From NCBI RefSeq assembly GCF_001708405.1, contig NZ_CP012418.1, positions 1,764,501 through 1,828,500 on the forward strand: a DNA stretch of 64,000 nt, written 5' to 3'. The stretch's first letter is position 1, and each line of letters starts with the position of its first letter. Positions 1-64,000 of the stretch are shown here, one piece after another. Both the position numbers and the translations under genes were made by a program. The stretch comes from Kangiella sediminilitoris. GTDB taxonomy: Bacteria; Pseudomonadota; Gammaproteobacteria; Enterobacterales; Kangiellaceae. Below the pieces are notes generated by a model. It saw only the letters and a program-made list of their open reading frames with translations. It was not told the DNA's origin and searched no databases.

Positions 1-327
1 CACTATGTTAACGAAGAAATGTTCTTTGTTCTAAGTGGCCATGGCACGGTTCGGTTAGGAGAGGATTCTTACCCAATTAATGAGGGTGATTTCATCTCAG
101 CCCCCGCTAACCCCGACAAAGCCCACCAGATTATTAATACTTCTGACTCGACACTAACCTATATGTGCGTGAGTACCATGTTAGAACCAGAAGTAGCGGT
201 TTATCCTGAATCAGGAAAAGTAGGAATCATCGCTGGTTCAGCTCCCGGAAGAATTGACGAGAAGTCCGGTGTCGTCAAGTTTATTGAGAAGGACTCAGGT
301 GTCGATTATTGGGATGGCGAAAATTAA
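1..327 (+). CDS. Cupin-domain protein, 5' end outside the window
   Basis: The reading frame is open from base 1 and ends in TAA, so only the C-terminal 108 residues are seen; the first ATG at base 19 is probably internal. The segment EEMFFVLSGHG followed by GDFISAPANPDKAHQI is the typical cupin_2 pattern: a beta-barrel with a glycine-rich turn, then a second motif carrying the conserved histidine. Cupins of this form may be sugar or metabolite isomerases, dioxygenases or simple binding proteins, and nothing visible decides between them. The next gene is about 240 bases downstream in the same direction. Confidence 0.75.
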   Translation, partial: HYVNEEMFFVLSGHGTVRLGEDSYPINEGDFISAPANPDKAHQIINTSDSTLTYMCVSTMLEPEVAVYPESGKVGIIAGSAPGRIDEKSGVVKFIEKDSGVDYWDGEN

Positions 328-361
328 AGATATAAAACAATAAAATCTTTTTTAGGCTTTG

Positions 362-458
362 TGACTACATTTACCTGAGGCACCCAGACTGGTAAGTGCG
401 TATGGCTGGGCTGAGCCCCAGAAAGGGTTACAACAAGCCTGGAAGGGATTGTTAGTCA
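362..458 (+). promoter_or_regulatory. Possible structured RNA leader upstream of the permease gene
   Basis: The gap 328-567 before the permease contains a pairing that closes a region of about 97 nt: TGACTA at 362-367 with TAGTCA at 453-458. Inside, CTGGG at 406-410 can pair either with CCCAG at 383-387 or with CCCAG at 417-421, so two exclusive hairpins are possible. This resembles a switching leader, but I could not match it to a known riboswitch class. It is a pairing seen by eye, not a computed fold. Confidence 0.3.
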
Positions 459-567
459 TAAACCGAAGCTTCTACCAGAATCATTTAACCCTAAAAACGA
501 ACATTTGGGAAAGACTTGATTTCTATGTTAGGTTGTTAATATTAGTTTTTATTAATACAAGGTTAGC

Positions 568-1806
568 ATGCAAAACTTCCTCCAGCTGTGGCATCAGGCA
601 TCGGTTACCAGTCTCGGTTTCTTCTGGATGGCTCTCTGGGCGTTTATTCTGGGTTACCTGATTAGTAGTTTAATTCAGGTGCTGGTCACTCGAAAACGTA
701 TGCAGAAAGCCATGGGCAAAGATGGCCCACGTAGCATGGCTCTCGGTACTTTTTTTGGCTTTATATCCAGCTCCTGCAGTTTCTCAGCCCTATCCACCAC
801 CCGGGCAATTTTTAATAAGGGCGCTGGTCTCGCGCCTTCAGTTGCTTTCCTTTTGGCATCTACCAATCTCGTCATTGAGCTTGGACTGGTAATCGCTATA
901 TTTTTAGGTTGGCAGTTTGTAGTCAGTGAATACGTTGGCGGCCTTATTCTAATACTGGTTACATGGCTACTGATTCGAATTACTCGTCCTCGCAGACTGG
1001 AAGCACAAGCTCGAAAACAAATGGATAATGACGAGGAAGACGGTGATGATGAGAATCTAAGCTGGAAGGAGAAGCTTGTCAGCAAAAACAGCTGGCAAAA
1101 TATAGGGCAGACCTATGTCATGGAATGGCAAATGGTCTGGCGCGACGTTCTTATTGGTTTTACCGTCGCAGGAATTATTTCTGCCATGGTGCCAGACAGT
1201 TTTTTTGAAACCATGTTTATCGGTTCTGGCGGTGAAAACTCAGCAAACCCCGGCTTTCTGGAAGTCCTAGCACAAACCGTCGTGGGCCCTGTAGCTGCAT
1301 TCTTTACCTTTATTGGCTCCATGGGTAATATCCCTCTTGCGGCCGTGCTGTTCGGTCAGGGTGTGACCTTTGCTGGTGTTATCGCGTTCATTTTTTCTGA
1401 CCTTGTAGTACTGCCGGTATTACGAATTAATGCGAGATACTATGGATGGAAAATGGCTCTTTATCTGCTGACGATTATGTTATTAGCTATCATCATTGCG
1501 GCGCTCACTCTGCACTACTCGCTGGCTTTCCTCGGATTATTACCTGACTTTACTGCAGTGACAGCACCCGGAAGTCGAGACTTCTTCAAGCTAAATTATC
1601 AGTTTTACCTCAATGTAGCCCTGTTCATTATCAACCTGGCGTTAATCTGGTTTGCTGTTCAGGCTAAGAAGAGCAGTGGAGACCATGGTCATGGCCACGA
1701 TCATAATCACGATGAAGACTCCTCTGTGATTGATAAAGTCATGTCTGTGCTTGTGGTCTTAGCTTTGATCTGGTTGGTTGGTGGGCTATTGGTGACAGCC
1801 TTCTAA
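568..1806 (+). CDS. Permease of the DUF318/ArsP-like (YraQ) family with His-rich segment
   Basis: A 412-residue integral membrane protein with about eight to ten hydrophobic segments in two halves separated by a charged cytoplasmic linker (residues ~145-175, DNDEEDGDDE). This is the layout of PF03773 permeases, some of which (ArsP) export organoarsenicals. The ArsP-type Cys pair is not seen: the equivalent region near residue 66 reads SSSCSFSALSTT, with one cysteine. A His/Asp-rich stretch (DHGHGHDHNHDED, ~residues 373-385) precedes the last helix and suggests metal binding. The start at ATG 568 is chosen because the helix follows directly; the longer overlapping frame at 449 is a shadow. The substrate is unknown; arsenic is only a family possibility. 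Confidence 0.75.
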   Translation: MQNFLQLWHQASVTSLGFFWMALWAFILGYLISSLIQVLVTRKRMQKAMGKDGPRSMALGTFFGFISSSCSFSALSTTRAIFNKGAGLAPSVAFLLASTNLVIELGLVIAIFLGWQFVVSEYVGGLILILVTWLLIRITRPRRLEAQARKQMDNDEEDGDDENLSWKEKLVSKNSWQNIGQTYVMEWQMVWRDVLIGFTVAGIISAMVPDSFFETMFIGSGGENSANPGFLEVLAQTVVGPVAAFFTFIGSMGNIPLAAVLFGQGVTFAGVIAFIFSDLVVLPVLRINARYYGWKMALYLLTIMLLAIIIAALTLHYSLAFLGLLPDFTAVTAPGSRDFFKLNYQFYLNVALFIINLALIWFAVQAKKSSGDHGHGHDHNHDEDSSVIDKVMSVLVVLALIWLVGGLLVTAF

Positions 1807-1915
1807 TCAGAATAATACTCTGGACTTAGCTCACTACCTAATTATAAAAGTATCTACAGCGCTTAAATCCGAGTGATGGTATGATGCGGTAAATATTTTA
1901 GAGAATACTCTTACT

Positions 1916-2164
1916 ATGAAATTATTGGTTAGAAACCTGGCTCGAACCACCACAGAAGAACAAGTGACAGCACTATTTGAAGAATATGGCACGGTGCAGT
2001 GGTGCAACTTAGTGATGGATAAAGCTACTGGAGGCTCTAAGGGCTTTGGTTTTGTAGAAATGCCAAAAGCAGGAGAAGCAAAAGCCGCCGTCAAGAATCT
2101 TAATGCACGCGAAGTCGATGGTAATAAGATTCGAGTTAAAAAAGCAGAGGATAAGAAGGAATAG
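1916..2164 (+). CDS. Small RRM-type RNA-binding protein
   Basis: An 82-residue protein consisting of one RNA recognition motif. RNP2 is LLVRNL (residues 3-8) and RNP1 is KGFGFVEM (residues 43-50), both with the expected aromatic residues, and the protein ends in a lysine-rich tail. Bacterial single-RRM proteins of this size are widespread in marine gammaproteobacteria and cyanobacteria, where some respond to cold; a role in RNA binding is secure, the targets are unknown. It stands alone, with about 110 bases upstream and 36 bases before the next gene. Confidence 0.9.
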   Translation: MKLLVRNLARTTTEEQVTALFEEYGTVQWCNLVMDKATGGSKGFGFVEMPKAGEAKAAVKNLNAREVDGNKIRVKKAEDKKE

Positions 2165-2200
2165 AATTTCCAGTAGGACTACTAGCAAAGGAGCGGCCTG

Positions 2201-2470
2201 ATGAAAATATCGAAAACATTGAGAGTCACTTATTGGATCATAGCCGTATTTATTTTACTGGTACCGGCTATCGCCATGCAGTTTACCAACGAAGTGAACT
2301 GGGGCCTGTACGACTTTTTGTTAATGGCTGCTCTGTTAATTGTCACCGGAGTCGCGATCGAACTCGCTATTCGCATGACTGTACAAAACCGATACCGTGC
2401 AGCGATAATCTTTGCCATACTGCTGGCTTTCCTTATGATTTGGGCTGAACTGGCAGTTGGTATTATTTAG
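2201..2470 (+). CDS. Small three-helix membrane protein, unknown
   Basis: An 89-residue protein with three hydrophobic segments (residues ~9-28, 38-60 and 67-88), so almost wholly embedded in the inner membrane. A good ribosome-binding site (AAAGGAG) lies about 6 bases before the ATG. It follows the RRM gene by 36 bases and may share its transcript. I do not recognise a family; no catalytic or metal-binding motif is visible. Confidence 0.7.
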   Translation: MKISKTLRVTYWIIAVFILLVPAIAMQFTNEVNWGLYDFLLMAALLIVTGVAIELAIRMTVQNRYRAAIIFAILLAFLMIWAELAVGII

Positions 2471-2572
2471 TCTGCTGATACAAACTGATACAACAAATGC
2501 TCTACTACTCTGGTAATATTCTTAGGGTTTAAGACCCTTAGCAAAGACTAACTCTCTCATAATGGTAACCCA

Positions 2573-3067
2573 ATGAAGTATATAACCCTTTTACTGGCAC
2601 TTTTTATGACTGCATGTGCCACTACAACCAATAATACGAACCAAACAGCTGAAAAAAGCGCCGCAGGTACAGAAAAAGCAGCAGAAGCTGATAGTGATCA
2701 AATACAGCAGGAGCTCAAAGAAGCTTTTGTCGTTGATATCATGCGCATGAAGATTAAAGAAAATGGTGAAAACATTGCCTGTAAGCTCGAGGCATTTACC
2801 AGCTGCTGGGGCGTTTCCGAACAGCAGTGTTTAGACGACGCACAACCTGTTAAAACACAGTGTCTGGAATTTGCAGAAACTAAATTTCCTTCTCCAAGTT
2901 CTGAGCAGGCGGTTAAGCAATACGCTCAAGTGTTTAGTATGTGCATGATTACAAGACAGTCCTTGCTATATCCAAGCAAGCTAAGCGAAATGAAAACGTG
3001 TCTGAATCAGTTTGATAAGCCTGACCCACAGAAAATTGCAGAATCTATTTTAAATCCCGGCAAATAA
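2573..3067 (+). CDS. Predicted lipoprotein, unknown function
   Basis: A 164-residue protein that begins with a lipoprotein signal: a short hydrophobic core ending LFMTAC, which would place the lipidated cysteine at residue 15. It is followed by a low-complexity Thr/Asn/Ala/Glu linker to about residue 45 and a helical domain with six cysteines (e.g. CKLEAFTSCWG and CLDDAQPVKTQC), suggesting disulphides in the periplasm. The residue after the acylated Cys is Ala, so sorting to the outer membrane is expected. No family is recognised. Confidence 0.7.
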   Translation: MKYITLLLALFMTACATTTNNTNQTAEKSAAGTEKAAEADSDQIQQELKEAFVVDIMRMKIKENGENIACKLEAFTSCWGVSEQQCLDDAQPVKTQCLEFAETKFPSPSSEQAVKQYAQVFSMCMITRQSLLYPSKLSEMKTCLNQFDKPDPQKIAESILNPGK

Positions 3068-3095
3068 GTTTAATTCTTAAGCTTATCTGTGATCA

Positions 3096-3127
3096 CCCTG
3101 CTCCATAGCCAACTTATGGAGCAAGGG
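3096..3127. terminator. Hairpin in a convergent gap, possible bidirectional terminator
   Basis: TGCTCCATA (3099-3107) and TATGGAGCA (3115-3123) form a perfect 9-bp stem with a 7-nt loop, extended by CCC/GGG with one bulge. It sits between two convergent genes. No T-tract follows on either strand, so Rho-independent termination is uncertain. Confidence 0.4.
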
Positions 3128-3156
3128 ACATTCTGATTCAATGGTGTTCCACACTG

Positions 3157-3678
3157 CTACCCTTGAGAACTGTTTTCTAAAGCCTTCTTTAGCTCTTCAG
3201 GATTATCGGTCGTTATGACAAGCTCTCTTTTATGATTTTGAATCTTTAACGTTATGGCCTGCTCTCCCCTGCCAATATAACCTGTTTGCTTTATAGCTAT
3301 CCGATAGCCATAGCCGAGAAAATCGGCCGCGGGGTTTCCTTCATAATCTTTAACAGACTGAATGCTATCTAATGCAAACTGGCGTTTCCCGATGACGCCT
3401 AAGCTCATAGTCAAATTCTTGTCATCAACGCGGGTTAATATTTTTAAACGAGACACGTAATACGTCAGAATCGCTGTTACAACAAAAATAACCAGAGCCC
3501 AGTGGCTTTCAATCGAGTTCTCGCCAACCGGCTTACCCAGGAACTCTTGAGAGATGTAGATATAAGCAAAAAGCCCCATCACAATAACGAGCAATACGAC
3601 AATCGCGATAATAATTTTCTTAGGCATGACCGCCTGAGATTCTTGAAACAGATAGTTGTTATTCGCCATTTTATTCAC
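3157..3678 (-). CDS. Membrane protein with PH-like C-terminal domain, unknown
   Basis: A 173-residue protein with two hydrophobic segments (residues ~20-43 and 60-78) followed by a soluble beta-rich half (FALDSIQSVKDYEGNPAADF; later AITLKIQNHKRELVITTDNP). The pattern resembles bacterial PH-like membrane proteins of unknown function. Start: the ATG at 3678 is used, but a second ATG three codons in (3669) is equally possible since neither has a clear Shine-Dalgarno sequence. It converges on the lipoprotein gene at 2573. Confidence 0.6.
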   Translation of the reverse strand: MNKMANNNYLFQESQAVMPKKIIIAIVVLLVIVMGLFAYIYISQEFLGKPVGENSIESHWALVIFVVTAILTYYVSRLKILTRVDDKNLTMSLGVIGKRQFALDSIQSVKDYEGNPAADFLGYGYRIAIKQTGYIGRGEQAITLKIQNHKRELVITTDNPEELKKALENSSQG

Positions 3679-3813
3679 AGTTGGTGCAAGGATAGCCTCA
3701 TAGTGTAGTGCATCCGTTTTAACAAAATCAACAATTTAGCCATTTGCTCCCTACTTACAAACGCTATAGACTTATTGTGTGTTATTTATACAAAACAATA
3801 AGATGGGACTCGT

Positions 3814-4329
3814 ATGAAAAGCTTTATTTCAATCATTTCTGGCTCGATACTATTCGCGTTACTGATAAACATCCCTGTTCAGGCCTCCGATGAAAGCAAA
3901 GAGCAGACCCACGGCTCAGAACAACTATCTGGAAGTGATAAACAAGAGCAAGTCAATATTAGCGGTTTATGGATTGGGTACTACGAGTATGACAAACCCA
4001 AGGGTCGGCCAGAAGGTATGTTCCATTTGATTGTTTCTGATCTGGGCGATAAGTTCGGCATGACCTTCTTAGAACCACGGAACCACCCTAGAGAGTATGT
4101 CCAGGCGGCTATAAATACGACAGCTAAAAGACAGGGCAAGTATATTGAGTTCAATAAGGTATATACCCACAACCAAAGAACTAAAATTCAGTATAACTTA
4201 ACCATCAGCCATAACGGCTCGGTTATGTCTGGCACCTGGAAAATTGACGACAATACATATGGCAGAGCATTCTTTTACAGATTGCATCTTAATGATTTAA
4301 AGAATATTAAAAACGAAACAATTAACTAA
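3814..4329 (+). CDS. Exported protein of unknown function
   Basis: A 171-residue protein with a Sec-type signal peptide (MKSF, then a hydrophobic core to about residue 20, cleavage after PVQA at ~24). A charged linker follows, then a compact beta-rich domain starting near ISGLWIGYYEYD and containing repeated short strands up to GTWKIDDN. The GLWIGYYEY...GTW pattern is reminiscent of lipocalin-like or sugar-binding folds, but this is only a guess. It is monocistronic and convergent with ruvA, with 25 bases between the stop codons. Confidence 0.6.
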   Translation: MKSFISIISGSILFALLINIPVQASDESKEQTHGSEQLSGSDKQEQVNISGLWIGYYEYDKPKGRPEGMFHLIVSDLGDKFGMTFLEPRNHPREYVQAAINTTAKRQGKYIEFNKVYTHNQRTKIQYNLTISHNGSVMSGTWKIDDNTYGRAFFYRLHLNDLKNIKNETIN

Positions 4330-4354
4330 TGACCAGGCCTTTGCCCAGCTTTGT

Positions 4355-4975
4355 TTAACCTGCTAACTGTCTCAAGGCTAGTCGAATCAGTTCTTCACTC
4401 TTCAGTCCTTCACTATCCACCTGTGCGATAGCCTTGCTCGCCTGTTGTGGCTTGTAGCCAAGTGCGACTAATGCACTCACTGCTTCTTGAGTAACATCGC
4501 CAGCTCTTGGTGCTGTGCTGGTTGTTCCGCTGGCTGCTTCGTCGGAACCCGGTAAACCAGATACAGACCATTCTTTTAATCTGTCTGACATTTCAACCAG
4601 TAAACGCTCAGCCGTTTTCTTACCCACTCCGGGCAGCTTAACCAGACGATCAACATTACCATCATGAACAGTCATGACAAATTCGTCCGCTTCCATCCCT
4701 GATAAAATGGCCAGGGCCAGTTTGGGTCCAACACCATTCACTTTGATCAGCTCGCGGAATAAAGATTTATCTTTATTGCTGATAAAACCATAAAGGGCAT
4801 GCAGGTTTTCGGAGATGGAAAGGTGCGTCGCCACAGTCGTTTCAGCGCCCTCTTCCGGCAACTGATAAAACGTAGTCATCGGAACCTGAATTTCGTAACC
4901 AACGCCTGCGCTGGTTTCTATAATGATAAATGGCGGTGTTTTTTCTATTAACGTGCCACGAATTCGACCTATCAA
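4355..4975 (-). CDS. ruvA: Holliday junction branch-migration protein RuvA
   Basis: RuvA binds four-way junctions as a tetramer and loads the RuvB motor. At 206 residues it has the family length. The N-terminal OB fold (residues 1-62) is followed by two helix-hairpin-helix motifs ([12 protein letters not shown] near 79-90; [13 protein letters not shown] near 114-126) and the flexible linker leading to the C-terminal RuvB-binding domain (from about 158). The start codon overlaps the ruvC stop by 4 bases, giving translational coupling. The usual partner gene ruvB does not follow: the next gene is unrelated and on the other strand. Confidence 0.97.
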
Positions 4976-5502
4976 CGTAAACGTCCTCTTGCTATTGTTT
5001 TTGCCCCTTTAAGCTGTGCCAGACCCTGACTCGTATTAGCGTGACACAAGGCGATAGCTAACGCATCGGCAGCGTCAGCCTGTGGGCTTTTGGATAATTT
5101 TAAAATCATCTTTACCATATGCTGGACTTGAGTTTTATCGGCACCACCTGTCCCCACAACAGACTGTTTTACTTTCCTTGCCGGATACTCAAACACGGGT
5201 AAAGCATAATGCGATGCCCCAACGATAGCTGCGCCACGAGCTTGACCAAGCTTTAGAGCTGAGTCTGCATTCTTAGACATAAATACAGACTCAATGGCAA
5301 ATTCATCTGGTTTGAATTCCAGTATCAGCTCACAAACACTATCGAAGATTTGCTTTAGCTTTAAATCTAGAGACGCTTCTTTTATGCGAATGCATCCGCT
5401 AGTGATATAGCGTGGTTTATTCGCAGGGATATCACCGCCGACTTCGATGAGTCCGAAGCCGGTGATTCTTGAGCCGGGATCTATTCCTAATATTATCGGC
5501 AT
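4972..5502 (-). CDS. ruvC: Crossover junction endodeoxyribonuclease RuvC
   Basis: RuvC is the resolvase that cuts Holliday junctions symmetrically after RuvAB branch migration. The 176-residue protein keeps the four acidic metal ligands: D8 (in ILGIDPG), E71 (FAIESVF), D143 and D146 ([10 protein letters not shown]). It forms a pair with ruvA by a 4-base overlap and lies 239 bases after yebC; that gap contains two inverted repeats, so ruvCA may be transcribed or regulated separately from yebC. Confidence 0.97.
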
Positions 5503-5582
5503 TGAGGCGCCACTAAAACCAAAGTTATTGTTTGGAAGTTATCATACCATGACTGGAAAATATTGCCGCGGGGAATTAAAGG

Positions 5583-5610
5583 GCTGGAGACTTCTAAAAA
5601 ACTCTCCAGC
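5583..5610. repeat. 8-bp inverted repeat upstream of ruvC
   Basis: GCTGGAGA (5583-5590) and TCTCCAGC (5603-5610) are perfect complements separated by 12 nt. It lies in the ruvC leader region about 80 bases before the start codon. On the minus strand no T-run follows, so it is more likely an operator or mRNA hairpin than a terminator. Confidence 0.5.
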
Positions 5611-5640
5611 AGTAAATCAACTTGAGATGATTTAGATGCC

Positions 5641-5727
5641 GGTGAGACACGGCAAAAGTTTCATAAAAAACGGGGTTTACAAAGATGTAAATGAGCAGTT
5701 TTATCAAACTTTTAACAAAGTCTCACC
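5641..5727. repeat. Nested 87-bp inverted repeat between yebC and ruvC
   Basis: Four nested stems fill most of the yebC-ruvC gap: GGTGAGAC (5641-5648) with GTCTCACC (5720-5727); AAAAGTTT (5654-5661) with AAACTTTT (5706-5713); ATAAAA (5663-5668) with TTTTAT (5699-5704); and TTTACA (5676-5681) with TGTAAA (5686-5691). Middle stems join into a 15-bp arm with a single mismatch. It starts 15 bases after the yebC stop. It could be a MITE-like insertion, an RNA processing hairpin or a very long terminator; no T-tract is present. Confidence 0.7.
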
Positions 5728-5741
5728 AAATATAAACATTT

Positions 5742-6485
5742 CTATAAGTTGTCGTAAGATTCTGCTGGGATGTCCGCATTCGTATACACATTTTGCGTAT
5801 CATCCAGCTCTTCCAGACGATCAATTAAGCGAATAACTTTCGTACCTTCGGATACATCCAGCTCAGCCTGCGTAGAAGGTAACATGGTGACCTCGGCATT
5901 TTCTGCTTCAAATCCTGCTTCTTTCAAAGTTTCTTTAACGTCGAGAAAATCTTCCGGTGTTGTCAGTACTTCAAATGATCCATCATCATGGGCGATAAAG
6001 TCTTCTGCTCCTGACTCCAAGGCCGCTTCCATCAATTCATCTTCGTTAAAGTTATCACCAAAGACAAACTGACCTTTCTTATCAAACAAGTAAGCCACTG
6101 AGCCACTGGTTCCGAGATTACCGCCATGCTTAGTAAAGGCATGTCGAACTTCACCCACAGTACGGTTTTTGTTGTCGGTCATGCACTCAACAAGGATCGC
6201 AACACCACCAGGACCATAACCCTCGTAGTTCAGCTCTTCGTAGTTGTCGCCTTCGGCATTACCCGTACCACGATCGATTGCTTTTTCGATCGTGTCTTTC
6301 TTCATGTTGGCGCCAAGCGCCTTATCCATTGCGGCTCTAAGACGAGGGTTATCATTGGGGTCACCACCACCTTCACGTGCTGCAACCACCAGCTCACGAA
6401 TGATTTTAGTAAATATTTTTCCGCGTTTTGCGTCCTGGGCAGCTTTTCTGTGTTTGATGTTTGCCCATTTACTATGACCTGCCAT
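5742..6485 (-). CDS. yebC: YebC/PmpR family protein
   Basis: YebC-family proteins act as DNA-binding regulators in some bacteria and, more recently shown, help ribosomes through polyproline stretches. The 247-residue protein has the family N-terminus [18 protein letters not shown] and the usual three-domain length. It lies between aspS and ruvC as in many gammaproteobacteria. A ribosome-binding site (GAGGAG) precedes the ATG. Both flanks of the gene carry a related TTTAC...GTAAATGAGCAG motif in opposite orientations (see the findings), which is unusual. Confidence 0.95.
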
Positions 6486-6543
6486 TTTCTACTCCTCTCG
6501 AACTTTTGGTCGTCGCAATTTCTTTGTTATAGAGTAAACTCAC

Positions 6544-6567
6544 ACTGCTCATTTACTATTTGTAAAC
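6544..6567 (-). repeat. Copy of a 24-bp motif found on both sides of yebC
   Basis: Read on the minus strand this is GTTTACAAATAGTAAATGAG followed by CAGT. A close copy with three base differences lies at 5675-5699 on the plus strand, within the nested inverted repeat downstream of yebC. The motif itself can fold (TTTAC/GTAAA). It sits about 60 bases upstream of the yebC start. Confidence 0.55.
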
Positions 6568-6703
6568 TCAGCTTTTTCGTTAACCCTGTGCCTTGAAATT
6601 GCTTTGCCCAAAGCGTTCTTCTACTTTGAGCTAAGCCTAATTTAACTTGTCTTACCGACCTTCTTTTCTTTTAAAACCTCAAGACCGCTTACTAAATTAA
6701 ATT

Positions 6704-8476
6704 CTACTGTTCTTTCTTTTTGATTTCGATGCCAAGCTCGTCCAGCAACTTATCTTCAATGGTGCTTGGTGCCTGAGTTAATGGGCAGCTTGCAGTGGTC
6801 GTTTTCGGGAATGCGATAACATCACGAATCGAGTCAGCGCCAACCATTAACATGACTAGACGATCAAGACCAAACGCCAAACCACCATGTGGAGGACAAC
6901 CGAACTTCAACGCATCCAATAGGAAGCCAAATTTTTCACGCTGCTCAGTTTCGTTGATACCCAAAATACCGAACACCGCTTCCTGCATTGCCTCATCGTG
7001 GATACGTACTGAGCCACCACCGACTTCACTTCCGTTTAGCACCATGTCATATGCTTTTGACAGAGTACCCGTAGGATTATTCTTTACTGCTTCAACATCC
7101 AATTCTTTTGGTGCTGTGAATGGATGATGAAGTGCGTGAATATCGCCGTCAATTTCTTCAAACATTGGGAAGTCAACAACCCATAGTGGTTTCCACTCGT
7201 CTTTAACCAGCCCTAAGTCATGAGCTGTTTTCAGACGTAGCGCACCGATAGCGTCAGCAACCACCATTTTCTTATCCGAACCAAAGAAGATAATATCACC
7301 TTCTTCGGCACCAACTTTTTCAATAATTTTCAGAGCGACATCTTCGCCCAGGAACTTCAGTACAGGGCTTTGAATTCCTTCGGCTCCAGCACCGTTAACC
7401 TTCATCCAGGCCAGGCCTTTAGCTCCATAGACACCAACGTATTTGGTGTATTCGTCAATTTGCTTACGACTGAACTGAGCACCGCCAGGGACACGTAAGG
7501 CTGCTACACGACTACTTTTATCATTCGCCGGGCCAGCAAATACTTTAAACTCTACATCTTTAACCAGCTCATCAACCGTGACCAGCTCGGTATCCATTCT
7601 TAAGTCTGGCTTATCTGAACCGTAACGCTCCATCGCCTCTGCATAACTCATGCGAGGAAATTCTGGTAACTCGATACCTTTCAGCTCGCTGAAAAGGTGG
7701 CGAACCAGACCTTCCATCAGGCCCATTATCTCTTCCTGATTCATGAAAGACATCTCAATATCCAGCTGCGTGAATTCAGGCTGGCGATCGGCTCGTAAAT
7801 CTTCATCACGGAAACACTTTACGATTTGGTAATAGCGATCAAAGCCAGACATCATTAGCAGCTGCTTAAATAACTGTGGCGACTGAGGAAGCGCGTAAAA
7901 AGAACCTTTATGTACCCGACTTGGCACTAGATAGTCACGTGCACCTTCAGGCGTTGCCTTGGTCAAAATTGGAGTTTCTACATCAATGAAACCATTTTCA
8001 TCCATATAGCGGCGCATGGCGCTGGTAACTTTGTGGCGGAAAATAATGTTATTTGCCATTTCAGGACGACGAAGGTCCAGATAACGGTATTTCAGACGCT
8101 GCTCTTCGGAGGCTTCTAGATTTTCATCGATTGGAATCGCTGGAGGTTTAGCACGGTTCAGGATTTCAAGATCCTGTGCCAACACCTCAATCTCGCCAGA
8201 TGCCATGTTCTTATTAACCATATCTTCTGGACGAGCGCGGACCTGGCCTTTGACCTGAACCACAAATTCACTACGCAACTGTTCGGCTAAACTGAAAAGC
8301 TCTTTAAAATCAGGATCAACCACCACCTGAATCACGCCAGTGCGATCTCGTACCTGTAAAAAGATAAGGCCACCCAAATCACGGCGACGATGGATCCACC
8401 CTGACAAAGTAACCGTTTGATTTTCTTCACTTTTCGTTAATTCACCACAGTAGTGGCTGCGCATTTCAGTTGCCAT
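6704..8476 (-). CDS. aspS: Aspartyl-tRNA synthetase
   Basis: Charges tRNA-Asp with aspartate in the cytoplasm. The 590-residue protein has the bacterial architecture: an N-terminal OB-fold anticodon-binding domain (residues ~1-105), the class II catalytic core, and the bacterial GAD insertion domain (~290-420). Motif 2 is visible in [18 protein letters not shown] (~217-234) and motif 3 in [12 protein letters not shown] (near 536). It begins the aspS-yebC-ruvCA block; 218 bases separate it from yebC, so yebC may have its own promoter. The upstream gap contains the divergent olsF control region. Confidence 0.98.
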
Positions 8477-8607
8477 AGTTTTCGTTTCTGCCTAACGATT
8501 AATTAATAAATAGGGCCGCATCGTCATTTGGGCCCGGAAAAGACGCCATATAGTACGTGAGACAAGGATTTGTCGCAAGTTACAGCAGACTTCAGATTGT
8601 ACAAATT

Positions 8608-8663
8608 TTGTCACAAAAGCGTCTCAAGGCTGCAATTCGGCTGTCACATTCCCTATAGATAAT
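8608..8663 (+). promoter_or_regulatory. Probable PhoB-dependent promoter of the olsF-like gene
   Basis: Four 7-bp units lie exactly 11 bp apart: TTGTCAC (8608), GCGTCTC (8619), CTGCAAT (8630) and CTGTCAC (8641). The PhoB box consensus is two CTGTCAT-like repeats with a 4-nt spacer, so this is a tandem box. GATAAT at 8658-8663 begins 10 nt after the last unit, the spacing known for Pho-box promoters, in which the box replaces the -35 element. The middle units match less well; the outer two match 6 of 7. Confidence 0.6.
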
Positions 8664-8681
8664 GCCAGTTATGAGCAATTT

Positions 8682-8699
8682 ATGTCATCAGTCTGTCAT
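8682..8699 (+). promoter_or_regulatory. Second Pho-box-like pair next to the olsF start
   Basis: ATGTCAT-CAGT-CTGTCAT is two 7-bp half sites with a 4-nt spacer, matching 6/7 and 7/7 of the PhoB consensus. It lies 17 bases before the ATG, just before the AAAGAGG ribosome-binding site, downstream of the predicted -10 at 8658, so its role could be autoregulatory, part of a second promoter, or incidental. Confidence 0.5.
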
Positions 8700-8716
8700 T
8701 AAAGAGGTGGAACACT

Positions 8717-10426
8717 ATGATTAACAGCAAAGAGGTCGTGGAACAATTTTTGCCTCAGCTGGAGAAAACGCCAAAGCTTCAATCCGGCGCTACTCGGCTA
8801 TTAGCTAAGTTGTTTCATCAACAAGAAGTTAATGACTTCATTAAACAAAACAGCCACATGTCTCATGTAGACTTTCTGGAAGCAGTTAACCAGCGTCTGG
8901 GATTAAGTTATTCCGTTTCTAATTCCAGTGTGGAAAATGTACCGGTTTCTGGCAGAGTGGTCATCATCGCGAATCACCCCCTAGGTTCGCTTGATGGCCT
9001 GGCTCTGCTTGCCCTGATACATTCTATTCGGAAGGATGTAAAAATCGTGGTTAATGATCTTTTATGGTCTATGACACCGCTACGCCCATTTTTTCTGCCC
9101 ATTAATAACATAGCTAAGGGGCAGGGTGTGGAAAACCCTAGACAGAAATTACAAAACATCCAGCGGGCACTGGAATCTGAACAGGCAGTTATTTTCTTCC
9201 CTGCCGGAGAAGTCTCACGTTTATCATTAAAGGGTATTCGTGACGGTAAGTGGCGCTCTGGCTTTTTAAAAATGGCTAAACAAACCCAATCGCCAATCCT
9301 GCCCATTCATGTTGGTGGAAAGAACTCTCGCTTTTTCTACGGCTTTTCATTAATTGCAAAACCTTTAAGCGCTTTATTTTTGGTACGAGAAATGTTTAAA
9401 AATGTCTCTTTAACGCTACCGATAAAGATTGGTAAGCTGATTCCCTTTTCATCATTCAGTGGCATGTCGCCCGCCAGTAAAGAAAGCGTTGAGCGCTTCA
9501 AGCAACATGTATATGGCTTAAAACGAGAACGAGAAGAGTTATTTGAAACAGAGCGGGCCATCGCTCACCCCGAAAACCGAAAAGTGTTAATCGAAGAACT
9601 CAACAGATGTGAACATATTGGCCAGACAACCGATGGTAAAAGTATTTATTTACTGGAAGATACGTCTGACTCAGCCCTTCTCAGAGAGATTGGCAGGCTA
9701 CGCGAAATTGCCTTTAGAGCAGTTGGGGAAGGCACCGGTAATCGACGTGACGTGGATAAGTTTGATTACTACTATAAACATATTGTGCTTTGGGATTCGA
9801 ACGATTTGGAAATTGTTGGAAGCTACCGTATTGCTGATATTAATACCTTCAAGGATGGCCAAACGCTGTATTCTGAAACCTTGTTCAGTTATGAAGAAAG
9901 TTTGCAGAAAAAATTTCCGACCGCTATGGAGCTGGGGCGCAGTTTCATTCAGCCCAGATATTGGGGCAAACGAAGCCTGGACTACTTGTGGTTTGGAATT
10001 GGCGCATACATACGACAAAAACCTCATATACGTTACCTTTTTGGCTCTGTCAGTTTAAGCAACGACTATCCACCCTTCGCCAAAGATATGCTGATTTATT
10101 ACTTTAACCGATACTTTGGTGCTGAGTTCAATCTGGTTCGTTCTTTCAATCCTTACCGAATAAAGCCAGTACAAAAATCGAAACTGGAATACTTATTCAA
10201 TCACCAGGAACAAGCGGAAGCTTTTAAGACGCTTAAAAGAGAGTTGGCTGTGATGGGAGTTACTGTTCCAACACTGTTTAAACAATACAGTGACTTATGC
10301 GAAGACGGCGGTGTCACATTCTATGAGTTTGGTGTAGACCCTGATTTTGGAGACTGTATTGATAGTGTGGTCTGGGTAGACCTGCTTAAGTTAAAAGAAA
10401 AGAAGCGTAATCGCTATATAGATTAA
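8717..10426 (+). CDS. olsF: Bifunctional OlsF-type aminolipid (ornithine lipid) synthase
   Basis: A fusion of two acyltransferases, 569 residues. The N-terminal half is a PlsC/OlsA-like O-acyltransferase with NHPLGSLDG (residues 86-94; H87 and D93 as the catalytic pair) and FFPAGEVSR (~159). The C-terminal half (~295-520) resembles the OlsB-type GNAT N-acyltransferase (REIAFRAVGEG, then ELGRSFIQP). Proteins of this layout (OlsF of Serratia and Vibrio) make ornithine or related lipids: the GNAT half puts a 3-hydroxyacyl chain on the amino acid and the PlsC half adds the second chain. Such lipids replace phospholipids under phosphate shortage. The start has the AAAGAGG site 8 bases upstream, and a Pho-box-like array precedes it. 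The amino acid used cannot be read from sequence. Confidence 0.8.
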   Translation: MINSKEVVEQFLPQLEKTPKLQSGATRLLAKLFHQQEVNDFIKQNSHMSHVDFLEAVNQRLGLSYSVSNSSVENVPVSGRVVIIANHPLGSLDGLALLALIHSIRKDVKIVVNDLLWSMTPLRPFFLPINNIAKGQGVENPRQKLQNIQRALESEQAVIFFPAGEVSRLSLKGIRDGKWRSGFLKMAKQTQSPILPIHVGGKNSRFFYGFSLIAKPLSALFLVREMFKNVSLTLPIKIGKLIPFSSFSGMSPASKESVERFKQHVYGLKREREELFETERAIAHPENRKVLIEELNRCEHIGQTTDGKSIYLLEDTSDSALLREIGRLREIAFRAVGEGTGNRRDVDKFDYYYKHIVLWDSNDLEIVGSYRIADINTFKDGQTLYSETLFSYEESLQKKFPTAMELGRSFIQPRYWGKRSLDYLWFGIGAYIRQKPHIRYLFGSVSLSNDYPPFAKDMLIYYFNRYFGAEFNLVRSFNPYRIKPVQKSKLEYLFNHQEQAEAFKTLKRELAVMGVTVPTLFKQYSDLCEDGGVTFYEFGVDPDFGDCIDSVVWVDLLKLKEKKRNRYID

Positions 10427-10457
10427 CCTATAACTATACCCCCTACCCTGCTCTTTT

Positions 10458-10496
10458 GCCTGCCTTGTTCTCATCGCAGGCTTTTCTTTTGTTTTT
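10458..10496 (+). terminator. Rho-independent terminator after olsF
   Basis: GCCTGC (10458-10463) and GCAGGC (10476-10481) form a 6-bp GC-rich stem, followed at once by TTTTCTTTTGTTTTT. Confidence 0.8.
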
Positions 10497-10539
10497 ATTC
10501 GGGCTATAAAAAGGGTATATACAACATGACGAGGTTGGT

Positions 10540-10890
10540 ATGAGCAGCACACCCATTAGCTATGTCGAATTTCCGGCTAAAAATCTGAGCGCTACAAAAG
10601 AGTTTTTCAAGGAAGTCTTTGGATGGAAGTTTACGGATTATGGTCCCGAATATACTGCTTTCGAAGAGTCTGGCTTAAGTGGCGGTTTTTATCAGGCTCC
10701 CATGAAATCCAGTACCAAACAAGGCAGTGCTCTTGTGGTCATTTACAGTGATGATCTGGAAGGAATACAGCAAACTGTTGAAGCGTCTGGCGGCTCCATC
10801 ATCAAACCAATATTTTCATTTCCCGGGGGGCGTCGCTTTCACTTCACAGAGCCCAGTGGAAATGAACTGGCTGTCTGGTCTGATAAATAA
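10540..10890 (+). CDS. VOC (glyoxalase-fold) family protein
   Basis: A 116-residue single-domain vicinal oxygen chelate protein beginning ISYVEFPAKNLSATKEFF and including the typical VFGWKFTDYG and FTEPSGNELAVWSD segments. Members of this subgroup resemble uncharacterised VOC proteins found next to many genes; the fold is clear, the substrate is not. A glutamate near the C-terminus (EPSGNE) could bind metal. It converges with another VOC gene 18 bases downstream. Confidence 0.85.
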   Translation: MSSTPISYVEFPAKNLSATKEFFKEVFGWKFTDYGPEYTAFEESGLSGGFYQAPMKSSTKQGSALVVIYSDDLEGIQQTVEASGGSIIKPIFSFPGGRRFHFTEPSGNELAVWSDK

Positions 10891-10908
10891 CTTCAACGCT
10901 ATTAGATA

Positions 10909-11313
10909 TTATTGTTCAGAACGTAGCTCGACCGTATTCCCTTCAGGGTCCTGGATATAAATAGACTGACCAAAGCCCTGGGCACCGTAACGTTCGCTAA
11001 AGCTACCTGCTTCAATACCATGGGATTCCAAGTGTTGCTTGATCGCCTCCTCAGAAATACTTTTCAATTGTAAGCAGAAGTGATCAAGATTATTGTCTTT
11101 ATTGGTTGGCGGGCCTCCACCCATTCGGCCAAGTTTACTGTCTACCGTTACTATATCAATTAAAGCGCTTCCGGCACGCAACTGGATCAGCCCTGTATTT
11201 GCAGGAGTTTCGCGCTCAATTTCACAGCCTAAAATACCACGGTAAAAATGCAGCATCTGCTCAAGCTTTGAAGTTCGCAGGACGATATGATCAATTCCGG
11301 TAACCTTAAACAT
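10909..11313 (-). CDS. VOC family protein (glyoxalase/dioxygenase superfamily)
   Basis: A 134-residue VOC protein. Metal ligands expected for the fold are seen: His in VTGIDHIVLRTS, His in NNLDHFCLQL and Glu in PEGNTVELRS. The ATG at 11313 is preferred over the one at 11331 because GGGAG lies just upstream of it and the domain starts directly there. It resembles the glyoxalase-like proteins annotated as ring-cleavage dioxygenase relatives; the substrate is unknown. It faces the unrelated VOC gene at 10540. Confidence 0.88.
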   Translation of the reverse strand: MFKVTGIDHIVLRTSKLEQMLHFYRGILGCEIERETPANTGLIQLRAGSALIDIVTVDSKLGRMGGGPPTNKDNNLDHFCLQLKSISEEAIKQHLESHGIEAGSFSERYGAQGFGQSIYIQDPEGNTVELRSEQ

Positions 11314-11406
11314 AATTACTCCCAACCTCACAATGGGTACAGGTTACAAAGACTTGCTATAAATAACCAGCATAACTTGATTGGGCAACATTTTGCTAAG
11401 AATTAT

Positions 11407-12615
11407 TTATTTGATCAGGAGTTCTTCCAGTATTCGATAATACAGTTTGCATAAATGATTTAATTCAGAAATTGAGACACGTTCATTAGCCTGATGAATA
11501 GTTTTATTACAGGGGCCAAGCTCTATTACCTGTCCAGCCAGCTGCTTTAGGTACCGTCCATCAGAAATTCCTCCAGCTGTGGTTAAACGCGTTTTGATAT
11601 GCTGCTCCTGCTGTATCACTTTCTGTACGATCTTACGTAACTTTCCGTGCCGGGTAATATAAGGCTCGGCTTCATGTTCCCATTCAAACTCAGCTTCAAG
11701 TCCATATTTTTTAGCTTTGCGCTCAACATAATTTTTAATTTTATTAAAAGTGTTACGAGGCGAATAACGGAAATTAAAGACCATTTCCAAAGATGCCGGG
11801 GTAACATTCATGGCACCACTCTCAGAATGCACTTTGACCAGCTGAAAACTGGTTGAAGGAAAATATCGGCTGGGCATATCCCACCTTTTGTTAGCTAGCT
11901 TATGGATCAACTTAGACGAGTTATGAATTGGATTAATCAGCTGTTCTGGATATCCTACGTGGCCCTGCTTACCCTTAATGTTTATCCTTGCATTAATAGA
12001 ACCTCGGCGGCCAATACGAATAGAGTCACCCAGCTGCTTATCTGTCGTAGGTTCGCCCACAATGGCATAGTCAATTTTTTGACCACGCTGGATTAATGTA
12101 TTAACAATATGCTGCGTTCCATCAACCGCCTCCCCTTCCTCGTCACTGGTCAGCATTAGACCGATGTTCCCTCGGTGATGCGGATATCGTTTAACAAACT
12201 GTTCGATGGCTACTACCATTGCAGCTAAACTTCCTTTCATATCGGAAGCCCCCCGCCCATAGATGTATCCCTCTTTCAGTGTCGGAGTAAAAGGATCACT
12301 ATCCCATCGAGCACCGTGCCCGGGAGGAACTACATCGGTATGGCCAGAGAAAACCACTGCTGGATGTTTTGACATTTTATTGTCACGACAAGCCCATAGG
12401 TTGGTTACTGAATTTTTGTTGATGTACTCTATCAGGAAACCGGATTGCTGTAGTCGCTCTGCTATTAGTCGGCTACAACCGCTATCCTCAGGAGTTATTG
12501 AAGGAATCCGAATAAGCTCCTGAACTAACTCAAGGATAGAATCCTGGTATTGCGCGTGCTCTCTAGATGCAAATGCATATGGTAAATCAGGTAAACCTTT
12601 AAACGACTTAAACAT
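11407..12615 (-). CDS. Second DapE-like M20 deacylase
   Basis: A 402-residue zinc hydrolase of the succinyl-diaminopimelate desuccinylase type. All expected residues are seen: FSGHTDVVPPG (zinc His), [14 protein letters not shown] (bridging Asp), TSDEEGEA (catalytic Glu pair) and NKTIHQANE (C-terminal His). Compared with the dapE at 60505, it carries about 25 extra N-terminal residues (FKSFKGLPDLPYAFASREH) and changes in the substrate loop (GGISDGRYLKQLA). The start is supported by AAGGGG 8 bases upstream. It is monocistronic, away from other lysine genes. It may be a true second DapE or act on another N-acyl amino acid. Confidence 0.85.
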   Translation of the reverse strand: MFKSFKGLPDLPYAFASREHAQYQDSILELVQELIRIPSITPEDSGCSRLIAERLQQSGFLIEYINKNSVTNLWACRDNKMSKHPAVVFSGHTDVVPPGHGARWDSDPFTPTLKEGYIYGRGASDMKGSLAAMVVAIEQFVKRYPHHRGNIGLMLTSDEEGEAVDGTQHIVNTLIQRGQKIDYAIVGEPTTDKQLGDSIRIGRRGSINARINIKGKQGHVGYPEQLINPIHNSSKLIHKLANKRWDMPSRYFPSTSFQLVKVHSESGAMNVTPASLEMVFNFRYSPRNTFNKIKNYVERKAKKYGLEAEFEWEHEAEPYITRHGKLRKIVQKVIQQEQHIKTRLTTAGGISDGRYLKQLAGQVIELGPCNKTIHQANERVSISELNHLCKLYYRILEELLIK

Positions 12616-12796
12616 AAATATCCCCTTAAGTTTTGCACTTTATAGCTTTCCTTCGTGAAGCCTGAGCGACAAAAACATGACAGTTTGATGTTAATTATTA
12701 GAATCAATAACTTATAGTTGAAAACGCCGCTTTATATTGATTTATACTTGTATTACAGTACTAATTAATCTAACTATCTGTCCTTAAAGAAAAATT

Positions 12797-14446
12797 ATGA
12801 AAAAAATCATTTTCACAGCGTTATTTTCCCTGGCATTTATCATGTTGTGGGTTCCTATGGCCTCGGCTCTACCAACCTTAATGCATAATGTTAATGGTTA
12901 TACTTTTAAGGACGGAGAGTTAAAAAAGTTCAACAGTATTTTATTTGAAGATGGAGTAATACTAGCTGTTGGCTCTCACGAAGAACTGTCAAAAATGAAC
13001 GCCGTCAGTATTAGCAGGGATGGCAAGGGGAAAACTCTCCTGCCTGGTCTGATTGATGCTCATGGCCATTTGCTTGGTTTAGGTCTTGACCTGATGCGAG
13101 TCAACCTCCGAGGTATCAGTTCCGAGCAGGATACAGTTAAGAAGGTTGCAGCCTATGCGAACGATAACCCTGATGCGCGCTGGGTACTTGGACGCGGCTG
13201 GAATCAGGTGCTGTGGTTAGATAAGGAGTTCCCGACAAAAGAGTCCCTTGATCAATCGATTGGCAATAAGCCGGTATGGTTAAGCCGAATTGACGGTCAT
13301 GCTGGATGGGCCAATTCAAAAGCATTACAGCTGGCAGGGATCGATAACAGTACACCGGATCCGAAAGGCGGGAAAATTATTCGAGATGAAAATGGCGAGG
13401 CGACTGGTGTTCTTATTGATGAAGCAATGAGCTTGGTAGAGCGTCAAATTCCACCTCTGAATAAGCAAGAGAGAAAAGCGGCACTGAAACTGGCATTTAA
13501 TCACCTGATAGATCTAGGCATTACTTCTGTTCACGATGCGGGAGTTGATTTTGAAACTTATAAGCTGATGCTGGAACTTTCAAAACATAAGCGAATACCG
13601 CTTCGCGTCTACGCTATGCTCAGCGGCGCAGATCCTAGGCTGGAAACTATGCTGAACATGGGTAAGGTCAATCGTCCTTTCTTAAAAATCCAATCTGTGA
13701 AGTTGTATTCTGACGGAGCACTGGGAAGCCGAGGAGCTGCTTTACTGGAACCCTATTCAGACGAGCCAGACAACAAAGGTCTGTTGCTGACAACGCCTAG
13801 TAATCTAGCTGATTACCTGTCGTTAATTACTCGTCATGATTTTCAGGCTAACATCCATGCCATCGGCGATGCAGCAAATCACCTTGTTCTTGAACAGTTA
13901 GGTCAGTTGGAAGATAGTCGATCGGCGAAAGTCTTAAGACATCGTATAGAACACGCTCAAGTTGTTGTCCCAGAAGAAATTCCTCTATTTGCAAAACTGG
14001 GTGTTATTGCTTCAATGCAGCCAACTCACGCTACCAGCGACATGAATATGGCAGGTGATCGATTAGGAGAAGCTCGTTTAGAAGGAGCCTATGCATGGAG
14101 AACATTTTTGGACAATGGTGTCCTGATTGCTTCTGGCTCAGACTTTCCAGTTGAAAAAGCAAACCCATTCCTGGGGCTGCATGCAGCTGTCACCCGACAG
14201 GATCATAGCAACCATCCAGAGGGCGGCTGGCTACCAGAGCAGAGGCTTACGGTGGCAGAAGCATTAAAAAGTTTCACTATTGACGCTGCCTACGCAGGAT
14301 TCTGGGAAAACAGTATCGGGTCGCTAGAAGTAGGGAAACAGGCAGACTTTATACTAATCGATCAGGATATATTTACTATTTCACCAGATAAAATTAAAGA
14401 CGTCCAAGTTATAGAAACTTGGATAAATGGCAAGCGAGCCGACTAA
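12797..14446 (+). CDS. Exported amidohydrolase (YtcJ-like, Amidohydro_3)
   Basis: A 549-residue metal-dependent hydrolase with a Sec signal peptide (MKKIIFTALF, cleavage near ASA at ~24), so it acts in the periplasm. Metal-site motifs appear in order: DAHGHLLGLG, GALGSRGAAL, HAIGDAANHLVLEQL, RHRIEHAQVV and SGSDFPVE. This is the YtcJ/NfdA-like branch of the amidohydrolase superfamily, whose characterised members cleave N-substituted formamides or related amides; the substrate here is unknown. It is monocistronic and ends in a strong terminator shared with the next, convergent gene. Confidence 0.9.
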   Translation: MKKIIFTALFSLAFIMLWVPMASALPTLMHNVNGYTFKDGELKKFNSILFEDGVILAVGSHEELSKMNAVSISRDGKGKTLLPGLIDAHGHLLGLGLDLMRVNLRGISSEQDTVKKVAAYANDNPDARWVLGRGWNQVLWLDKEFPTKESLDQSIGNKPVWLSRIDGHAGWANSKALQLAGIDNSTPDPKGGKIIRDENGEATGVLIDEAMSLVERQIPPLNKQERKAALKLAFNHLIDLGITSVHDAGVDFETYKLMLELSKHKRIPLRVYAMLSGADPRLETMLNMGKVNRPFLKIQSVKLYSDGALGSRGAALLEPYSDEPDNKGLLLTTPSNLADYLSLITRHDFQANIHAIGDAANHLVLEQLGQLEDSRSAKVLRHRIEHAQVVVPEEIPLFAKLGVIASMQPTHATSDMNMAGDRLGEARLEGAYAWRTFLDNGVLIASGSDFPVEKANPFLGLHAAVTRQDHSNHPEGGWLPEQRLTVAEALKSFTIDAAYAGFWENSIGSLEVGKQADFILIDQDIFTISPDKIKDVQVIETWINGKRAD

Positions 14447-14456
14447 CAGTCTAGCC

Positions 14457-14509
14457 AAAAAGGTCAATAACTCAGTATAACTTTTGCTGAGTACTATTGG
14501 CCTTTTTTT
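14457..14509. terminator. Bidirectional Rho-independent terminator
   Basis: Long imperfect stem AAAAAGGTCAATAACTCAG paired with CTGAGTACTATTGGCCTTTTTT around the loop TATAACTTTTG, with A-run before and T-run after. It serves the amidohydrolase on the plus strand and overlaps the stop codon of the minus-strand lipoprotein gene. Confidence 0.85.
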
Positions 14510-14751
14510 AATTTTTCATATTCGCTTCGGGTAATGCGTTTAAGAGGTGGATGAATCCAGTAAGTGTCAACATTAGAGTGCGATGTTCTACCAGCCTGCT
14601 CTATCTTTGACACCTTTTCATAATCAATGATGTACACATAGTCCGCTGAACTATCTTTATCAACCATGTAATCGCGTTCAGGTGTGGTGTTACAAGCCAT
14701 CAATAATGCCAATGAAAAAACCAACAAAGCAATTTTTACAATAGTAGTCAT
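14494..14751 (-). CDS. Small predicted lipoprotein
   Basis: An 85-residue protein with a lipoprotein signal ending LALLMAC, giving the lipidated Cys at about residue 20, followed by a short charged periplasmic segment (TTPERDYMVDKDSSADYVYI). The ATG at 14751 is preferred over 14784 because GGGAGG lies 6 bases upstream and the signal peptide starts there. The C-terminus (RSEYEKLKKG) overlaps the terminator. No family recognised. Confidence 0.7.
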   Translation of the reverse strand: MTTIVKIALLVFSLALLMACNTTPERDYMVDKDSSADYVYIIDYEKVSKIEQAGRTSHSNVDTYWIHPPLKRITRSEYEKLKKGQ

Positions 14752-14951
14752 AAGACCTCCCTCGTAAAGAACCAAGGAAATCACAAAGCAAATCTAACTA
14801 CGCTACTCATTAGAGCACCCACCATTGTACAAAAATTAAGCATAAAAATCCGCTAAATCTTCACGCTCTCGCTAACTCTCTGCTTTGTAGGGAAATTAAT
14901 ACTTGGTACAATGGGCGACTATTTAAGTCTTAATAACAATCAGGGAAACCA

Positions 14952-16664
14952 ATGCGTAGTAGCCAATACCTACTTTCGACTCTAAAAGAAGATCCAAGTG
15001 ATGCTGAACTCGTAAGCCATAAGTTGATGCTTAGAGCCGGCATGATTCGCAAAATTGCTTCGGGCCTATACACTTGGTTACCCACTGGGTTGCGTGTACT
15101 GCGAAAAGTAGAAGCAATTGTTCGCGAAGAAATGAATAAAGCGGGCTCTGTCGAGATGCTAATGCCTTCGGTACAGCCTTCAGAGTTGTGGGAGGAATCT
15201 GGCCGATGGGATGAATTTGGTCCTGAACTGCTTCGTTTTCATGACCGGCATAACCGTGATTTTTGTTTAGGTCCAACCCACGAAGAAATTATCACAGCAG
15301 TCATCAGAGACGAGCTGAGTAGTTACAAACAGCTACCTGCTAATTTCTATCAAATTCAGACGAAGTTCCGTGATGAGGTACGCCCTCGCTTTGGGGTCAT
15401 GCGTTCACGCGAATTTATCATGAAAGATGCTTACTCTTTCCATATTGATGAAGAGTCTCTTGATCAAACTTATCAGATAATGCACCAGGCCTACTGCAAT
15501 ATCTTTGACCGCATTGGTCTGGACTATCGGCCAGTACTGGCGGACACAGGTGCGATAGGTGGTAGTGGTTCACACGAATTCCACGTTTTGGCCGAATCTG
15601 GTGAAGATGCTATTGCCTTCAGTACCGAGAGCGATTATGCGGCCAACATAGAAAAGGCTGAGAGTCTGGCTCCCGAGGGTGAAGCAGCAGCTCCGAATCA
15701 GGAACTGGGTAAAGTTGAGACGCCTGACTGCCGCACGGTAAAAGAAGCCGCAGCACATATGGGTATTGAAACGGATAAGGTTTTAAAAACTTTGTTTGTA
15801 AAAGGTGCTAATGAAGAACAACCTGTAGTAGCGCTATGTTTACGGGGCGACCATGAGTTAAACGAGGTGAAGGCAGGTAAGCACGAATTAGTTGCCGAGC
15901 CTCTTGAACTTGTCAGCGATGAAGTGGTTAAGTCTACCGCAGGTAGTCCTCCGGGTTCATGTGGCCCACAGGGATTAACCATTCCTGTGATTGTTGATCG
16001 TGACGCAGCCGTTATGAGCGATTTCGCCTGCGGTGCTAACGAGGAAGGCTATCACCTGACGGGGTTTAACTGGAAGCGTGATGCAGAATACACCGATGTT
16101 TTCGATCTTCGCAATATTGTTGCTGGTGACAAGAGTCCTGATGGCAAAGGTGTTTTGGAAATTAAGCGCGGTATCGAAGTTGGACATATTTTCCAGTTAG
16201 GTAATAAATATTCAAAAGCAATGAATTGCACCGTGCTGGATCAGAATGGTAAGGCTAAAGCATTGTCGATGGGTTGTTATGGCATTGGTGTGACACGTAT
16301 TGTCGCTGCCGCCATTGAACAGAATCACGATGATAACGGCATTATCTGGCCAGAAGCCATTGCGCCATTTAAAGTCGCTATCATCCCGATGAATATGCAT
16401 AAATCAGAGAGTGTCCAGCAGGTTGCAGAGGCACTTTATCAACGTCTTGAGTCCTTAGGTATTGAAACACTTTTCCTCGATCAGAAAGAAAGTCCGGGAG
16501 TTATGTTCGCCAATACTGAGCTAGTCGGGATTCCGCATCGCCTTGTAGTCAGTGACCGTGGCCTTAAAAATAATACTATTGAATATAAGAACCGTGACAA
16601 CTCTGAAAAAGCAGATCTTGAAGTTGAAAATGTAGTCGACTATATTCAAAAGGTAATCTCTTAA
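14952..16664 (+). CDS. proS: Prolyl-tRNA synthetase (bacterial type, with editing domain)
   Basis: Attaches proline to tRNA-Pro. The 570-residue protein has the bacterial layout: class II core with motif 2 near [17 protein letters not shown] (~138-154), the YbaK-like editing insertion (~225-400, starting near AESLAPEGE and ending near YTDVFDLRN) that clears Ala-tRNA-Pro, motif 3 ([15 protein letters not shown]), and an anticodon-binding domain (~470-570). AGGGA precedes the ATG by 6 bases. The following three genes run in the same direction with short gaps and may share its transcript. Confidence 0.98.
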
Positions 16665-16682
16665 AAATATAACGAACGGACT

Positions 16683-17249
16683 ATGCTACGTAACCTACTG
16701 TTTAGCATCATATTGTTGTTCTGGGGATCTTGTGTTTTTGCGCAGGAGCGCCCCGATCAAGCTTTTGCTAAGCAGCTAAAAACTTTGATGGAGCAAAAAA
16801 ATCACTTTGTCGATCGTTACGATGCCGAAGTCTGGATGAAAGATATGGGCGGTCGCCTAAAAAGACGAGCGCCCCATATACCTGAAAAGGAACGCCTGCA
16901 GATCCTGACGCTGGTTCATCGATATGCAAATGAAGCTGGTGTGGATCCCCAGCTGGTGCTAGCAGTAATTGAAGTTGAAAGTAACTTTGACCGCTATGCC
17001 CTCTCGGTAGCAAACGCCCGTGGATTAATGCAAGTCATGCCTTTCTGGAAAGATGAGATTGGTCACCCAGACGACTCCTTATTCGATATGGAAACGAACA
17101 TAAGGTACGGCTGTAATATCCTGAAACTGTATATTGATATGGAAAAAAACAACCTAACATATGCTTTAGGTCGTTATAACGGCTCACGAGGCAGAGCCAA
17201 ATATCCCAACAAAGTCTACGCAGCTCTTCGCCAGCGCTGGGCACTGTAA
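16683..17249 (+). CDS. Secreted lytic transglycosylase (SLT domain)
   Basis: A 188-residue protein with a signal peptide (MLRNLLFSIILLFWGSCVFA) and a single SLT domain from about residue 75. The catalytic glutamate is in AVIEVESNFD, followed by the standard NARGLMQVMP and, later, ALGRYNGSRGRAKYPNKVY. It would cleave peptidoglycan glycan strands to 1,6-anhydro products in the periplasm. It follows proS by 18 bases and precedes the patatin gene by 7, so the group is likely one operon. Confidence 0.92.
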   Translation: MLRNLLFSIILLFWGSCVFAQERPDQAFAKQLKTLMEQKNHFVDRYDAEVWMKDMGGRLKRRAPHIPEKERLQILTLVHRYANEAGVDPQLVLAVIEVESNFDRYALSVANARGLMQVMPFWKDEIGHPDDSLFDMETNIRYGCNILKLYIDMEKNNLTYALGRYNGSRGRAKYPNKVYAALRQRWAL

Positions 17250-17256
17250 TTCGATT

Positions 17257-18423
17257 ATGGCTGTTGACAGTAAAATATTAAATGACGATATCAATGAACA
17301 GTCTGCAGCACTCATTCTTTCCGGAGGCGGAGCCCGGGCAGCCTATCAGGCAGGTGTCCTAAAAGCCGTCAATGACATCTTAAAACGTCCTAAGCGCTCT
17401 CCATTCAGCATCATTACCGGTACTTCGGCTGGCGCTATAAACGCAGCGGCTGTTGCCAGTAATAATCACCAGTTTGATTACGGTACCACCCGACTCGAAG
17501 AAATATGGGCAAGCTTTACTCCAAGCCATGTATACAGAACAGGATTATTAACACTCCTCAAAAATGCCGCTTTTTGGTCGTGGAACGCCCTTTGGCCCTC
17601 AAAAGAAACCAAACGGCCTCATTCACTACTGGATAACACGCCTCTACGCGAGCTTTTAACCAATGTTATACGATTTGAAGATATTGGAAAAAATATTGAA
17701 GCGGGTTTATTAAGAGCCGTATGCACAACTTGCTATAACTATAATACAGGGAACTCTGTCAGTTTTTTCGAAGGATTATCTCAATTGGTCGAGTGGAAGC
17801 GATTCCGCCGTTTTGGCTGCACCGCAAAGCTCAACGTTGATCATTTACTGGCGTCATCAGCTATTCCGATGGTTTTCCCCTCTCAAAAAATTGGTAATGC
17901 CCATTTTGGGGATGGTTCGTTACGATTTTTAGCACCTCTGAGTCCTGCTTTACATCTGGGTGCAGATAAACTGTTTGTGGTTACCGTTGAGCCATTACGG
18001 GGAGAACCAGAGCATCGCTCTACCATCCCAACCATCGGTGATATTGGCGGTCACTTGTTTGACAGCATATTCATAGACAGCCTTGAGAGTGATATTGAGC
18101 GACTGATGCGGGTTAACTCACTGATAGCACATATACCTGAGTCAGACCTTGTTAAAGAGCAGTTACCACTAAAACCGGTGGATGCCTTCATCATCTCACC
18201 GAGCATTGAGCCAGCAGAGTTAGCGGGCCAATACTTTAAAAATCTACCAAGGGGCTTGCGCTTCTTCTTCAAGCGTATTGGTGTCGATGGTACAGATGGC
18301 AATGATATCTTAAGCTATTTGCTATTCGATGAAGAATTTACCCAGCACCTGATAGATCTGGGATATAATGATGCGATAAACCAGCAACATAATATCCTAA
18401 CATTTTTTGGATCAGAGCCTTAA
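17257..18423 (+). CDS. Patatin-like phospholipase
   Basis: A 388-residue patatin-family serine hydrolase. The oxyanion loop GGGARAAYQAGVL (~26-38) precedes the nucleophile elbow GTSAGAINAAA (~55-65, serine in G-T-S-A-G), and the catalytic aspartate is in HFGDGSLR (~215), as DGS rather than the usual DGG/DGA. No signal peptide is seen, so it is probably cytoplasmic or peripheral, acting on acyl lipids. It overlaps the next gene by one base (TAATG), a sign of coupled translation. Confidence 0.9.
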   Translation: MAVDSKILNDDINEQSAALILSGGGARAAYQAGVLKAVNDILKRPKRSPFSIITGTSAGAINAAAVASNNHQFDYGTTRLEEIWASFTPSHVYRTGLLTLLKNAAFWSWNALWPSKETKRPHSLLDNTPLRELLTNVIRFEDIGKNIEAGLLRAVCTTCYNYNTGNSVSFFEGLSQLVEWKRFRRFGCTAKLNVDHLLASSAIPMVFPSQKIGNAHFGDGSLRFLAPLSPALHLGADKLFVVTVEPLRGEPEHRSTIPTIGDIGGHLFDSIFIDSLESDIERLMRVNSLIAHIPESDLVKEQLPLKPVDAFIISPSIEPAELAGQYFKNLPRGLRFFFKRIGVDGTDGNDILSYLLFDEEFTQHLIDLGYNDAINQQHNILTFFGSEP

Positions 18424-19478
18424 TGAAGCAGCTCTCCGACTATTTTAATTATTACAACTCAGCAGCTGCACCTTTCATGCATAACATGCTTGCAGACTAT
18501 GAAAGTCGTCAGCCCTTTAAGGGAATGACCGTTGCACACAATGTTCCACTAACCCAAACCACCCTATTAAAAATAGCTTGCTTACGGGCAGCTGGAGCAA
18601 GTGTAACCGTAGTAAACCCCAGTTTCATGCAAGAAGACCCAGCCACTATAGATGTTTTAAAGTCAGAGGGAATAACCTACCAACCACTGGCTGAGATTTC
18701 TGGCTCTTTCGACTTTCTACTAGATTGCGGAGCCGAACTTATAGAGCAATGTCATGCTCGACAAGGTATCGTAGAGCTTACCCGCACGGGTGCGATGCGC
18801 TATGAAAACTATCCTGATGCTCAAGTCCCTATTGTGTCAGTCGACAATACTCGGCTGAAATCTCTGGAAACCTGCCTAGGAACAGGCGAAGGCGTTTACC
18901 GAGCAATAACCGAGCTGTCACAAACTTCTCTCAAGGACAAGAAACTACTTATCTTCGGCTTTGGTAAGGTGGGTACAGGGATAGCCTATTACTTCTCTAA
19001 AATAACTCCCCATATCAGTGTTGCTGATATGCTGCCTCAACGACTCAGACAGATTGATCAACGAGGATATCAGCCGATATCTGCTGAATCATTACCACAG
19101 GTTGAGTCTGCTATTAAAGAGGCTGATATTATTGTCACAGCCACCGGAATCAAAAATCTTATTAGTCTCAGTTATCCCCATGAATGGTTTAACCATAAAA
19201 TTTTAGCGAATGCGGGGGCTGAAGATGAGTTTGGATTTAACTTTAAAGATACTGAAGTGTTGGCAGCAAAGAAACCGGTGAATTTTGTGCTGAAGGAACC
19301 AACGTTAATGCCGTTTCTCGATCCAATTTTTTATGCTCATAATATCGCCATCGAAGATGCCCTTGATAATACAAAAATTGGATTCAGGCCCCTTAACCGG
19401 AGTATGGATGAGGCTATTGTTAAACGCTGGTCCGTTCATCATGATTGGTCTTTGACTGAACTAGATAGAATCTTTTAA
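18423..19478 (+). CDS. S-adenosylhomocysteinase-like NAD-binding protein, divergent
   Basis: A 351-residue protein with the SAHH fold but shorter than true enzymes (~430-470). It keeps NVPLTQTTLLKIACLRAAGA near the N-terminus and a Rossmann motif LLIFGFGKVGTGIAYYF (GxGxxG, ~175-191), where true SAHH reads GYGDVGKG. The substrate-site motifs of SAHH are altered: VELTRTGAMRYE replaces the EETTTGV region, and DNTRLKSLETCLG keeps a lysine but not the Asp/Asn. It may bind NAD and a nucleoside-like ligand yet do another reaction. The start overlaps the patatin stop by one base; the stop overlaps tilS by 18 bases. Confidence 0.75.
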   Translation: MKQLSDYFNYYNSAAAPFMHNMLADYESRQPFKGMTVAHNVPLTQTTLLKIACLRAAGASVTVVNPSFMQEDPATIDVLKSEGITYQPLAEISGSFDFLLDCGAELIEQCHARQGIVELTRTGAMRYENYPDAQVPIVSVDNTRLKSLETCLGTGEGVYRAITELSQTSLKDKKLLIFGFGKVGTGIAYYFSKITPHISVADMLPQRLRQIDQRGYQPISAESLPQVESAIKEADIIVTATGIKNLISLSYPHEWFNHKILANAGAEDEFGFNFKDTEVLAAKKPVNFVLKEPTLMPFLDPIFYAHNIAIEDALDNTKIGFRPLNRSMDEAIVKRWSVHHDWSLTELDRIF

Positions 19479-20735
19479 GTGCCCACTATAGATAGCCCTA
19501 ACCTCATCAGCATGGCTTATTAAAATGAGCTGGGAGCGTTGCCAGCTTGGTACCCCACTTTCCTGCAAATAATTCTTCAAACTGGTTGTGTGCTTAGCGT
19601 TCAACTTTCGGAACCTTTCTCCACCCTTTCTCATGGATACCCTGAGAGACTTTCCTACCAGCTCTGGGTGACGTTCTCTTAACCACGACGACGTTAATAC
19701 AACACCATTATTAATCAATAAATCATCTTTTCCATCCCAGGGAAGGGGTGAAAAATCAGCGTCTAGCTGTTCCTCTCTACCCCATACCAGAAAACCGGCA
19801 TGACGGCGAAATACTCCCCGTTGATAAGGAAGCTCAGGTTGGCTATCGTCCGCTGATTGCAGCATTTGTCGTTTCAGCTGCCCCAAAACTTTTTGACTTG
19901 GCATATCCAGCCCAAGCTGGGAAAACCAAAATCGTAATAAATGGTTTTGTCTTGTTTCAGATAATAGGTTGAGCTGCTTTAGATTAATCCCCTTCAACTC
20001 GGTATGGCAGTTCTCAAAGTCTTGCTGTGCGACCTCTTCCACCATTTCCTGAGTATCGGCCTGTATTTCACTAACCCTACAAAGAGTGTCTTCTAGTTGG
20101 GGCCATTCCTGCTTTAAAAGTGGTAGTACTTCCAATCGCAAAAAGTTACGTCGATGAGTCGTATCTTTATTGGAGGGATCTTCAATATAATTCAACTGAT
20201 GAGCCGAACAGTAATTCAGTACATCACTACGCGATACGGCCAGCATAGGTCTGTAATGGAACCCCTGACCAAACCGGGCCTGCACAGGCATAGCTGATAG
20301 CCCCTTAGGACCAGCGCCTCTGAATAGTTGAAGCAATAAAGTCTCAACCTGGTCGTTTTTGTGGTGTGCTGTTAGTAAGTACGTCCTATCATCTACCACA
20401 AAATTTTTTAAAGCCTTATATCGGGCTCTTCTAGCCTCACTCTCTAGACTGGCAGAATCAGTGTTTACGCTCACCTCTACAACTTCAAATGGAATACCCC
20501 ACTTCTGGCATATCTCACGGTTAAATTTACCCCATCCGGAAGACTGTGGCTGAAGCTGGTGATCGATGTAAACGGCTGTTATATGTTGGCGTTCAATACG
20601 TTGAGATAATGCATGTAAAAGAGAGATGGAGTCAGCGCCGCCGCTGAGGGCTACAATAAAACGAGATTCTTTTTCGGCAGGAAGATGAGCCAGAAACTGA
20701 TGGATAGCTTCAGCTACTGGCTCTTGGTTAGTCAT
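19461..20735 (-). CDS. tilS: tRNA(Ile)-lysidine synthetase
   Basis: TilS changes C34 of the AUA-reading tRNA-Ile to lysidine using ATP. The 424-residue protein has the N-type ATP pyrophosphatase loop SGGADSISLLHAL (~29-41), the N-terminal synthetase domain, the TilS substrate-binding domain, and the C-terminal TilS_C domain (RMRKGGERFRKLNAKHTTSL around 372-390). It lies 8 bases after accA and shares its direction, forming a pair. It converges with the SAHH-like gene, overlapping by 18 bases. Confidence 0.97.
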   Translation of the reverse strand: MTNQEPVAEAIHQFLAHLPAEKESRFIVALSGGADSISLLHALSQRIERQHITAVYIDHQLQPQSSGWGKFNREICQKWGIPFEVVEVSVNTDSASLESEARRARYKALKNFVVDDRTYLLTAHHKNDQVETLLLQLFRGAGPKGLSAMPVQARFGQGFHYRPMLAVSRSDVLNYCSAHQLNYIEDPSNKDTTHRRNFLRLEVLPLLKQEWPQLEDTLCRVSEIQADTQEMVEEVAQQDFENCHTELKGINLKQLNLLSETRQNHLLRFWFSQLGLDMPSQKVLGQLKRQMLQSADDSQPELPYQRGVFRRHAGFLVWGREEQLDADFSPLPWDGKDDLLINNGVVLTSSWLRERHPELVGKSLRVSMRKGGERFRKLNAKHTTSLKNYLQESGVPSWQRSQLILISHADEVRAIYSGHLKDSI

Positions 20736-20743
20736 GGCAGCTG

Positions 20744-21703
20744 TTAACCTTCTGTAACTTCACCAACAGCCATTAGCTTGTCATAACGCTTCTCTAATAG
20801 CTTATCAGTGTCCAGACGCTCCAGACTTTCTAAATCTTTAATCAATTGAGCTTTTAAGTTTTTACCCATTTCCGAATAGTCACGGTGGGCTCCACCAAGT
20901 GGCTCTCTGACAATATTATCAATCAGGCCCAGTTCTTTGATACGCTCAGCCGTGATACCCATTGCTTCAGCTGCATCTTCGGCTTTTTCTGCACTTTTCC
21001 AAAGAATGGACGCACAACCTTCCGGTGATATAACGGAATAGGTTGAGTATTGAAGCATGTTAACTTTATCACCCACACCAATAGCCAAGGCACCACCGGA
21101 ACCGCCTTCGCCAATTACTGTGGCAATAATCGGAGTTTTCAGGGTGGCCATGACTTTTAGGTTTCTGGCAATAGCTTCACTCTGGCCACGTTCTTCTGCG
21201 CCAACTCCAGGAAATGCACCAGGAGTATCAATGAAAGTGAAAACCGGTAGTTCAAAACGCTCTGCCATTTCCATTAGTCGTTTTGCTTTACGGTAACCTT
21301 CTGGTCGCGACATACCAAAGTTATGCTTAATTTTTGCTTTTGTATCGCGCCCTTTCTGATGACCAATCACCATGCATGGTTTACCATCGATTCGAGCAAG
21401 ACCGCCAACAATAGAAGCATCGTCGGAAAACGCTCTGTCACCAGCAAGCTCCTCAAAATCGTCAAACACATGCTCTATATAATCACGCGTGTAAGGACGC
21501 TGAGGATGGCGCGCTAATTGAGCCACCTGCCATGCTGAAAGATCTGAAAATATTTTATTCGTCAGATCCTTAGACTTCTTTTGTAAACGCTCGATTTCTT
21601 CGCTGATGTTGATCTCCGTGTCTTCACCGGTTAAACGTAACTCATCAATCTGCGCCTCTAACTCCGCAATCGGGCGCTCAAAATCTAAAAAGTTTAAACT
21701 CAT
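20744..21703 (-). CDS. accA: Acetyl-CoA carboxylase carboxyltransferase subunit alpha
   Basis: AccA with AccD transfers the carboxyl group from biotin to acetyl-CoA, the committed step of fatty-acid synthesis. At 319 residues it has the E. coli length. The glycine-rich oxyanion segments [15 protein letters not shown] (~203-217) and [18 protein letters not shown] (~158-175) are intact. It is normally directly downstream of dnaE; here about 5 kb of other genes separate them. Divergent from the Ada/AlkA gene across 199 bases. Confidence 0.98.
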
Positions 21704-21870
21704 GCCTATTCAACTGATTTATTTATGGCGTAATTCTGTTATTTTAACCTGAAACCTTTGCTTTATAAAAGGTAACTTTGCCTACGAGAGCAACTGGTCT
21801 AAACTGTTTATCAACTATGGCTCTTATTTTGTTTCGTCCCAACGCCACATTTAGTTCCGAATATGGCTAG

Positions 21871-21898
21871 TTTATCCCGTACTTAGTGCTAGTATAGT
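21871..21898 (+). promoter_or_regulatory. Candidate promoter of the Ada/AlkA gene
   Basis: TTTATC (21871-21876) and TATAGT (21893-21898) with 16 bases between. The -10 lies only 5 bases before the first ATG (21903), so a start at the second ATG (21933) would fit better if this promoter is real. Confidence 0.35.
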
Positions 21899-21902
21899 TG
21901 TC

Positions 21903-23303
21903 ATGACTTCGAACCGTTGCAGACACAATCAAATGAAAAGTTTCCAGAAAGCCCGGCTAGCCCGTGATGCTCGTTATGATGGGAAGTTTTTCATAGCGGT
22001 AAAAACGACCAATATCTATTGTCGCCCAATTTGTCCTGCTAGCCCGCCGAAAGAAGAAAATGTTGAGTACTTTTTAAGTGCAGCTCAAGCACAGGAAGCC
22101 GGATTCAGACCCTGCCTACGCTGCCGCCCTGAATCCGCCCCTTTATCCAGTGCCTGGCTTGGTAATCAAGCTGTTCTTAACAAGGCGATGCAGCGTATTC
22201 AGTCTGGCGCGTTAAACAATCACAACCTGGAATCGTTTAGCGAATCACTCGGTATCAGCAGTCGATATTTACGTAAGCTTTTTCAACAGCATCTGGGCAT
22301 GTCGCCACAGAGCTTTGCTAATCACCAACGGCTGATGCTAGCAAAGCAGTTGCTACATCAAACGCAGATGCCAATTACTGATATTGCTTTGAGTTCTGGT
22401 TTTAACAGCGTCAGACGATTTAACGATAGTTTTAAACAAACCATGAAATTAACCCCATCGGAACTCAGACGGAAAGCTCCTTCTGATAGTAATACACAGT
22501 CCATACAACTCACACTGTCTTACCAGCCACCCTATAACTGGACGCAAATGCAGCAATTTTTGGAGCAGCGTGAATTGCCTCTGATCGAAAAGGTGTCGTC
22601 GGATTGCTATAGCCGCACCTTTAGCTTAAAAGAAACTCAAGGATGGTTTCGAGCTGTACACGTTGCTCAAAAAAATTGCTTTAAGGTCGATATCCATATA
22701 GAAAATACCGCATATCTCATGCCTGCAATTGCACAAATTAAAAAGGTGCTGGATATAGATAGCGACGTCGCTACTATTGAGAAACAGCTGGCGAAAGATA
22801 AACAGCTCAAGTCAATCTTAACCAAAGGGTTACGACTACCCGCCTGCTGGAATACTTTTGAAGCTGGAATCAAAGCCATATTGGGACAACAAGTTTCGGT
22901 AAAAGCAGCCTACGGGCATACACACAAACTCATTGAACAGCTTGGTTCTGAAACATCCAATGGTATGAAATATTTTCCCACTCCCAGCCAGGTTGCGAAA
23001 GCTGACCTCAGTTTTCTAAAAATGCCGGGGCGACGAAAACAAACGTTAACAGATTTTGCCCAGTGGTTTTGTGAACAAGAAAATTCTAATCGTGAGTTTG
23101 ATCTTCAAGAAATATTGGATATCAAAGGTATTGGTCCCTGGAGTTATGAATATATCAAACTGCGAAGCGGACTGGATCCTGATGCCTTTCCTGAAAAAGA
23201 TTTAGGCGTTATTAAGGCCTTGGAAAAATATCAAATGACAGACACTAGCAAATGGAGTCCCTGGCGCAGTTATGCCACGCTCCATTTATGGAATAGTTTA
23301 TAA
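21903..23303 (+). CDS. Ada-type Zn/AraC regulator fused to AlkA DNA glycosylase
   Basis: A 466-residue fusion. Residues ~15-80 form the Ada zinc domain with the four cysteines (IYCRPICPAS and FRPCLRCRPE); ~90-190 is an AraC-type double HTH (SGISSRYLRKLFQQ-like helix and ITDIALSSGFNSVRRF); the remainder is an AlkA N-terminal domain and an HhH-GPD glycosylase (GIKAILGQQVS, DIKGIGPWSYEYI, then D in DPDAFPEKD). It combines methyl-phosphotriester sensing and removal of alkylated bases, and would control alkylation repair. The ogt gene follows by 31 bases. The start is ambiguous: 21903 gives the longest frame, 21933 agrees with family starts and the candidate -10. Confidence 0.93.
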   Translation: MTSNRCRHNQMKSFQKARLARDARYDGKFFIAVKTTNIYCRPICPASPPKEENVEYFLSAAQAQEAGFRPCLRCRPESAPLSSAWLGNQAVLNKAMQRIQSGALNNHNLESFSESLGISSRYLRKLFQQHLGMSPQSFANHQRLMLAKQLLHQTQMPITDIALSSGFNSVRRFNDSFKQTMKLTPSELRRKAPSDSNTQSIQLTLSYQPPYNWTQMQQFLEQRELPLIEKVSSDCYSRTFSLKETQGWFRAVHVAQKNCFKVDIHIENTAYLMPAIAQIKKVLDIDSDVATIEKQLAKDKQLKSILTKGLRLPACWNTFEAGIKAILGQQVSVKAAYGHTHKLIEQLGSETSNGMKYFPTPSQVAKADLSFLKMPGRRKQTLTDFAQWFCEQENSNREFDLQEILDIKGIGPWSYEYIKLRSGLDPDAFPEKDLGVIKALEKYQMTDTSKWSPWRSYATLHLWNSL

Positions 23304-23311
23304 AAAGGCTT

Positions 23312-23339
23312 GGTAGAACTATGACGGTAGAACTATGAC
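23312..23339 (+). repeat. Perfect 14-bp tandem duplication at the ogt start
   Basis: GGTAGAACTATGAC occurs twice in a row (23312-23325, 23326-23339). Each copy carries an ATG. The first ATG opens a 5-codon frame (Met-Thr-Val-Glu-Leu) whose TGA overlaps the second ATG, which starts ogt. Confidence 0.9.
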
Positions 23340-23808
23340 AATATATTATCAACAAATGACCAGTCCTTTTGGAATGGTGCACCTTTATGCAACCAAATAC
23401 CATCTAAGAGCTGTATTGTTCAAACCCTGGCAGGCTCTGGATAAGAAAGATAGAGTTGCTACAAGCAACTCTATCCTCGACGACACCAAAACACAGTTAA
23501 GTGAATATTTTGCGGGGCAAAGGAAAAGCTTCAACCTCCCTCTGGACTCTCATGGTACTGACTTTCAAAAAACAGTTTGGCAAACACTCATGGAAATTCC
23601 CTTCGGCCAAACATGGAACTATGGCCAGTTAGCCGAAGCCATCGGCAATAAAAATGCCAGTCGCGCCGTCGGTGCGGCTAATGGTAAAAATCCTGTCTCT
23701 ATCATTGTCCCTTGCCACCGAGTTATCGGTTCCAACGGCTCCCTGACGGGTTATGCTGGAGGTCTAAAAGCTAAAGAGTGGTTGCTCAAACATGAAGGCG
23801 TGATATAA
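23335..23808 (+). CDS. ogt: Methylated-DNA--protein-cysteine methyltransferase
   Basis: A 157-residue suicide enzyme that moves the methyl group from O6-methylguanine or O4-methylthymine to its own cysteine. The active site [20 protein letters not shown] (~126-145) is intact, preceded by the asparagine-arginine finger region [17 protein letters not shown]. It lies 31 bases downstream of the Ada/AlkA gene, so both alkylation-repair functions are likely co-expressed. The start codon lies in the second copy of a 14-bp duplication. Confidence 0.96.
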
Positions 23809-23835
23809 ATATAAAAATATCAAGGAGATTTAATT

Positions 23836-24231
23836 ATGGAAACCATTTCGCAAATTATCGTTGTGCTCTTTGCTGTCGGCCTGATGTGTTTCGAGCCTGT
23901 GGCTATTATTGCAAAAACCAAAGCGATTCATTTTCTAGAAGCCTTCGCCAAAACACCTTTCTATCATTTTCTAGAACAAACTCTTCGACTTATAATTGGA
24001 GCAGCGCTGGTTACAGCTTCACCCATAATGCTATATAGCGACCTCTTTGGTATTTTAGGTTGGGTGGTTATTATTACATCCCTTATGCTGATAGGTTTAC
24101 CCTGGCGCTGGCATCAGAAATTTGCTCAAAAAGTCATTCCAACGGTAAAAAAGTATATACATGTTTACGGCGTATTGAGTTTCACTTTAGGCGCGTTGAC
24201 CCTCTACTGCTTAGTCTCGACCCACTTCTAA
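23836..24231 (+). CDS. Small membrane protein, unknown
   Basis: A 131-residue protein with four probable membrane segments (residues ~5-25, 45-62, 68-88, 110-128), linked by short loops, so a compact inner-membrane protein. AAGGAG lies about 8 bases before the ATG. It follows ogt by 27 bases and may be part of the same transcript, although it need not have a repair role. No family recognised with confidence. Confidence 0.65.
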   Translation: METISQIIVVLFAVGLMCFEPVAIIAKTKAIHFLEAFAKTPFYHFLEQTLRLIIGAALVTASPIMLYSDLFGILGWVVIITSLMLIGLPWRWHQKFAQKVIPTVKKYIHVYGVLSFTLGALTLYCLVSTHF

Positions 24232-24250
24232 CCCATTGATTTATATGAAC

Positions 24251-24273
24251 TGTCACCTAAATGTCAGGTGACA
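24251..24273. repeat. 8-bp inverted repeat upstream of the HTH-2TM gene
   Basis: TGTCACCT (24251-24258) and AGGTGACA (24266-24273) are perfect complements with a 7-nt loop, just after the stop of the previous gene. A TATACT (-10-like) follows at 24303-24308. Without a T-tract it is more like an operator than a terminator, possibly for the HTH protein downstream. Confidence 0.5.
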
Positions 24274-24390
24274 ATCCTACTACTGTCTCTATCCTGTCGT
24301 GGTATACTCAACTCCGTATTTCGATAATACAGGCTCACTTGATAGCCACAACACAGTGTGCAACACAACAACTACGGTTTAGGAAGAGAC

Positions 24391-24924
24391 ATGATTGTAA
24401 GAAAACTACGATTACGAAATGGATGGTCACAGGAACAACTTGCTGAAATGACCGGACTTAGCGCCCGCACCATTCAACGAATTGAACGTGGTAAGCCTGC
24501 CAGTCTTGAAAGCCAGAAAGCCCTTGCCTCTGTGTTTGAAGTGGATATCGCCACCTTTCAAAACCCTGAGTTAATCACAAAAGACTCTCAGGAACATCAA
24601 ACCAAGGAGCCTGTAATGAATACACAGAACACAAACGACCAAACTGAAGCAACGGAAAAACCTGTAGAGAAAGTTTCAGATGAGGAGGCGGATGCCATGC
24701 AATACGTCAAAGGCCTCAAAGACTTCTACGGACACGTAATTTTTTACATCATTTTTTCTGTTATATTTATTCTCACAGGAAGAATATCAGAAATGCTTTT
24801 CCCATGGGGTGCATGGAGTTTTGTACTACTTGTTCATGGCCTTCAAGCCCACGAAGTCATTAATATCCTCAACATCAACTGGGAAAAAAAGATGGTGGAG
24901 AAGCGGTTGAAGAAGAAACTATAG
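24391..24924 (+). CDS. Membrane-anchored HTH regulator with C-terminal 2TM domain
   Basis: A 177-residue protein. Residues ~1-55 are an XRE-type helix-turn-helix (VRKLRLRNGWSQEQLAEMTG, then LSARTIQRIERG). A polar linker (TQNTNDQTEATEKP) follows, then a 2TM domain with two hydrophobic hairpin segments (~110-130, 138-155) and a basic tail (KKMVEKRLKKKL). This is the fusion family HTH plus 2TM (PF13239), so the DNA-binding domain is tethered to the membrane. The ATG at 24391 is chosen because AGGAAGAG precedes it by about 5 bases; the 24358 ATG is upstream without such a site. Confidence 0.88.
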   Translation: MIVRKLRLRNGWSQEQLAEMTGLSARTIQRIERGKPASLESQKALASVFEVDIATFQNPELITKDSQEHQTKEPVMNTQNTNDQTEATEKPVEKVSDEEADAMQYVKGLKDFYGHVIFYIIFSVIFILTGRISEMLFPWGAWSFVLLVHGLQAHEVINILNINWEKKMVEKRLKKKL

Positions 24925-25001
24925 TACAAAAGGCGCGGAGCTCCTTATATGGAATACTCCGCGTCAAGATACACTTTAAAGAAGAGCTGTAAGGAGGCCC
25001 T

Positions 25002-25673
25002 TTGCGTCCACACCACATAGCCTGGAGCGTTTGCATAATCCCCATCGTCGCGGCACATGGGGCGTTTTTACTTGGCTTATGGGAAGGTGTGGCGAAAGAA
25101 TGTATTCCATACATTGAAGGCTGCACCTCAATCAGTCGGGCAGCACGCGAAGGGAATGCTATATTTCTGTTTCGCGGGCTGATGATGCCCATCGCAGCAC
25201 TGTTGGCCTTATTCTGGTATTTGCAAAGTGTCTGGTTGCGGCAAATTACTCAGAAAACTCACCGTACTATTTTTTACTTAGGCTCCATTGGCGCAGTCTT
25301 TTTAGTGCTCTACGTCGACTTTCTAGGCACCGAAGGAGAAGCCTATCAATTTTTGCGACGCTACGGCACGACCTTCTATTTCGCGCTAACACTCCTGTCT
25401 CAAATGCTCAGTGTACGAATTCTACAAACGAACGTCGGACATTTAGATATAAAGTCCAGAGGCTATTTAAGGGCTCAATTTTTCCTGATTATTCTTTATT
25501 GGTTTTTAGGAATTGCCAATGTTGTTATCAAAGCTACTGGTGTGAGCTGGGCTGATCAGGCCGAGAATATTATTGAATGGCACTTCGCCTTATACATGTC
25601 TTTATACTTTGGTTTATCTGCCATGATGTGGAAACGTAGCAAGTTTAACTGGAAATTTCCCAAAGAACACTAA
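25002..25673 (+). CDS. Multi-pass membrane protein, possible Frag1/DRAM-like
   Basis: A 223-residue protein with about six hydrophobic segments (residues ~7-28, 55-72, 88-108, 122-142, 162-180, 195-212). TTG at 25002 is used as start because AAGGAGG lies just upstream. The first outer loop CIPYIEGCTSISRAAREGNA with two cysteines resembles that of the Frag1/DRAM/Sfk1 family, but this match is weak. It follows the HTH-2TM gene by 77 bases and ends 4 bases into the convergent MAPEG gene. Confidence 0.6.
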   Translation: MRPHHIAWSVCIIPIVAAHGAFLLGLWEGVAKECIPYIEGCTSISRAAREGNAIFLFRGLMMPIAALLALFWYLQSVWLRQITQKTHRTIFYLGSIGAVFLVLYVDFLGTEGEAYQFLRRYGTTFYFALTLLSQMLSVRILQTNVGHLDIKSRGYLRAQFFLIILYWFLGIANVVIKATGVSWADQAENIIEWHFALYMSLYFGLSAMMWKRSKFNWKFPKEH

Positions 25674-26059
25674 AAAACAAACAGCAACCACATCGCAATA
25701 ACCGCTAAAAAGTTAATGGTAAAAACTAAACCCCTTAATCGAATATTGTTCGTTAAAATCTGGATAAAACTATGTAAAAGTCGACCGCCTACAAATACCC
25801 ATGCCAACCAAAACTGAATCGGTTCAATGATATTCCCCATGGAAATAATTAGTACGCAAATGACATAGAAAAAGAGCGGCCACTCAAACTGATTTGAAAG
25901 GTTAGCGCTTATTCGAGGCTCAACTTCAGCCCACGAATCTTTCTTAGATTTAATAAAACCCCACACCGCAGGCGCACGAACTACCGTTAACAAAACGTAT
26001 AGCAACGCCACCCAAATGACATGGGTCAGCATAGGGAGTAATAACAATTTAGAACTCAT
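25670..26059 (-). CDS. MAPEG-family membrane protein
   Basis: A 129-residue four-helix protein of the MAPEG family (eicosanoid and glutathione metabolism relatives). The signature parts are seen: the polar stretch RISANLSNQFEWPLFFYV with conserved Asn and Glu between helices 1 and 2, and GGRLLHSFIQ followed by NNIRLRGLVF. Bacterial members may conjugate glutathione to lipid hydroperoxides, but most are uncharacterised. ATG 26059 is preferred over 26065 for its AAGGA spacing. It converges with the preceding gene by 4 bases and follows 26070 by 10. Confidence 0.8.
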   Translation of the reverse strand: MSSKLLLLPMLTHVIWVALLYVLLTVVRAPAVWGFIKSKKDSWAEVEPRISANLSNQFEWPLFFYVICVLIISMGNIIEPIQFWLAWVFVGGRLLHSFIQILTNNIRLRGLVFTINFLAVIAMWLLFVF

Positions 26060-26069
26060 AACCATATCC

Positions 26070-26327
26070 TTAGTTTCTTTTTAACTTATTCCGCTGTCTG
26101 GCGTATATGAATAAAGCAAATGGTATAGACAATACAAAGTAAACAAGACCGCTTACCAGAGCAAGAGACAAAAAATTATATATTGTTACCGTTACTACAA
26201 AAGATATATCATTTATCACAATATCAGACTCAAAAATTAAAGCAGCCACGGTACCTAGAACAAATATAGTAGCTACAACTTTCCAGTTCCACTCTGTCCA
26301 CTTTTTGAAGGGGTGATTAATTTCCAT
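26070..26327 (-). CDS. Small two-helix membrane protein
   Basis: An 85-residue protein with two strongly hydrophobic segments (~17-33 and 40-72, the second possibly two passes) and a basic C-terminus (RQRNKLKRN). It begins with a soluble WTEWNWK stretch. It precedes the MAPEG gene by 10 bases and likely shares its transcript. No family recognised. Confidence 0.55.
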   Translation of the reverse strand: MEINHPFKKWTEWNWKVVATIFVLGTVAALIFESDIVINDISFVVTVTIYNFLSLALVSGLVYFVLSIPFALFIYARQRNKLKRN

Positions 26328-26523
26328 CTACATCCAATCTTTCACTTTAATAATTTCTCTATAACAACTTATAAGCGCTGATACTTTATTACAACTATCT
26401 TTCAACAATTTTAATGTGAGCTTTTTAGTTATACAGCAAATAAAGGCTAGCGCTAAATTTCCCCTTATATTGAGCTGAGGTATCCACAAAATATAGCAAT
26501 CAAAATCGTGGATGATTTTGATA

Positions 26524-26557
26524 AAGGTTTACAGCACATGGACGTGCTGTAAACCTT
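26524..26557. repeat. Perfect 14-bp inverted repeat
   Basis: AAGGTTTACAGCAC (26524-26537) and GTGCTGTAAACCTT (26544-26557) pair perfectly around ATGGAC. Lies downstream of dnaE. A strong hairpin on either strand, not followed by a T-tract. Confidence 0.8.
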
Positions 26558-26590
26558 GGTGCGTTAAGTATTTTGGGAATATCGAAGGAA

Positions 26591-26664
26591 GTCATGCTTG
26601 CATGACCTCAATATCGGGGTGTCTTTTCTTTTCGCCCTTTTCTTTGGACAAGCAAAGAAAAGGG
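26591..26664. repeat. Palindromic repeat cluster (GTCATGC palindrome and 12-bp inverted repeat)
   Basis: GTCATGCTTGCATGAC at 26591-26606 is a 7-bp palindrome. CCCTTTTCTTTG (26635-26646) and CAAAGAAAAGGG (26653-26664) pair perfectly around GACAAG. The TTTCTTTGGACAAGCAAAGAAA core is a sequence I recall from intergenic repeats of several marine gammaproteobacteria; I see no other copy here by eye. Confidence 0.75.
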
Positions 26665-26757
26665 TATAAATAAGCTCAATTAAGGTTTGAAAATAATCTC
26701 CTGCAAGGTTCCTCCTAGTCTCGCAGTATGACGATTTAACGGTATGACAAGTAAAGC

Positions 26758-29700
26758 TCAATACTCCACTCTTGCCTCAACACACCCTGGAAGATGTTTT
26801 AAGGCAAAAACCAGCGAGTCCGTTGGTTGAACCGCCCATTCCGGAGCGAGATTATAATCAGCCGATAGTTTAGCCTGCTGGTATTGTAGATTCACCACAA
26901 CCGGGCAGCTGCCATCTTTATGCTGATTGAGCTTTTCATGCAGTTCAGTCATGGTGTCAGGGCCGATAATGGTATCCGATACAGTTATCACTATTTTCTT
27001 GCAATACTGCTCACGAGCCTGTTCGAATGAGACGATACTGTTTGCGCTGACACTGGTTCCACCCGAGTAGTCATCATGACGGGCTTCACCGTCAATCACC
27101 ACAACGGTATCTTTAACCAGGGTTTCACGATACGCTTCAAAGGTATCCGCATAGACGGTGACATCACAGCGTCCAGATTTATCGTCAATGGTTAAAATGC
27201 CCATCTTATCGCCACGCTTAGTGGTCATAACACGCATGGCGATAATAAGCCCAGCTACGCGGGTAGTACGACCACGTCCTGTTGGTTGTAAGTCACGCAG
27301 TCGAGTAATGCTCATCTGCTGAATTTCAGGTACATAGCGATCGATCGGGTGCCCCGTCAGGTATAGCCCTAAGGTTTCTTTCTCGCCCTGTAGTACCTGT
27401 TCGTCGGTCCAAGGCTTAACTCGTACGTACTGATGCTGCTCTGAGGCTGTAGTTGCTACTACACTACCGAAAAGATCGTCCTGCCCTACTTCCTGACTCT
27501 TATTAAACTGCTCAGCAGCTTTAATAGCCTCATCCAGCGATGCCATCAGGGTTGCACGGTTTGGCCCTAAGTTATCCAGCGCCCCGGCACGAATCAGGGA
27601 CTCAAGCACTCGGCGATTGGCTTTTCTTAAATCGACTCGGCTACAGAAATCGAATAAATCCTCATAGTCACCATTGGCTTCACGTTCAGTAACGATGCTT
27701 TCAATCGCACCTTCACCAACACCTTTAATGGCACCAATACCATAAACAATACGACCTTCATCATCGACTGAGAATCGGTATTGGCCTTTATTAACGTCAG
27801 GAGGCGTAATGGTAATGCCCTGCATTTCAGCGTCTTCGACGTAGGTCACTACCTTGTCGGTATTATCCATATCTGACGACATCACCGCGGCCATGAACGA
27901 GGCTGGGTGATGCGTTTTCAGCCATGCTGTCTGGTAAGCAACTAATGCATAAGCCGCCGAGTGTGATTTGTTAAAACCATAACCCGCGAATTTTTCTACC
28001 AGATCGAAAATCTTCATGGCGAGCTCGCCATCTACGCCATTTTTCTCTGCACCTTCTTTAAAGATGTTTCGTTGGCGTTCCATCTCTTCGACTTTTTTCT
28101 TACCCATCGCACGGCGAAGTAAGTCCGCGCCACCAAGTGAGTACCCCGCCAGCACCTGAGCAATCTGCATCACCTGCTCCTGATACAGGATAATGCCGTA
28201 GGTCGGGTCGAGAATCTCTTTCAGCCATTCGTGCTGATAATCAGGGTGCGGATAAGAAACCTTATCCAGGCCGTGCTTACGGCGAATGAAGTCATCAACC
28301 ATGCCCGACTGAAGCGGCCCCGGTCGGAACAACGCCACCAGTGCGATAATGTCTTCGAAGCGGTTGGGTTTAAGTCGCTTAATCAAATCTTTCATACCAC
28401 GAGATTCCAGCTGGAATACAGCCGTGGTATTGGCTTCCTGCAGGAGCTTGAATACCTTTGGATCTTCGGTATCAATCTTTGCAATATCGACCGCTTCTTC
28501 ACCCCGCTTTTCTAAAATGCGGTTGGTCGTTTCTAATGCCCAGTCGATGATAGTTAGCGTTCGCAAACCCAAGAAGTCAAACTTCACCAGTCCGGCGCTT
28601 TCCACATCATCTTTATCAAATTGGGTAACAACGTTGCTACCTGTCTCATCGCAATATAGAGGCGCGAATTCTTCCAGATCGCCAGGTGCGATAACCACAC
28701 CACCAGCGTGCTTACCCGCATTACGGGTCACGCCTTCCAGCTTGCGAGCTAGGTCCCAAACTTCACGGAAATCCTCATCCTCTTCGTACAGGCGCGGAAG
28801 CTCAGGCTCTTCTTCATAAGCCTTCTCCAGCGTCATGCCCACTTCGAAAGGAATGAGTTTTGCAATTTTATCGACAAATCCATAGGGGTGGCTCAACACA
28901 CGGCCAACATCACGGATTACCGCTTTGGCCGCCATGGTACCGAAGGTAATAATCTGCGATACACTGTTTCGCCCATATCGATCCGCTACATAATCAATTA
29001 CCCGATCACGCCCTTCCATACAGAAGTCTACGTCAAAGTCAGGCATCGATACCCGCTCTGGATTTAGGAATCGCTCGAATAGCAGATCAAATTCCAGAGG
29101 ATCCAGGTCGGTAATTTTCATGGCGTAAGCAACCAATGAACCCGCACCAGAACCACGACCCGGACCAACGGGTACGCCATTATCTTTAGACCATTGAATG
29201 AAGTCACCAACGATAAGGAAGTAACCCGGGAATCCCATCGAGTTAATCACGTCTAACTCAATTTGTAGACGCTCGTCATATGGTTTCCGAATTTCAGCAA
29301 AGTTATCTGCTTCTCGGTCGTATAGGTGATCCAGTCGTTCTTCTAACCCTTCTTTCGACACATGCTCAAAGTATTCTTCAATGGTCATGCCATCAGGGAT
29401 TGGGAACTCAGGTAGGAAGTATTCACCCAGACGCAGGTCCAAGTTACAGCGTTTAGCAATTTCGACGGTGTTCTCTAAAGCTTCTGGAATATCATCAAAC
29501 AGCTCCACCATTTCTTCTTCAGAGCGAAGATACTGTTGTTCAGAATAATCCCTTGGTCTTCTGGGATCGGCCAGCACTCGCCCTTGGTTAATACAAACTC
29601 GAGCTTCATGTGCGTCAAAATCATCTTTGGTTAGGAAGCGGACATCATTGGTCGCAACAACAGGTGTACTGGAGCCTTGGGCTAAACCAATAACCTGATG

Positions 29701-30243
29701 AATATATTCATTCTCATACGGACGTCCCGTACGCTGTAACTCAAGATAGAAACGATTAGAGAAGTGGTGATTCCAGAAGCCCAGGAACTCAGCGGCTTGA
29801 TCCATTTTACCGGCAAGTACCGCTTTACCGATATCACCGGCTTTACCGCCAGATAAAATAATCAGGCCTTCATTAAGCTCTGCTAACCACTCTTTCTTAA
29901 CTAAGGGTAGGCCACGGTGCTGGTTTTTTAAGTAAGCGCGAGAAATTAAATACTTTAAATTGAGGTAACCCTGCTTATCCATACACAGAGCGGTGACCCT
30001 GAAATAGTTTTCTTCTTCTTCCGGGTCCTGCACCAGTAAATCTGCACCTGCTATTGGTTTAACTCCAGATTTAACGGCATTAGAATAAAACTTAACCAGA
30101 CCACACATATTCATCTGGTCGGTCATTGCCACGGCAGGAATATTTCGCTCGGCACACTCCCCCAATAGCGACTTAACCCGGATCAGGCTGTCCACCATTG
30201 AGTATTCAGTATGAACTTTTAAATGAATAAAGCGAGGTGCCAT
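26758..30243 (-). CDS. dnaE: DNA polymerase III alpha subunit
   Basis: The replicative polymerase. The 1161-residue protein has the DnaE1 order: PHP domain ([15 protein letters not shown] at the N-terminus), polymerase core with the catalytic aspartates in MPDFDVDF (~400) and the other palm segment, fingers ([20 protein letters not shown] ~745), tandem HhH, a beta-clamp binding site QDDLFG (~920), an OB domain ([20 protein letters not shown] ~995) and the tau-binding C-terminus. It is placed after rnhB as in E. coli, but accA does not follow. 95 bases separate it from rnhB. Confidence 0.99.
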
Positions 30244-30338
30244 AATTACTCTATTTTGTTCGTTTGAGTTATTGTTAATATCAACCCATTATAAATAGGT
30301 CCAGAATGCATTGCAGTAAGATTCTTTCGAATCAGGTC

Positions 30339-30929
30339 TCAAAGCTCTAACTGCTGTTGCACCGGGGCGTAAGACTTTCTATGAATGTCAGTAATTCCTA
30401 ACTTGATGATGGCTTCTCGGTGCTGCTTGGTTGGATAGCCTTTGTGCTTGGCAAATCCATATCCCGGGTATTTATCTTCCATCGCTTTCATCTCATTATC
30501 CCTTGCCACTTTGGCCAGTATAGACGCCGCGCTTATAGCTGGCTCCTTACTATCCCCTTTAATAATTGCTTCCATGGCACAGTCCAGTTCCGGGCAATGA
30601 TTACCATCTATTAAAGCCAGTTGAGGCGGATGGGACAAGGTTTCTACACTTCTCTTCATTGCTAACAGGCTGGCCTGAAGAATGTTAATCTGGTCAATTT
30701 CCTCAACATCTGCCCTCGATATGGACCATGATAAAGCTTTCACTTTAATTTCTTCAGCAAGCTCCTCACGACGCTTCTCAGAGAGCTTTTTGGAATCAGC
30801 TAATCCATCTATAGGATTTTCTGGGTCGAGAATAACCGCGGCAGCGACGACTGGCCCCGCTAATGGTCCACGACCGACCTCATCTACACCCGCAACAAGC
30901 ACAGGTCGGTTATTCATAGAGTTACTCAT
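30339..30929 (-). CDS. rnhB: Ribonuclease HII
   Basis: RNase HII removes ribonucleotides misinserted in DNA and RNA in hybrids. Key residues: [14 protein letters not shown] with the first Asp and Glu, LIDGNHCPE with the next Asp, and [11 protein letters not shown] with the last. The ATG at 30929 gives a 196-residue protein, the family length, and overlaps lpxB by 8 bases; the longer frame from 31007 would run deep into lpxB and is rejected. An ATG at 30917 is an alternative. Confidence 0.96.
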
Positions 30930-32139
30930 TCTCAAGGGCCTTTGTCTGGCGTATACCATTCTCTGACCACCAGTGTTCGATGGAGTCAGCGGCATAAACG
31001 TTGGCATTTTTCTTCAATACCTCATGCCATTTAGTGAACTCAGCTTCTGTTTCCTTCCAGCGCTGGCCATTATTATTATCATGATCACCGATCCAGGCTC
31101 TTACTTCAGCAAATAAGTTATCCGCTGTACACTCGTCCTGTATAAGTTCGGGTAACAATTCTTTCTTTGACAATAAATTCGGAATAGAAAACCTATCAAT
31201 AGTTAGCAGCTGTTTAAATACTCGATAGCTGACATCACCTACCTTGTAAGCAACAACAGTGGGTCGCTTGATCAACATGGCTTCGAGAGTCGCTGTACCC
31301 GACGCCATCACGATATAGTCTGCGGCAGTCATGGCAGTTCGAGACTGACCATCAATTAAGCGTATGTTTGGCAGGTCTGGGTACTTTTCACTGGCTTTCG
31401 CCAATTGCTCCTGGAACTGAAAACGACGCTTCTCATTCGCCATTGGAGCGATAAAGGTTACCTCTGGATAAAACTTTTTTAACAGCACTGCCATTTCAAT
31501 AAAGTCAGGGCCCAATAACTTCAGTTCGGAACCACGACTTCCCGGCATGATACAAATCAGCTGTGCATCCTTATCAAGGTCAAGCTCATCACGAGCCTTT
31601 TGCTTATCAGTGTTAATAGGGATTTCATCAGCCAGTGGGTGTCCAACACAAAAATTGTCAATAGCGTGCCTTTGATATATCTGTTGCTCAAAGGGAAACA
31701 GGCACAGCATTAGATCCACAGACTTTTTGATTTTATGTATGCGTTTAGGTCGCCACGCCCATACTGAGGGGCTAACGTAATGCACGGTCTTTATGCCATG
31801 ACTTTTTAGTTTTTGCTCTAGTCCTATATTGAACTCTGGTGCATCAATACCGATAAATAAATCAGGTTTGGTATCAACCCAGTATCGAGCAAGATTAGCC
31901 CTTAGTTTCAATAGCTCCGGTAGTTTTTTTAGAATCGGAAGTAACCCCATCACCGAGAGGCTTTCCATCGGGTACAGGCTGGCACACCCTTCTTTCTTCA
32001 TCAAAGGCCCTGCAATGCCTTCGAATACAGCGTCAGGATACTTTTTCTTCAGCTCGGAAATTAATCCGGCACCTAAAATATCGCCGGAGGCTTCTCCGGC
32101 GACAATAGCAATTCTTTGAATGGATTTTACTGGCAGCAT
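30922..32139 (-). CDS. lpxB: Lipid-A-disaccharide synthase
   Basis: LpxB joins UDP-diacylglucosamine and lipid X to make the lipid A disaccharide, at the inner membrane. The 405-residue GT-B glycosyltransferase has the N-terminal [17 protein letters not shown], a [13 protein letters not shown] segment (~135) and the nucleotide-binding [12 protein letters not shown] region (~193). A 4-gene lipid A cluster runs lpxD-fabZ-lpxA-lpxB; here lpxA lies 11 bases upstream and rnhB overlaps its end by 8 bases. C-terminus is slightly longer than in E. coli. Confidence 0.98.
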
Positions 32140-32150
32140 GGGGCTTATTA

Positions 32151-32909
32151 TTATCTTAAAATACCGCGCTCTACTGATTGAAGAAACTCAACCAAGTAGT
32201 CAACATTCCGGTCCTCTAACTGTGACATTTCCGCAATCGCTTCATCCATTTTTAGGGATTTGCGATATAGGAAACGGTAGGCTTTTTTCAGCGCGCTTAT
32301 TGATTCTGAGTTAAAACCTCTACGTTTTAAACCTTCTGAATTAAGTCCGAAAGGAGCGTTTTCTGCCACTAGTACAAACGGAGGAATGTCTTTGCTTATC
32401 GAACAGTCCATTCCGACGAATGCATGTGAACCTATTTTGCAGAATTGATGTATCTTCGCGAAACCAGACAGGATAACAAAGTCACCCACTTCTACGTGGC
32501 CTGCTAAGGTAGCATTGTTTGACATGATGATGTCATTGCCCAACCTACAGTCATGGGCAATGTGTGTGTAAGCCATAAACCAGCCATCGTCTCCAATGCG
32601 AGTTTCACCGCGGTCCTGAACCGTGCCGCGATGTACAGTACAGCACTCGCGGAATACATTACCATTACCAATAATGGTTTTGGTAGGCTCTCCAGCATAT
32701 TTCTTATCTTGGTTTTCGACGCCTATCGAAGAAAACTGGAAAAAACGGTTATTTTTCCCAATTTCAGTATGGTCTCCAATGACAACATGAGGACCAACGA
32801 CAGTCCCTTCCCCAAGACTCGAGTGAGCACCGACAATTGAGTATGGACCTATTTCTACGTTTTCCGCAATTTCTGCGGTTGGATCAATAATGGCAGTTTG
32901 ATGTATCAC
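32151..32909 (-). CDS. lpxA: UDP-N-acetylglucosamine O-acyltransferase
   Basis: LpxA adds the first 3-hydroxyacyl chain in lipid A synthesis. The 252-residue left-handed beta-helix shows the hexapeptide rhythm (e.g. [24 protein letters not shown]) and the catalytic His region [12 protein letters not shown] at 32909 is chosen: AAAGGA precedes it by about 7 bases, the protein then begins VIHQTAI as in the family (start Met), and the GTG overlaps the fabZ TGA as GTGA. The longer ATG frame (32930) lies inside fabZ and is rejected. Confidence 0.97.
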
Positions 32910-33379
32910 ACTATGTCCTTTCGAGCACACATTAAATCAGCTGAGCAAACGACTTTGCCATCCACGCTAGCTTTTGCACTGAACTTCCACATGTCACGTT
33001 TACGTTTAATTACTTCAACTTCCATCAGAAGTTGGTCACCCGGCTCAACAGGTTTTTTGAAACGGGCGTTATCAATACCTACAAAGTAATACAAAGAATC
33101 ATCGCTTGGCAAATCCTCTGTCGTTTTGAATGCCAGAATACCCGTTGCCTGAGCCAGAGCTTCCAGCATCAAAACACCCGGGAATACTGGGCGGTGCGGG
33201 AAATGTCCCGGGAAGAAGGGTTCGTTTACTGTAACATTTTTAATCGCAGTCAAACTTTCCCCAGGCGTATAATCCAATACGCGGTCAATCAATAAAAACG
33301 GATAGCGATGAGGTAAATGTTTCATTACCTCGTAGATATCCATACTGTTCATTTCATTTGAGTTGTTATCGTTACTCAT
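32906..33379 (-). CDS. fabZ: 3-hydroxyacyl-ACP dehydratase FabZ
   Basis: FabZ dehydrates short and long 3-hydroxyacyl-ACPs in fatty-acid elongation, drawing on the same pool as LpxA/LpxD. The 157-residue hot-dog fold protein has [16 protein letters not shown] and [21 protein letters not shown], with the catalytic His (PGHFP) and Glu. Several start ATGs are possible (33385, 33379, then two further in); 33379 gives about the family length. Its start overlaps the lpxD stop and its stop overlaps the lpxA GTG. Confidence 0.97.
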
Positions 33380-34418
33380 TATCATTATCTCTATTTTGTT
33401 TCATTTGAAGCATCTCTTTCTCAATCTGCTTCATTTTACGCCACATATCATCCAACTGGCGGAAGCGAATAGCGCTTTTTTGCCAACTTTTGTTATCTTG
33501 ATACGTTGTTCCTGAAGAGTACGCACCAGGTTTGGTAATCGACTTATTGACGAATGTTGTTGCTGTAATATGAGCATTATCACATATCGACAAGTGACCT
33601 AAAATACTCACTCTACCAGCAATGGTACAGTGTTTCCCAATCACTGCGCTACCTGCAATTGCGGTACACCCCGCAATTGCCGTGTAATCTCCGATCTTCA
33701 CATTATGAGCTACATGGATATGATTATCCAGCTTTACGCCCCTGCCAATTTCAGTGTCTGCCATGGCTCCGCGGTCAATAGCAGTATGAGCGCCAATTTC
33801 GACCTCATCTCCAATATTAACCCCTCCAACCTGCGGAATTTTTACCCATTGTCCTTTTTCATTGGCATAACCAAAACCATCAGAACCAATTACTACATTG
33901 GCATGAATAATACAGTCACGTCCCAATGTAACGCCATGGTATAAAACTGTGTTCGGATAGACTCTTGTGTTCTCACCAATCAGGCAGTTCTCACCGATGT
34001 AAACACCCGCCTCCAGCATTGAACCAGACTTAATAACAACACCCTCAGCGATTACTACATTCGCCCCAATGGAGACGTTATCACCAAGTTTTACCCCTTC
34101 CGCAACTACTGCAGAGGGATGAATACCGGGTTGTGGCCTTGGGGTAGAGTCAAACAGCTGGGATACTTTAGCAAAGCCAAGGTACGGATCTTTCATCACC
34201 AGCAAATTCCCCTCCAACCCCTCTGCTATTTCAGGAGTTACTATCAGAGCGGAAGCCTGTGAAGAATGAGCATGTGATGCGTATTTAGCCTGATTAATAA
34301 AGCTAATATGATTTTTTTCAGCCTTATCTAACGGCGAAACCGCAGTAATAATTAACTGCGGTTCTCCTTTGAGCTCAGCACCGATGGCTGAAGCTATTTC
34401 TTGAAGTGTTTTTTGCAA
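33372..34418 (-). CDS. lpxD: UDP-3-O-(3-hydroxyacyl)glucosamine N-acyltransferase
   Basis: LpxD adds the amide-linked 3-hydroxyacyl chain, third step of lipid A synthesis. The 348-residue protein has the N-terminal uridine-binding domain, a left-handed beta-helix (repeated hexapeptides such as [13 protein letters not shown]), the catalytic His in [11 protein letters not shown] (~240) and a C-terminal helix rich in Lys/Met ([15 protein letters not shown]). Lies 21 bases after skp and overlaps fabZ by 8 bases. Confidence 0.98.
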
Positions 34419-34439
34419 AACTACTCCTTAGCGAAATAA

Positions 34440-34940
34440 TTATTTCGATAGTTCTTGTAACACCTGGTCTGATACGTCTTGAACCCCAGGACCGATATAA
34501 GGCACAGCTCTACGATCTACCAGCATGTCAAAACCGCCATTTTTAGCTACTGTTGTAACAGCTTCTTGTAGCTTTTGACCCAGCTTTTTCATTTCTTCCT
34601 GGCTACGACGTTTAAAGTCTTCCTGGTACGCTTCTTCTTTAAGCTTAAAGTCAGAAGAACGTTTCTTCAGGTCACGCTCAGTCGTTGTACGCTGGCTATC
34701 AGACATTGTTTTAGCGTTGTTTACGTATTTAGTTCTGTCATCTTCAAGCTTTTTCAGCTCTCTTTCAAGCTGATTTTTACGACCATCAAACTCTTTGGTC
34801 AAAGTTTCTTGAATCGCTTCACGCTCTGGAGTTTTAGCCATAATGTAATTGGTATCAATAACTCCTACTTTTGTTTCTGCGCTTGCCATTGCAGGAAGCA
34901 TCATAAGGCTCACAAAAAATGCAAATACTATCTTTTTCAA
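34440..34940 (-). CDS. skp: Periplasmic chaperone Skp (OmpH)
   Basis: Skp holds unfolded outer-membrane proteins on their way to BamA. The 166-residue protein has a signal peptide (MKKIVFAFFVSLMMLPAMASA), a short beta segment (KVGVIDTNYIMAKTPE) and long charged coiled-coil arms (~45-130) that form the trimer's tentacles. It follows bamA by 18 bases and precedes lpxD by 21, as in E. coli. Confidence 0.96.
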   Translation of the reverse strand: MKKIVFAFFVSLMMLPAMASAETKVGVIDTNYIMAKTPEREAIQETLTKEFDGRKNQLERELKKLEDDRTKYVNNAKTMSDSQRTTTERDLKKRSSDFKLKEEAYQEDFKRRSQEEMKKLGQKLQEAVTTVAKNGGFDMLVDRRAVPYIGPGVQDVSDQVLQELSK

Positions 34941-34958
34941 AATCTTTCTCCAGTTTAA

Positions 34959-37433
34959 TTAAAATGTTTTACCAATATTGAATGTAAAGGTTTCTGTATC
35001 GTCATATGGTTGATTTTTTAACGGACGAGACAGACTAAATTGTAGCGGCGCCATCGGCGAGTACCACTGTAACGAGATACCGTAGGATGCTCTGTAATCG
35101 TTATACTCCGCAAAATCTGGAACATAACCTAATTGACTGTTTGGGCTAACGCGAAGACTTTCAAACTCTGATACGTCAAACGCAGTATCCCATACATTCC
35201 CCACATCCACAAAGAGGCTCGTTCTCACACTTGAGCTATCGTCTATAAATGGTGTTGGGAATATTAACTCGAAAGAGTTCAGGAACTTTGCATTACCACC
35301 AATGGAATAGCGGCTTATTGCAATCTGATCATACTCTTCCGGCAAGTATACAGTCGTATTACCTGAACCGGGCGTTGAACCTGGAACTGATACAGAGCTC
35401 CTGAAGCGTTGAATATCTCTTGGGCCGACCGTATTTGGCTCAAAACCACGCAGAGAGCCACTACCACCAGCATAAAAGTTCGTAAAATATGGAAGAGCGT
35501 CTGTATCGCCTAATCCATCACCATATGCCATTCCTCCTCGTACCGAGAAGATCCAGTCATTATCTTCACTAATTGGGAAGTAATAACTGTAGTCATACGT
35601 AGCTTTATAATACTGAAGGTCACCAATTTCTGTTCCCACTTCCAAACGCCAGCTATGATCAACACCCTTGGAAGGGAATATGGCTCGATTCAGACTATTG
35701 TAACGGAAACCAACATTTGCTGAGACAATATCAAAATCGACCTTGGAATCAGCTCTTGCATCAGCCCCTAGAAGCTCAAAGAAATCAATCACACGCTGTG
35801 AGCTCGTCACAGGTGACGTCAGTGAGTTTTCAGAATACCTGCCACCAATACTAAAGCTGGAGAACTCTCCAGTAGGGAAGTAAAAAGTCGAACCCAAAGC
35901 TGTGGTATCAAGACTCTGAGCAATGAGGTTCAGCTTACTGTAATCCGTTTCACTGTAATTTAATGTTGTATTTAGGCCAATTCCGTCTTGGGTAAAGTAA
36001 TTATCGGTATAACTGATATTGGCACTTTTTACCGCTTTATTGGTATTAACTCCAATGGAAGCTGAGTTACCTGTTCCTAAAAAGTTCTGGTGAGATAATT
36101 CGCCATTAATACTAAAACCGTAGAAATCGTTATAACCAAATCCGCCGGAGATTTGCGCCGCGTTACGTTCTTTTACGGTGAAGTTAACATCCGCGCGATC
36201 TGTTGTACCCTCTTTCTTAACGGTATCCACTTTCACATCTTCGATGAAAGGAAGTCTCTGAAGTCGTAATTTTGTCCTTTCAACCTGGGCAGATGATAAG
36301 GCCGCACCTTCTGTAACACGAGCCTCTCTACGAAGAACATTTTCATCCGTAGTAAGATTGCCTTTAAAATTGACGTTATCAACATAGTAACGTTCGCCCG
36401 GGTCAACAATCACCGTTAATTTGGCTTCAGCAGTGTCTTCCTGAACTTCAGGCATTGTCCTAACCTCAGCGTAGGCATAGCCATATAATCCCAGTAACTG
36501 CTTAATTTGTTCTTCAGCAAAAGTCATTGCAGCTGCTGAGTATACATCACCACTCTTTAAAGGAATGAGACGGCGAATAGCTTCTTCTTTTACCGTGAAG
36601 TCTCCAATAATATCAATGTCAGATACTTTATAAATCTCACCCTCACTCATGCCAATGGTGATATAAATATCTTCAGCATTTTCAGAAAGCGAAATTTCGG
36701 TAGAGTCCACTGAAAACTTTAGGTAACCTCTATCTTTATAATAAGACGTTAACGTTTCCAGGTCTTTTTCCAGGGTATTACTCGAGTACTTATTATCATC
36801 AGTAATAAAGGTGAATAAACCGCCTGTGCTTAGTTCAAACTGGGAGATTAACTCTTCATCTGGAAATATATTATTACCGATTAAATTAAACTCTTTTATT
36901 CTTGCAGAACCGCCTTCCTTAATATTAATTCTCAACTGTACACGGTTACGGGATAATTCAACGACCTTCTTTTCCACATCCAAGTGGTAGTGGCCGTTTG
37001 AGAAATACTGGTCTGCTATACCCTGCTCAATTTTATCTAAAACAAAGTTGTCCAGAACCTCGCCCTTAGCAATACCGGCATTTTTCATACCATCTTCTAG
37101 CTGTTCTGTCTTTAAGACTTTGTTACCTTCAATGATAATGCTTGAGATAATTGGCCGCTCAACAACGATAACTTTTAGTGTATCACCCTCTTTTTCGAGT
37201 TTAACAAAGTCGAAGTTACCTGTACGGTAGACCGCACGAATAATCGATGGTGCCCGAGCGTCATCGATTGTTTCGCCCACTCGAATGGGTAAATCAGTAA
37301 AAAAACTACCCAGGGAAACACGCTGCAAACCTTCTACTTGTATGTCCTTAACTTCAAAAGGCTCTATGGCCTGAGCCTTACTAAATAATCCCGCTAAAAC
37401 TAATGCAGTTACCGTTTTTCTTATCAAATGCAT
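34959..37433 (-). CDS. bamA: Outer membrane protein assembly factor BamA
   Basis: The central beta-barrel of the BAM complex that folds proteins into the outer membrane. The 824-residue protein has a signal peptide (cleavage near AQA at ~22), five POTRA repeats (~24-425) and a 16-strand barrel. The conserved loop 6 motif appears in GSLRGFEPNTVGPRD (~650-664), and it ends in the aromatic terminal residue Phe (FNIGKTF). It sits 10 bases after rseP and before skp, the standard order. Confidence 0.99.
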   Translation of the reverse strand: MHLIRKTVTALVLAGLFSKAQAIEPFEVKDIQVEGLQRVSLGSFFTDLPIRVGETIDDARAPSIIRAVYRTGNFDFVKLEKEGDTLKVIVVERPIISSIIIEGNKVLKTEQLEDGMKNAGIAKGEVLDNFVLDKIEQGIADQYFSNGHYHLDVEKKVVELSRNRVQLRINIKEGGSARIKEFNLIGNNIFPDEELISQFELSTGGLFTFITDDNKYSSNTLEKDLETLTSYYKDRGYLKFSVDSTEISLSENAEDIYITIGMSEGEIYKVSDIDIIGDFTVKEEAIRRLIPLKSGDVYSAAAMTFAEEQIKQLLGLYGYAYAEVRTMPEVQEDTAEAKLTVIVDPGERYYVDNVNFKGNLTTDENVLRREARVTEGAALSSAQVERTKLRLQRLPFIEDVKVDTVKKEGTTDRADVNFTVKERNAAQISGGFGYNDFYGFSINGELSHQNFLGTGNSASIGVNTNKAVKSANISYTDNYFTQDGIGLNTTLNYSETDYSKLNLIAQSLDTTALGSTFYFPTGEFSSFSIGGRYSENSLTSPVTSSQRVIDFFELLGADARADSKVDFDIVSANVGFRYNSLNRAIFPSKGVDHSWRLEVGTEIGDLQYYKATYDYSYYFPISEDNDWIFSVRGGMAYGDGLGDTDALPYFTNFYAGGSGSLRGFEPNTVGPRDIQRFRSSVSVPGSTPGSGNTTVYLPEEYDQIAISRYSIGGNAKFLNSFELIFPTPFIDDSSSVRTSLFVDVGNVWDTAFDVSEFESLRVSPNSQLGYVPDFAEYNDYRASYGISLQWYSPMAPLQFSLSRPLKNQPYDDTETFTFNIGKTF

Positions 37434-37443
37434 CTAATTATCT

Positions 37444-38787
37444 CTATTGGTTTAATCGATCTATATCAAAAAATAGCGCTACAGCCATTAACGTCAGCAG
37501 TAATATGATGCCAACTCTCATCCCAAGTTCCATAATTCTTTCAGAAACTGGTTTTCCGCGGATCAACTCGGCCAGATAATACATCAGATGCCCGCCATCG
37601 AGCATAGGAATCGGCAGTAGATTAACAAAGCCCAAGTTGACGCTTATCATAGCGAGATAAAGCAAGAATGCAACCATCCCCGCCTGAGCTGTCTGCCCCG
37701 CCCCCTGTGCGATTCCGACAGGTCCACCTAAGTTTTTGATGGATAATTTGCCAGTAACTAATTTACCCAGGAAACTGGTAATACGCTCGACCATCTGCCA
37801 GGTCTCCTGAGAGCCCTTTCCGAGGGCCTCAAAGAACCCATAATGAATGGTGTTATAGCCAATGAATGCTGCACCAACACCAAGCACACCCTGATCATTG
37901 GTCCCCGGTCTCAAGTCTGGAGTTACTGTCAAATCAATTAAAGAACCGTTTCTGTTAATTTGTACCTGTAACTCCTGCTGAGGATTGGAGCTTATAACTT
38001 GTCCCATTTCGCTCCAATACTCGATAGGCTCGCCCTCAATGCTGACAAAACGGTCACCGACCTTTAATCCGGCCCTTTCGGCAGCACTGCCCTCAGCAAC
38101 CACACCTATTTCGGCTGGGCCGTCCACGCGGCCAAATTCCAGGCCTAATGCTTTAAATAAATCCCGTTGCTCATCGGGCTCCTGCCACTGGCTAATATCC
38201 AGCATGACCGTTTTCGTTGACTCTTCTCCAACGGGCTTAACGACTACTTCAAGTTGTGTGTCATCACCAATATGATCCAGTAAGGCAAAGAGACTATCCT
38301 GTAAGCTCTTCACTGGTTCACCGCCAATGGATATCACTTCACTTTTTTCAGGAAAATTAGCACTGGCTGCCGGGGTATCAGGGTAGACATCTGTAACAAA
38401 CGGCTTACCAACGGATATGCCCAGCATAAAGACAAATGCATATATCAAAATGGCTAGTAGGAAATTAGCCATAGGACCGGCCAGAACTATCAGAATCCGC
38501 TTCCATACCGGCTGCCGGTTAAAAGCATAGGGCAAGTCATTCTCTGCAACCTGCCCCTCACGCTCATCCACAAACTTAACGTAACCGCCCAATGGTATCG
38601 GTGCGATACAAAACTCTGTCCCGTTCTTGTTAAAACGACTCCACAGAGGCTTTCCGAAGCCAACAGAAAAGCGCAGTGCCTTCACACCTAGTTTTTTAGC
38701 GACCCAATAATGCCCCCACTCGTGGAAGGTCACCAAGATGCCTAGCAGAATTAATAAGCCGAAGATACTCCAAATTGCAGTGGTCAC
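37444..38787 (-). CDS. rseP: Intramembrane metalloprotease RseP
   Basis: RseP performs regulated intramembrane cleavage, in E. coli of RseA to release the envelope-stress sigma factor, and clears signal peptide remnants. The 447-residue protein has HEXXH (FHEWGHYWVAKKLG, ~22-35), two PDZ domains (~130-310, e.g. GSAAERAGLKVGDRF), the third zinc ligand in PIPMLDGGHLMYY and four membrane segments. No rse genes are in this window. It lies between dxr and bamA; the position of dxr directly upstream is the Pseudomonas-like variant. Confidence 0.97.
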   Translation of the reverse strand: MTTAIWSIFGLLILLGILVTFHEWGHYWVAKKLGVKALRFSVGFGKPLWSRFNKNGTEFCIAPIPLGGYVKFVDEREGQVAENDLPYAFNRQPVWKRILIVLAGPMANFLLAILIYAFVFMLGISVGKPFVTDVYPDTPAASANFPEKSEVISIGGEPVKSLQDSLFALLDHIGDDTQLEVVVKPVGEESTKTVMLDISQWQEPDEQRDLFKALGLEFGRVDGPAEIGVVAEGSAAERAGLKVGDRFVSIEGEPIEYWSEMGQVISSNPQQELQVQINRNGSLIDLTVTPDLRPGTNDQGVLGVGAAFIGYNTIHYGFFEALGKGSQETWQMVERITSFLGKLVTGKLSIKNLGGPVGIAQGAGQTAQAGMVAFLLYLAMISVNLGFVNLLPIPMLDGGHLMYYLAELIRGKPVSERIMELGMRVGIILLLTLMAVALFFDIDRLNQ

Positions 38788-38805
38788 TCTGTATTTCTCA
38801 CCTGA

Positions 38806-40020
38806 TTACGAATGAATGGTCATGTCTTGAATTAAATCTTGTGCAAACTCTCTGGCTTGCTCATCAGCGGCTAAAATTGCCTCCAAGCTTAATGCCTTAG
38901 CATACTCTGTGGAAGTTAATGTTTGCTGAATAACCTCCGCAATTTGAGTAAAAGCAATACTTCTATTCAGAAAAGCTTCTACCGCAACTTCGTTGGCTGC
39001 ATTAAGTCTAGCTGGTGTATTGCCACCCTGCTCCATCGCCTGACTTGCGAGGGACAGGCAAGGGTAACGTTCTTTACTGGGACGATCAAAGGTTAACTGA
39101 CTAATTTCCATAAAATCGAGCGGAGCCACACCTGCATCAATTCTCTCCGGAAATGCCATAGCGTGTGCTATTGGGGTTCGCATATCAGGATTACCCATCT
39201 GTGCTAACACCGAACCATCCTTATAACGAACCATGGAATGAATAATACTTTGCGGATGCAGTACCACCTCTATCTGCTGCGGCATAACATCAAACAACCA
39301 GCAGGCTTCGATCAACTCCAGCCCTTTATTCATCATCGTCGCAGAGTCCACAGAGATCTTCCGCCCCATATCCCAGTTAGGGTGAGCGCAAGCCTCCTCT
39401 GGAGTAATACTGCTAAACTCCGATAAGTCTTTATGCAGAAAAGGTCCGCCAGAGCCTGTCAGAACAATATTATGGATGCCACAATGTTGGATTCCTTGCT
39501 GGACGAAATGTTCCGGCAGACATTGAAAAATAGCATTGTGCTCACTATCTATCGGTAACAAGGTTGCTCCATGGGATTTAACGGCATCCATAAACAAAGC
39601 ACCTGACATTACCAGCGCTTCCTTATTAGCCAGTAAAATCTTCTTACCCGCCTCAGCTGCCGCTAATGTTGGCAATAAACCCGCAGCTCCAACGATTGCA
39701 GCCATGATGGTATCAACACGCTCGTGGCTGGCAACGAACTCCAGACCATCAGCACCATGCAAAACAGTCGTATTTAACTTATTGTAAGTAAGAAACGACT
39801 CTAGTTCCTGCGCCAACTCTGGATCTGGCATTACCGCATAAACAGGCTCAAACTCCTGGCATTGCAGTTTGAGCTGCTCCAGGTTTCGATGAGCCGTCAA
39901 TGCAAAAACCCGGTATTTATCCGGGTGACGTCGAATAACGTCCAAAGTACTGGTACCGATTGATCCTGTCGCACCTAGGATACAGATGTTTTCAAGTGAC
40001 TGTTGGCTTGACTCGCTCAT
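38806..40020 (-). CDS. dxr: 1-deoxy-D-xylulose 5-phosphate reductoisomerase
   Basis: Dxr makes methylerythritol phosphate, the first committed step of the MEP isoprenoid pathway, supplying the UppS substrate made nearby. The 404-residue protein has the NADPH loop [16 protein letters not shown], the substrate loop and metal-binding acids in [13 protein letters not shown] (~157-169), and [21 protein letters not shown] (~217). It is 15 bases after cdsA and 18 before rseP, whereas in E. coli it precedes uppS. Confidence 0.98.
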
Positions 40021-40035
40021 AAATAACTCTTTGCC

Positions 40036-40914
40036 CTAACCCAGCAGCTTTAGCCACAATACCCCGGCAACATAGAACGGTGCTACAGACAGGGTGCTAT
40101 CCAAACGATCCAGTAAGCCACCATGGCCGGGAAGAATGTTACTGCTGTCTTTTATCTCAGCTTTACGTTTCAGCATACTTTCGAAGAGATCACCGATTAC
40201 CGACAGGATGACCATTAAGACCACAAAAGTGACCAATTGTGTCCATTTAAAATGAAGCCCCAGTGCAACAGAAACCACAATTCCTAAAATGACAGCCAGA
40301 ATCAATCCTCCAATAGCACCTTCCCACGTTTTATTGGGGCTAACGACGGGTGCCAGTTTTCTTTTACCAAAGTTTTTACCGGCAAAGTAAGCACCAACAT
40401 CTGCTCCCCAGATAATAAAGAGCATCAATAGAAGCATCCATGAGCCCGTGTAGTAGTTTTGCGCGATATCGAAGCTTCTAATAAGAACAATAGCCAGCCA
40501 GGCCGCGGCTAATATGGCAATACCAAGCAATGCCCTAAGCCAAGGGCCACGAAACAGAACTCGCCCACCCTTTGGATAGACTATGACAAGAACAGCAGCT
40601 ACTACCCAGATCATTAACGCCACAAGTAATAACTTAAATGGATATAATTGATGCCACTGTTGCGGGATCTCTGCTAATTCGAAGAACTGATTACTATATA
40701 GCTGGTATCCCAACGACCCAATGGCTGCCAGAACCATAATGATAAAAACGGCTCTCAAGACGCTGCCTGCCTGTATAAGTTTAGACCATTCCCAAGCAAG
40801 GATGCCGAACACCGGCACCAAAATAGCGGAAAATATCATTAAATTCGGTAAAAATAATAAACACGCCACCAAAGGTAGCAATAAAACAGCAGTGATAATT
40901 CTTTGTTTTAACAC
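40036..40914 (-). CDS. cdsA: Phosphatidate cytidylyltransferase
   Basis: CdsA makes CDP-diacylglycerol, precursor of all phospholipids. The 292-residue protein has about eight membrane segments and the C-terminal signature running from VIGDLFESMLKRKAEIKD to GHGGLLDRLDS, with the catalytic acids. Only 4 bases separate it from uppS. It is upstream of dxr in the direction of transcription. Confidence 0.97.
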   Translation of the reverse strand: MLKQRIITAVLLLPLVACLLFLPNLMIFSAILVPVFGILAWEWSKLIQAGSVLRAVFIIMVLAAIGSLGYQLYSNQFFELAEIPQQWHQLYPFKLLLVALMIWVVAAVLVIVYPKGGRVLFRGPWLRALLGIAILAAAWLAIVLIRSFDIAQNYYTGSWMLLLMLFIIWGADVGAYFAGKNFGKRKLAPVVSPNKTWEGAIGGLILAVILGIVVSVALGLHFKWTQLVTFVVLMVILSVIGDLFESMLKRKAEIKDSSNILPGHGGLLDRLDSTLSVAPFYVAGVLWLKLLG

Positions 40915-40918
40915 TGAT

Positions 40919-41650
40919 TTAGTCTCCTTTATCTGCTGTTGTCACCTGCTCTCCGGTCTTCCCAAAACGGCGCTGGCGCTGATTAAAGTTATTAATTGCT
41001 TGCTGCAAAGCCTCTCGATCAAAGTCTGGCCATAGCTTCGGGCTAAAATACAGTTCAGAATAAGCCGCCTGCCATAACAGAAAGTTACTAATTCGCTCCT
41101 CGCCACCGGTGCGGATCAATAAATCCGGAGCTGGGCCACCCGACGTCACTAGATGCTCCTCAATAGATGCTTCTGTGATTTCCTGTCCCGCCTCTGCTAA
41201 CTTCTTCGCCGCCTGGACTATATCCCAACGACCGCCGTAGTTCGCAGCTATTTGCAGAAAAAGCCCATCATTACCGGCCGTTAACGCTTCAGCTTTATCA
41301 ATAGCTTTTCGTAATGCCTTATCGAAGCCGTCCTTATCACCAATAACAGTTAACCTGACATTGTTCTTGTTCAGTTTTTTCGACTCGTTTTTCAGACTTG
41401 TCGCGAACAGCTCCATAAGGAAACTGACTTCGTCTTTAGGGCGATTCCAGTTCTCGCTGCTAAAGGCAAATAGAGTCAAATATTTAACACCCAACTCACC
41501 GCAGACCTCGGCCATCTCACGTGCACGCTCCATCCCGGCCTTATGACCAAAAACACGCTGTTTTCCCCGAGCCTGAGCCCAGCGACCATTGCCATCCATA
41601 ATGATAGCTATATGCTGTGGGATATTAGGTTGTGTTTCGTTTTTTGACAC
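40919..41650 (-). CDS. uppS: Undecaprenyl diphosphate synthase
   Basis: UppS condenses eight isopentenyl units in cis onto farnesyl diphosphate, giving the carrier lipid for peptidoglycan and LPS. The 243-residue protein has [15 protein letters not shown] (catalytic Asp, ~17-31), the FSSENWNRP loop (~68) and the C-terminal [15 protein letters not shown] pattern. It begins the uppS-cdsA-dxr-rseP block. A hairpin between frr and uppS may separate it from the translation genes. Confidence 0.98.
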
Positions 41651-41693
41651 TGGTTGAGCCTTACATTCAGCGAATTAGTTAGTATATACGAAA

Positions 41694-41717
41694 ACGCCGT
41701 GAAAAGATTCACGGCGT
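41694..41717 (-). terminator. Hairpin after frr, probable (partial) terminator
   Basis: A perfect 10-bp stem (ACGCCGTGAA / TTCACGGCGT around a 4-nt loop), followed on the minus strand by TTTCGTATAT. The T-run is short, so read-through into uppS is expected. Confidence 0.65.
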
Positions 41718-41746
41718 CAGAAGTCATCAAGACTAATGCAGTCGAA

Positions 41747-42304
41747 TTAGATCTCCATTAACTCTTGCTCTTTTTCCTCTAGAAACTCATCAACTTTAGC
41801 CACTTTAGCGTCAGTCAGTTTCTGAATTTGCTCTTCTGCACGACGTAAATCATCTTCTGTGATTTCTTTTTCTTTTTCTAACTCTTTTACCGAGTTGTTA
41901 GCGTCACGACGAATGTTACGGATCGCTACTTTAGCATTTTCAGCTTCACCACGAACAACTTTAATAAGCTCTTTACGACGCTCTTCATTTAAAGGAGGCA
42001 TGGTGATACGGATGACCTGACCCGCAACGTTTGGCGTTAAACCAAGATCGGACTTTAAAATAGCCTTTTCTGTGTCTTGAATTGCACCCTTGTCAAAAAT
42101 CTGAAGAACCAATGTACGGCCTTCTTGTACGCTGATGCTGGCTACCTGATTAATCGGAGTTTCAGCACCATAGTAAGGAACTGTAATATGCTCAAGCAAG
42201 CTAGGATGTGCGCGGCCTGTGCGAACTTTTGCAAGATCGTGCCTGAAAGACTCAATGGTCTTATCCATACGCTGGTCGGCATCTTTTTGAATGTCATTAA
42301 TCAC
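41747..42304 (-). CDS. frr: Ribosome recycling factor
   Basis: With EF-G, splits post-termination ribosomes. At 185 residues it has the family length, with the highly conserved [21 protein letters not shown] and the helical C-terminal half [20 protein letters not shown]. Follows pyrH by 97 bases, as usual. Confidence 0.98.
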
Positions 42305-42401
42305 AGAATTATCTCCTACAATTGCTTGTTATAATCTTAATGTGGCTATTATGCCTGATTAACCGCTTGATTCAACGATAAAAGCAGTAGCTACTCCCTG
42401 C

Positions 42402-43118
42402 TTAAGGGTGTATCAGCGTACCTTCATCTTTACCCATCACAGCATTCTCAAGCGAGCCTGGCTGGGTCATATCGAATACTCGGATATTTTTATTGTGGTC
42501 ACGAGCCAGGCAAAATGCCGTTAAGTCCATTACTGCCAGCTCTTTATCTAACGCTTCTTTGTAACTTAAACGATCGTATTTAACCGCAGATTTATCTTTA
42601 GCAGGATCTGCCGAATAAACACCGTCGACCTTGGTTGCCTTAAGAATCAACTCGGCTTCAATTTCAATCCCACGCAAGCATGCAGCTGTATCTGTAGTGA
42701 AGAACGGATTGCCTGTTCCAGCACAGAAAATAACAACACGTCCTTTATCTAAAGCGTTAATAGCACCACGACGAGAGAAGCCCTGACAGACACCATCGAT
42801 TGGCATCGCCGACAGCACTTTTGCTGGCTGGTCGATACGTTCAAAAGCATCCTGTAGAGCAAGTGAATTCATTACAGTCGCCAGCATGCCCATGTGATCA
42901 CCGGTCACACGGTTCATGCCAGCTTCTGATAATTTCTGGCCACGATAAATATTACCGCCGCCAATAACTACGCCGACCTGAATACCTTGCTCACATAACG
43001 ATTTTATTTCACTGGCGATTCTTTCGAGAACCAGAGGGTCGATTCCGAACGCCTCTTGCCCCATTAAAGCTTCGCCACTCAATTTTAATAAAATACGCTT
43101 GTAAGCTAAGTCGCCCAT
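42402..43118 (-). CDS. pyrH: Uridylate kinase
   Basis: PyrH phosphorylates UMP to UDP. The 238-residue amino-acid-kinase-fold enzyme has [14 protein letters not shown] at the start and GGGNIYRG (~52-59), plus the effector regions for GTP and UTP. It lies 39 bases after tsf in the operon. The frr gene follows in 97 bases. Confidence 0.98.
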
Positions 43119-43157
43119 AGTTTTTCCTTCTTCTTAAATAGTACTGCTTGTCAGCAA

Positions 43158-44024
43158 TTACTTCTTCATTTGAGCAGCAACTTCAGATGCGAAGTCGTCT
43201 TCTTTCTTCTCAATACCTTCGCCTACTTCAAAGCGAGTGTAAGAAGCAACTTTTGCACCTTTTTCTTTCAAAAGCTGACCAACAGTCGTAGAAGGATCTT
43301 TAACGAAGTTCTGACCTTCTAGAGTGATTTCATTAACGAACTTCTTGATACGGCCACCCATCATTTTCTCAACGATGTCTTCTGGTTTACCTTCCATATC
43401 AGGCTGAGCCTTAATGATTTCTTTCTCACGGTTGATAACTTCAGGATCAACGTCGTCAGCCGTGTTGAACTGAGGGTTGCTTGCAGCTACGTGCATCGCG
43501 ATGTCACGAGCCAAATCTTCGTCACCGCCTTCTAGAGAAACTAGAACACCGATACGACCGCCGTGAACGTAAGCACCAAGAGTGTCACCTTCAACTTTAG
43601 CAACACGACGAACAGTGATATTCTCACCGATTTTCGCAACCAGGTTAGCTCGCGCTTCTTCAACAGACTCGCCAGAAGGCATTGTTGCAGCGTTTAGAGC
43701 TTCAACGTCAGCTGTACCGTTTTCTAGAGCAACGTCAACAACTTCAGAAGAGAACTTCTTGAAGCTGTCATCACGCGCTACGAAGTCAGTTTCAGAGTTA
43801 ACTTCAACCAGTACGCCTGTGTTACCTTCTGATTTTGCAAGGATAACGCCTTCAGCAGCCACACGACCTGCTTTCTTGGCAGCTTTCGCCTGGCCAGATT
43901 TACGCATATTGTCGATTGCAGTTTCAATGTTACCGTCAGCTTCAACCAACGCTTTTTTGCACTCCATCATGCCAGCGCCAGTGCGCTCACGTAATTCTTT
44001 AACTAATGCAGCAGTAATTGCCAT
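43158..44024 (-). CDS. tsf: Elongation factor Ts
   Basis: Recycles EF-Tu-GDP to EF-Tu-GTP. The 288-residue protein has the N-terminal UBA-like domain with [16 protein letters not shown] and the [10 protein letters not shown] motif (~79-88) that contacts EF-Tu. It follows rpsB across 185 bases that contain a strong terminator hairpin. Confidence 0.98.
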
Positions 44025-44162
44025 GATAGTATCTCCGATAGATTAGTCTGCTGTTCAGGTTCAGCAGAAAACTTTAATTAGAAAAGTCTACACCTAAGTG
44101 TTTAAACCTTTATGAAGCTCTATAGCTTATTGAATATAAAGGCTTTTGATCGAGTTTTTTTC

Positions 44163-44187
44163 AAAAAAGGGGGCGACGCCCCCTTTC
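44163..44187 (-). terminator. Strong intercistronic terminator/attenuator between rpsB and tsf
   Basis: On the minus strand AAAGGGGGCGTCGCCCCCTT folds into a GC-only 6-bp stem with a 3-nt loop and A/T flank, followed by TTTTTTGAAAAAAA. It lies 20 to 47 bases after the rpsB stop. It would set the rpsB to tsf expression ratio unless tsf has its own promoter. Confidence 0.85.
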
Positions 44188-44209
44188 TCAATCTCGACAG
44201 GGTCAGCGA

Positions 44210-44941
44210 TTACTCTTCGCCAGCCTCTTCAACAAACTCGTCGCTGTCAGCAACTGTGTTGCTTTGCTTACCGTCTAGTACCGCGTCAGCAACTGCTTTA
44301 CAGTACAAGCGAATAGCACGGATCGCATCATCGTTACCTGGGATGATGTAATCGACGCCTTTCGGGTTAGAGTTTGTATCAACAACAGAAACTACTGGGA
44401 TACCCATTTTGTTAGCTTCTGCAATTGCAATGCTTTCGTGATCTGCGTCGATAACGAACAATACGTCTGGAAGACCGCCCATGTTCTTGATACCGCCGAT
44501 AGAAGCTTCAAGCTTCTCCATTTCACGTGTACGCATCAACGCTTCTTTCTTAGTCAAACGATCGAACGTGCCATCTTCAGACTGTTTTTCTAAGTCTTTC
44601 AGACGGTTAATAGAACCACGAATCGTTTTGTAGTTAGTCAACATACCGCCTAACCAACGCTTATCGACGAAGTACTGACCACAACGAGTCGCTTCTTCTT
44701 TAACGATATCCGCAGCAGCACGCTTAGTACCAACGAAAAGGATTTTACCTTTGTTAGCAGCGACTTTACCTAGATAGTTCAACGCGTCGTTGAACATAGG
44801 TACTGTTTCTTCAAGGTTGATGATATGGATCTTGTTACGCGCACCAAAGATATATGGACGCATTTGAGGGTTCCAGAAGCGAGTTTTGTGACCGAAGTGC
44901 ACGCCCGCCTGTAGCATGTCACGCATACTAACTTTAGACAT
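44210..44941 (-). CDS. rpsB: 30S ribosomal protein S2
   Basis: A 243-residue ribosomal protein beginning [20 protein letters not shown]. The ATG at 44941 is used: GGAG lies upstream and the sequence starts as in the family. A longer in-frame extension to 45091 covers the leader, not coding sequence. It is the first gene of the rpsB-tsf operon; S2 is known to repress its own mRNA through this leader in E. coli. A promoter at 45133-45161 reads toward it. Confidence 0.98.
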
Positions 44942-45125
44942 AATAAAATTCTCCGAATTTCGGGTTAAGCCTCCGCAAATCCCATTTCCCGACCCCAACC
45001 AGTGTCTTAATAAAAAGTCTTCTGGAGGAGCACCCCGGCAAATGTGCCGATCTGCGTGTGTTTTAAGTAAATAATCGTATTTGCAGCTCAATAATTGTAC
45101 GGGTTTAGACGCACTTTCGAGCCAC
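44942..45125 (-). ncRNA. rpsB 5' leader (t44/tff-like position)
   Basis: About 184 nt lie between the predicted transcription start and the rpsB ATG, as expected for the self-regulatory S2 leader, which overlaps the t44 (tff) RNA of E. coli. A small hairpin CGGCA/TGCCG (45036-45049) is visible. The assignment rests on position and length; I did not compute a fold or match a family. Confidence 0.6.
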
Positions 45126-45132
45126 GGCGCGC

Positions 45133-45161
45133 TTTATACCATTTTTCAGGGTACAAGGCAA
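45133..45161 (-). promoter_or_regulatory. Sigma-70 promoter of rpsB-tsf
   Basis: On the minus strand: TTGCCT (45156-45161), 17 bases, TATAAA (45133-45138), then a GC-rich discriminator GCGCGCC. Spacing is optimal and the GC discriminator fits the stringent control of ribosomal promoters. Confidence 0.8.
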
Positions 45162-45351
45162 TATTTTTGGGTGATTTAGCGCTAATTTTCCCTGCAGAGA
45201 ACCGGGGGGGGAACTTTACCACTTAACGATTTGTGATTGTTACGCAAAAGCCCGAATCTAGTATATGAAGGATGAATCTTGACGTAATACGTACCAAATT
45301 TCTAAAAGAAGTCTGGTAAGATTGGCAAAATTTCACATAAATATTATAGAA

Positions 45352-45813
45352 ATGAATTCACTCGAACTTAAAATTCCACCAGTTGCACTGGTTATTATCG
45401 TTGCTGCTAGTATGTGGGGCGTGTCACGCCTGACCCCAAGCTGGAGCTTTGATTTTCAGGGTGCGACTTGGTTAGCAACAGGTATTGGGTTCATTGGTTG
45501 CTGTATTGCGGCTCTTGGCGTTTGGGAATTCGGCAGAGCTGGTACCACGGTCGATCCTCGTGTACCTGATCAGTCTGAAAAGCTGGTTGTGAGTGGTGTC
45601 TACCGTTTCAGTCGCAACCCGATGTATTTGGGGTTTCTTCTGATATTGTGCGCCTGGGGATTAAAACTAAACAGCCCGCTAAGTTTGCTGTTACTCCCCA
45701 TTTTCGTCTTGTACATGAATCGGTTTCAAATCATTCCGGAAGAGCGATGGATGATGAATAAATTTGGTGAGTCATACGACAAATACAAGTCACAAGTTCG
45801 CCGCTGGATTTAA
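45352..45813 (+). CDS. Isoprenylcysteine carboxyl methyltransferase-like membrane protein
   Basis: A 153-residue methyltransferase of the ICMT/PEMT-like family. It has four to five membrane segments and the signature RFSRNPMYLGFLL in the middle and RFQIIPEERWMMNKFGESYDKYKSQVRRW at the C-terminus; these contact S-adenosylmethionine and the substrate. Bacterial members may methylate small molecules or lipids; the substrate is unknown. ATG 45352 fits the family start MNSLELKIPP better than an in-frame TTG at 45322. It is transcribed away from rpsB. Confidence 0.85.
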   Translation: MNSLELKIPPVALVIIVAASMWGVSRLTPSWSFDFQGATWLATGIGFIGCCIAALGVWEFGRAGTTVDPRVPDQSEKLVVSGVYRFSRNPMYLGFLLILCAWGLKLNSPLSLLLLPIFVLYMNRFQIIPEERWMMNKFGESYDKYKSQVRRWI

Positions 45814-45834
45814 TACAAAGGGAGTGCTTATTTA

Positions 45835-46260
45835 ATGAAGGGATTGCGGTTTTACTTTCCACTTATAGCATTGGTAACAGTTGCTTTTGCTTTGACCATT
45901 TACATCAGTTTTATTGAGCAAACAGATTGCGCGGTCATTTTTAATACCAGCGTTTCTTTGCTTGCCTTGCTGGAATTATGCTTCTTATTGCCTGCCATTG
46001 TCTTTATTACTTCTTTATATTTTTGCTACTTTAGTTATGCCTCAAGTAGTGGTGAGGATCAGTTTCCCCCCAAGAGTGTGCCATGGCCAAAAAAGCTCAA
46101 GGTGCTAAAAGGTCGTAGAGCTAAATTAGCCAAAGTATCGGGGTACCTATTCCCATTATTTGCGCTAGCAATAGTCTGGCTAGGAGTTTCGACTTTCAGT
46201 GCAATATCTGAAGGCCTCTCAATACCAGAGCTAAACACTCAGATTATAAAACAATGCTGA
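45835..46260 (+). CDS. Membrane protein, unknown
   Basis: A 141-residue protein with three hydrophobic segments (~6-27, 34-63 and 102-122) and a basic internal stretch (PWPKKLKVLKGRRAK). GGGAG lies about 9 bases upstream of the ATG. It follows the methyltransferase by 21 bases and may be co-transcribed. No family recognised. Confidence 0.55.
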   Translation: MKGLRFYFPLIALVTVAFALTIYISFIEQTDCAVIFNTSVSLLALLELCFLLPAIVFITSLYFCYFSYASSSGEDQFPPKSVPWPKKLKVLKGRRAKLAKVSGYLFPLFALAIVWLGVSTFSAISEGLSIPELNTQIIKQC

Positions 46261-46403
46261 CCCATTACAGGCTTAAGAGGAAAGCCATAGTGGAATTGAA
46301 GCCAGAGTCATAATTCGTAACAAAAGCTAATCATTCAATTCTTGCAACCATAATCCAATAAAACTATGGTTATTTAAAAGCAAACTTATTCAAGGATGGA
46401 CCT

Positions 46404-46643
46404 ATGCCTTTACCGTGGAAAAAATGGATTATTCAATATGCAATGATGGCAGCTGTACTGTTTGTACTTTTAGCTGGAGTTCAGTACCTCAAGGGAAAAA
46501 GTATAGATTACTCTATTGAATTTGGAGTTTTATGGGCGCTAATTACTTCTACTATTTTCCTTGCGACACGAACCTATTACTTTAAGAAAAACATCGCCTG
46601 TCAGGTATGTAACGATTTACCCACTGAGAAAGAAAGCGAATAA
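46404..46643 (+). CDS. Small two-helix membrane protein
   Basis: A 79-residue protein with two hydrophobic segments (~11-28 and ~37-55), a basic KKWI start and a C-terminus with CQVC, which might bind metal or form a disulphide. AAGGA lies before the ATG. No family recognised; it stands apart from its neighbours. Confidence 0.6.
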   Translation: MPLPWKKWIIQYAMMAAVLFVLLAGVQYLKGKSIDYSIEFGVLWALITSTIFLATRTYYFKKNIACQVCNDLPTEKESE

Positions 46644-46838
46644 AAGTGAAATATAAGTAGACAGGGGGTCATAAACCCTATACTCTGGTCACCAGCTAGA
46701 AAGAAGTCTCTATTTTCATCCTACATTTCATTGTTTTATTATTAATTCTTTGTCCTGCAGTTTCTAAATATCAGTCTCCATTTACAGCTATTCATGCCTC
46801 ATGAAGGCACAATTATTTTTAAGTTACAGGATATTATT
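46644..46838 (+). other. 195-base leader region before the cold-shock gene
   Basis: Holds no credible gene. Cold-shock genes often have long 5' untranslated regions, and the csp start here follows a 40-base region with AGGATAT as the only plausible Shine-Dalgarno sequence. A thermosensor-type leader is possible but unproven; I saw no strong stem by eye. Confidence 0.4.
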
Positions 46839-47048
46839 ATGTCTAACACAGTGAAAGGAACCGTTAAGTGGTTCAACGAGTCAAAAGGTTTTGGTTTTAT
46901 TGAGCAAGAGTCTGGTCCAGATGTATTTGCACATTACAGCTCAATTAGCAGCTCAGGTTTCAAAACTTTGGCAGAAGGTCAGCAAGTTGAGTTTACTCTT
47001 ACTGACGGCCAGAAAGGCCCACAGGCTGAGAATATTGTAGCGCTTTAA
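46839..47048 (+). CDS. Cold-shock domain protein (CspA family)
   Basis: A 69-residue single cold-shock domain. RNP1 is KGFGFIE (~15-21) and RNP2 is VFAHYS (~29-34). It binds single-stranded nucleic acid and melts RNA structure. The ATG at 46839 gives [20 protein letters not shown], the family length; the frame from 46794 adds 15 unrelated residues. Ends in a clear terminator. Confidence 0.97.
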
Positions 47049-47067
47049 TTAGTTAGCTAAGTATTCA

Positions 47068-47099
47068 AAAGGCAAGTCTCTTGAGGCTTGCCTTTTTTT
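47068..47099 (+). terminator. Rho-independent terminator after csp
   Basis: AAGGCAAG and CTTGCCTT pair around the loop TCTCTTGAGG, followed by TTTTTTT. Confidence 0.85.
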
Positions 47100-47154
47100 A
47101 TGGGACTTTATTATTTTGAAATAGCTGAACGGAGCTTATTAGTTAATATTTCTG

Positions 47155-47529
47155 TTAATGCGAATCTACGCTATCCATCACACCGAACATGGCACCAAGA
47201 AGTAAAAAAGGTAGCAGTACAATACCACCTAATACCGCCAAAGTAGTCATACCCCCATCAATTGACTCGACTTCTACTTTCTCAATATCTGCAAATGGTA
47301 TGGTAACTGATGTCAGGGGGTCCTTTACCAGCGAGCCGGTCACCCTGTCCTGTTCAACACTGACGACCTTCATATCGATAATGCGGCCGCTTTTCTCATA
47401 AATTATGATGCGATCCTTGAACTGAATTTTGCTATTTGTCTCTTCGGGAGGCACCGGTTTCATGCTGGTACAGCTAATCAACGAAAGGATACAGGCCCAG
47501 ACAATAAACAAACGATTACTTGCCGTCAT
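47155..47529 (-). CDS. Predicted lipoprotein with C-terminal hydrophobic segment
   Basis: A 124-residue protein with a signal ending LSLISC (lipidated Cys near residue 20) followed by Pro/Glu, a beta-rich region (QFKDRIIIYEKSGRIIDMKV, VTIPFADIEKVEVE) and a strongly hydrophobic segment (~96-118). The middle resembles DUF-type anchoring domains but I recognise no family. It ends 107 bases after the csp terminator region, convergent. Confidence 0.65.
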   Translation of the reverse strand: MTASNRLFIVWACILSLISCTSMKPVPPEETNSKIQFKDRIIIYEKSGRIIDMKVVSVEQDRVTGSLVKDPLTSVTIPFADIEKVEVESIDGGMTTLAVLGGIVLLPFLLLGAMFGVMDSVDSH

Positions 47530-47801
47530 ACACTCTCCTCAGCAAAACCAGCGAAATACAGGGTATTCCTGACGTTTACTAAAGAAATTACTCCTTTTTT
47601 GTAAAAAACACAATCAATATAGCTTCCCTTAGAATAAGGTTGATAGCCTGACTCCATGAGTTTAAATATTTCTTTGTAACGATTGGAATCACCATCACAA
47701 CACGATAGGCTTACTCTTCCCTGCTGAAAACAATGAGGTTGGGTAACGCTCGACTTGGATATATATCGAAGTCAATTTCTACTCTACACCCACTCTAACT
47801 T
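47530..47801. other. Gap with a 22-bp palindrome upstream of the 47802 gene
   Basis: 272 bases without a gene. At 47752-47773 it holds GACTTGGATATATATCGAAGTC, a near-perfect palindrome with two mismatched central-flank bases, about 30 bases before the next start codon. It may be an operator; otherwise I see nothing in this stretch. Confidence 0.5.
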
Positions 47802-48149
47802 ATGAATAAAAGTGATAAAAAAATAGAAAAGCAGATAATTAGCACTCTGACCGAAGCTTGCCACATTCTTTCGGACTCTATTGAAGGCTTTGAATGGTTA
47901 ACTCACATGGTGGACTATAGGCATTATCCAGACTCATTACTGGTCGTTTGTATTTTTGATAATGACCAATCGCTCTCAAAAGCGATACAAGAACACCAGG
48001 ATAGCTTTTTACGGTCTTTAATTACGGAAAAGCTACAGGCGATTAACGTCCCGGTTAAGAATAGCCGAAAACAGATCACCTTTGATACCGAAGAAGCCTG
48101 TGACAGACATCATGGTGGTAACTGGTCTAGACGTTTTGAGAGCTACTGA
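47802..48149 (+). CDS. Conserved gammaproteobacterial protein (mis-labelled 'Fis family')
   Basis: A 115-residue protein with the conserved block KKIEKQIISTLTEACHILSD, FEWLTHMVDYRHYPDSLLVV and C-terminal RKQITFDTEEACDRHHGGNW. Homologues in Vibrio and Shewanella are often called Fis-family regulators, but I see no Fis-like HTH. Function unknown. It is monocistronic, preceded by the palindrome noted above. Confidence 0.75.
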   Translation: MNKSDKKIEKQIISTLTEACHILSDSIEGFEWLTHMVDYRHYPDSLLVVCIFDNDQSLSKAIQEHQDSFLRSLITEKLQAINVPVKNSRKQITFDTEEACDRHHGGNWSRRFESY

Positions 48150-48224
48150 TGTTGTATTGGTATTTTTCCTAACAAAACGGTAATCTAGATATCTTCAAAC
48201 ATTAAGGATTCATGGAGTGAAATA

Positions 48225-48653
48225 ATGAAGACACAAATATTCTCAGGGCTCATCGCGCTAACAGTTTCTTTTTCAGCACTGTCTGAAGGCCTGGAAATCA
48301 ATCCCGGCTTATGGGAAACCACCATGACAAGGACAAACCCCATAAGTGGTGACAATGTTACTCAGACTACTAAGGAATGCATAAAAGAAAAGACCATTGA
48401 CCCATCGGATTTAGTACAGGAGATGGAAGGCTGCAAGCTAACTCATAACGATCTGGTTGGAAACACTTTAGACTTTGCTATGGAATGTAGTAGTGAAGGG
48501 GTAACCTCAAGCATCTCTGGTAATTATGAAGCTAATGATAACGAGGGTGAAGGTTCAATGGATATCGCCATGAACATGATGGGCCAGGTAATGGAAATGA
48601 ACATGAGCTGGACCTCGAAACGACTTGGCGAGTGCCCTAACCTAGAAGGATAA
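48225..48653 (+). CDS. Exported DUF3617 protein
   Basis: A 142-residue protein with a signal peptide (MKTQIFSGLIALTVSFSALSEG) and the DUF3617 (PF12276) core: ITNPGLWETT-like start (NPGLWETTMT), four cysteines (CIKEKTI, CKLTHND, MECSSEG, ECPNLEG) and the pattern of short beta-strands. Periplasmic, function unknown. Confidence 0.8.
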   Translation: MKTQIFSGLIALTVSFSALSEGLEINPGLWETTMTRTNPISGDNVTQTTKECIKEKTIDPSDLVQEMEGCKLTHNDLVGNTLDFAMECSSEGVTSSISGNYEANDNEGEGSMDIAMNMMGQVMEMNMSWTSKRLGECPNLEG

Positions 48654-48677
48654 TAGTTTGTTTACAAAGGAAGGAAC

Positions 48678-49001
48678 ATGTCTCTAACGGTATTAATTAT
48701 AGGCTGCTTTTTACAGCTTATGTTCGCGGGCTTCCAATTTATGTTTGTGGTTTCCAGCGCGTCTGGAGCAACCATAACACATCAAATTAAAGGCTTTAAG
48801 TTAGCGTTACTCAATGCTTTCGTTTTCATACTGCCGTTATCAAGTCTCACAGTAATCATACTGCTAATATTTTTCTACAGTAATAACTCCTCTTATTTAA
48901 CCAATTGGTGGCACGCTATTCCTGTGATCTTATCTTTTGTGTACCTAGCTTATGTAACCGTTCTAACAAAAGGCAAACCAAAGGATTTTACTCGGACATA
49001 A
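48678..49001 (+). CDS. Small membrane protein, unknown
   Basis: A 107-residue protein with three hydrophobic segments (~4-24, ~38-65, ~82-97). AGGAAGG precedes the ATG. It follows DUF3617 gene by 24 bases and may be co-transcribed. No family recognised. Confidence 0.55.
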   Translation: MSLTVLIIGCFLQLMFAGFQFMFVVSSASGATITHQIKGFKLALLNAFVFILPLSSLTVIILLIFFYSNNSSYLTNWWHAIPVILSFVYLAYVTVLTKGKPKDFTRT

Positions 49002-49048
49002 TTATACCGACAGTTCAGGCTTTAGAACTGTCGGTTTCTATACGTTCT

Positions 49049-49696
49049 TTAACCACCCTTTTCAGCTTCAGCTATCAGCTGCTCATCAATCTTCTTCGCC
49101 GCTATAAATGCCGAACGCTGTACCAGTCTATCTGAATACTCTTTGAATCCAGGGCGTTTATCCATAGTACCGAAGAAAAGCCCCCACAAGATATGAGAGC
49201 CAACATATACATCAGCAGCAGTAAATTCATTACCAGCAATATAGGGTGAGTTTTGAAGACGTTCTGATAATACATCCAGAACCCTATCATAAGAACCGTA
49301 ACCAACCATTGTCTCCTGCTCTTTCTTGACGGTGACATCAAGAGAGCGATTAACAAGCGCAGCTTCCAGCGGCCCTGCACTAAAAAATAACCATCGATAA
49401 TATTCTACTCTGTTATCCAGAGATGGAGCCAAACCCGCCTCAGGAAAGGCATCAGCTAGGTAAGCGCAGATAGCAGCACACTCTGTTACCACTTTTCCAT
49501 TATGGACGATGGTAGGTACTTTACCCATGGGGTTGATATTAAGATACTCCTCGCTTTTCATTTGGCTTCCGTATTGCAGTATTTCCTGTCGATACTCGGC
49601 TCCAACTTCCTCCAGCATCCATCGGGCAATTTGTCCTCGTGATTGTGGATTTGTATAAAAGATAAGATTACATTCTGGTGAGCTAGTTACAGGCAT
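49049..49696 (-). CDS. Glutathione S-transferase family protein
   Basis: A 215-residue two-domain GST. The thioredoxin-fold N-terminal domain shows YTNPQSRGQIARWMLEE (catalytic Ser/Tyr-like residue in NPQS) and NPMGKVPTIVHNGKVVTECAA, with the cis-Pro of KVPTI. The helical C-terminal domain has FTAADVYVG (N-capping box). Detoxification or isomerase role; substrate unknown. Monocistronic and convergent with the membrane gene at 48678. Confidence 0.93.
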   Translation of the reverse strand: MPVTSSPECNLIFYTNPQSRGQIARWMLEEVGAEYRQEILQYGSQMKSEEYLNINPMGKVPTIVHNGKVVTECAAICAYLADAFPEAGLAPSLDNRVEYYRWLFFSAGPLEAALVNRSLDVTVKKEQETMVGYGSYDRVLDVLSERLQNSPYIAGNEFTAADVYVGSHILWGLFFGTMDKRPGFKEYSDRLVQRSAFIAAKKIDEQLIAEAEKGG

Positions 49697-49740
49697 TAGA
49701 GCTCCTTACTTTCTTATATAATTCAATGAGTTCTTTCATT

Positions 49741-50292
49741 TTAACGTATAATATTCATCATTATTTGAAATAATATAGGGAGCAGCACAAACAAAGCGGG
49801 TATGGCTAGCACGCCCAATGCAATCAGTTGGAAAATTTTGGGATTACTAGAATTCCCCCAACGCTTCCACTCAACAAAGATCATTCCAATTAACTGAATT
49901 AGCATACATAACATACCCCACATCCCAAGTGGGACGCCCGAAATAGTTCCGCCTCCCTTTGCTTGTGAAGCAAAATACCAGAAAACACCAATACCAATTA
50001 AAACGAGAAAATTGGCAATAGCCACGATAACAATTCCTGCCAACCTTTCTCCTTCCTCATGTACGGGAAGCAAACCTTTTTTCCAGATCCAAAAACCTAT
50101 GATAGGCAATGAATTAACCAAAAGAATCCCAATGAATCCCAGACCTCCGAGCCCCATTACAGAAAAAGAAAATTTATAAAATAGTCCAAAAATTATTGTG
50201 AATAAAGAAAATGGGCTAAAGGTAAAATATAAGAGGATGGCAAAAAAGTAATGAAGATTGGCTACAACGGTCCCTCGATAATTATTATCCAT
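49741..50292 (-). CDS. Multi-pass membrane protein, unknown
   Basis: A 183-residue protein with five or six hydrophobic segments (~10-34, 45-66, 80-100, 112-128, 155-178). It lies 44 bases upstream of the GST gene's start region in the same direction. No family recognised. Confidence 0.55.
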   Translation of the reverse strand: MDNNYRGTVVANLHYFFAILLYFTFSPFSLFTIIFGLFYKFSFSVMGLGGLGFIGILLVNSLPIIGFWIWKKGLLPVHEEGERLAGIVIVAIANFLVLIGIGVFWYFASQAKGGGTISGVPLGMWGMLCMLIQLIGMIFVEWKRWGNSSNPKIFQLIALGVLAIPALFVLLPILFQIMMNIIR

Positions 50293-50392
50293 TTTTTTAA
50301 GTTCCTTTTAATCTTTAATATTTAATTTTTATTATCGTAGACCCTAACAAAACTTTATGGTGGGCACAATTAAATTTGTCCAGCTTAAGACC

Positions 50393-50423
50393 AAAAAAAG
50401 CCACCCGAATGGATGGCTTTTTT
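50393..50423. terminator. Terminator after katG
   Basis: AAAAAAAGCCACCCGAATGG and ATGGCTTTTTT pair to a stem with A-run and T-run, working on the minus strand just 20 bases past the katG stop codon. Confidence 0.8.
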
Positions 50424-50442
50424 GTTGACGTAAACAGAAAAC

Positions 50443-52668
50443 TTAAAGATCAAAACGATCCAGCTGCATTACTTTTACCCACGCATCGACGAAGTCATTT
50501 ACAAATTTTTCGTCAGCATCATCAGCTGCATAAGCTTCAGCAACCGCTCGAAGTTCTGAGTTTGATCCAAAGATCAAATCAACAGGAGTCGCCGTCCACT
50601 TAACCTCACCTGTTTCCCGATCATGACCTTCATAAATACCAGCTGTGTCAGACTTCGACCATTTGGTATCCATGCTCAGTAAATTAACGAAAAAGTCATT
50701 ACTAAGCTCACCCGGTTTATCCGTAAAGACACCATGATCGGCACCACCGGTATTGGCGTCCAATGCACGCATACCACCCACAAGAACCGTCATTTCAGGA
50801 ACCGTTAATGTTAGAAGGTTTGCTTTTTCAACTAACATCTCCGCTGGTGACATGCGGCTTTCTGCACTGAAGTAATTACGGAAGCCATCGGCATTTGGTT
50901 TTAAGTGACCAAACGACTTAACGTTTGTTTGCTCCTGCGTTGCATCGGTGCGTCCTGGCTCGAAGGGTACAGTAACTTCATAGCCCGCATCTGCGGCTGC
51001 CTTTTCAATTGCTACAGCACCACCCAGCACAATCACATCAGCCAGTGAGACTTTTTTACCGCCAGAGAGATCGTCGTTAAAATCTTCTTGAATATGTTCT
51101 AGGGTGGATAAGACTTTTGACAACTCTTTGGGGTTATTCACAGCCCAGCTTTTCTGCGGGTCTAGTCTAAGACGAGCACCATTGGCTCCGCCGCGCATGT
51201 CTGTGCCGCGATATGATGATGCAGAAGCCCAGGCGGTTCTCACAAGTTCAGGAACCGTTAAACCAGAGCCCAGGATTTCTTCTTTCAGATCAGCGATATC
51301 ACCTGCATCAATCAACTTATGATCGACTTCTGGCACAGGGTCCTGCCACATTAAGACTTCATCTGGAATCTGATCACCGACATAGCGAGCACGGGGGCCC
51401 ATGTCGCGGTGTGTTAACTTGAACCAGGCTTTTGCAAACGCAAGCTCAAATTCCTCAGGGTTCTCCTGGAAACGCTTAGCGATCTTTCGATACTCAGGAT
51501 CAAACTTTAACGACAGGTCAGTGGTAAACATGATTGGGGCATGTCGCTTACCCTCAATATGCGCGTCTGGAACTAAGTTGGAAGCCTGTCCATCCTTAGG
51601 TATCCACTGAGTGGCTCCAGCTGGGCTTTTTGTTTGCACCCACTCAAAACCAAATAGATTATCAAGATATTGAGTTGTGAAAGCTGTTGGATTGACCGAC
51701 CAGGCACCTTCCAAACCACTGGTAACGGTATCTTCTGCATTCCCTTTACCACATTTGTTTTTCCAGCCCATACCCTGTTCTTCTATACCAGCTGCTGCAG
51801 GCTCAGGTCCCAAACATTCATCTGGCTTGTGCGCACCGTGCGCCTTACCGAAAGTGTGGCCGCCTGCTATCAGTGCCACCGTTTCCTCATCGTTCATTGC
51901 CATTTGACCGAACGCTGTGCGTATATCTTTCGCCGCTAGCAATGGATCCGGCTTTCCATCTGGGCCTTCTGGATTGACGTAAATCAACCCCATCTGAGTG
52001 GCACCAAAGGGCTTTTTCAAATCACGTTTAGAGCGATCACCATGGAAACGATCCGCTGCCAACCACTCATTTTCTGGCCCCCAGAATACGTTATCCGGCT
52101 CCCAGTCATCTTCACGGCCACCAGCGAAGCCAAAGGTCTCAAAGCCCATATCTTCCATTGCCACTGTACCGGCAAGTACCATCAGGTCAGCCCATGATAT
52201 TTTACGACCATACTTTTGCTTCAACGGCCACAATAAACGACGAGCCTTATCTAAGCTAACGTTATCCGGCCAGCTGTTCAGTGGCTCGAAACGTTGCTGA
52301 CCACCGCCTGCTCCACCGCGCCCATCGTAAACACGGTAAGTACCCGCACTGTGCCAAGCCATACGAATAAAGAACGGTCCATAATGACCATAGTCTGCAG
52401 GCCACCAATCCTGTGATGTCGTCATCAATTCCTTAAGATCTTTCTTTAGAGCGTCAAGGTCTAACTTTTCAAACTCATCGGCGTAATTAAAATCAGCGCC
52501 GTAGGGGTTGGACTCAGGTGTATGTTGACGTAAAGGCTCTAGATTTAATTTTTCTGGCCACCAGTTATGACCAGTCATACTTTGTTCCTTAGCATTAGCT
52601 GAACTAACCATCGTCATAGAAGAAAAGCTCAAAGCTATTACGAGGAATGGGATAGTTTGTTTACGCAT
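50443..52668 (-). CDS. katG: Catalase-peroxidase with Sec signal peptide (periplasmic KatG)
   Basis: A 741-residue bifunctional haem catalase-peroxidase. It has a Sec signal peptide ([15 protein letters not shown]...SSANA, cleavage ~26), so it is exported, as in KatP-type enzymes, rather than cytoplasmic. Distal Arg-Trp-His is seen in [12 protein letters not shown], the Tyr and Met of the Met-Tyr-Trp adduct in LIYVNPEGP and [17 protein letters not shown], and the proximal His in [11 protein letters not shown]. Both halves of the gene-duplicated fold are present. It removes hydrogen peroxide in the periplasm. A -10-like TATACT on the minus strand (52709-52714) precedes it. Confidence 0.97.
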
Positions 52669-52930
52669 GAGATTGGCTCCTTTGATTTAATTCCCAAGCT
52701 ACTGTTCAAGTATAGCGCTAAGCCTTTGATCCCTATATTTTTATAAACTATAGACTACATAGATTTTATTCATTAATAATTATAATCCAAAGCACACTTC
52801 AGACAAAGCCAGACTAATACCGCCCTAATCACCGATGACGGCTTAACTTGCTAAAACGATTAGACCTTACTATCCTCGGTAGTAATTAATTCATAAGCTA
52901 TGTTTAGATTAAAATAGTAAGGAGTATTCT

Positions 52931-53572
52931 TTGGATCCCTCATTCTGGCAGGATAAATGGCACAGTAGAGAAATTGGCTTTCATCAAGGCCATGCCAATG
53001 CATTACTGATTAAATACTTTCCATCACTACGCTTACACCCGGGTTCTCGAATCTTTGTCCCTTTATGCGGTAAAACGCATGACATACATTGGCTACTGTC
53101 AAAAGGCTGTCATGTTGTCGGCGTAGAACTCAGTGAGACCGCAATAAAAGAGTTATTTGAGGAGCTTAACCTGGAACCATCCGTCACATCATCAGAAAAT
53201 CTAACCCACTATCAAGCCGACCGCATTGATATTTTTGCAGGAGACATTTTTGAGCTCAACGCAGATACATTAGGAGCTGTTGATGCCGTTTATGATAGAG
53301 CAGCATTAGTAGCGCTACCTGAATCAATGCGTAAGGATTATAGTCAGCAAGTCGAAAGCATAACCTACAAGGCACCACAATTATTAATCACCTTTGAATA
53401 TGACCAAAACGCGCTGAGTGGCCCTCCTTTTGCAATCAGCGAATCGATGCTCAAAAGTTATTATGAAGCCAGTTATGGTATCGAGCTATTGGAAACAGAA
53501 CACGTTGAAGGTGGCCTGAAAGGCGAGGTTGAAGCTAAAGAAAGCATCTGGTTATTAAGCCCTGCCAATTAG
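52931..53572 (+). CDS. tpm: Thiopurine S-methyltransferase family protein
   Basis: A 213-residue SAM-dependent methyltransferase with the TPMT opening FWQDKWHSREIGFHQGHAN, SAM-binding FVPLCGKTHDIHWLLSKG and an acidic beta-2 end (VVGVELSE). Bacterial Tpm methylates selenium and tellurium compounds. TTG start at 52931 is chosen: AAGGAG lies 6 bases upstream and the protein begins as in the family. Followed by a DUF3565 gene at 8 bases. Confidence 0.93.
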   Translation: MDPSFWQDKWHSREIGFHQGHANALLIKYFPSLRLHPGSRIFVPLCGKTHDIHWLLSKGCHVVGVELSETAIKELFEELNLEPSVTSSENLTHYQADRIDIFAGDIFELNADTLGAVDAVYDRAALVALPESMRKDYSQQVESITYKAPQLLITFEYDQNALSGPPFAISESMLKSYYEASYGIELLETEHVEGGLKGEVEAKESIWLLSPAN

Positions 53573-53579
53573 TACTTTT

Positions 53580-53786
53580 ATGAAGAAACCTATTACTGGT
53601 TACCATAAGGATGAACATGATGACTGGGTTGCTGAGTTAGCCTGTGGTCATTTTCAGCATGTTCGACACAAGCCGCCATTCTTTAATAGACCGTGGGTTA
53701 AGACAGAGGCCGGTAGAAATCAGATGCTAGGAGAAGAACTGAACTGTGTAAAATGCGAAGAAGGAGCTCCAAAAGACTACCGCTAG
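53580..53786 (+). CDS. DUF3565 protein
   Basis: A 68-residue protein of the DUF3565 (PF12088) type, with KPITGYHKDEHDDWVAELAC, GHFQHVRHKPPFFNRPWV and a CxxC pair (LNCVKCEEG), plus a further Cys near residue 21, suggesting zinc binding. Function unknown. It follows tpm by 8 bases and is often adjacent to it or to similar genes. Confidence 0.88.
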   Translation: MKKPITGYHKDEHDDWVAELACGHFQHVRHKPPFFNRPWVKTEAGRNQMLGEELNCVKCEEGAPKDYR

Positions 53787-53875
53787 CTAATTAATTATAG
53801 ATACACAAAAACATCCTACTATTGATTGCGAATTATCTTATAATGGCATAACTTTTATTTATGCAGATTTGAACT

Positions 53876-54214
53876 ATGAGCCAATTACCTAACTGTCCTC
53901 AGTGCGACTCTAGCTACACTTATGAAGATCAAAATATGTATGTTTGCCCTGAGTGTGGACACGAATGGTCGCAGAACGGCGCAGACAACGCTTCCGATGA
54001 ACCTTCAATCAAAGATTCTAACGGAAACATCCTACAGGACGGTGATACCATTACGGTTATCAAAGACCTTAAAATTAAAGGTTCTTCTCAGGTAGTGAAG
54101 GTTGGAACAAAAGTTAAAAATATCCGCCTGGTAGATGGCGATCATGATATCGACTGTAAAATCCCGGGGATTGGCGCCATGAAACTCAAGTCCGAGTTTG
54201 TGAAAAAAGTCTAA
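53876..54214 (+). CDS. yjdM: YjdM/PhnA-type zinc-ribbon protein
   Basis: A 112-residue protein. The N-terminal zinc ribbon shows two CxxC pairs ([18 protein letters not shown]) and the C-terminal PhnA_C domain follows ([20 protein letters not shown]). It was named for alkylphosphonate use (PhnA) but its role there is unsupported. Monocistronic. Function unknown. Confidence 0.9.
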
Positions 54215-54317
54215 CTCCCAAATTGCCCAATCTGTAAAACTTCACCATGGCAACTGATTGCTTTTTTTAAAAGTGATATAAATAGCAACAAACCTTATAG
54301 ACTTTAACTAATTAACT

Positions 54318-54737
54318 ATGCCACAACCATTTCACCTGGCTATTCCAGTACATGATTTAGCTCAAGCTCGCCAGTTTTATGGCGAGCTATTAAATTTCGA
54401 AGAAGGTCGCTCCAGTGAGCATTGGATAGACTATAACTGTTATGGACATCAATTAGTCGTTCACTTAGACGAAAAGATGCAGGTCAAGGCAGCCAATACT
54501 TCATCAGTAGATGGTCATGGAGTCCCCATCCCCCACTTCGGTGTGGTGCTTGATATGGACGACTGGAAACAACTCGCCCGACATTTAAAGCAGAATGACG
54601 TTGAATTTGTCATAGAACCATACATTCGGTTTGAGGGTAAGCCCGGAGAGCAGGCCACTATGTTTTTTAATGATCCGTCGGGCAATGCTCTTGAGTTCAA
54701 AGGTTTTAATAACATGGATGATTTATTCAAAAAGTAA
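54318..54737 (+). CDS. VOC (glyoxalase-fold) family protein
   Basis: A 139-residue VOC protein with HLAIPVHDLAQARQFYGELL, HQLVVHLDEKM, IPHFGVVLD and NDPSGNALEFKGF, in which His and Glu metal ligands are seen at the expected strands. Resembles lactoylglutathione lyase-like proteins; substrate unknown. Confidence 0.9.
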   Translation: MPQPFHLAIPVHDLAQARQFYGELLNFEEGRSSEHWIDYNCYGHQLVVHLDEKMQVKAANTSSVDGHGVPIPHFGVVLDMDDWKQLARHLKQNDVEFVIEPYIRFEGKPGEQATMFFNDPSGNALEFKGFNNMDDLFKK

Positions 54738-54864
54738 TGCTGTTCTAAACCAGGTACTTTTTGCCATCATCCCTTGAGCTGTTAAACTTTGGTATACCTT
54801 CAATGAAACATTAAGCGAAACCCTTATACTGAATCAATAATTTCTACATAGCAGGAGGTTTTTT

Positions 54865-55257
54865 ATGGAAGTTAAATCTCACGGTTTACGAGTTGGTCTG
54901 GAACGTCACGGTAACAATATCTTTTTAACCCTTAAGGCGACAGGAAAGCTCACCCATCAAGACTACCAGACAATGCTCCCGATGCTTGAGTCGGCGCTGC
55001 AATCTGTTGAAAACCCAGAAATTGATGCACTAATAGATGGTACAGAGCTTGAGGGGTGGGAGCCTAGAGCGGCCTGGGATGACCTGAAGCTTGGCTTAAA
55101 GCATGGTAGTAAATTTCGCAAAATAGCCATATACGGCAATAAGGACTGGCAAGAAACCTTTGCCAAAGTGGGTGACTGGTTTACCTCAGGTGAGGTCAAA
55201 TTTTTTGAAGACATAAAAAGAGCACTAAGCTGGCTAAATGATGAACTCGACGCTTAA
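54865..55257 (+). CDS. SpoIIAA-like (STAS-fold) protein
   Basis: A 130-residue protein of the PF11964 SpoIIAA-like group: FLTLKATGKLTHQDYQTML start, EIDALIDGTELEGWEPRAAWDDL and a C-terminal GDWFTSGEVKFFEDIKRALSWL. STAS-like fold suggests a protein or ligand binding role; function not known. AGGAGG lies before the ATG; the next small gene is 9 bases downstream. Confidence 0.88.
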   Translation: MEVKSHGLRVGLERHGNNIFLTLKATGKLTHQDYQTMLPMLESALQSVENPEIDALIDGTELEGWEPRAAWDDLKLGLKHGSKFRKIAIYGNKDWQETFAKVGDWFTSGEVKFFEDIKRALSWLNDELDA

Positions 55258-55266
55258 GGAGTCAAC

Positions 55267-55455
55267 ATGAGTAACAAACAACCACAAGGTAATAACGGCA
55301 AAACTTACGTTGGGGCAATGCTGGGGATTGGCGTTGGAGTCGGTGCCGCATTTGGTATTACCTTTGAAAACTTACCGCTCGGCGTTGGCCTGGGAGCAGT
55401 TTTTGGCATCATCATTGGAATAGTCCTGGAAGTTAAGAATAAAAACACAACCTAA
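55267..55455 (+). CDS. Small glycine-rich membrane protein
   Basis: A 62-residue protein with a polar N-terminus (SNKQPQGNNGKTY) and two glycine-rich hydrophobic stretches (VGAMLGIGVGVGAAFGITF and LGAVFGIIIGIVL), a glycine-zipper-like pattern that could pack in the inner membrane. AAGGAG lies upstream. It follows the SpoIIAA-like gene by 9 bases, so is likely co-translated. Confidence 0.65.
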   Translation: MSNKQPQGNNGKTYVGAMLGIGVGVGAAFGITFENLPLGVGLGAVFGIIIGIVLEVKNKNTT

Positions 55456-55762
55456 GGTAAGCCATGTCTTTATTACCCACGCGCTTTCTTACAGCTATTT
55501 CAAAACCCAGCCAGTGAGGCTACTGACCTGTAGTAAAAATGATTTGGTGGAAGACAAGATGGACAAATGTCTCAAAATGGCGACATTTGACTTTGCCCAC
55601 CTATGAAAACGTATCCTCGGGTCATCCACACTCGCTATTTGGTTATATCTTGTTGCTATCGGGTTTCCCTTGCCCATCACAATTCGTTAGAATAGACGCC
55701 TATTTAAGCCCCGCAAGAAAAGACTTACTGAGGGCAAAACGTAATTATTAACCAGGCTATGT
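55456..55762. other. 307-base gap before map; possible promoter
   Basis: No credible gene; a plus-strand frame (55539-55751) has unusual composition and is rejected. AAATGTC (55565-55571) and GACATTT (55582-55588) form a 7-bp inverted repeat. TAGAAT at 55688-55693 could be the -10 of map, but I find no good -35 at the right distance. Confidence 0.35.
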
Positions 55763-56599
55763 ATGGGTATCCAGATTAAGACTCCTGAAGAAATAGAAAA
55801 AATGCGTGTTGCAGGCCGTTTGGCGGCAGAAGTTCTAGAAATGATTGGTGAGCACATCAAAAAGGGTGTCACCACAGAAGAGCTTGACCAAATTTGCCAT
55901 GATCACATCGTTCATAAACAAGGCGGTTACCCAGCCACATTGAACTATGGTGGCTCTACCTACCCGGTAACTCTGGATGCTGAAGGCAATCCAACACAGC
56001 CTGTGGCTACTGATGGTGGCTTTCCAAAATCTATCTGTACTTCGGTAAACGATGTAGTATGCCACGGCATTCCAAACAAAAAGCCTCTTCGCAACGGCGA
56101 TATCCTCAATATTGATGTCACGGTGATTAAAGATGGTTTTCACGGTGATACCAGCAAAATGTTTGTGGTAGGCGAGCCTACACCGCAAGCTAAGAAGCTA
56201 ATTCAAACGACTCAGGAGAGCCTCTATAACGCGATTAAGATGGTGAAGCCTGGTGCACGACTGGGCGATATAGGCTATGCCATTCAAAAATATGCTGAAG
56301 GCAAAGGTTATTCTATTGTCCGGGAATATTGTGGGCACGGCATCGGTTCAAAGTTCCATGAAGAACCGCAGGTAACTCACTATGGACGTCCGGGAACCGG
56401 TGTAGAGCTAAAAGAAGGTATGACCTTCACTATTGAGCCAATGGTTAATGTCGGGAAACGTTACGTGAAGCATAACAAGAAAGATGGCTGGACAGTTCTC
56501 ACCAAGGATAAGTCGTTATCCGCACAGTGGGAACACACGCTATTGGTTACAGCAGATGGCGTGGAAGTTCTGACTAAACGCGACGAAGAATCCATTTAG
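55763..56599 (+). CDS. map: Methionine aminopeptidase, type I
   Basis: Removes the initiator Met from nascent proteins. The 278-residue enzyme has the metal ligands in GDILNIDVTVIKDGFHGDTS (two Asp), EYCGHGIGSKFHEEPQ (His) and FTIEPMVN (Glu), with the C-terminal Glu in SAQWEHTLLV. In E. coli it lies right next to rpsB; here 10.8 kb separates them. glnD follows 15 bases downstream. Confidence 0.98.
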   Translation: MGIQIKTPEEIEKMRVAGRLAAEVLEMIGEHIKKGVTTEELDQICHDHIVHKQGGYPATLNYGGSTYPVTLDAEGNPTQPVATDGGFPKSICTSVNDVVCHGIPNKKPLRNGDILNIDVTVIKDGFHGDTSKMFVVGEPTPQAKKLIQTTQESLYNAIKMVKPGARLGDIGYAIQKYAEGKGYSIVREYCGHGIGSKFHEEPQVTHYGRPGTGVELKEGMTFTIEPMVNVGKRYVKHNKKDGWTVLTKDKSLSAQWEHTLLVTADGVEVLTKRDEESI

Positions 56600-56614
56600 G
56601 AACAGGAACGCGGA

Positions 56615-59269
56615 GTGGCAAGTCCTGATAAATTTAACTACCTACCCAAAGCAGCTGAACTGGTCAAAAAAAGCCAATCAGCTGATGGGCTTGATCGATT
56701 AAAGATCTATAAGAATTACCTACAGGCGGGGCTGGATGCTCTAACCAAACAATTCCAGAAAGGCACCAGTATTATCCAGTTACTACGTGCTCGCAGTGCC
56801 TTAATCGACCACATATTGGCAACTAGCTGGTCTCAATTTTCTGTCCATAGCCATTCAGCGCTTATAGCTGTTGGGGGTTATGGTCGCGAGGAACTACAGC
56901 CTTATTCGGATATCGATATCCTCGTCCTGCTGAACGACGATAGTGAAGAAGCGGAAGATAGTAACCTGGAGCTGGAAGCCTGGCTGGCTTTCCTGTGGGA
57001 TATCGGGCTTGAGGTCGGTCACAGTGTCCGAACTATTAATCATTGCGAACAGTTAGCGCTTGAAGATATATCCGTTGCCACAAACCTGATTGAGTCACGT
57101 TTTATCTGCGGCAATCGCAAATTATTAAAAGGCCTTAACGAGCGAATTAAACAACCGGATTTCTGGCCATCGGAAGCATTCTTTAAAGCCAAGTTGGATG
57201 AGCAGGTCGCAAGACATCTAAAGTTTAAAGAAACGTCCTTCAATTTAGAGCCGAATATTAAGTCGAACCCGGGTGGATTGAGAGATCTTCAGGTTATTCA
57301 GTGGATTACTCTGAAGCACTTTAAAACTAGTAGCTTACATGATCTGATTAAATACGGGATTTTCACACGACGCGAGTACCGGAGCTTACTCAATGGGCAA
57401 CAATTCCTGCACAGAGTTCGTTTTGCCCTGCATGTACTAACCGGCAAACGTGAAGACCGTTTGCTCTTCGAGCATCAGAAAAAGGTAGCAGAGTGGTTAG
57501 GGTTTGAAGACCATGATAACAAGCTGGCCGTTGAACATCTCATGCAACGCTATTACCGGGCTGTGATGGTTATTAGGAACCTGAATGAATTGTTCCTCCA
57601 AATTTTTGAACAGGAATATTTAAAACTCGGCAAGTCTGCACAAATCATCGATCTAGACCAGGACTTTTATTTACACAACCAGCGTATTGGCATAAAAACA
57701 CCCGACCTTTTTTTGCGCAAACCTCATGCACTGATAAAAATATTTCGTCACATTGCCTTGAACCCTGAAATCATTCAGATTGAAGCAAAGACTATGCGTA
57801 AAATCCGGTCAAGCCAACAAATGGTTAACCGCCATTATCGACGCGATGCAATTAATATCAGCTACTTCAAAGAATTTTTATCGACCAAACAGCTAACCAG
57901 TCGTGGCTTTGCCCTGATGAAGCGAACCAATATATTAGGAGCTATGATTCCTAAGTTTGCTCAAATAGAAGGTCAAATGCAGTTCGATCTCTTTCATGCT
58001 TACACGGTGGACGAGCATACGCTTTTCTTACTGCGCTATATCATTCGCTATAACAAGAGTGAATATGGCCACGAGTTCCCGCTGTGCCGCAAAATCATGA
58101 AAACGCTGGTAGATCCCACACCTTTATATCTTGCAGCTATTTTCCACGACATCGGCAAAGGTCGTGGTGGAGATCATTCTGAGCTTGGTGCTGTTGATGC
58201 ATTAGAATACTGCCACTCAATAGGACTAGATCAGCACATTTCCGAACTTGTCTCTTGGCTGGTAAGAAATCACCTGATTATGTCCTTGGTTGCACAACGC
58301 AAGGACATCAGTGACCCCGACGTCATTGAAAGTTTTGCCAGCAAAATACCATCGATTTTGCATCTTGAGCTGCTATACGTTTTAACCGTTTCCGATATTC
58401 GCGCAACGAATCCAACTCTCTGGAATTCATGGAAAGAGTCTCTGCTTAAAGAGCTGTTTTTGGCTACTAAACATTATCTGACTCAGTCAACACCAAGGGC
58501 CAACCAGAACCAGATGATGGAAGACACTAGACAGCAGGTGTTAGAACAGTTCACTAAAACCGGGGAGTCTATTGAGCCGGTTCGCGAGCTGCTTTCTGAG
58601 CTGGGTAACGATTACCTTTTAAGGTACCACCCTGAACAGATTATATGGCAAACGGAGCAACTGCTTTCACAGCCCGAGCTGCCTTATGTAGCGATAAAAA
58701 ATCACCGCTCTCAAGCCGGTACAGAAGTCTTTATCGCTGTAGAGGATCAGCCCGATCTCTTTGCATCAATCACAGCTCTTTTGAGTCAGAATCATCTCAA
58801 TATTCAGGCTGCGACGCTCTTTACATCGCCCAAAGGACTCTGCCTGGATACTTTTATTGTGTTAGATGAACAAGGCCATCCATTGTCCTACGAGCAAAGA
58901 ATTCAAGAAATACAGGATAACCTGATTGACGGTCTTTCAGATATGGACAATAGCGCCATATCGGTTAGTCGAGCTGTCCCTACAAGACTTAAATACTTCA
59001 CCGTTAAAACTAACGTGGAATTTATTAACGACGACAATAGTCCTTTCACCACTTTAGAGATTACTGCGCTCGACCGCCCTGCTCTGCTGGCTAATATTGG
59101 TCAAGCCTTTCGTGATTGTGACATTGAAGTGCATTCGGCAAAAATTGTCACACTGGGAGAACGGGTAGAAGATACTTTTACAGTCAGTGATAGAAACCAT
59201 CAGCCCATTATTGATAAAAACCGAATTGAAAAAATTAAAGAACATTTAGGGCAAGCAATTAATGCTTAA
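56615..59269 (+). CDS. glnD: Bifunctional uridylyltransferase/uridylyl-removing enzyme
   Basis: GlnD senses glutamine and modifies PII proteins, controlling nitrogen assimilation. The 884-residue protein has the nucleotidyltransferase site [20 protein letters not shown] (~90-108), the HD hydrolase motif [20 protein letters not shown] (~512-531), and two ACT domains at the C-terminus (~705-780 and ~815-880). Start: GTG at 56615 is used, with AGGAACGCGGA upstream. 15 bases after map and 20 before dapD. Confidence 0.97.
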
Positions 59270-59289
59270 CATTATTTGAGGAAAAAGAC

Positions 59290-60120
59290 ATGTCTTTGCA
59301 ACAAACCATTGAGCAAGCATTTGAAAATAGAGAAAGCCTATCTCCTGCAAGCGCTTCAGCAGAGATCAAGGCGGCAGTAACTGAAGCATTAGATCTACTG
59401 GATAAGGGCAAAGCAAGAGTTGCTGAAAAACAAGGTAACGAATGGGTCGTAAATCAGTGGCTTAAAAAAGCGGTACTTTTGTCATTTCGTTTAAACAATA
59501 ACAAAGTTATCGACACCGATATGGCTCAATTTTATGACAAAGTTCCAATGAAATATCAGGGAATGAGCGAGGAAGACTTTAAAGAAGGTGGAACTCGTGT
59601 TGTGCCTCATGCTATCGCTCGCCATGGTTCGTATATTGCTAAAAATGTTGTTCTCATGCCTAGCTACACTAACATCGGTGCATACATTGATGAGGGTGCC
59701 ATGATAGATACCTGGGCGACAGTCGGTTCATGTGCACAAATCGGCAAAAACGTCCACCTCTCAGGTGGCGCTGGCATTGGTGGGGTTCTAGAGCCGCTTC
59801 AGGCCGGCCCAACCATTATTGAAGATAACTGCTTTATCGGAGCTCGCTCTGAAGTAGTTGAAGGCGTTATCGTCGAGGAAGGCTCGGTATTATCCATGGG
59901 CGTATTCATTGGTCAAAGTACTAAAATCTATAACCGCCTGACCGATGAAGTGACCTATGGCCGCGTCCCTGCTGGCTCCGTTGTTGTTCCAGGTAGCCTT
60001 CCTTCAAGCTGTGGTAAATATAGCTTAAGCTGTGCGGTAATTGTTAAGCAGGTGGATGCCAAGACTCGTGCTAAAACCAGCGTTAATGAATTATTACGCA
60101 TGGACAAAGAGCAAGGATAA
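59290..60120 (+). CDS. dapD: Tetrahydrodipicolinate N-succinyltransferase
   Basis: Succinylates tetrahydrodipicolinate on the way to meso-diaminopimelate and lysine. The 276-residue left-handed beta-helix shows the repeat stretches ([34 protein letters not shown]) and the conserved [18 protein letters not shown]. It follows glnD by 20 bases, as in E. coli, and the ArsC-like gene by 23. Confidence 0.98.
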
Positions 60121-60143
60121 GAAAAGAGGTTTAATTAAAAACT

Positions 60144-60488
60144 ATGGTGAAAATTTACGGAATACCCAACTGCGATACGGTCAGGAAAGCCGTAAAATGG
60201 CTAGAGGCCAATGATATCGAGCATGAGTTCATCGACTATCGTAAAAACCCCTTAGAGCGCTCAACGTTAGAAGCCTGGGATAATGCTATTGGCTGGGAAA
60301 AGTTGCTGAATAAACGCAGTACCGCCTGGCGCCCACTGGATCAATCTATAAAAGATAACATTGATCGTGACTCTGCTATTGATTTGATGAAAGAAAAAGT
60401 GACCTTGATCAAACGCCCTGTTCTAGTCAAAGGTGATCAAGTGCACCTAAGTTTCAAACCTGAGCAGTACAGCGATATTTTTAATTAA
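60144..60488 (+). CDS. ArsC/Spx-family reductase-like protein (YffB type)
   Basis: A 114-residue thioredoxin-fold protein of the ArsC family. It has only the N-terminal cysteine, IPNCDTVRKAVKWLE (C-X-X-V), not the Cys-X-X-Cys, so it is a YffB-type member and not a clear arsenate reductase. YffB lies beside dapE in E. coli too, and this placement between dapD and dapE agrees. Confidence 0.92.
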   Translation: MVKIYGIPNCDTVRKAVKWLEANDIEHEFIDYRKNPLERSTLEAWDNAIGWEKLLNKRSTAWRPLDQSIKDNIDRDSAIDLMKEKVTLIKRPVLVKGDQVHLSFKPEQYSDIFN

Positions 60489-60504
60489 TTGAAAGAGTCT
60501 TCTT

Positions 60505-61647
60505 ATGATTACCGATGTTCTGGATCTGGCAAAAAATTTGATTAACCGTGAGTCTGTGACTCCGGTAGACGCAGGTTGCCAAAAACTGATGATGGATCTA
60601 TTAAGTCGCCATGACTTTAAAAATGAAATCATGGACTTTGAAGATACTCAAAACTTTTGGTCCATACGACAAGGAGCATCAGAAGGCCCAGTATTTGTAT
60701 TTGCAGGTCATACAGATGTCGTTCCCGCTGGTAATCTGGATGACTGGAATACAGACCCGTTTGAAGCCACAGAAAAAGATGGTTACCTATTCGGCCGGGG
60801 GGCCGCTGACATGAAAGGAAGTTTAGCAGCCATGATTGTTGCTACTGAACGCTTCGTTAAAGACTTCCCCGACCACAAAGGTTCAATTGCCTACCTTATT
60901 ACCAGCGATGAAGAAGGTCCGTTTATCAACGGTACCGTGCGTGTTGTAGAAGAGTTGATGAATCGAAACCAGCCCTTTGATTATTGTATCGTTGGTGAAC
61001 CATCAAGTACCGCTGAGCTGGGTGACGTTATCAAAAATGGGCGCCGCGGTTCGCTCACGGGTTTTCTAAAAATACTCGGACAACAAGGTCATGTGGCATA
61101 CCCCCACCTGGCTGATAATGCCATACATAAGTCTTATCAGGCTCTACATGAGTTAAGTCAAACTCACTGGGATGATGGGAATGAATCTTTCCCTCCAACC
61201 AGCTTTCAGATCGCAATTGAAAAAGCTGGCACAGCAACCAATGTCATCCCTGGCGAAAAATATATAGAATTCAACTTCCGCTACTCAACTGAGTCTAATG
61301 CTGACCAGCTGAAGCAACGCGTTCTGGATATCCTGGATAGCCATAAACTGGATTATCAGGTGGACTGGAAGTTGAATGGAGAGCCGTTCTTAACCGATGA
61401 AGGTCAGTTGCTGGCGGCTTCAAAAGCAGCAATCAAAACCGTTTGTGACAGAGAAACCCAGGCATTGACCAGCGGTGGAACTTCGGACGGTCGCTTTATA
61501 GCAAAGACAGGTGCTGAAGTGGTCGAGATCGGGCCTGTTAATAAAACCATCCATCAAATTAATGAATGCGTCAAAATTGATGATTTATATGGCTTATCAG
61601 ACATCTACTACAACGTGCTTAAACGTTTACTAACCGACAACGCTTAA
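60505..61647 (+). CDS. dapE: Succinyl-diaminopimelate desuccinylase
   Basis: Removes the succinyl group to give LL-diaminopimelate. The 380-residue dizinc enzyme has [34 protein letters not shown] and NKTIHQINE with the metal ligands and catalytic Glu; [15 protein letters not shown] marks the DapE-type substrate loop. It follows the ArsC-like gene by 16 bases. A second DapE-like gene is at 11407, so this window encodes two; this one has the operon context of lysine synthesis. Confidence 0.97.
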
Positions 61648-61651
61648 TATT

Positions 61652-62365
61652 ATGACTGTATCTAATTCTATGATGACACCAGAGCAAATCATTGGCTTAA
61701 ACCAGGAACATTTACTGAGTATCGAAGACAATAGCGAACTTCTGGGTCAAAAATTTCAATGTCATCATGAAGTTCTGGTGCCGCTAGCAAAACTCATTCG
61801 CCAGTCAGAAATTGATGGTATCCCACTGAGAGTGATTAGCAGTTATAGAAGCTTTGAGCGCCAGGCTGAGATTTGGAATTACAAATTTAATAATGATGTT
61901 GAGTTAAATTTGAGAGACGGTACAACTGTTAACTCTTTCGAACTTACACCAATAGAGCGGATCAAAGCTATTCTTCATTATTCGGCCATACCGGGAACCA
62001 GTCGCCACCACTGGGGAACTGACTTTGATATTTTTGATGCCGCAGCTGTCGATCAAGGCTATGAGGTACAACTTGTTGAAGAGGAGTTTTCGGATAACGG
62101 TCCCTGCTCGCGTCTCGACGAATGGCTGGATTATAATTTAAATAAGTTTGATTTCTTCCGTCCATACAGAGAAGATAAGGGAGGGGTTGCCTGCGAACCT
62201 TGGCATATTAGCTATCGCCCCATTGCTGACAGGGCATTACAAGAGTTTCCTCTGGAGCTTTTGAAGCAGGTGTTAAGTGAAAAAGATATTGGCGGCAAGG
62301 ATGAAATCTGTTCACGGCTTGAAAGTCTGACCAGAAAATATGTTTACACAATTTGCCAAGAATAA
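61652..62365 (+). CDS. VanY-type D-alanyl-D-alanine carboxypeptidase family protein
   Basis: A 237-residue M15 metallopeptidase. Motifs: SSYRSFERQAEIWNYKF, SRHHWGTDFDIFD (zinc His, Asp) and CEPWHISYRP (His). Such enzymes trim peptidoglycan stem peptides. No signal peptide is seen, so export is unclear. ATG 61652 is 4 bases after dapE; another ATG at 61670 is possible. Confidence 0.85.
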   Translation: MTVSNSMMTPEQIIGLNQEHLLSIEDNSELLGQKFQCHHEVLVPLAKLIRQSEIDGIPLRVISSYRSFERQAEIWNYKFNNDVELNLRDGTTVNSFELTPIERIKAILHYSAIPGTSRHHWGTDFDIFDAAAVDQGYEVQLVEEEFSDNGPCSRLDEWLDYNLNKFDFFRPYREDKGGVACEPWHISYRPIADRALQEFPLELLKQVLSEKDIGGKDEICSRLESLTRKYVYTICQE

Positions 62366-62379
62366 TTAAGGAGCGATCT

Positions 62380-62520
62380 ATGTGGAAAGCGATATTAGTT
62401 ACCCTTCTCATCTTCGCCATCATTGGTGCAACTTTGTTTGTACTTAAAAGGAACAATAAGTTTAAGATTCCAAAGGGTGTTAAGCCTAAACCATATAAAG
62501 ACGACGAAGACGATTACTAA
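62380..62520 (+). CDS. DUF2897 small membrane protein
   Basis: A 46-residue protein: one N-terminal membrane helix (MWKAILVTLLIFAIIGATLF) and a polar tail KPKPYKDDEDDY, which fits DUF2897 (PF11446). AAGGAG lies 7 bases upstream of ATG 62380. It is too short for usual gene calls but has a good start, conserved motif and the same direction as its neighbours (14 bases after the VanY-like gene). Function unknown. Confidence 0.85.
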   Translation: MWKAILVTLLIFAIIGATLFVLKRNNKFKIPKGVKPKPYKDDEDDY

Positions 62521-62521
62521 G

Positions 62522-63262
62522 TTACTTTTCTAAAAACTTCTTAAAAATAGCCTTTGCTTCATCACTACCGAGTAGCTCAGAAAAACTTCTGGCCTCTCTT
62601 TCAATCGCTTTACTGACAAACCCAGAGTTCGAACGTATTAATTGACGACTGACTCTTAAAGCATGAACAGGTTTCATAGCCAGTTTCTCGGCCTTTTCCT
62701 GGGCAACCTGAATATATTCATCAGGTGAGGCAACATCGTTGATGATACCCAGTTCCTTCGCTCTGTTGCCATCAAAAGGCTCAGCCAATAGTAATAGCTC
62801 TGCAGCGCGCACATAGCCCAGCTGACGAGGCAATAGATAACTTGAACCGGCTTCCGGACAAAGCCCCAGATCGACAAAAGGCAGACAGAAATACGTTTTT
62901 TCCGTGGCGTAAACCAAATCACAATGCAACAACAAGGTGGTGCCAATTCCAACAGCAGGGCCTGAGGCTGCTGCCACAATGGGTTTATCAAAATTGGCCA
63001 ACTCATGTAAGAAGTTCAAAATTGGTGAGCCTTCATCCAGGACTGGCTGCTCCAAAAAATCAGCGATATCGTTACCAGCACTGAAACAACCTTCACTACC
63101 CTTGAAAAATGCAACTCGTACATCCTCATTACGCTTTGCACTTGCAAGCTCATAACTTAATGCTCGATACATATCGGTAGTTAATGCATTTTTTTTGTCT
63201 TGTCGGTTAAATTCTATATGAAGTACATGGTTAATGACTTCAGTGGTGATGAGCTTGGACAT
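62522..63262 (-). CDS. Enoyl-CoA hydratase/isomerase family protein
   Basis: A 246-residue crotonase-fold protein. The oxyanion holes are CFSAGNDIADFLE and AASGPAVGIGTTLLLHCD; DLGLCPEAGSSYLLPRQLG follows, with the Glu typical of isomerase-like members. It may be a dienoyl- or enoyl-CoA isomerase or hydratase of fatty-acid breakdown. ATG 63262 is preferred over 63352: GGGGGAGAGAA lies just upstream and the family start (SKLITTEVINHV) begins there. Confidence 0.9.
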   Translation of the reverse strand: MSKLITTEVINHVLHIEFNRQDKKNALTTDMYRALSYELASAKRNEDVRVAFFKGSEGCFSAGNDIADFLEQPVLDEGSPILNFLHELANFDKPIVAAASGPAVGIGTTLLLHCDLVYATEKTYFCLPFVDLGLCPEAGSSYLLPRQLGYVRAAELLLLAEPFDGNRAKELGIINDVASPDEYIQVAQEKAEKLAMKPVHALRVSRQLIRSNSGFVSKAIEREARSFSELLGSDEAKAIFKKFLEK

Positions 63263-63363
63263 TTCTCTCCCCCTGGACCGATGAAGTCTAAACGATAACA
63301 CATCCGAGCTGTCAGATTCATCAAAAAATTGGGCAGCGTTAGTGCTGCCCAATAAAGGTTTAT

Positions 63364-64000
63364 TTATTGTTCCTTGGTAAAACCGCCACCAAAATCACCT
63401 TCCATCTGGGCAGCAATGTAGGCTAAGACCACATAGGCCGCGGTATTTTGATCCAGGGCTTCTGGATCTATTTTATCCAATGTATCGTTCGGCGTATGAT
63501 GGTAATCAAAATAATCCATGCCATCTTGACGTAATGAGAAAACTGAAATTCCTAGCTGTCTTAGCGGTATTAAATCGGGGCCACCGCCAGCTTTGTTATT
63601 TCCATACTCAATACCCAGAGGCTTCAACAGGTTAGCTATCTCCATAACCACAGGTAACGCTTCTTTTTTCACCTTTGAATCTATACGCCATATTCTATCG
63701 GCACCAAAATCAGATTCAGCCGCGGTAATAATATTATCAAGCTTATCTTTATGAGCCTTTGCATAAGCCTTACCTCCTAACAGCCCCTGCTCTTCATTGG
63801 CAAACATAATCACTCGGATAGAGCGCTTAGGTCGCTCAGGAAGTCTGCCAATTAGCTCTGCTGCTGCTGTTGTTATTGCTATACCGGCTCCATCATCAAT
63901 TGCTCCGGTGCCTAAATCCCAAGAGTCGAGGTGACCTCCAATAATGACGTATTCTTCCGGCTTCTCGCTTCCTGTAATCTCACCAATAACATTATGACTG
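63364..64000 (-). CDS. M28 family zinc peptidase, 5' end outside the window
   Basis: The frame continues through the window end; only the C-terminal 211 residues are seen. Zinc-site motifs read GGHLDSWDLGTGAIDDGAG (His, Asp) and FANEEQGLLGGKAYA (Glu pair), with later ESDFGADRIW (Asp) and YFDYHHTPNDTLD (His). Aminopeptidase-like proteins of this kind are usually exported; the N-terminus is not visible. Confidence 0.9.
   Translation of the reverse strand, partial: SHNVIGEITGSEKPEEYVIIGGHLDSWDLGTGAIDDGAGIAITTAAAELIGRLPERPKRSIRVIMFANEEQGLLGGKAYAKAHKDKLDNIITAAESDFGADRIWRIDSKVKKEALPVVMEIANLLKPLGIEYGNNKAGGGPDLIPLRQLGISVFSLRQDGMDYFDYHHTPNDTLDKIDPEALDQNTAAYVVLAYIAAQMEGDFGGGFTKEQ

Follow-up and report, generated by a model that had tools for sequence, protein, structure and literature searches.

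The original paper on PhoB-controlled OlsF in Vibrio cholerae is reportedly that of Barbosa (2018). In the available portions of PMC12186959 and PMC13157583, V. cholerae olsF (VC0489) is reported to be PhoB-controlled, its product is bifunctional, and ornithine lipid is formed in low phosphate in a PhoBR-dependent manner. A Pho box at an aminolipid gene is also described for olsB of Acinetobacter and Burkholderia (PMC11828411, PMC7814305, in the parts available), which differ in using the OlsBA pathway and not OlsF. On the translational side, the available portion of Beck et al. 2016 (PMC4965119) describes Escherichia coli mRNAs (e.g., ptrB, rhaB, rcnR and others) with an upstream AUG at most 2 nt from the mRNA end; such 5'-uAUGs bind 70S ribosomes, some of them altering downstream expression and several having little effect on the main gene. 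The locus considered here, from the marine bacterium Kangiella sediminilitoris, appears to combine elements of both kinds. It lies in a window of 64,000 nt of contig NZ_CP012418.1, whose numbering is used unless a genome or locus is named.

The gene at 8717–10426 on the plus strand encodes a predicted ornithine lipid synthase, OlsF, of 569 aa. It scores 793.9 bits against NF052615, the NCBIfam model of the bifunctional ornithine lipid synthase OlsF (equivalog cut-off 620), and matches PF19576, PF01553 and PF13444, with an N-terminal acyltransferase domain followed by a C-terminal GNAT-type N-acyltransferase. The two acyltransferase domains and the score above the NF052615 cut-off bear out the first-pass annotation, which had named the gene an OlsF-like acyltransferase fusion. 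Eight OlsF relatives in named records, all from Kangiella, match residues 1–569 with 73–87% identity in the best segment. The upstream neighbor, aspS (6704–8476, minus strand in the ORF list; TIGR00459 838.5 bits, cut-off 373.85), runs the opposite way, and olsF therefore needs a promoter of its own. At 8540–8583 the stretch AAGACGCCATATAGTACGTGAGACAAGGATTTGTCGCAAGTTAC is almost invariant in one Kangiella group and is probably the divergent aspS promoter.

Direct reading of the sequence ahead of olsF confirms the coordinates of four 7-bp units that had been proposed to form a Pho promoter, phased by 11 bp on the plus strand: TTGTCAC (8608–8614), GCGTCTC (8619–8625), CTGCAAT (8630–8636) and CTGTCAC (8641–8647), the last separated by 10 nt from a -10 hexamer, GATAAT (8658–8663). 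The first unit is kept in the genus alignment; the second has the GCGTC form also seen in the second pstS unit (GCGTCAT) of the same genome; the third, weak alone, preserves its spacing across a nine-species alignment; and the fourth is the promoter-proximal one, a unit standing 10 nt upstream of the -10 in 14 of 14 genomes. A consensus scan returned no sigma70-type -35 partner for the GATAAT at 8658–8663. To score these units, a Pho matrix was derived from 19 unique 18-mers, which represent 18 pstS and 10 pstS-like promoter sites of the genus, with the olsF sites excluded (of 20 pstS sequences, that of L130 was left out as lying at the edge of a contig, and that of L128 did not fit the training pattern). 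Far from being at background level, the pair formed by the first two units (8608–8625) scores 21.6 bits and ranks 1 of 127,966 window positions, the next best reaching 12.3 bits; its zero-order p is 2.9e-8, equivalent to 0.14 expected in the genome. The inner pairs score poorly (8619–8636, -10.4 bits, rank 1000; 8630–8647, -3.8 bits, rank 188), which marks units 2 and 3 as weak when taken alone.

At the scale of the 2.5-Mb single-contig genome, a stringent Pho pattern with at most one mismatch yields four matches, and its backward control one: olsF and a pstS-like gene match exactly, and pstS and a site within folP (genome position 252776) match with one mismatch. The loose consensus YTGTCAYNNNNYTGTCAY with at most two mismatches was discarded as uninformative because its 192 matches hardly differ from the 186 of the control. 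The matrix also finds a 19.4-bit Pho box, CTGTCATGTAACTGTCAT, at L161:825–842 on the minus strand, ahead of a porin-like ORF (named by reading only) that is divergent from the pst operon, which suggests that the matrix generalizes. Elsewhere in the window, a 12.3-bit Pho-like pair lies at 12677–12694 on the minus strand, about 60 nt upstream of dapE (11407–12615). At 24251–24273, an inverted repeat, TGTCACCT-N7-AGGTGACA, is flanked by a short ORF and by one at 24391 that resembles an XRE-type regulator (with no NCBIfam match at 1e-10); the repeat looks like an operator and not like a Pho box. The regulators themselves are encoded in the genome, PhoB scoring 327.5 bits against TIGR02154 (cut-off 296.2) and PhoR 413.2 bits against TIGR02966 (cut-off 334.2), within one cluster, pstC-pstA-pstB-phoU-phoB-phoR-pstS, whose members besides PhoB each exceed at least one curated equivalog cut-off.

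The same architecture recurs across the genus. OlsF is found above cut-off in 14 of 20 Kangiella genomes, and all 14 share, in register, a Pho-like unit followed after 10 nt by a -10-like hexamer and, 7 nt further on, by AT(G/A). As the spacing of unit, 10 nt and hexamer is shared by 19 of 19 usable pstS and 20 of 20 pstC leaders, it can be seen as the Pho promoter layout of the genus. The upstream olsF pair scores at least 18.4 bits in 8 of the 14 and 13.9 bits in L017, where four good Pho units can be read by eye at the same places; the best pair is low, from -0.1 to 9.8 bits, in the other five (L014, L015, L016, L021 and L024, the K. aquimarina group). Beyond the genus, 38 loci were compared, namely the 30 best-scoring OlsF loci from a search of the order (93 OlsF-positive of 197 genomes) and 8 further family loci, with L146 excluded for too little upstream DNA and L154 and L155 for falling below the cut-off. 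Relative to dinucleotide shuffles, a Pho box is present at p<0.05 in 26 of these 38 upstream regions and at p<0.01 in 16, and 38 control stretches inside olsF genes gave none at p<0.05. PhoB control of olsF thus looks old in the order. With a matrix score far above background, the PhoB/PhoR/Pst cluster in the genome and the spacing in 14 of 14 Kangiella olsF genes, the PhoB-type promoter that had been predicted ahead of the OlsF gene holds good: olsF very probably lies behind a standard phosphate-starvation promoter, to which PhoB would bind. The evidence for this promoter is good and its kind is ordinary, PhoB control of olsF being already reported from V. cholerae; such control of an ornithine lipid gene in Kangiella is expected biology.

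Just past this promoter lies a predicted leaderless upstream ORF (uORF), MSNLCHQSVIKEVEHYD, at 8671–8724 on the plus strand. Its ATG falls where transcription is expected to start, exactly 7 nt beyond the -10, its TAA (8722–8724) overlaps the first olsF codons, and a Shine-Dalgarno-like AAGAGGTG of olsF, read from the sequence, lies inside it (8702–8709). An ATG occupies this exact position in 13 of 14 Kangiella, and in L017 it is ATA with the frame still open. From ATG or ATA to the olsF start the frame is stop-free in all 14, though the two lie 35 to 191 nt apart and the uORF has between 15 and 64 codons, with a drifting peptide; as in the 5'-uAUG class, a short ORF remains open up to the main gene. 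No distance among the 14 is divisible by three, and fusion of the uORF to olsF therefore never occurs; the overlap between the uORF stop and the olsF start is 4 or 8 nt (12 genomes parsed, the overlap in L017 and L029 read by eye). In L012 the uORF has expanded to the full 64 codons, still open and with an ATGA end on olsF.

It might be argued that there is only an ordinary PhoB-olsF promoter here, and that the ATG and the open frame stem from shared ancestry and a preference in the initial transcribed sequence, with no translation from the 5' end. The promoter part of this account is solid by the matrix, genus and order comparisons; L017 does without the ATG; a start-site ATG is found in 0 of 19 pstS leaders (and in 1 of 10 pstS-like leaders, at 8 nt); and an out-of-frame ORF running over the olsF start from any ATG within 200 nt exists in 16 of the 38 olsF genes outside the genus. 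Given the last figure, ORF overlap alone is no signal, and it is the position of the ATG at the start site that carries it: the layout of box, 10 nt, -10, 6–8 nt and ATG is present in 13 of 14 Kangiella versus 1 of 38 other olsF genes, and in that single case the uORF stops short of olsF. What speaks against the promoter-only account is this retention of the ATG in 13 of 14, together with a uORF frame that has 0 stops in 294 codons versus 41 in 308 and 19 in 303 in the other two frames (together 60 in 611), and whose length shifts without the frame closing. Ancestry was taken into account by simulating the frame along a tree of olsF third positions, with the frame required to be open at the root. 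With full branch lengths, a frame of 14 codons gives P = 0.0003 and one of 19 codons 0 of 4000 runs; the corresponding values are 0.0045 and 0.0008 with half branch lengths, and 0.051 and 0.0165 with quarter branch lengths. A harsher treatment, i.e., clustering the 14 uORFs into 3 groups by a crude lenient alignment, leaves P at ~0.09 and so leans toward the promoter-only account, but it is a poor control that the tree simulation supersedes. On balance, it appears unlikely, though by no means negligible, that the promoter is the whole story.

A conserved uORF peptide, for its part, was rejected: three close pairs show 12 nonsynonymous and 1 synonymous codon changes, and the peptide can thus be regarded as free of constraint. 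A frame kept open while the peptide changes freely would mean that selection acts on ribosome loading or on translation as such, and not on the peptide.

The reading preferred here, to which we would assign a probability of roughly 0.6, is that PhoB produces an mRNA with a 5'-AUG whose uORF feeds the translation of olsF. The box, its spacing and conservation, the open frame and the identity of the gene are seen in the sequences themselves, and the steps built on them are predicted. In low phosphate, phosphorylated PhoB would occupy the four-unit array (8608–8647) and recruit RNA polymerase to the -10 at 8658, and the polymerase would transcribe the ornithine-lipid synthase gene olsF from a start predicted at, or within 1–2 bases of, A8671. 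With a start there, the olsF mRNA would begin with AUG, and ribosomes might load on this terminal codon in the manner of leaderless mRNAs, translate the uORF of 17 codons and stop at the olsF start codon. Ribosomes loaded at the 5' end would then feed the translation of olsF, or this translation would be coupled to their loading, with help from the gene's own Shine-Dalgarno sequence. The peptide would have no evident role; what is preserved is that the frame stays open between the mRNA end and the olsF start. In one species group, an extra PhoB site inside the uORF (8682–8699 in the present genome) would probably trim the output.

Predicted folding of the leaders is compatible with such loading, the 5' AUG being mostly unpaired (mean pairing 0.06–0.35). 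The olsF Shine-Dalgarno region has a mean pairing of 0.39–0.71, with no consistent hairpin that hides it; as olsF also has a Shine-Dalgarno-like sequence of its own, translational coupling would not be obligatory. Two familiar kinds of leader regulation were considered and set aside. An RNA switch or a hairpin hiding the Shine-Dalgarno sequence is not indicated, the minimum free energies of the 14 leaders lying within ~1.7 sd of 100 mononucleotide shuffles (the L013 leader, the most stable relative to its shuffles, departs by ~1.3 sd). A leader-peptide attenuator likewise finds no footing, with a drifting peptide, folding near that of the shuffles and, for window positions 8300–9000, nothing matched in Rfam at E values up to 1.

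The first-pass annotation had pointed to a second Pho pair as well, ATGTCAT-CAGT-CTGTCAT at 8682–8699 on the plus strand (ATGTCAT 8682–8688, CTGTCAT 8693–8699; 11.6 bits, rank 3 in the window). Its sequence and coordinates stand, but as a further activating box it is not supported: it lies downstream of the expected start and inside the uORF, 12–29 nt along when the uORF ATG is counted as +1, is followed by no -10 at 10 nt, and reaches p<=0.003 against random leaders in only 5 of 14 Kangiella (L018, L009, L013, L028 and L029). A start of its own near olsF, dependent on PhoB, could be imagined from the sigma70-like match at 8693–8721 (CTGTCA and TATGAT with a 17-nt spacer). However, its -10 would sit on the olsF start codon and the resulting mRNA would be without the olsF start; with the -10 missing at the Pho distance and a pair that is not genus-wide, a second promoter at this place was rejected as extremely improbable.

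A more serious candidate is that the pair represents another PhoB operator that has a separate regulatory role, e.g., a self-limiting roadblock past the start when phosphorylated PhoB is high. The five significant leaders point in this direction, those of L029 (23.2 bits) and L013 (18.6 bits) being like a strong box, and TGT CAT is, by eye, identical in the five and in L011 while the adjacent codons drift, a pattern that fits constraint on the DNA over constraint on the peptide. On the other hand, L011 (0.012) and L010 (0.015) are borderline and the remaining 7 of 14 show no significant pair; about 29 equally good matches are expected per genome; the best offset in L009 (+13) is unlike that in its neighbor L018 (+24); and a CHxxV/L peptide motif could account for part of the pattern, so that there is a residual chance of peptide constraint as one of its causes. 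Such a regulatory role is plausible, if at somewhat less than even odds. Significance in 5 of 14 marks the pair as a clade-specific downstream site and not as part of the core promoter, and we take it for an accessory PhoB site acquired within one Kangiella group, where it possibly acts as a brake on output.

A comparable arrangement is encountered at a second Pho gene. In the window's genome the pstC leader reads CTGTCAT, 10 nt, TATAAT, 6 nt, ATG and a 6-codon ORF; this predicted 5'-uAUG lies at L161:993–1013 (genome C1:499492–499512), and its ORF, MILELV, ends 1 nt before pstC. An upstream ATG is present at pstC in 8 of 20 Kangiella, in 7 of which an ORF of 17–27 codons runs into pstC out of frame. 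The other 12 leaders are without it, six of them (the K. aquimarina group and the genome of L017) having ATC there as read by eye. As a 22-nt leader is almost invariant among the eight, the pstC case is weak evidence. From the two genes one might conjecture that in Kangiella the PhoB response is tied to leaderless translation, with olsF (13 of 14) and pstC (8 of 20) transcripts starting on AUG. At times when normal initiation becomes limiting, the 5'-AUG uORFs of these starvation mRNAs would draw in intact 70S ribosomes, and the PhoB site in the olsF uORF would cap output; in this general form the idea is doubtful and stands as speculation.

With the olsF Pho promoter traced across an order, the uORF would add a translational layer to it, in the form of a 5'-terminal AUG uORF that is kept open genus-wide with a freely changing peptide. 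The Kangiella olsF leader would hence lend itself to testing, in a simple system, whether main genes are fed by leaderless uORFs in nutrient starvation. Among the matches listed from the open-licence literature, no title on a uORF of such a kind at olsF was found, and the main text of PMC12186959 mentions neither a uORF nor leaderless translation for V. cholerae. The leaderless cysteine-attenuator sORFs of mycobacteria (Canestrari et al.; PMC9031893, in its available part) offer a parallel in that a leaderless short ORF controls the following gene; unlike these, the Kangiella uORFs are without a run of cysteine codons and show no sign of an amino-acid-sensing attenuator. A closer parallel might be struck with the E. 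coli 5'-uORFs, wherein, according to the available portion of PMC4965119, a short ORF ends near or across the downstream start (as in the ATGA overlap of rhaB) and the main gene has its own Shine-Dalgarno sequence; the word "conserved" is absent from the main text of that paper. The Kangiella olsF leaders differ from the E. coli ones in that their start site is predicted, their promoter is of the PhoB type, and their uORF drifts in sequence while staying open in 14 genomes.
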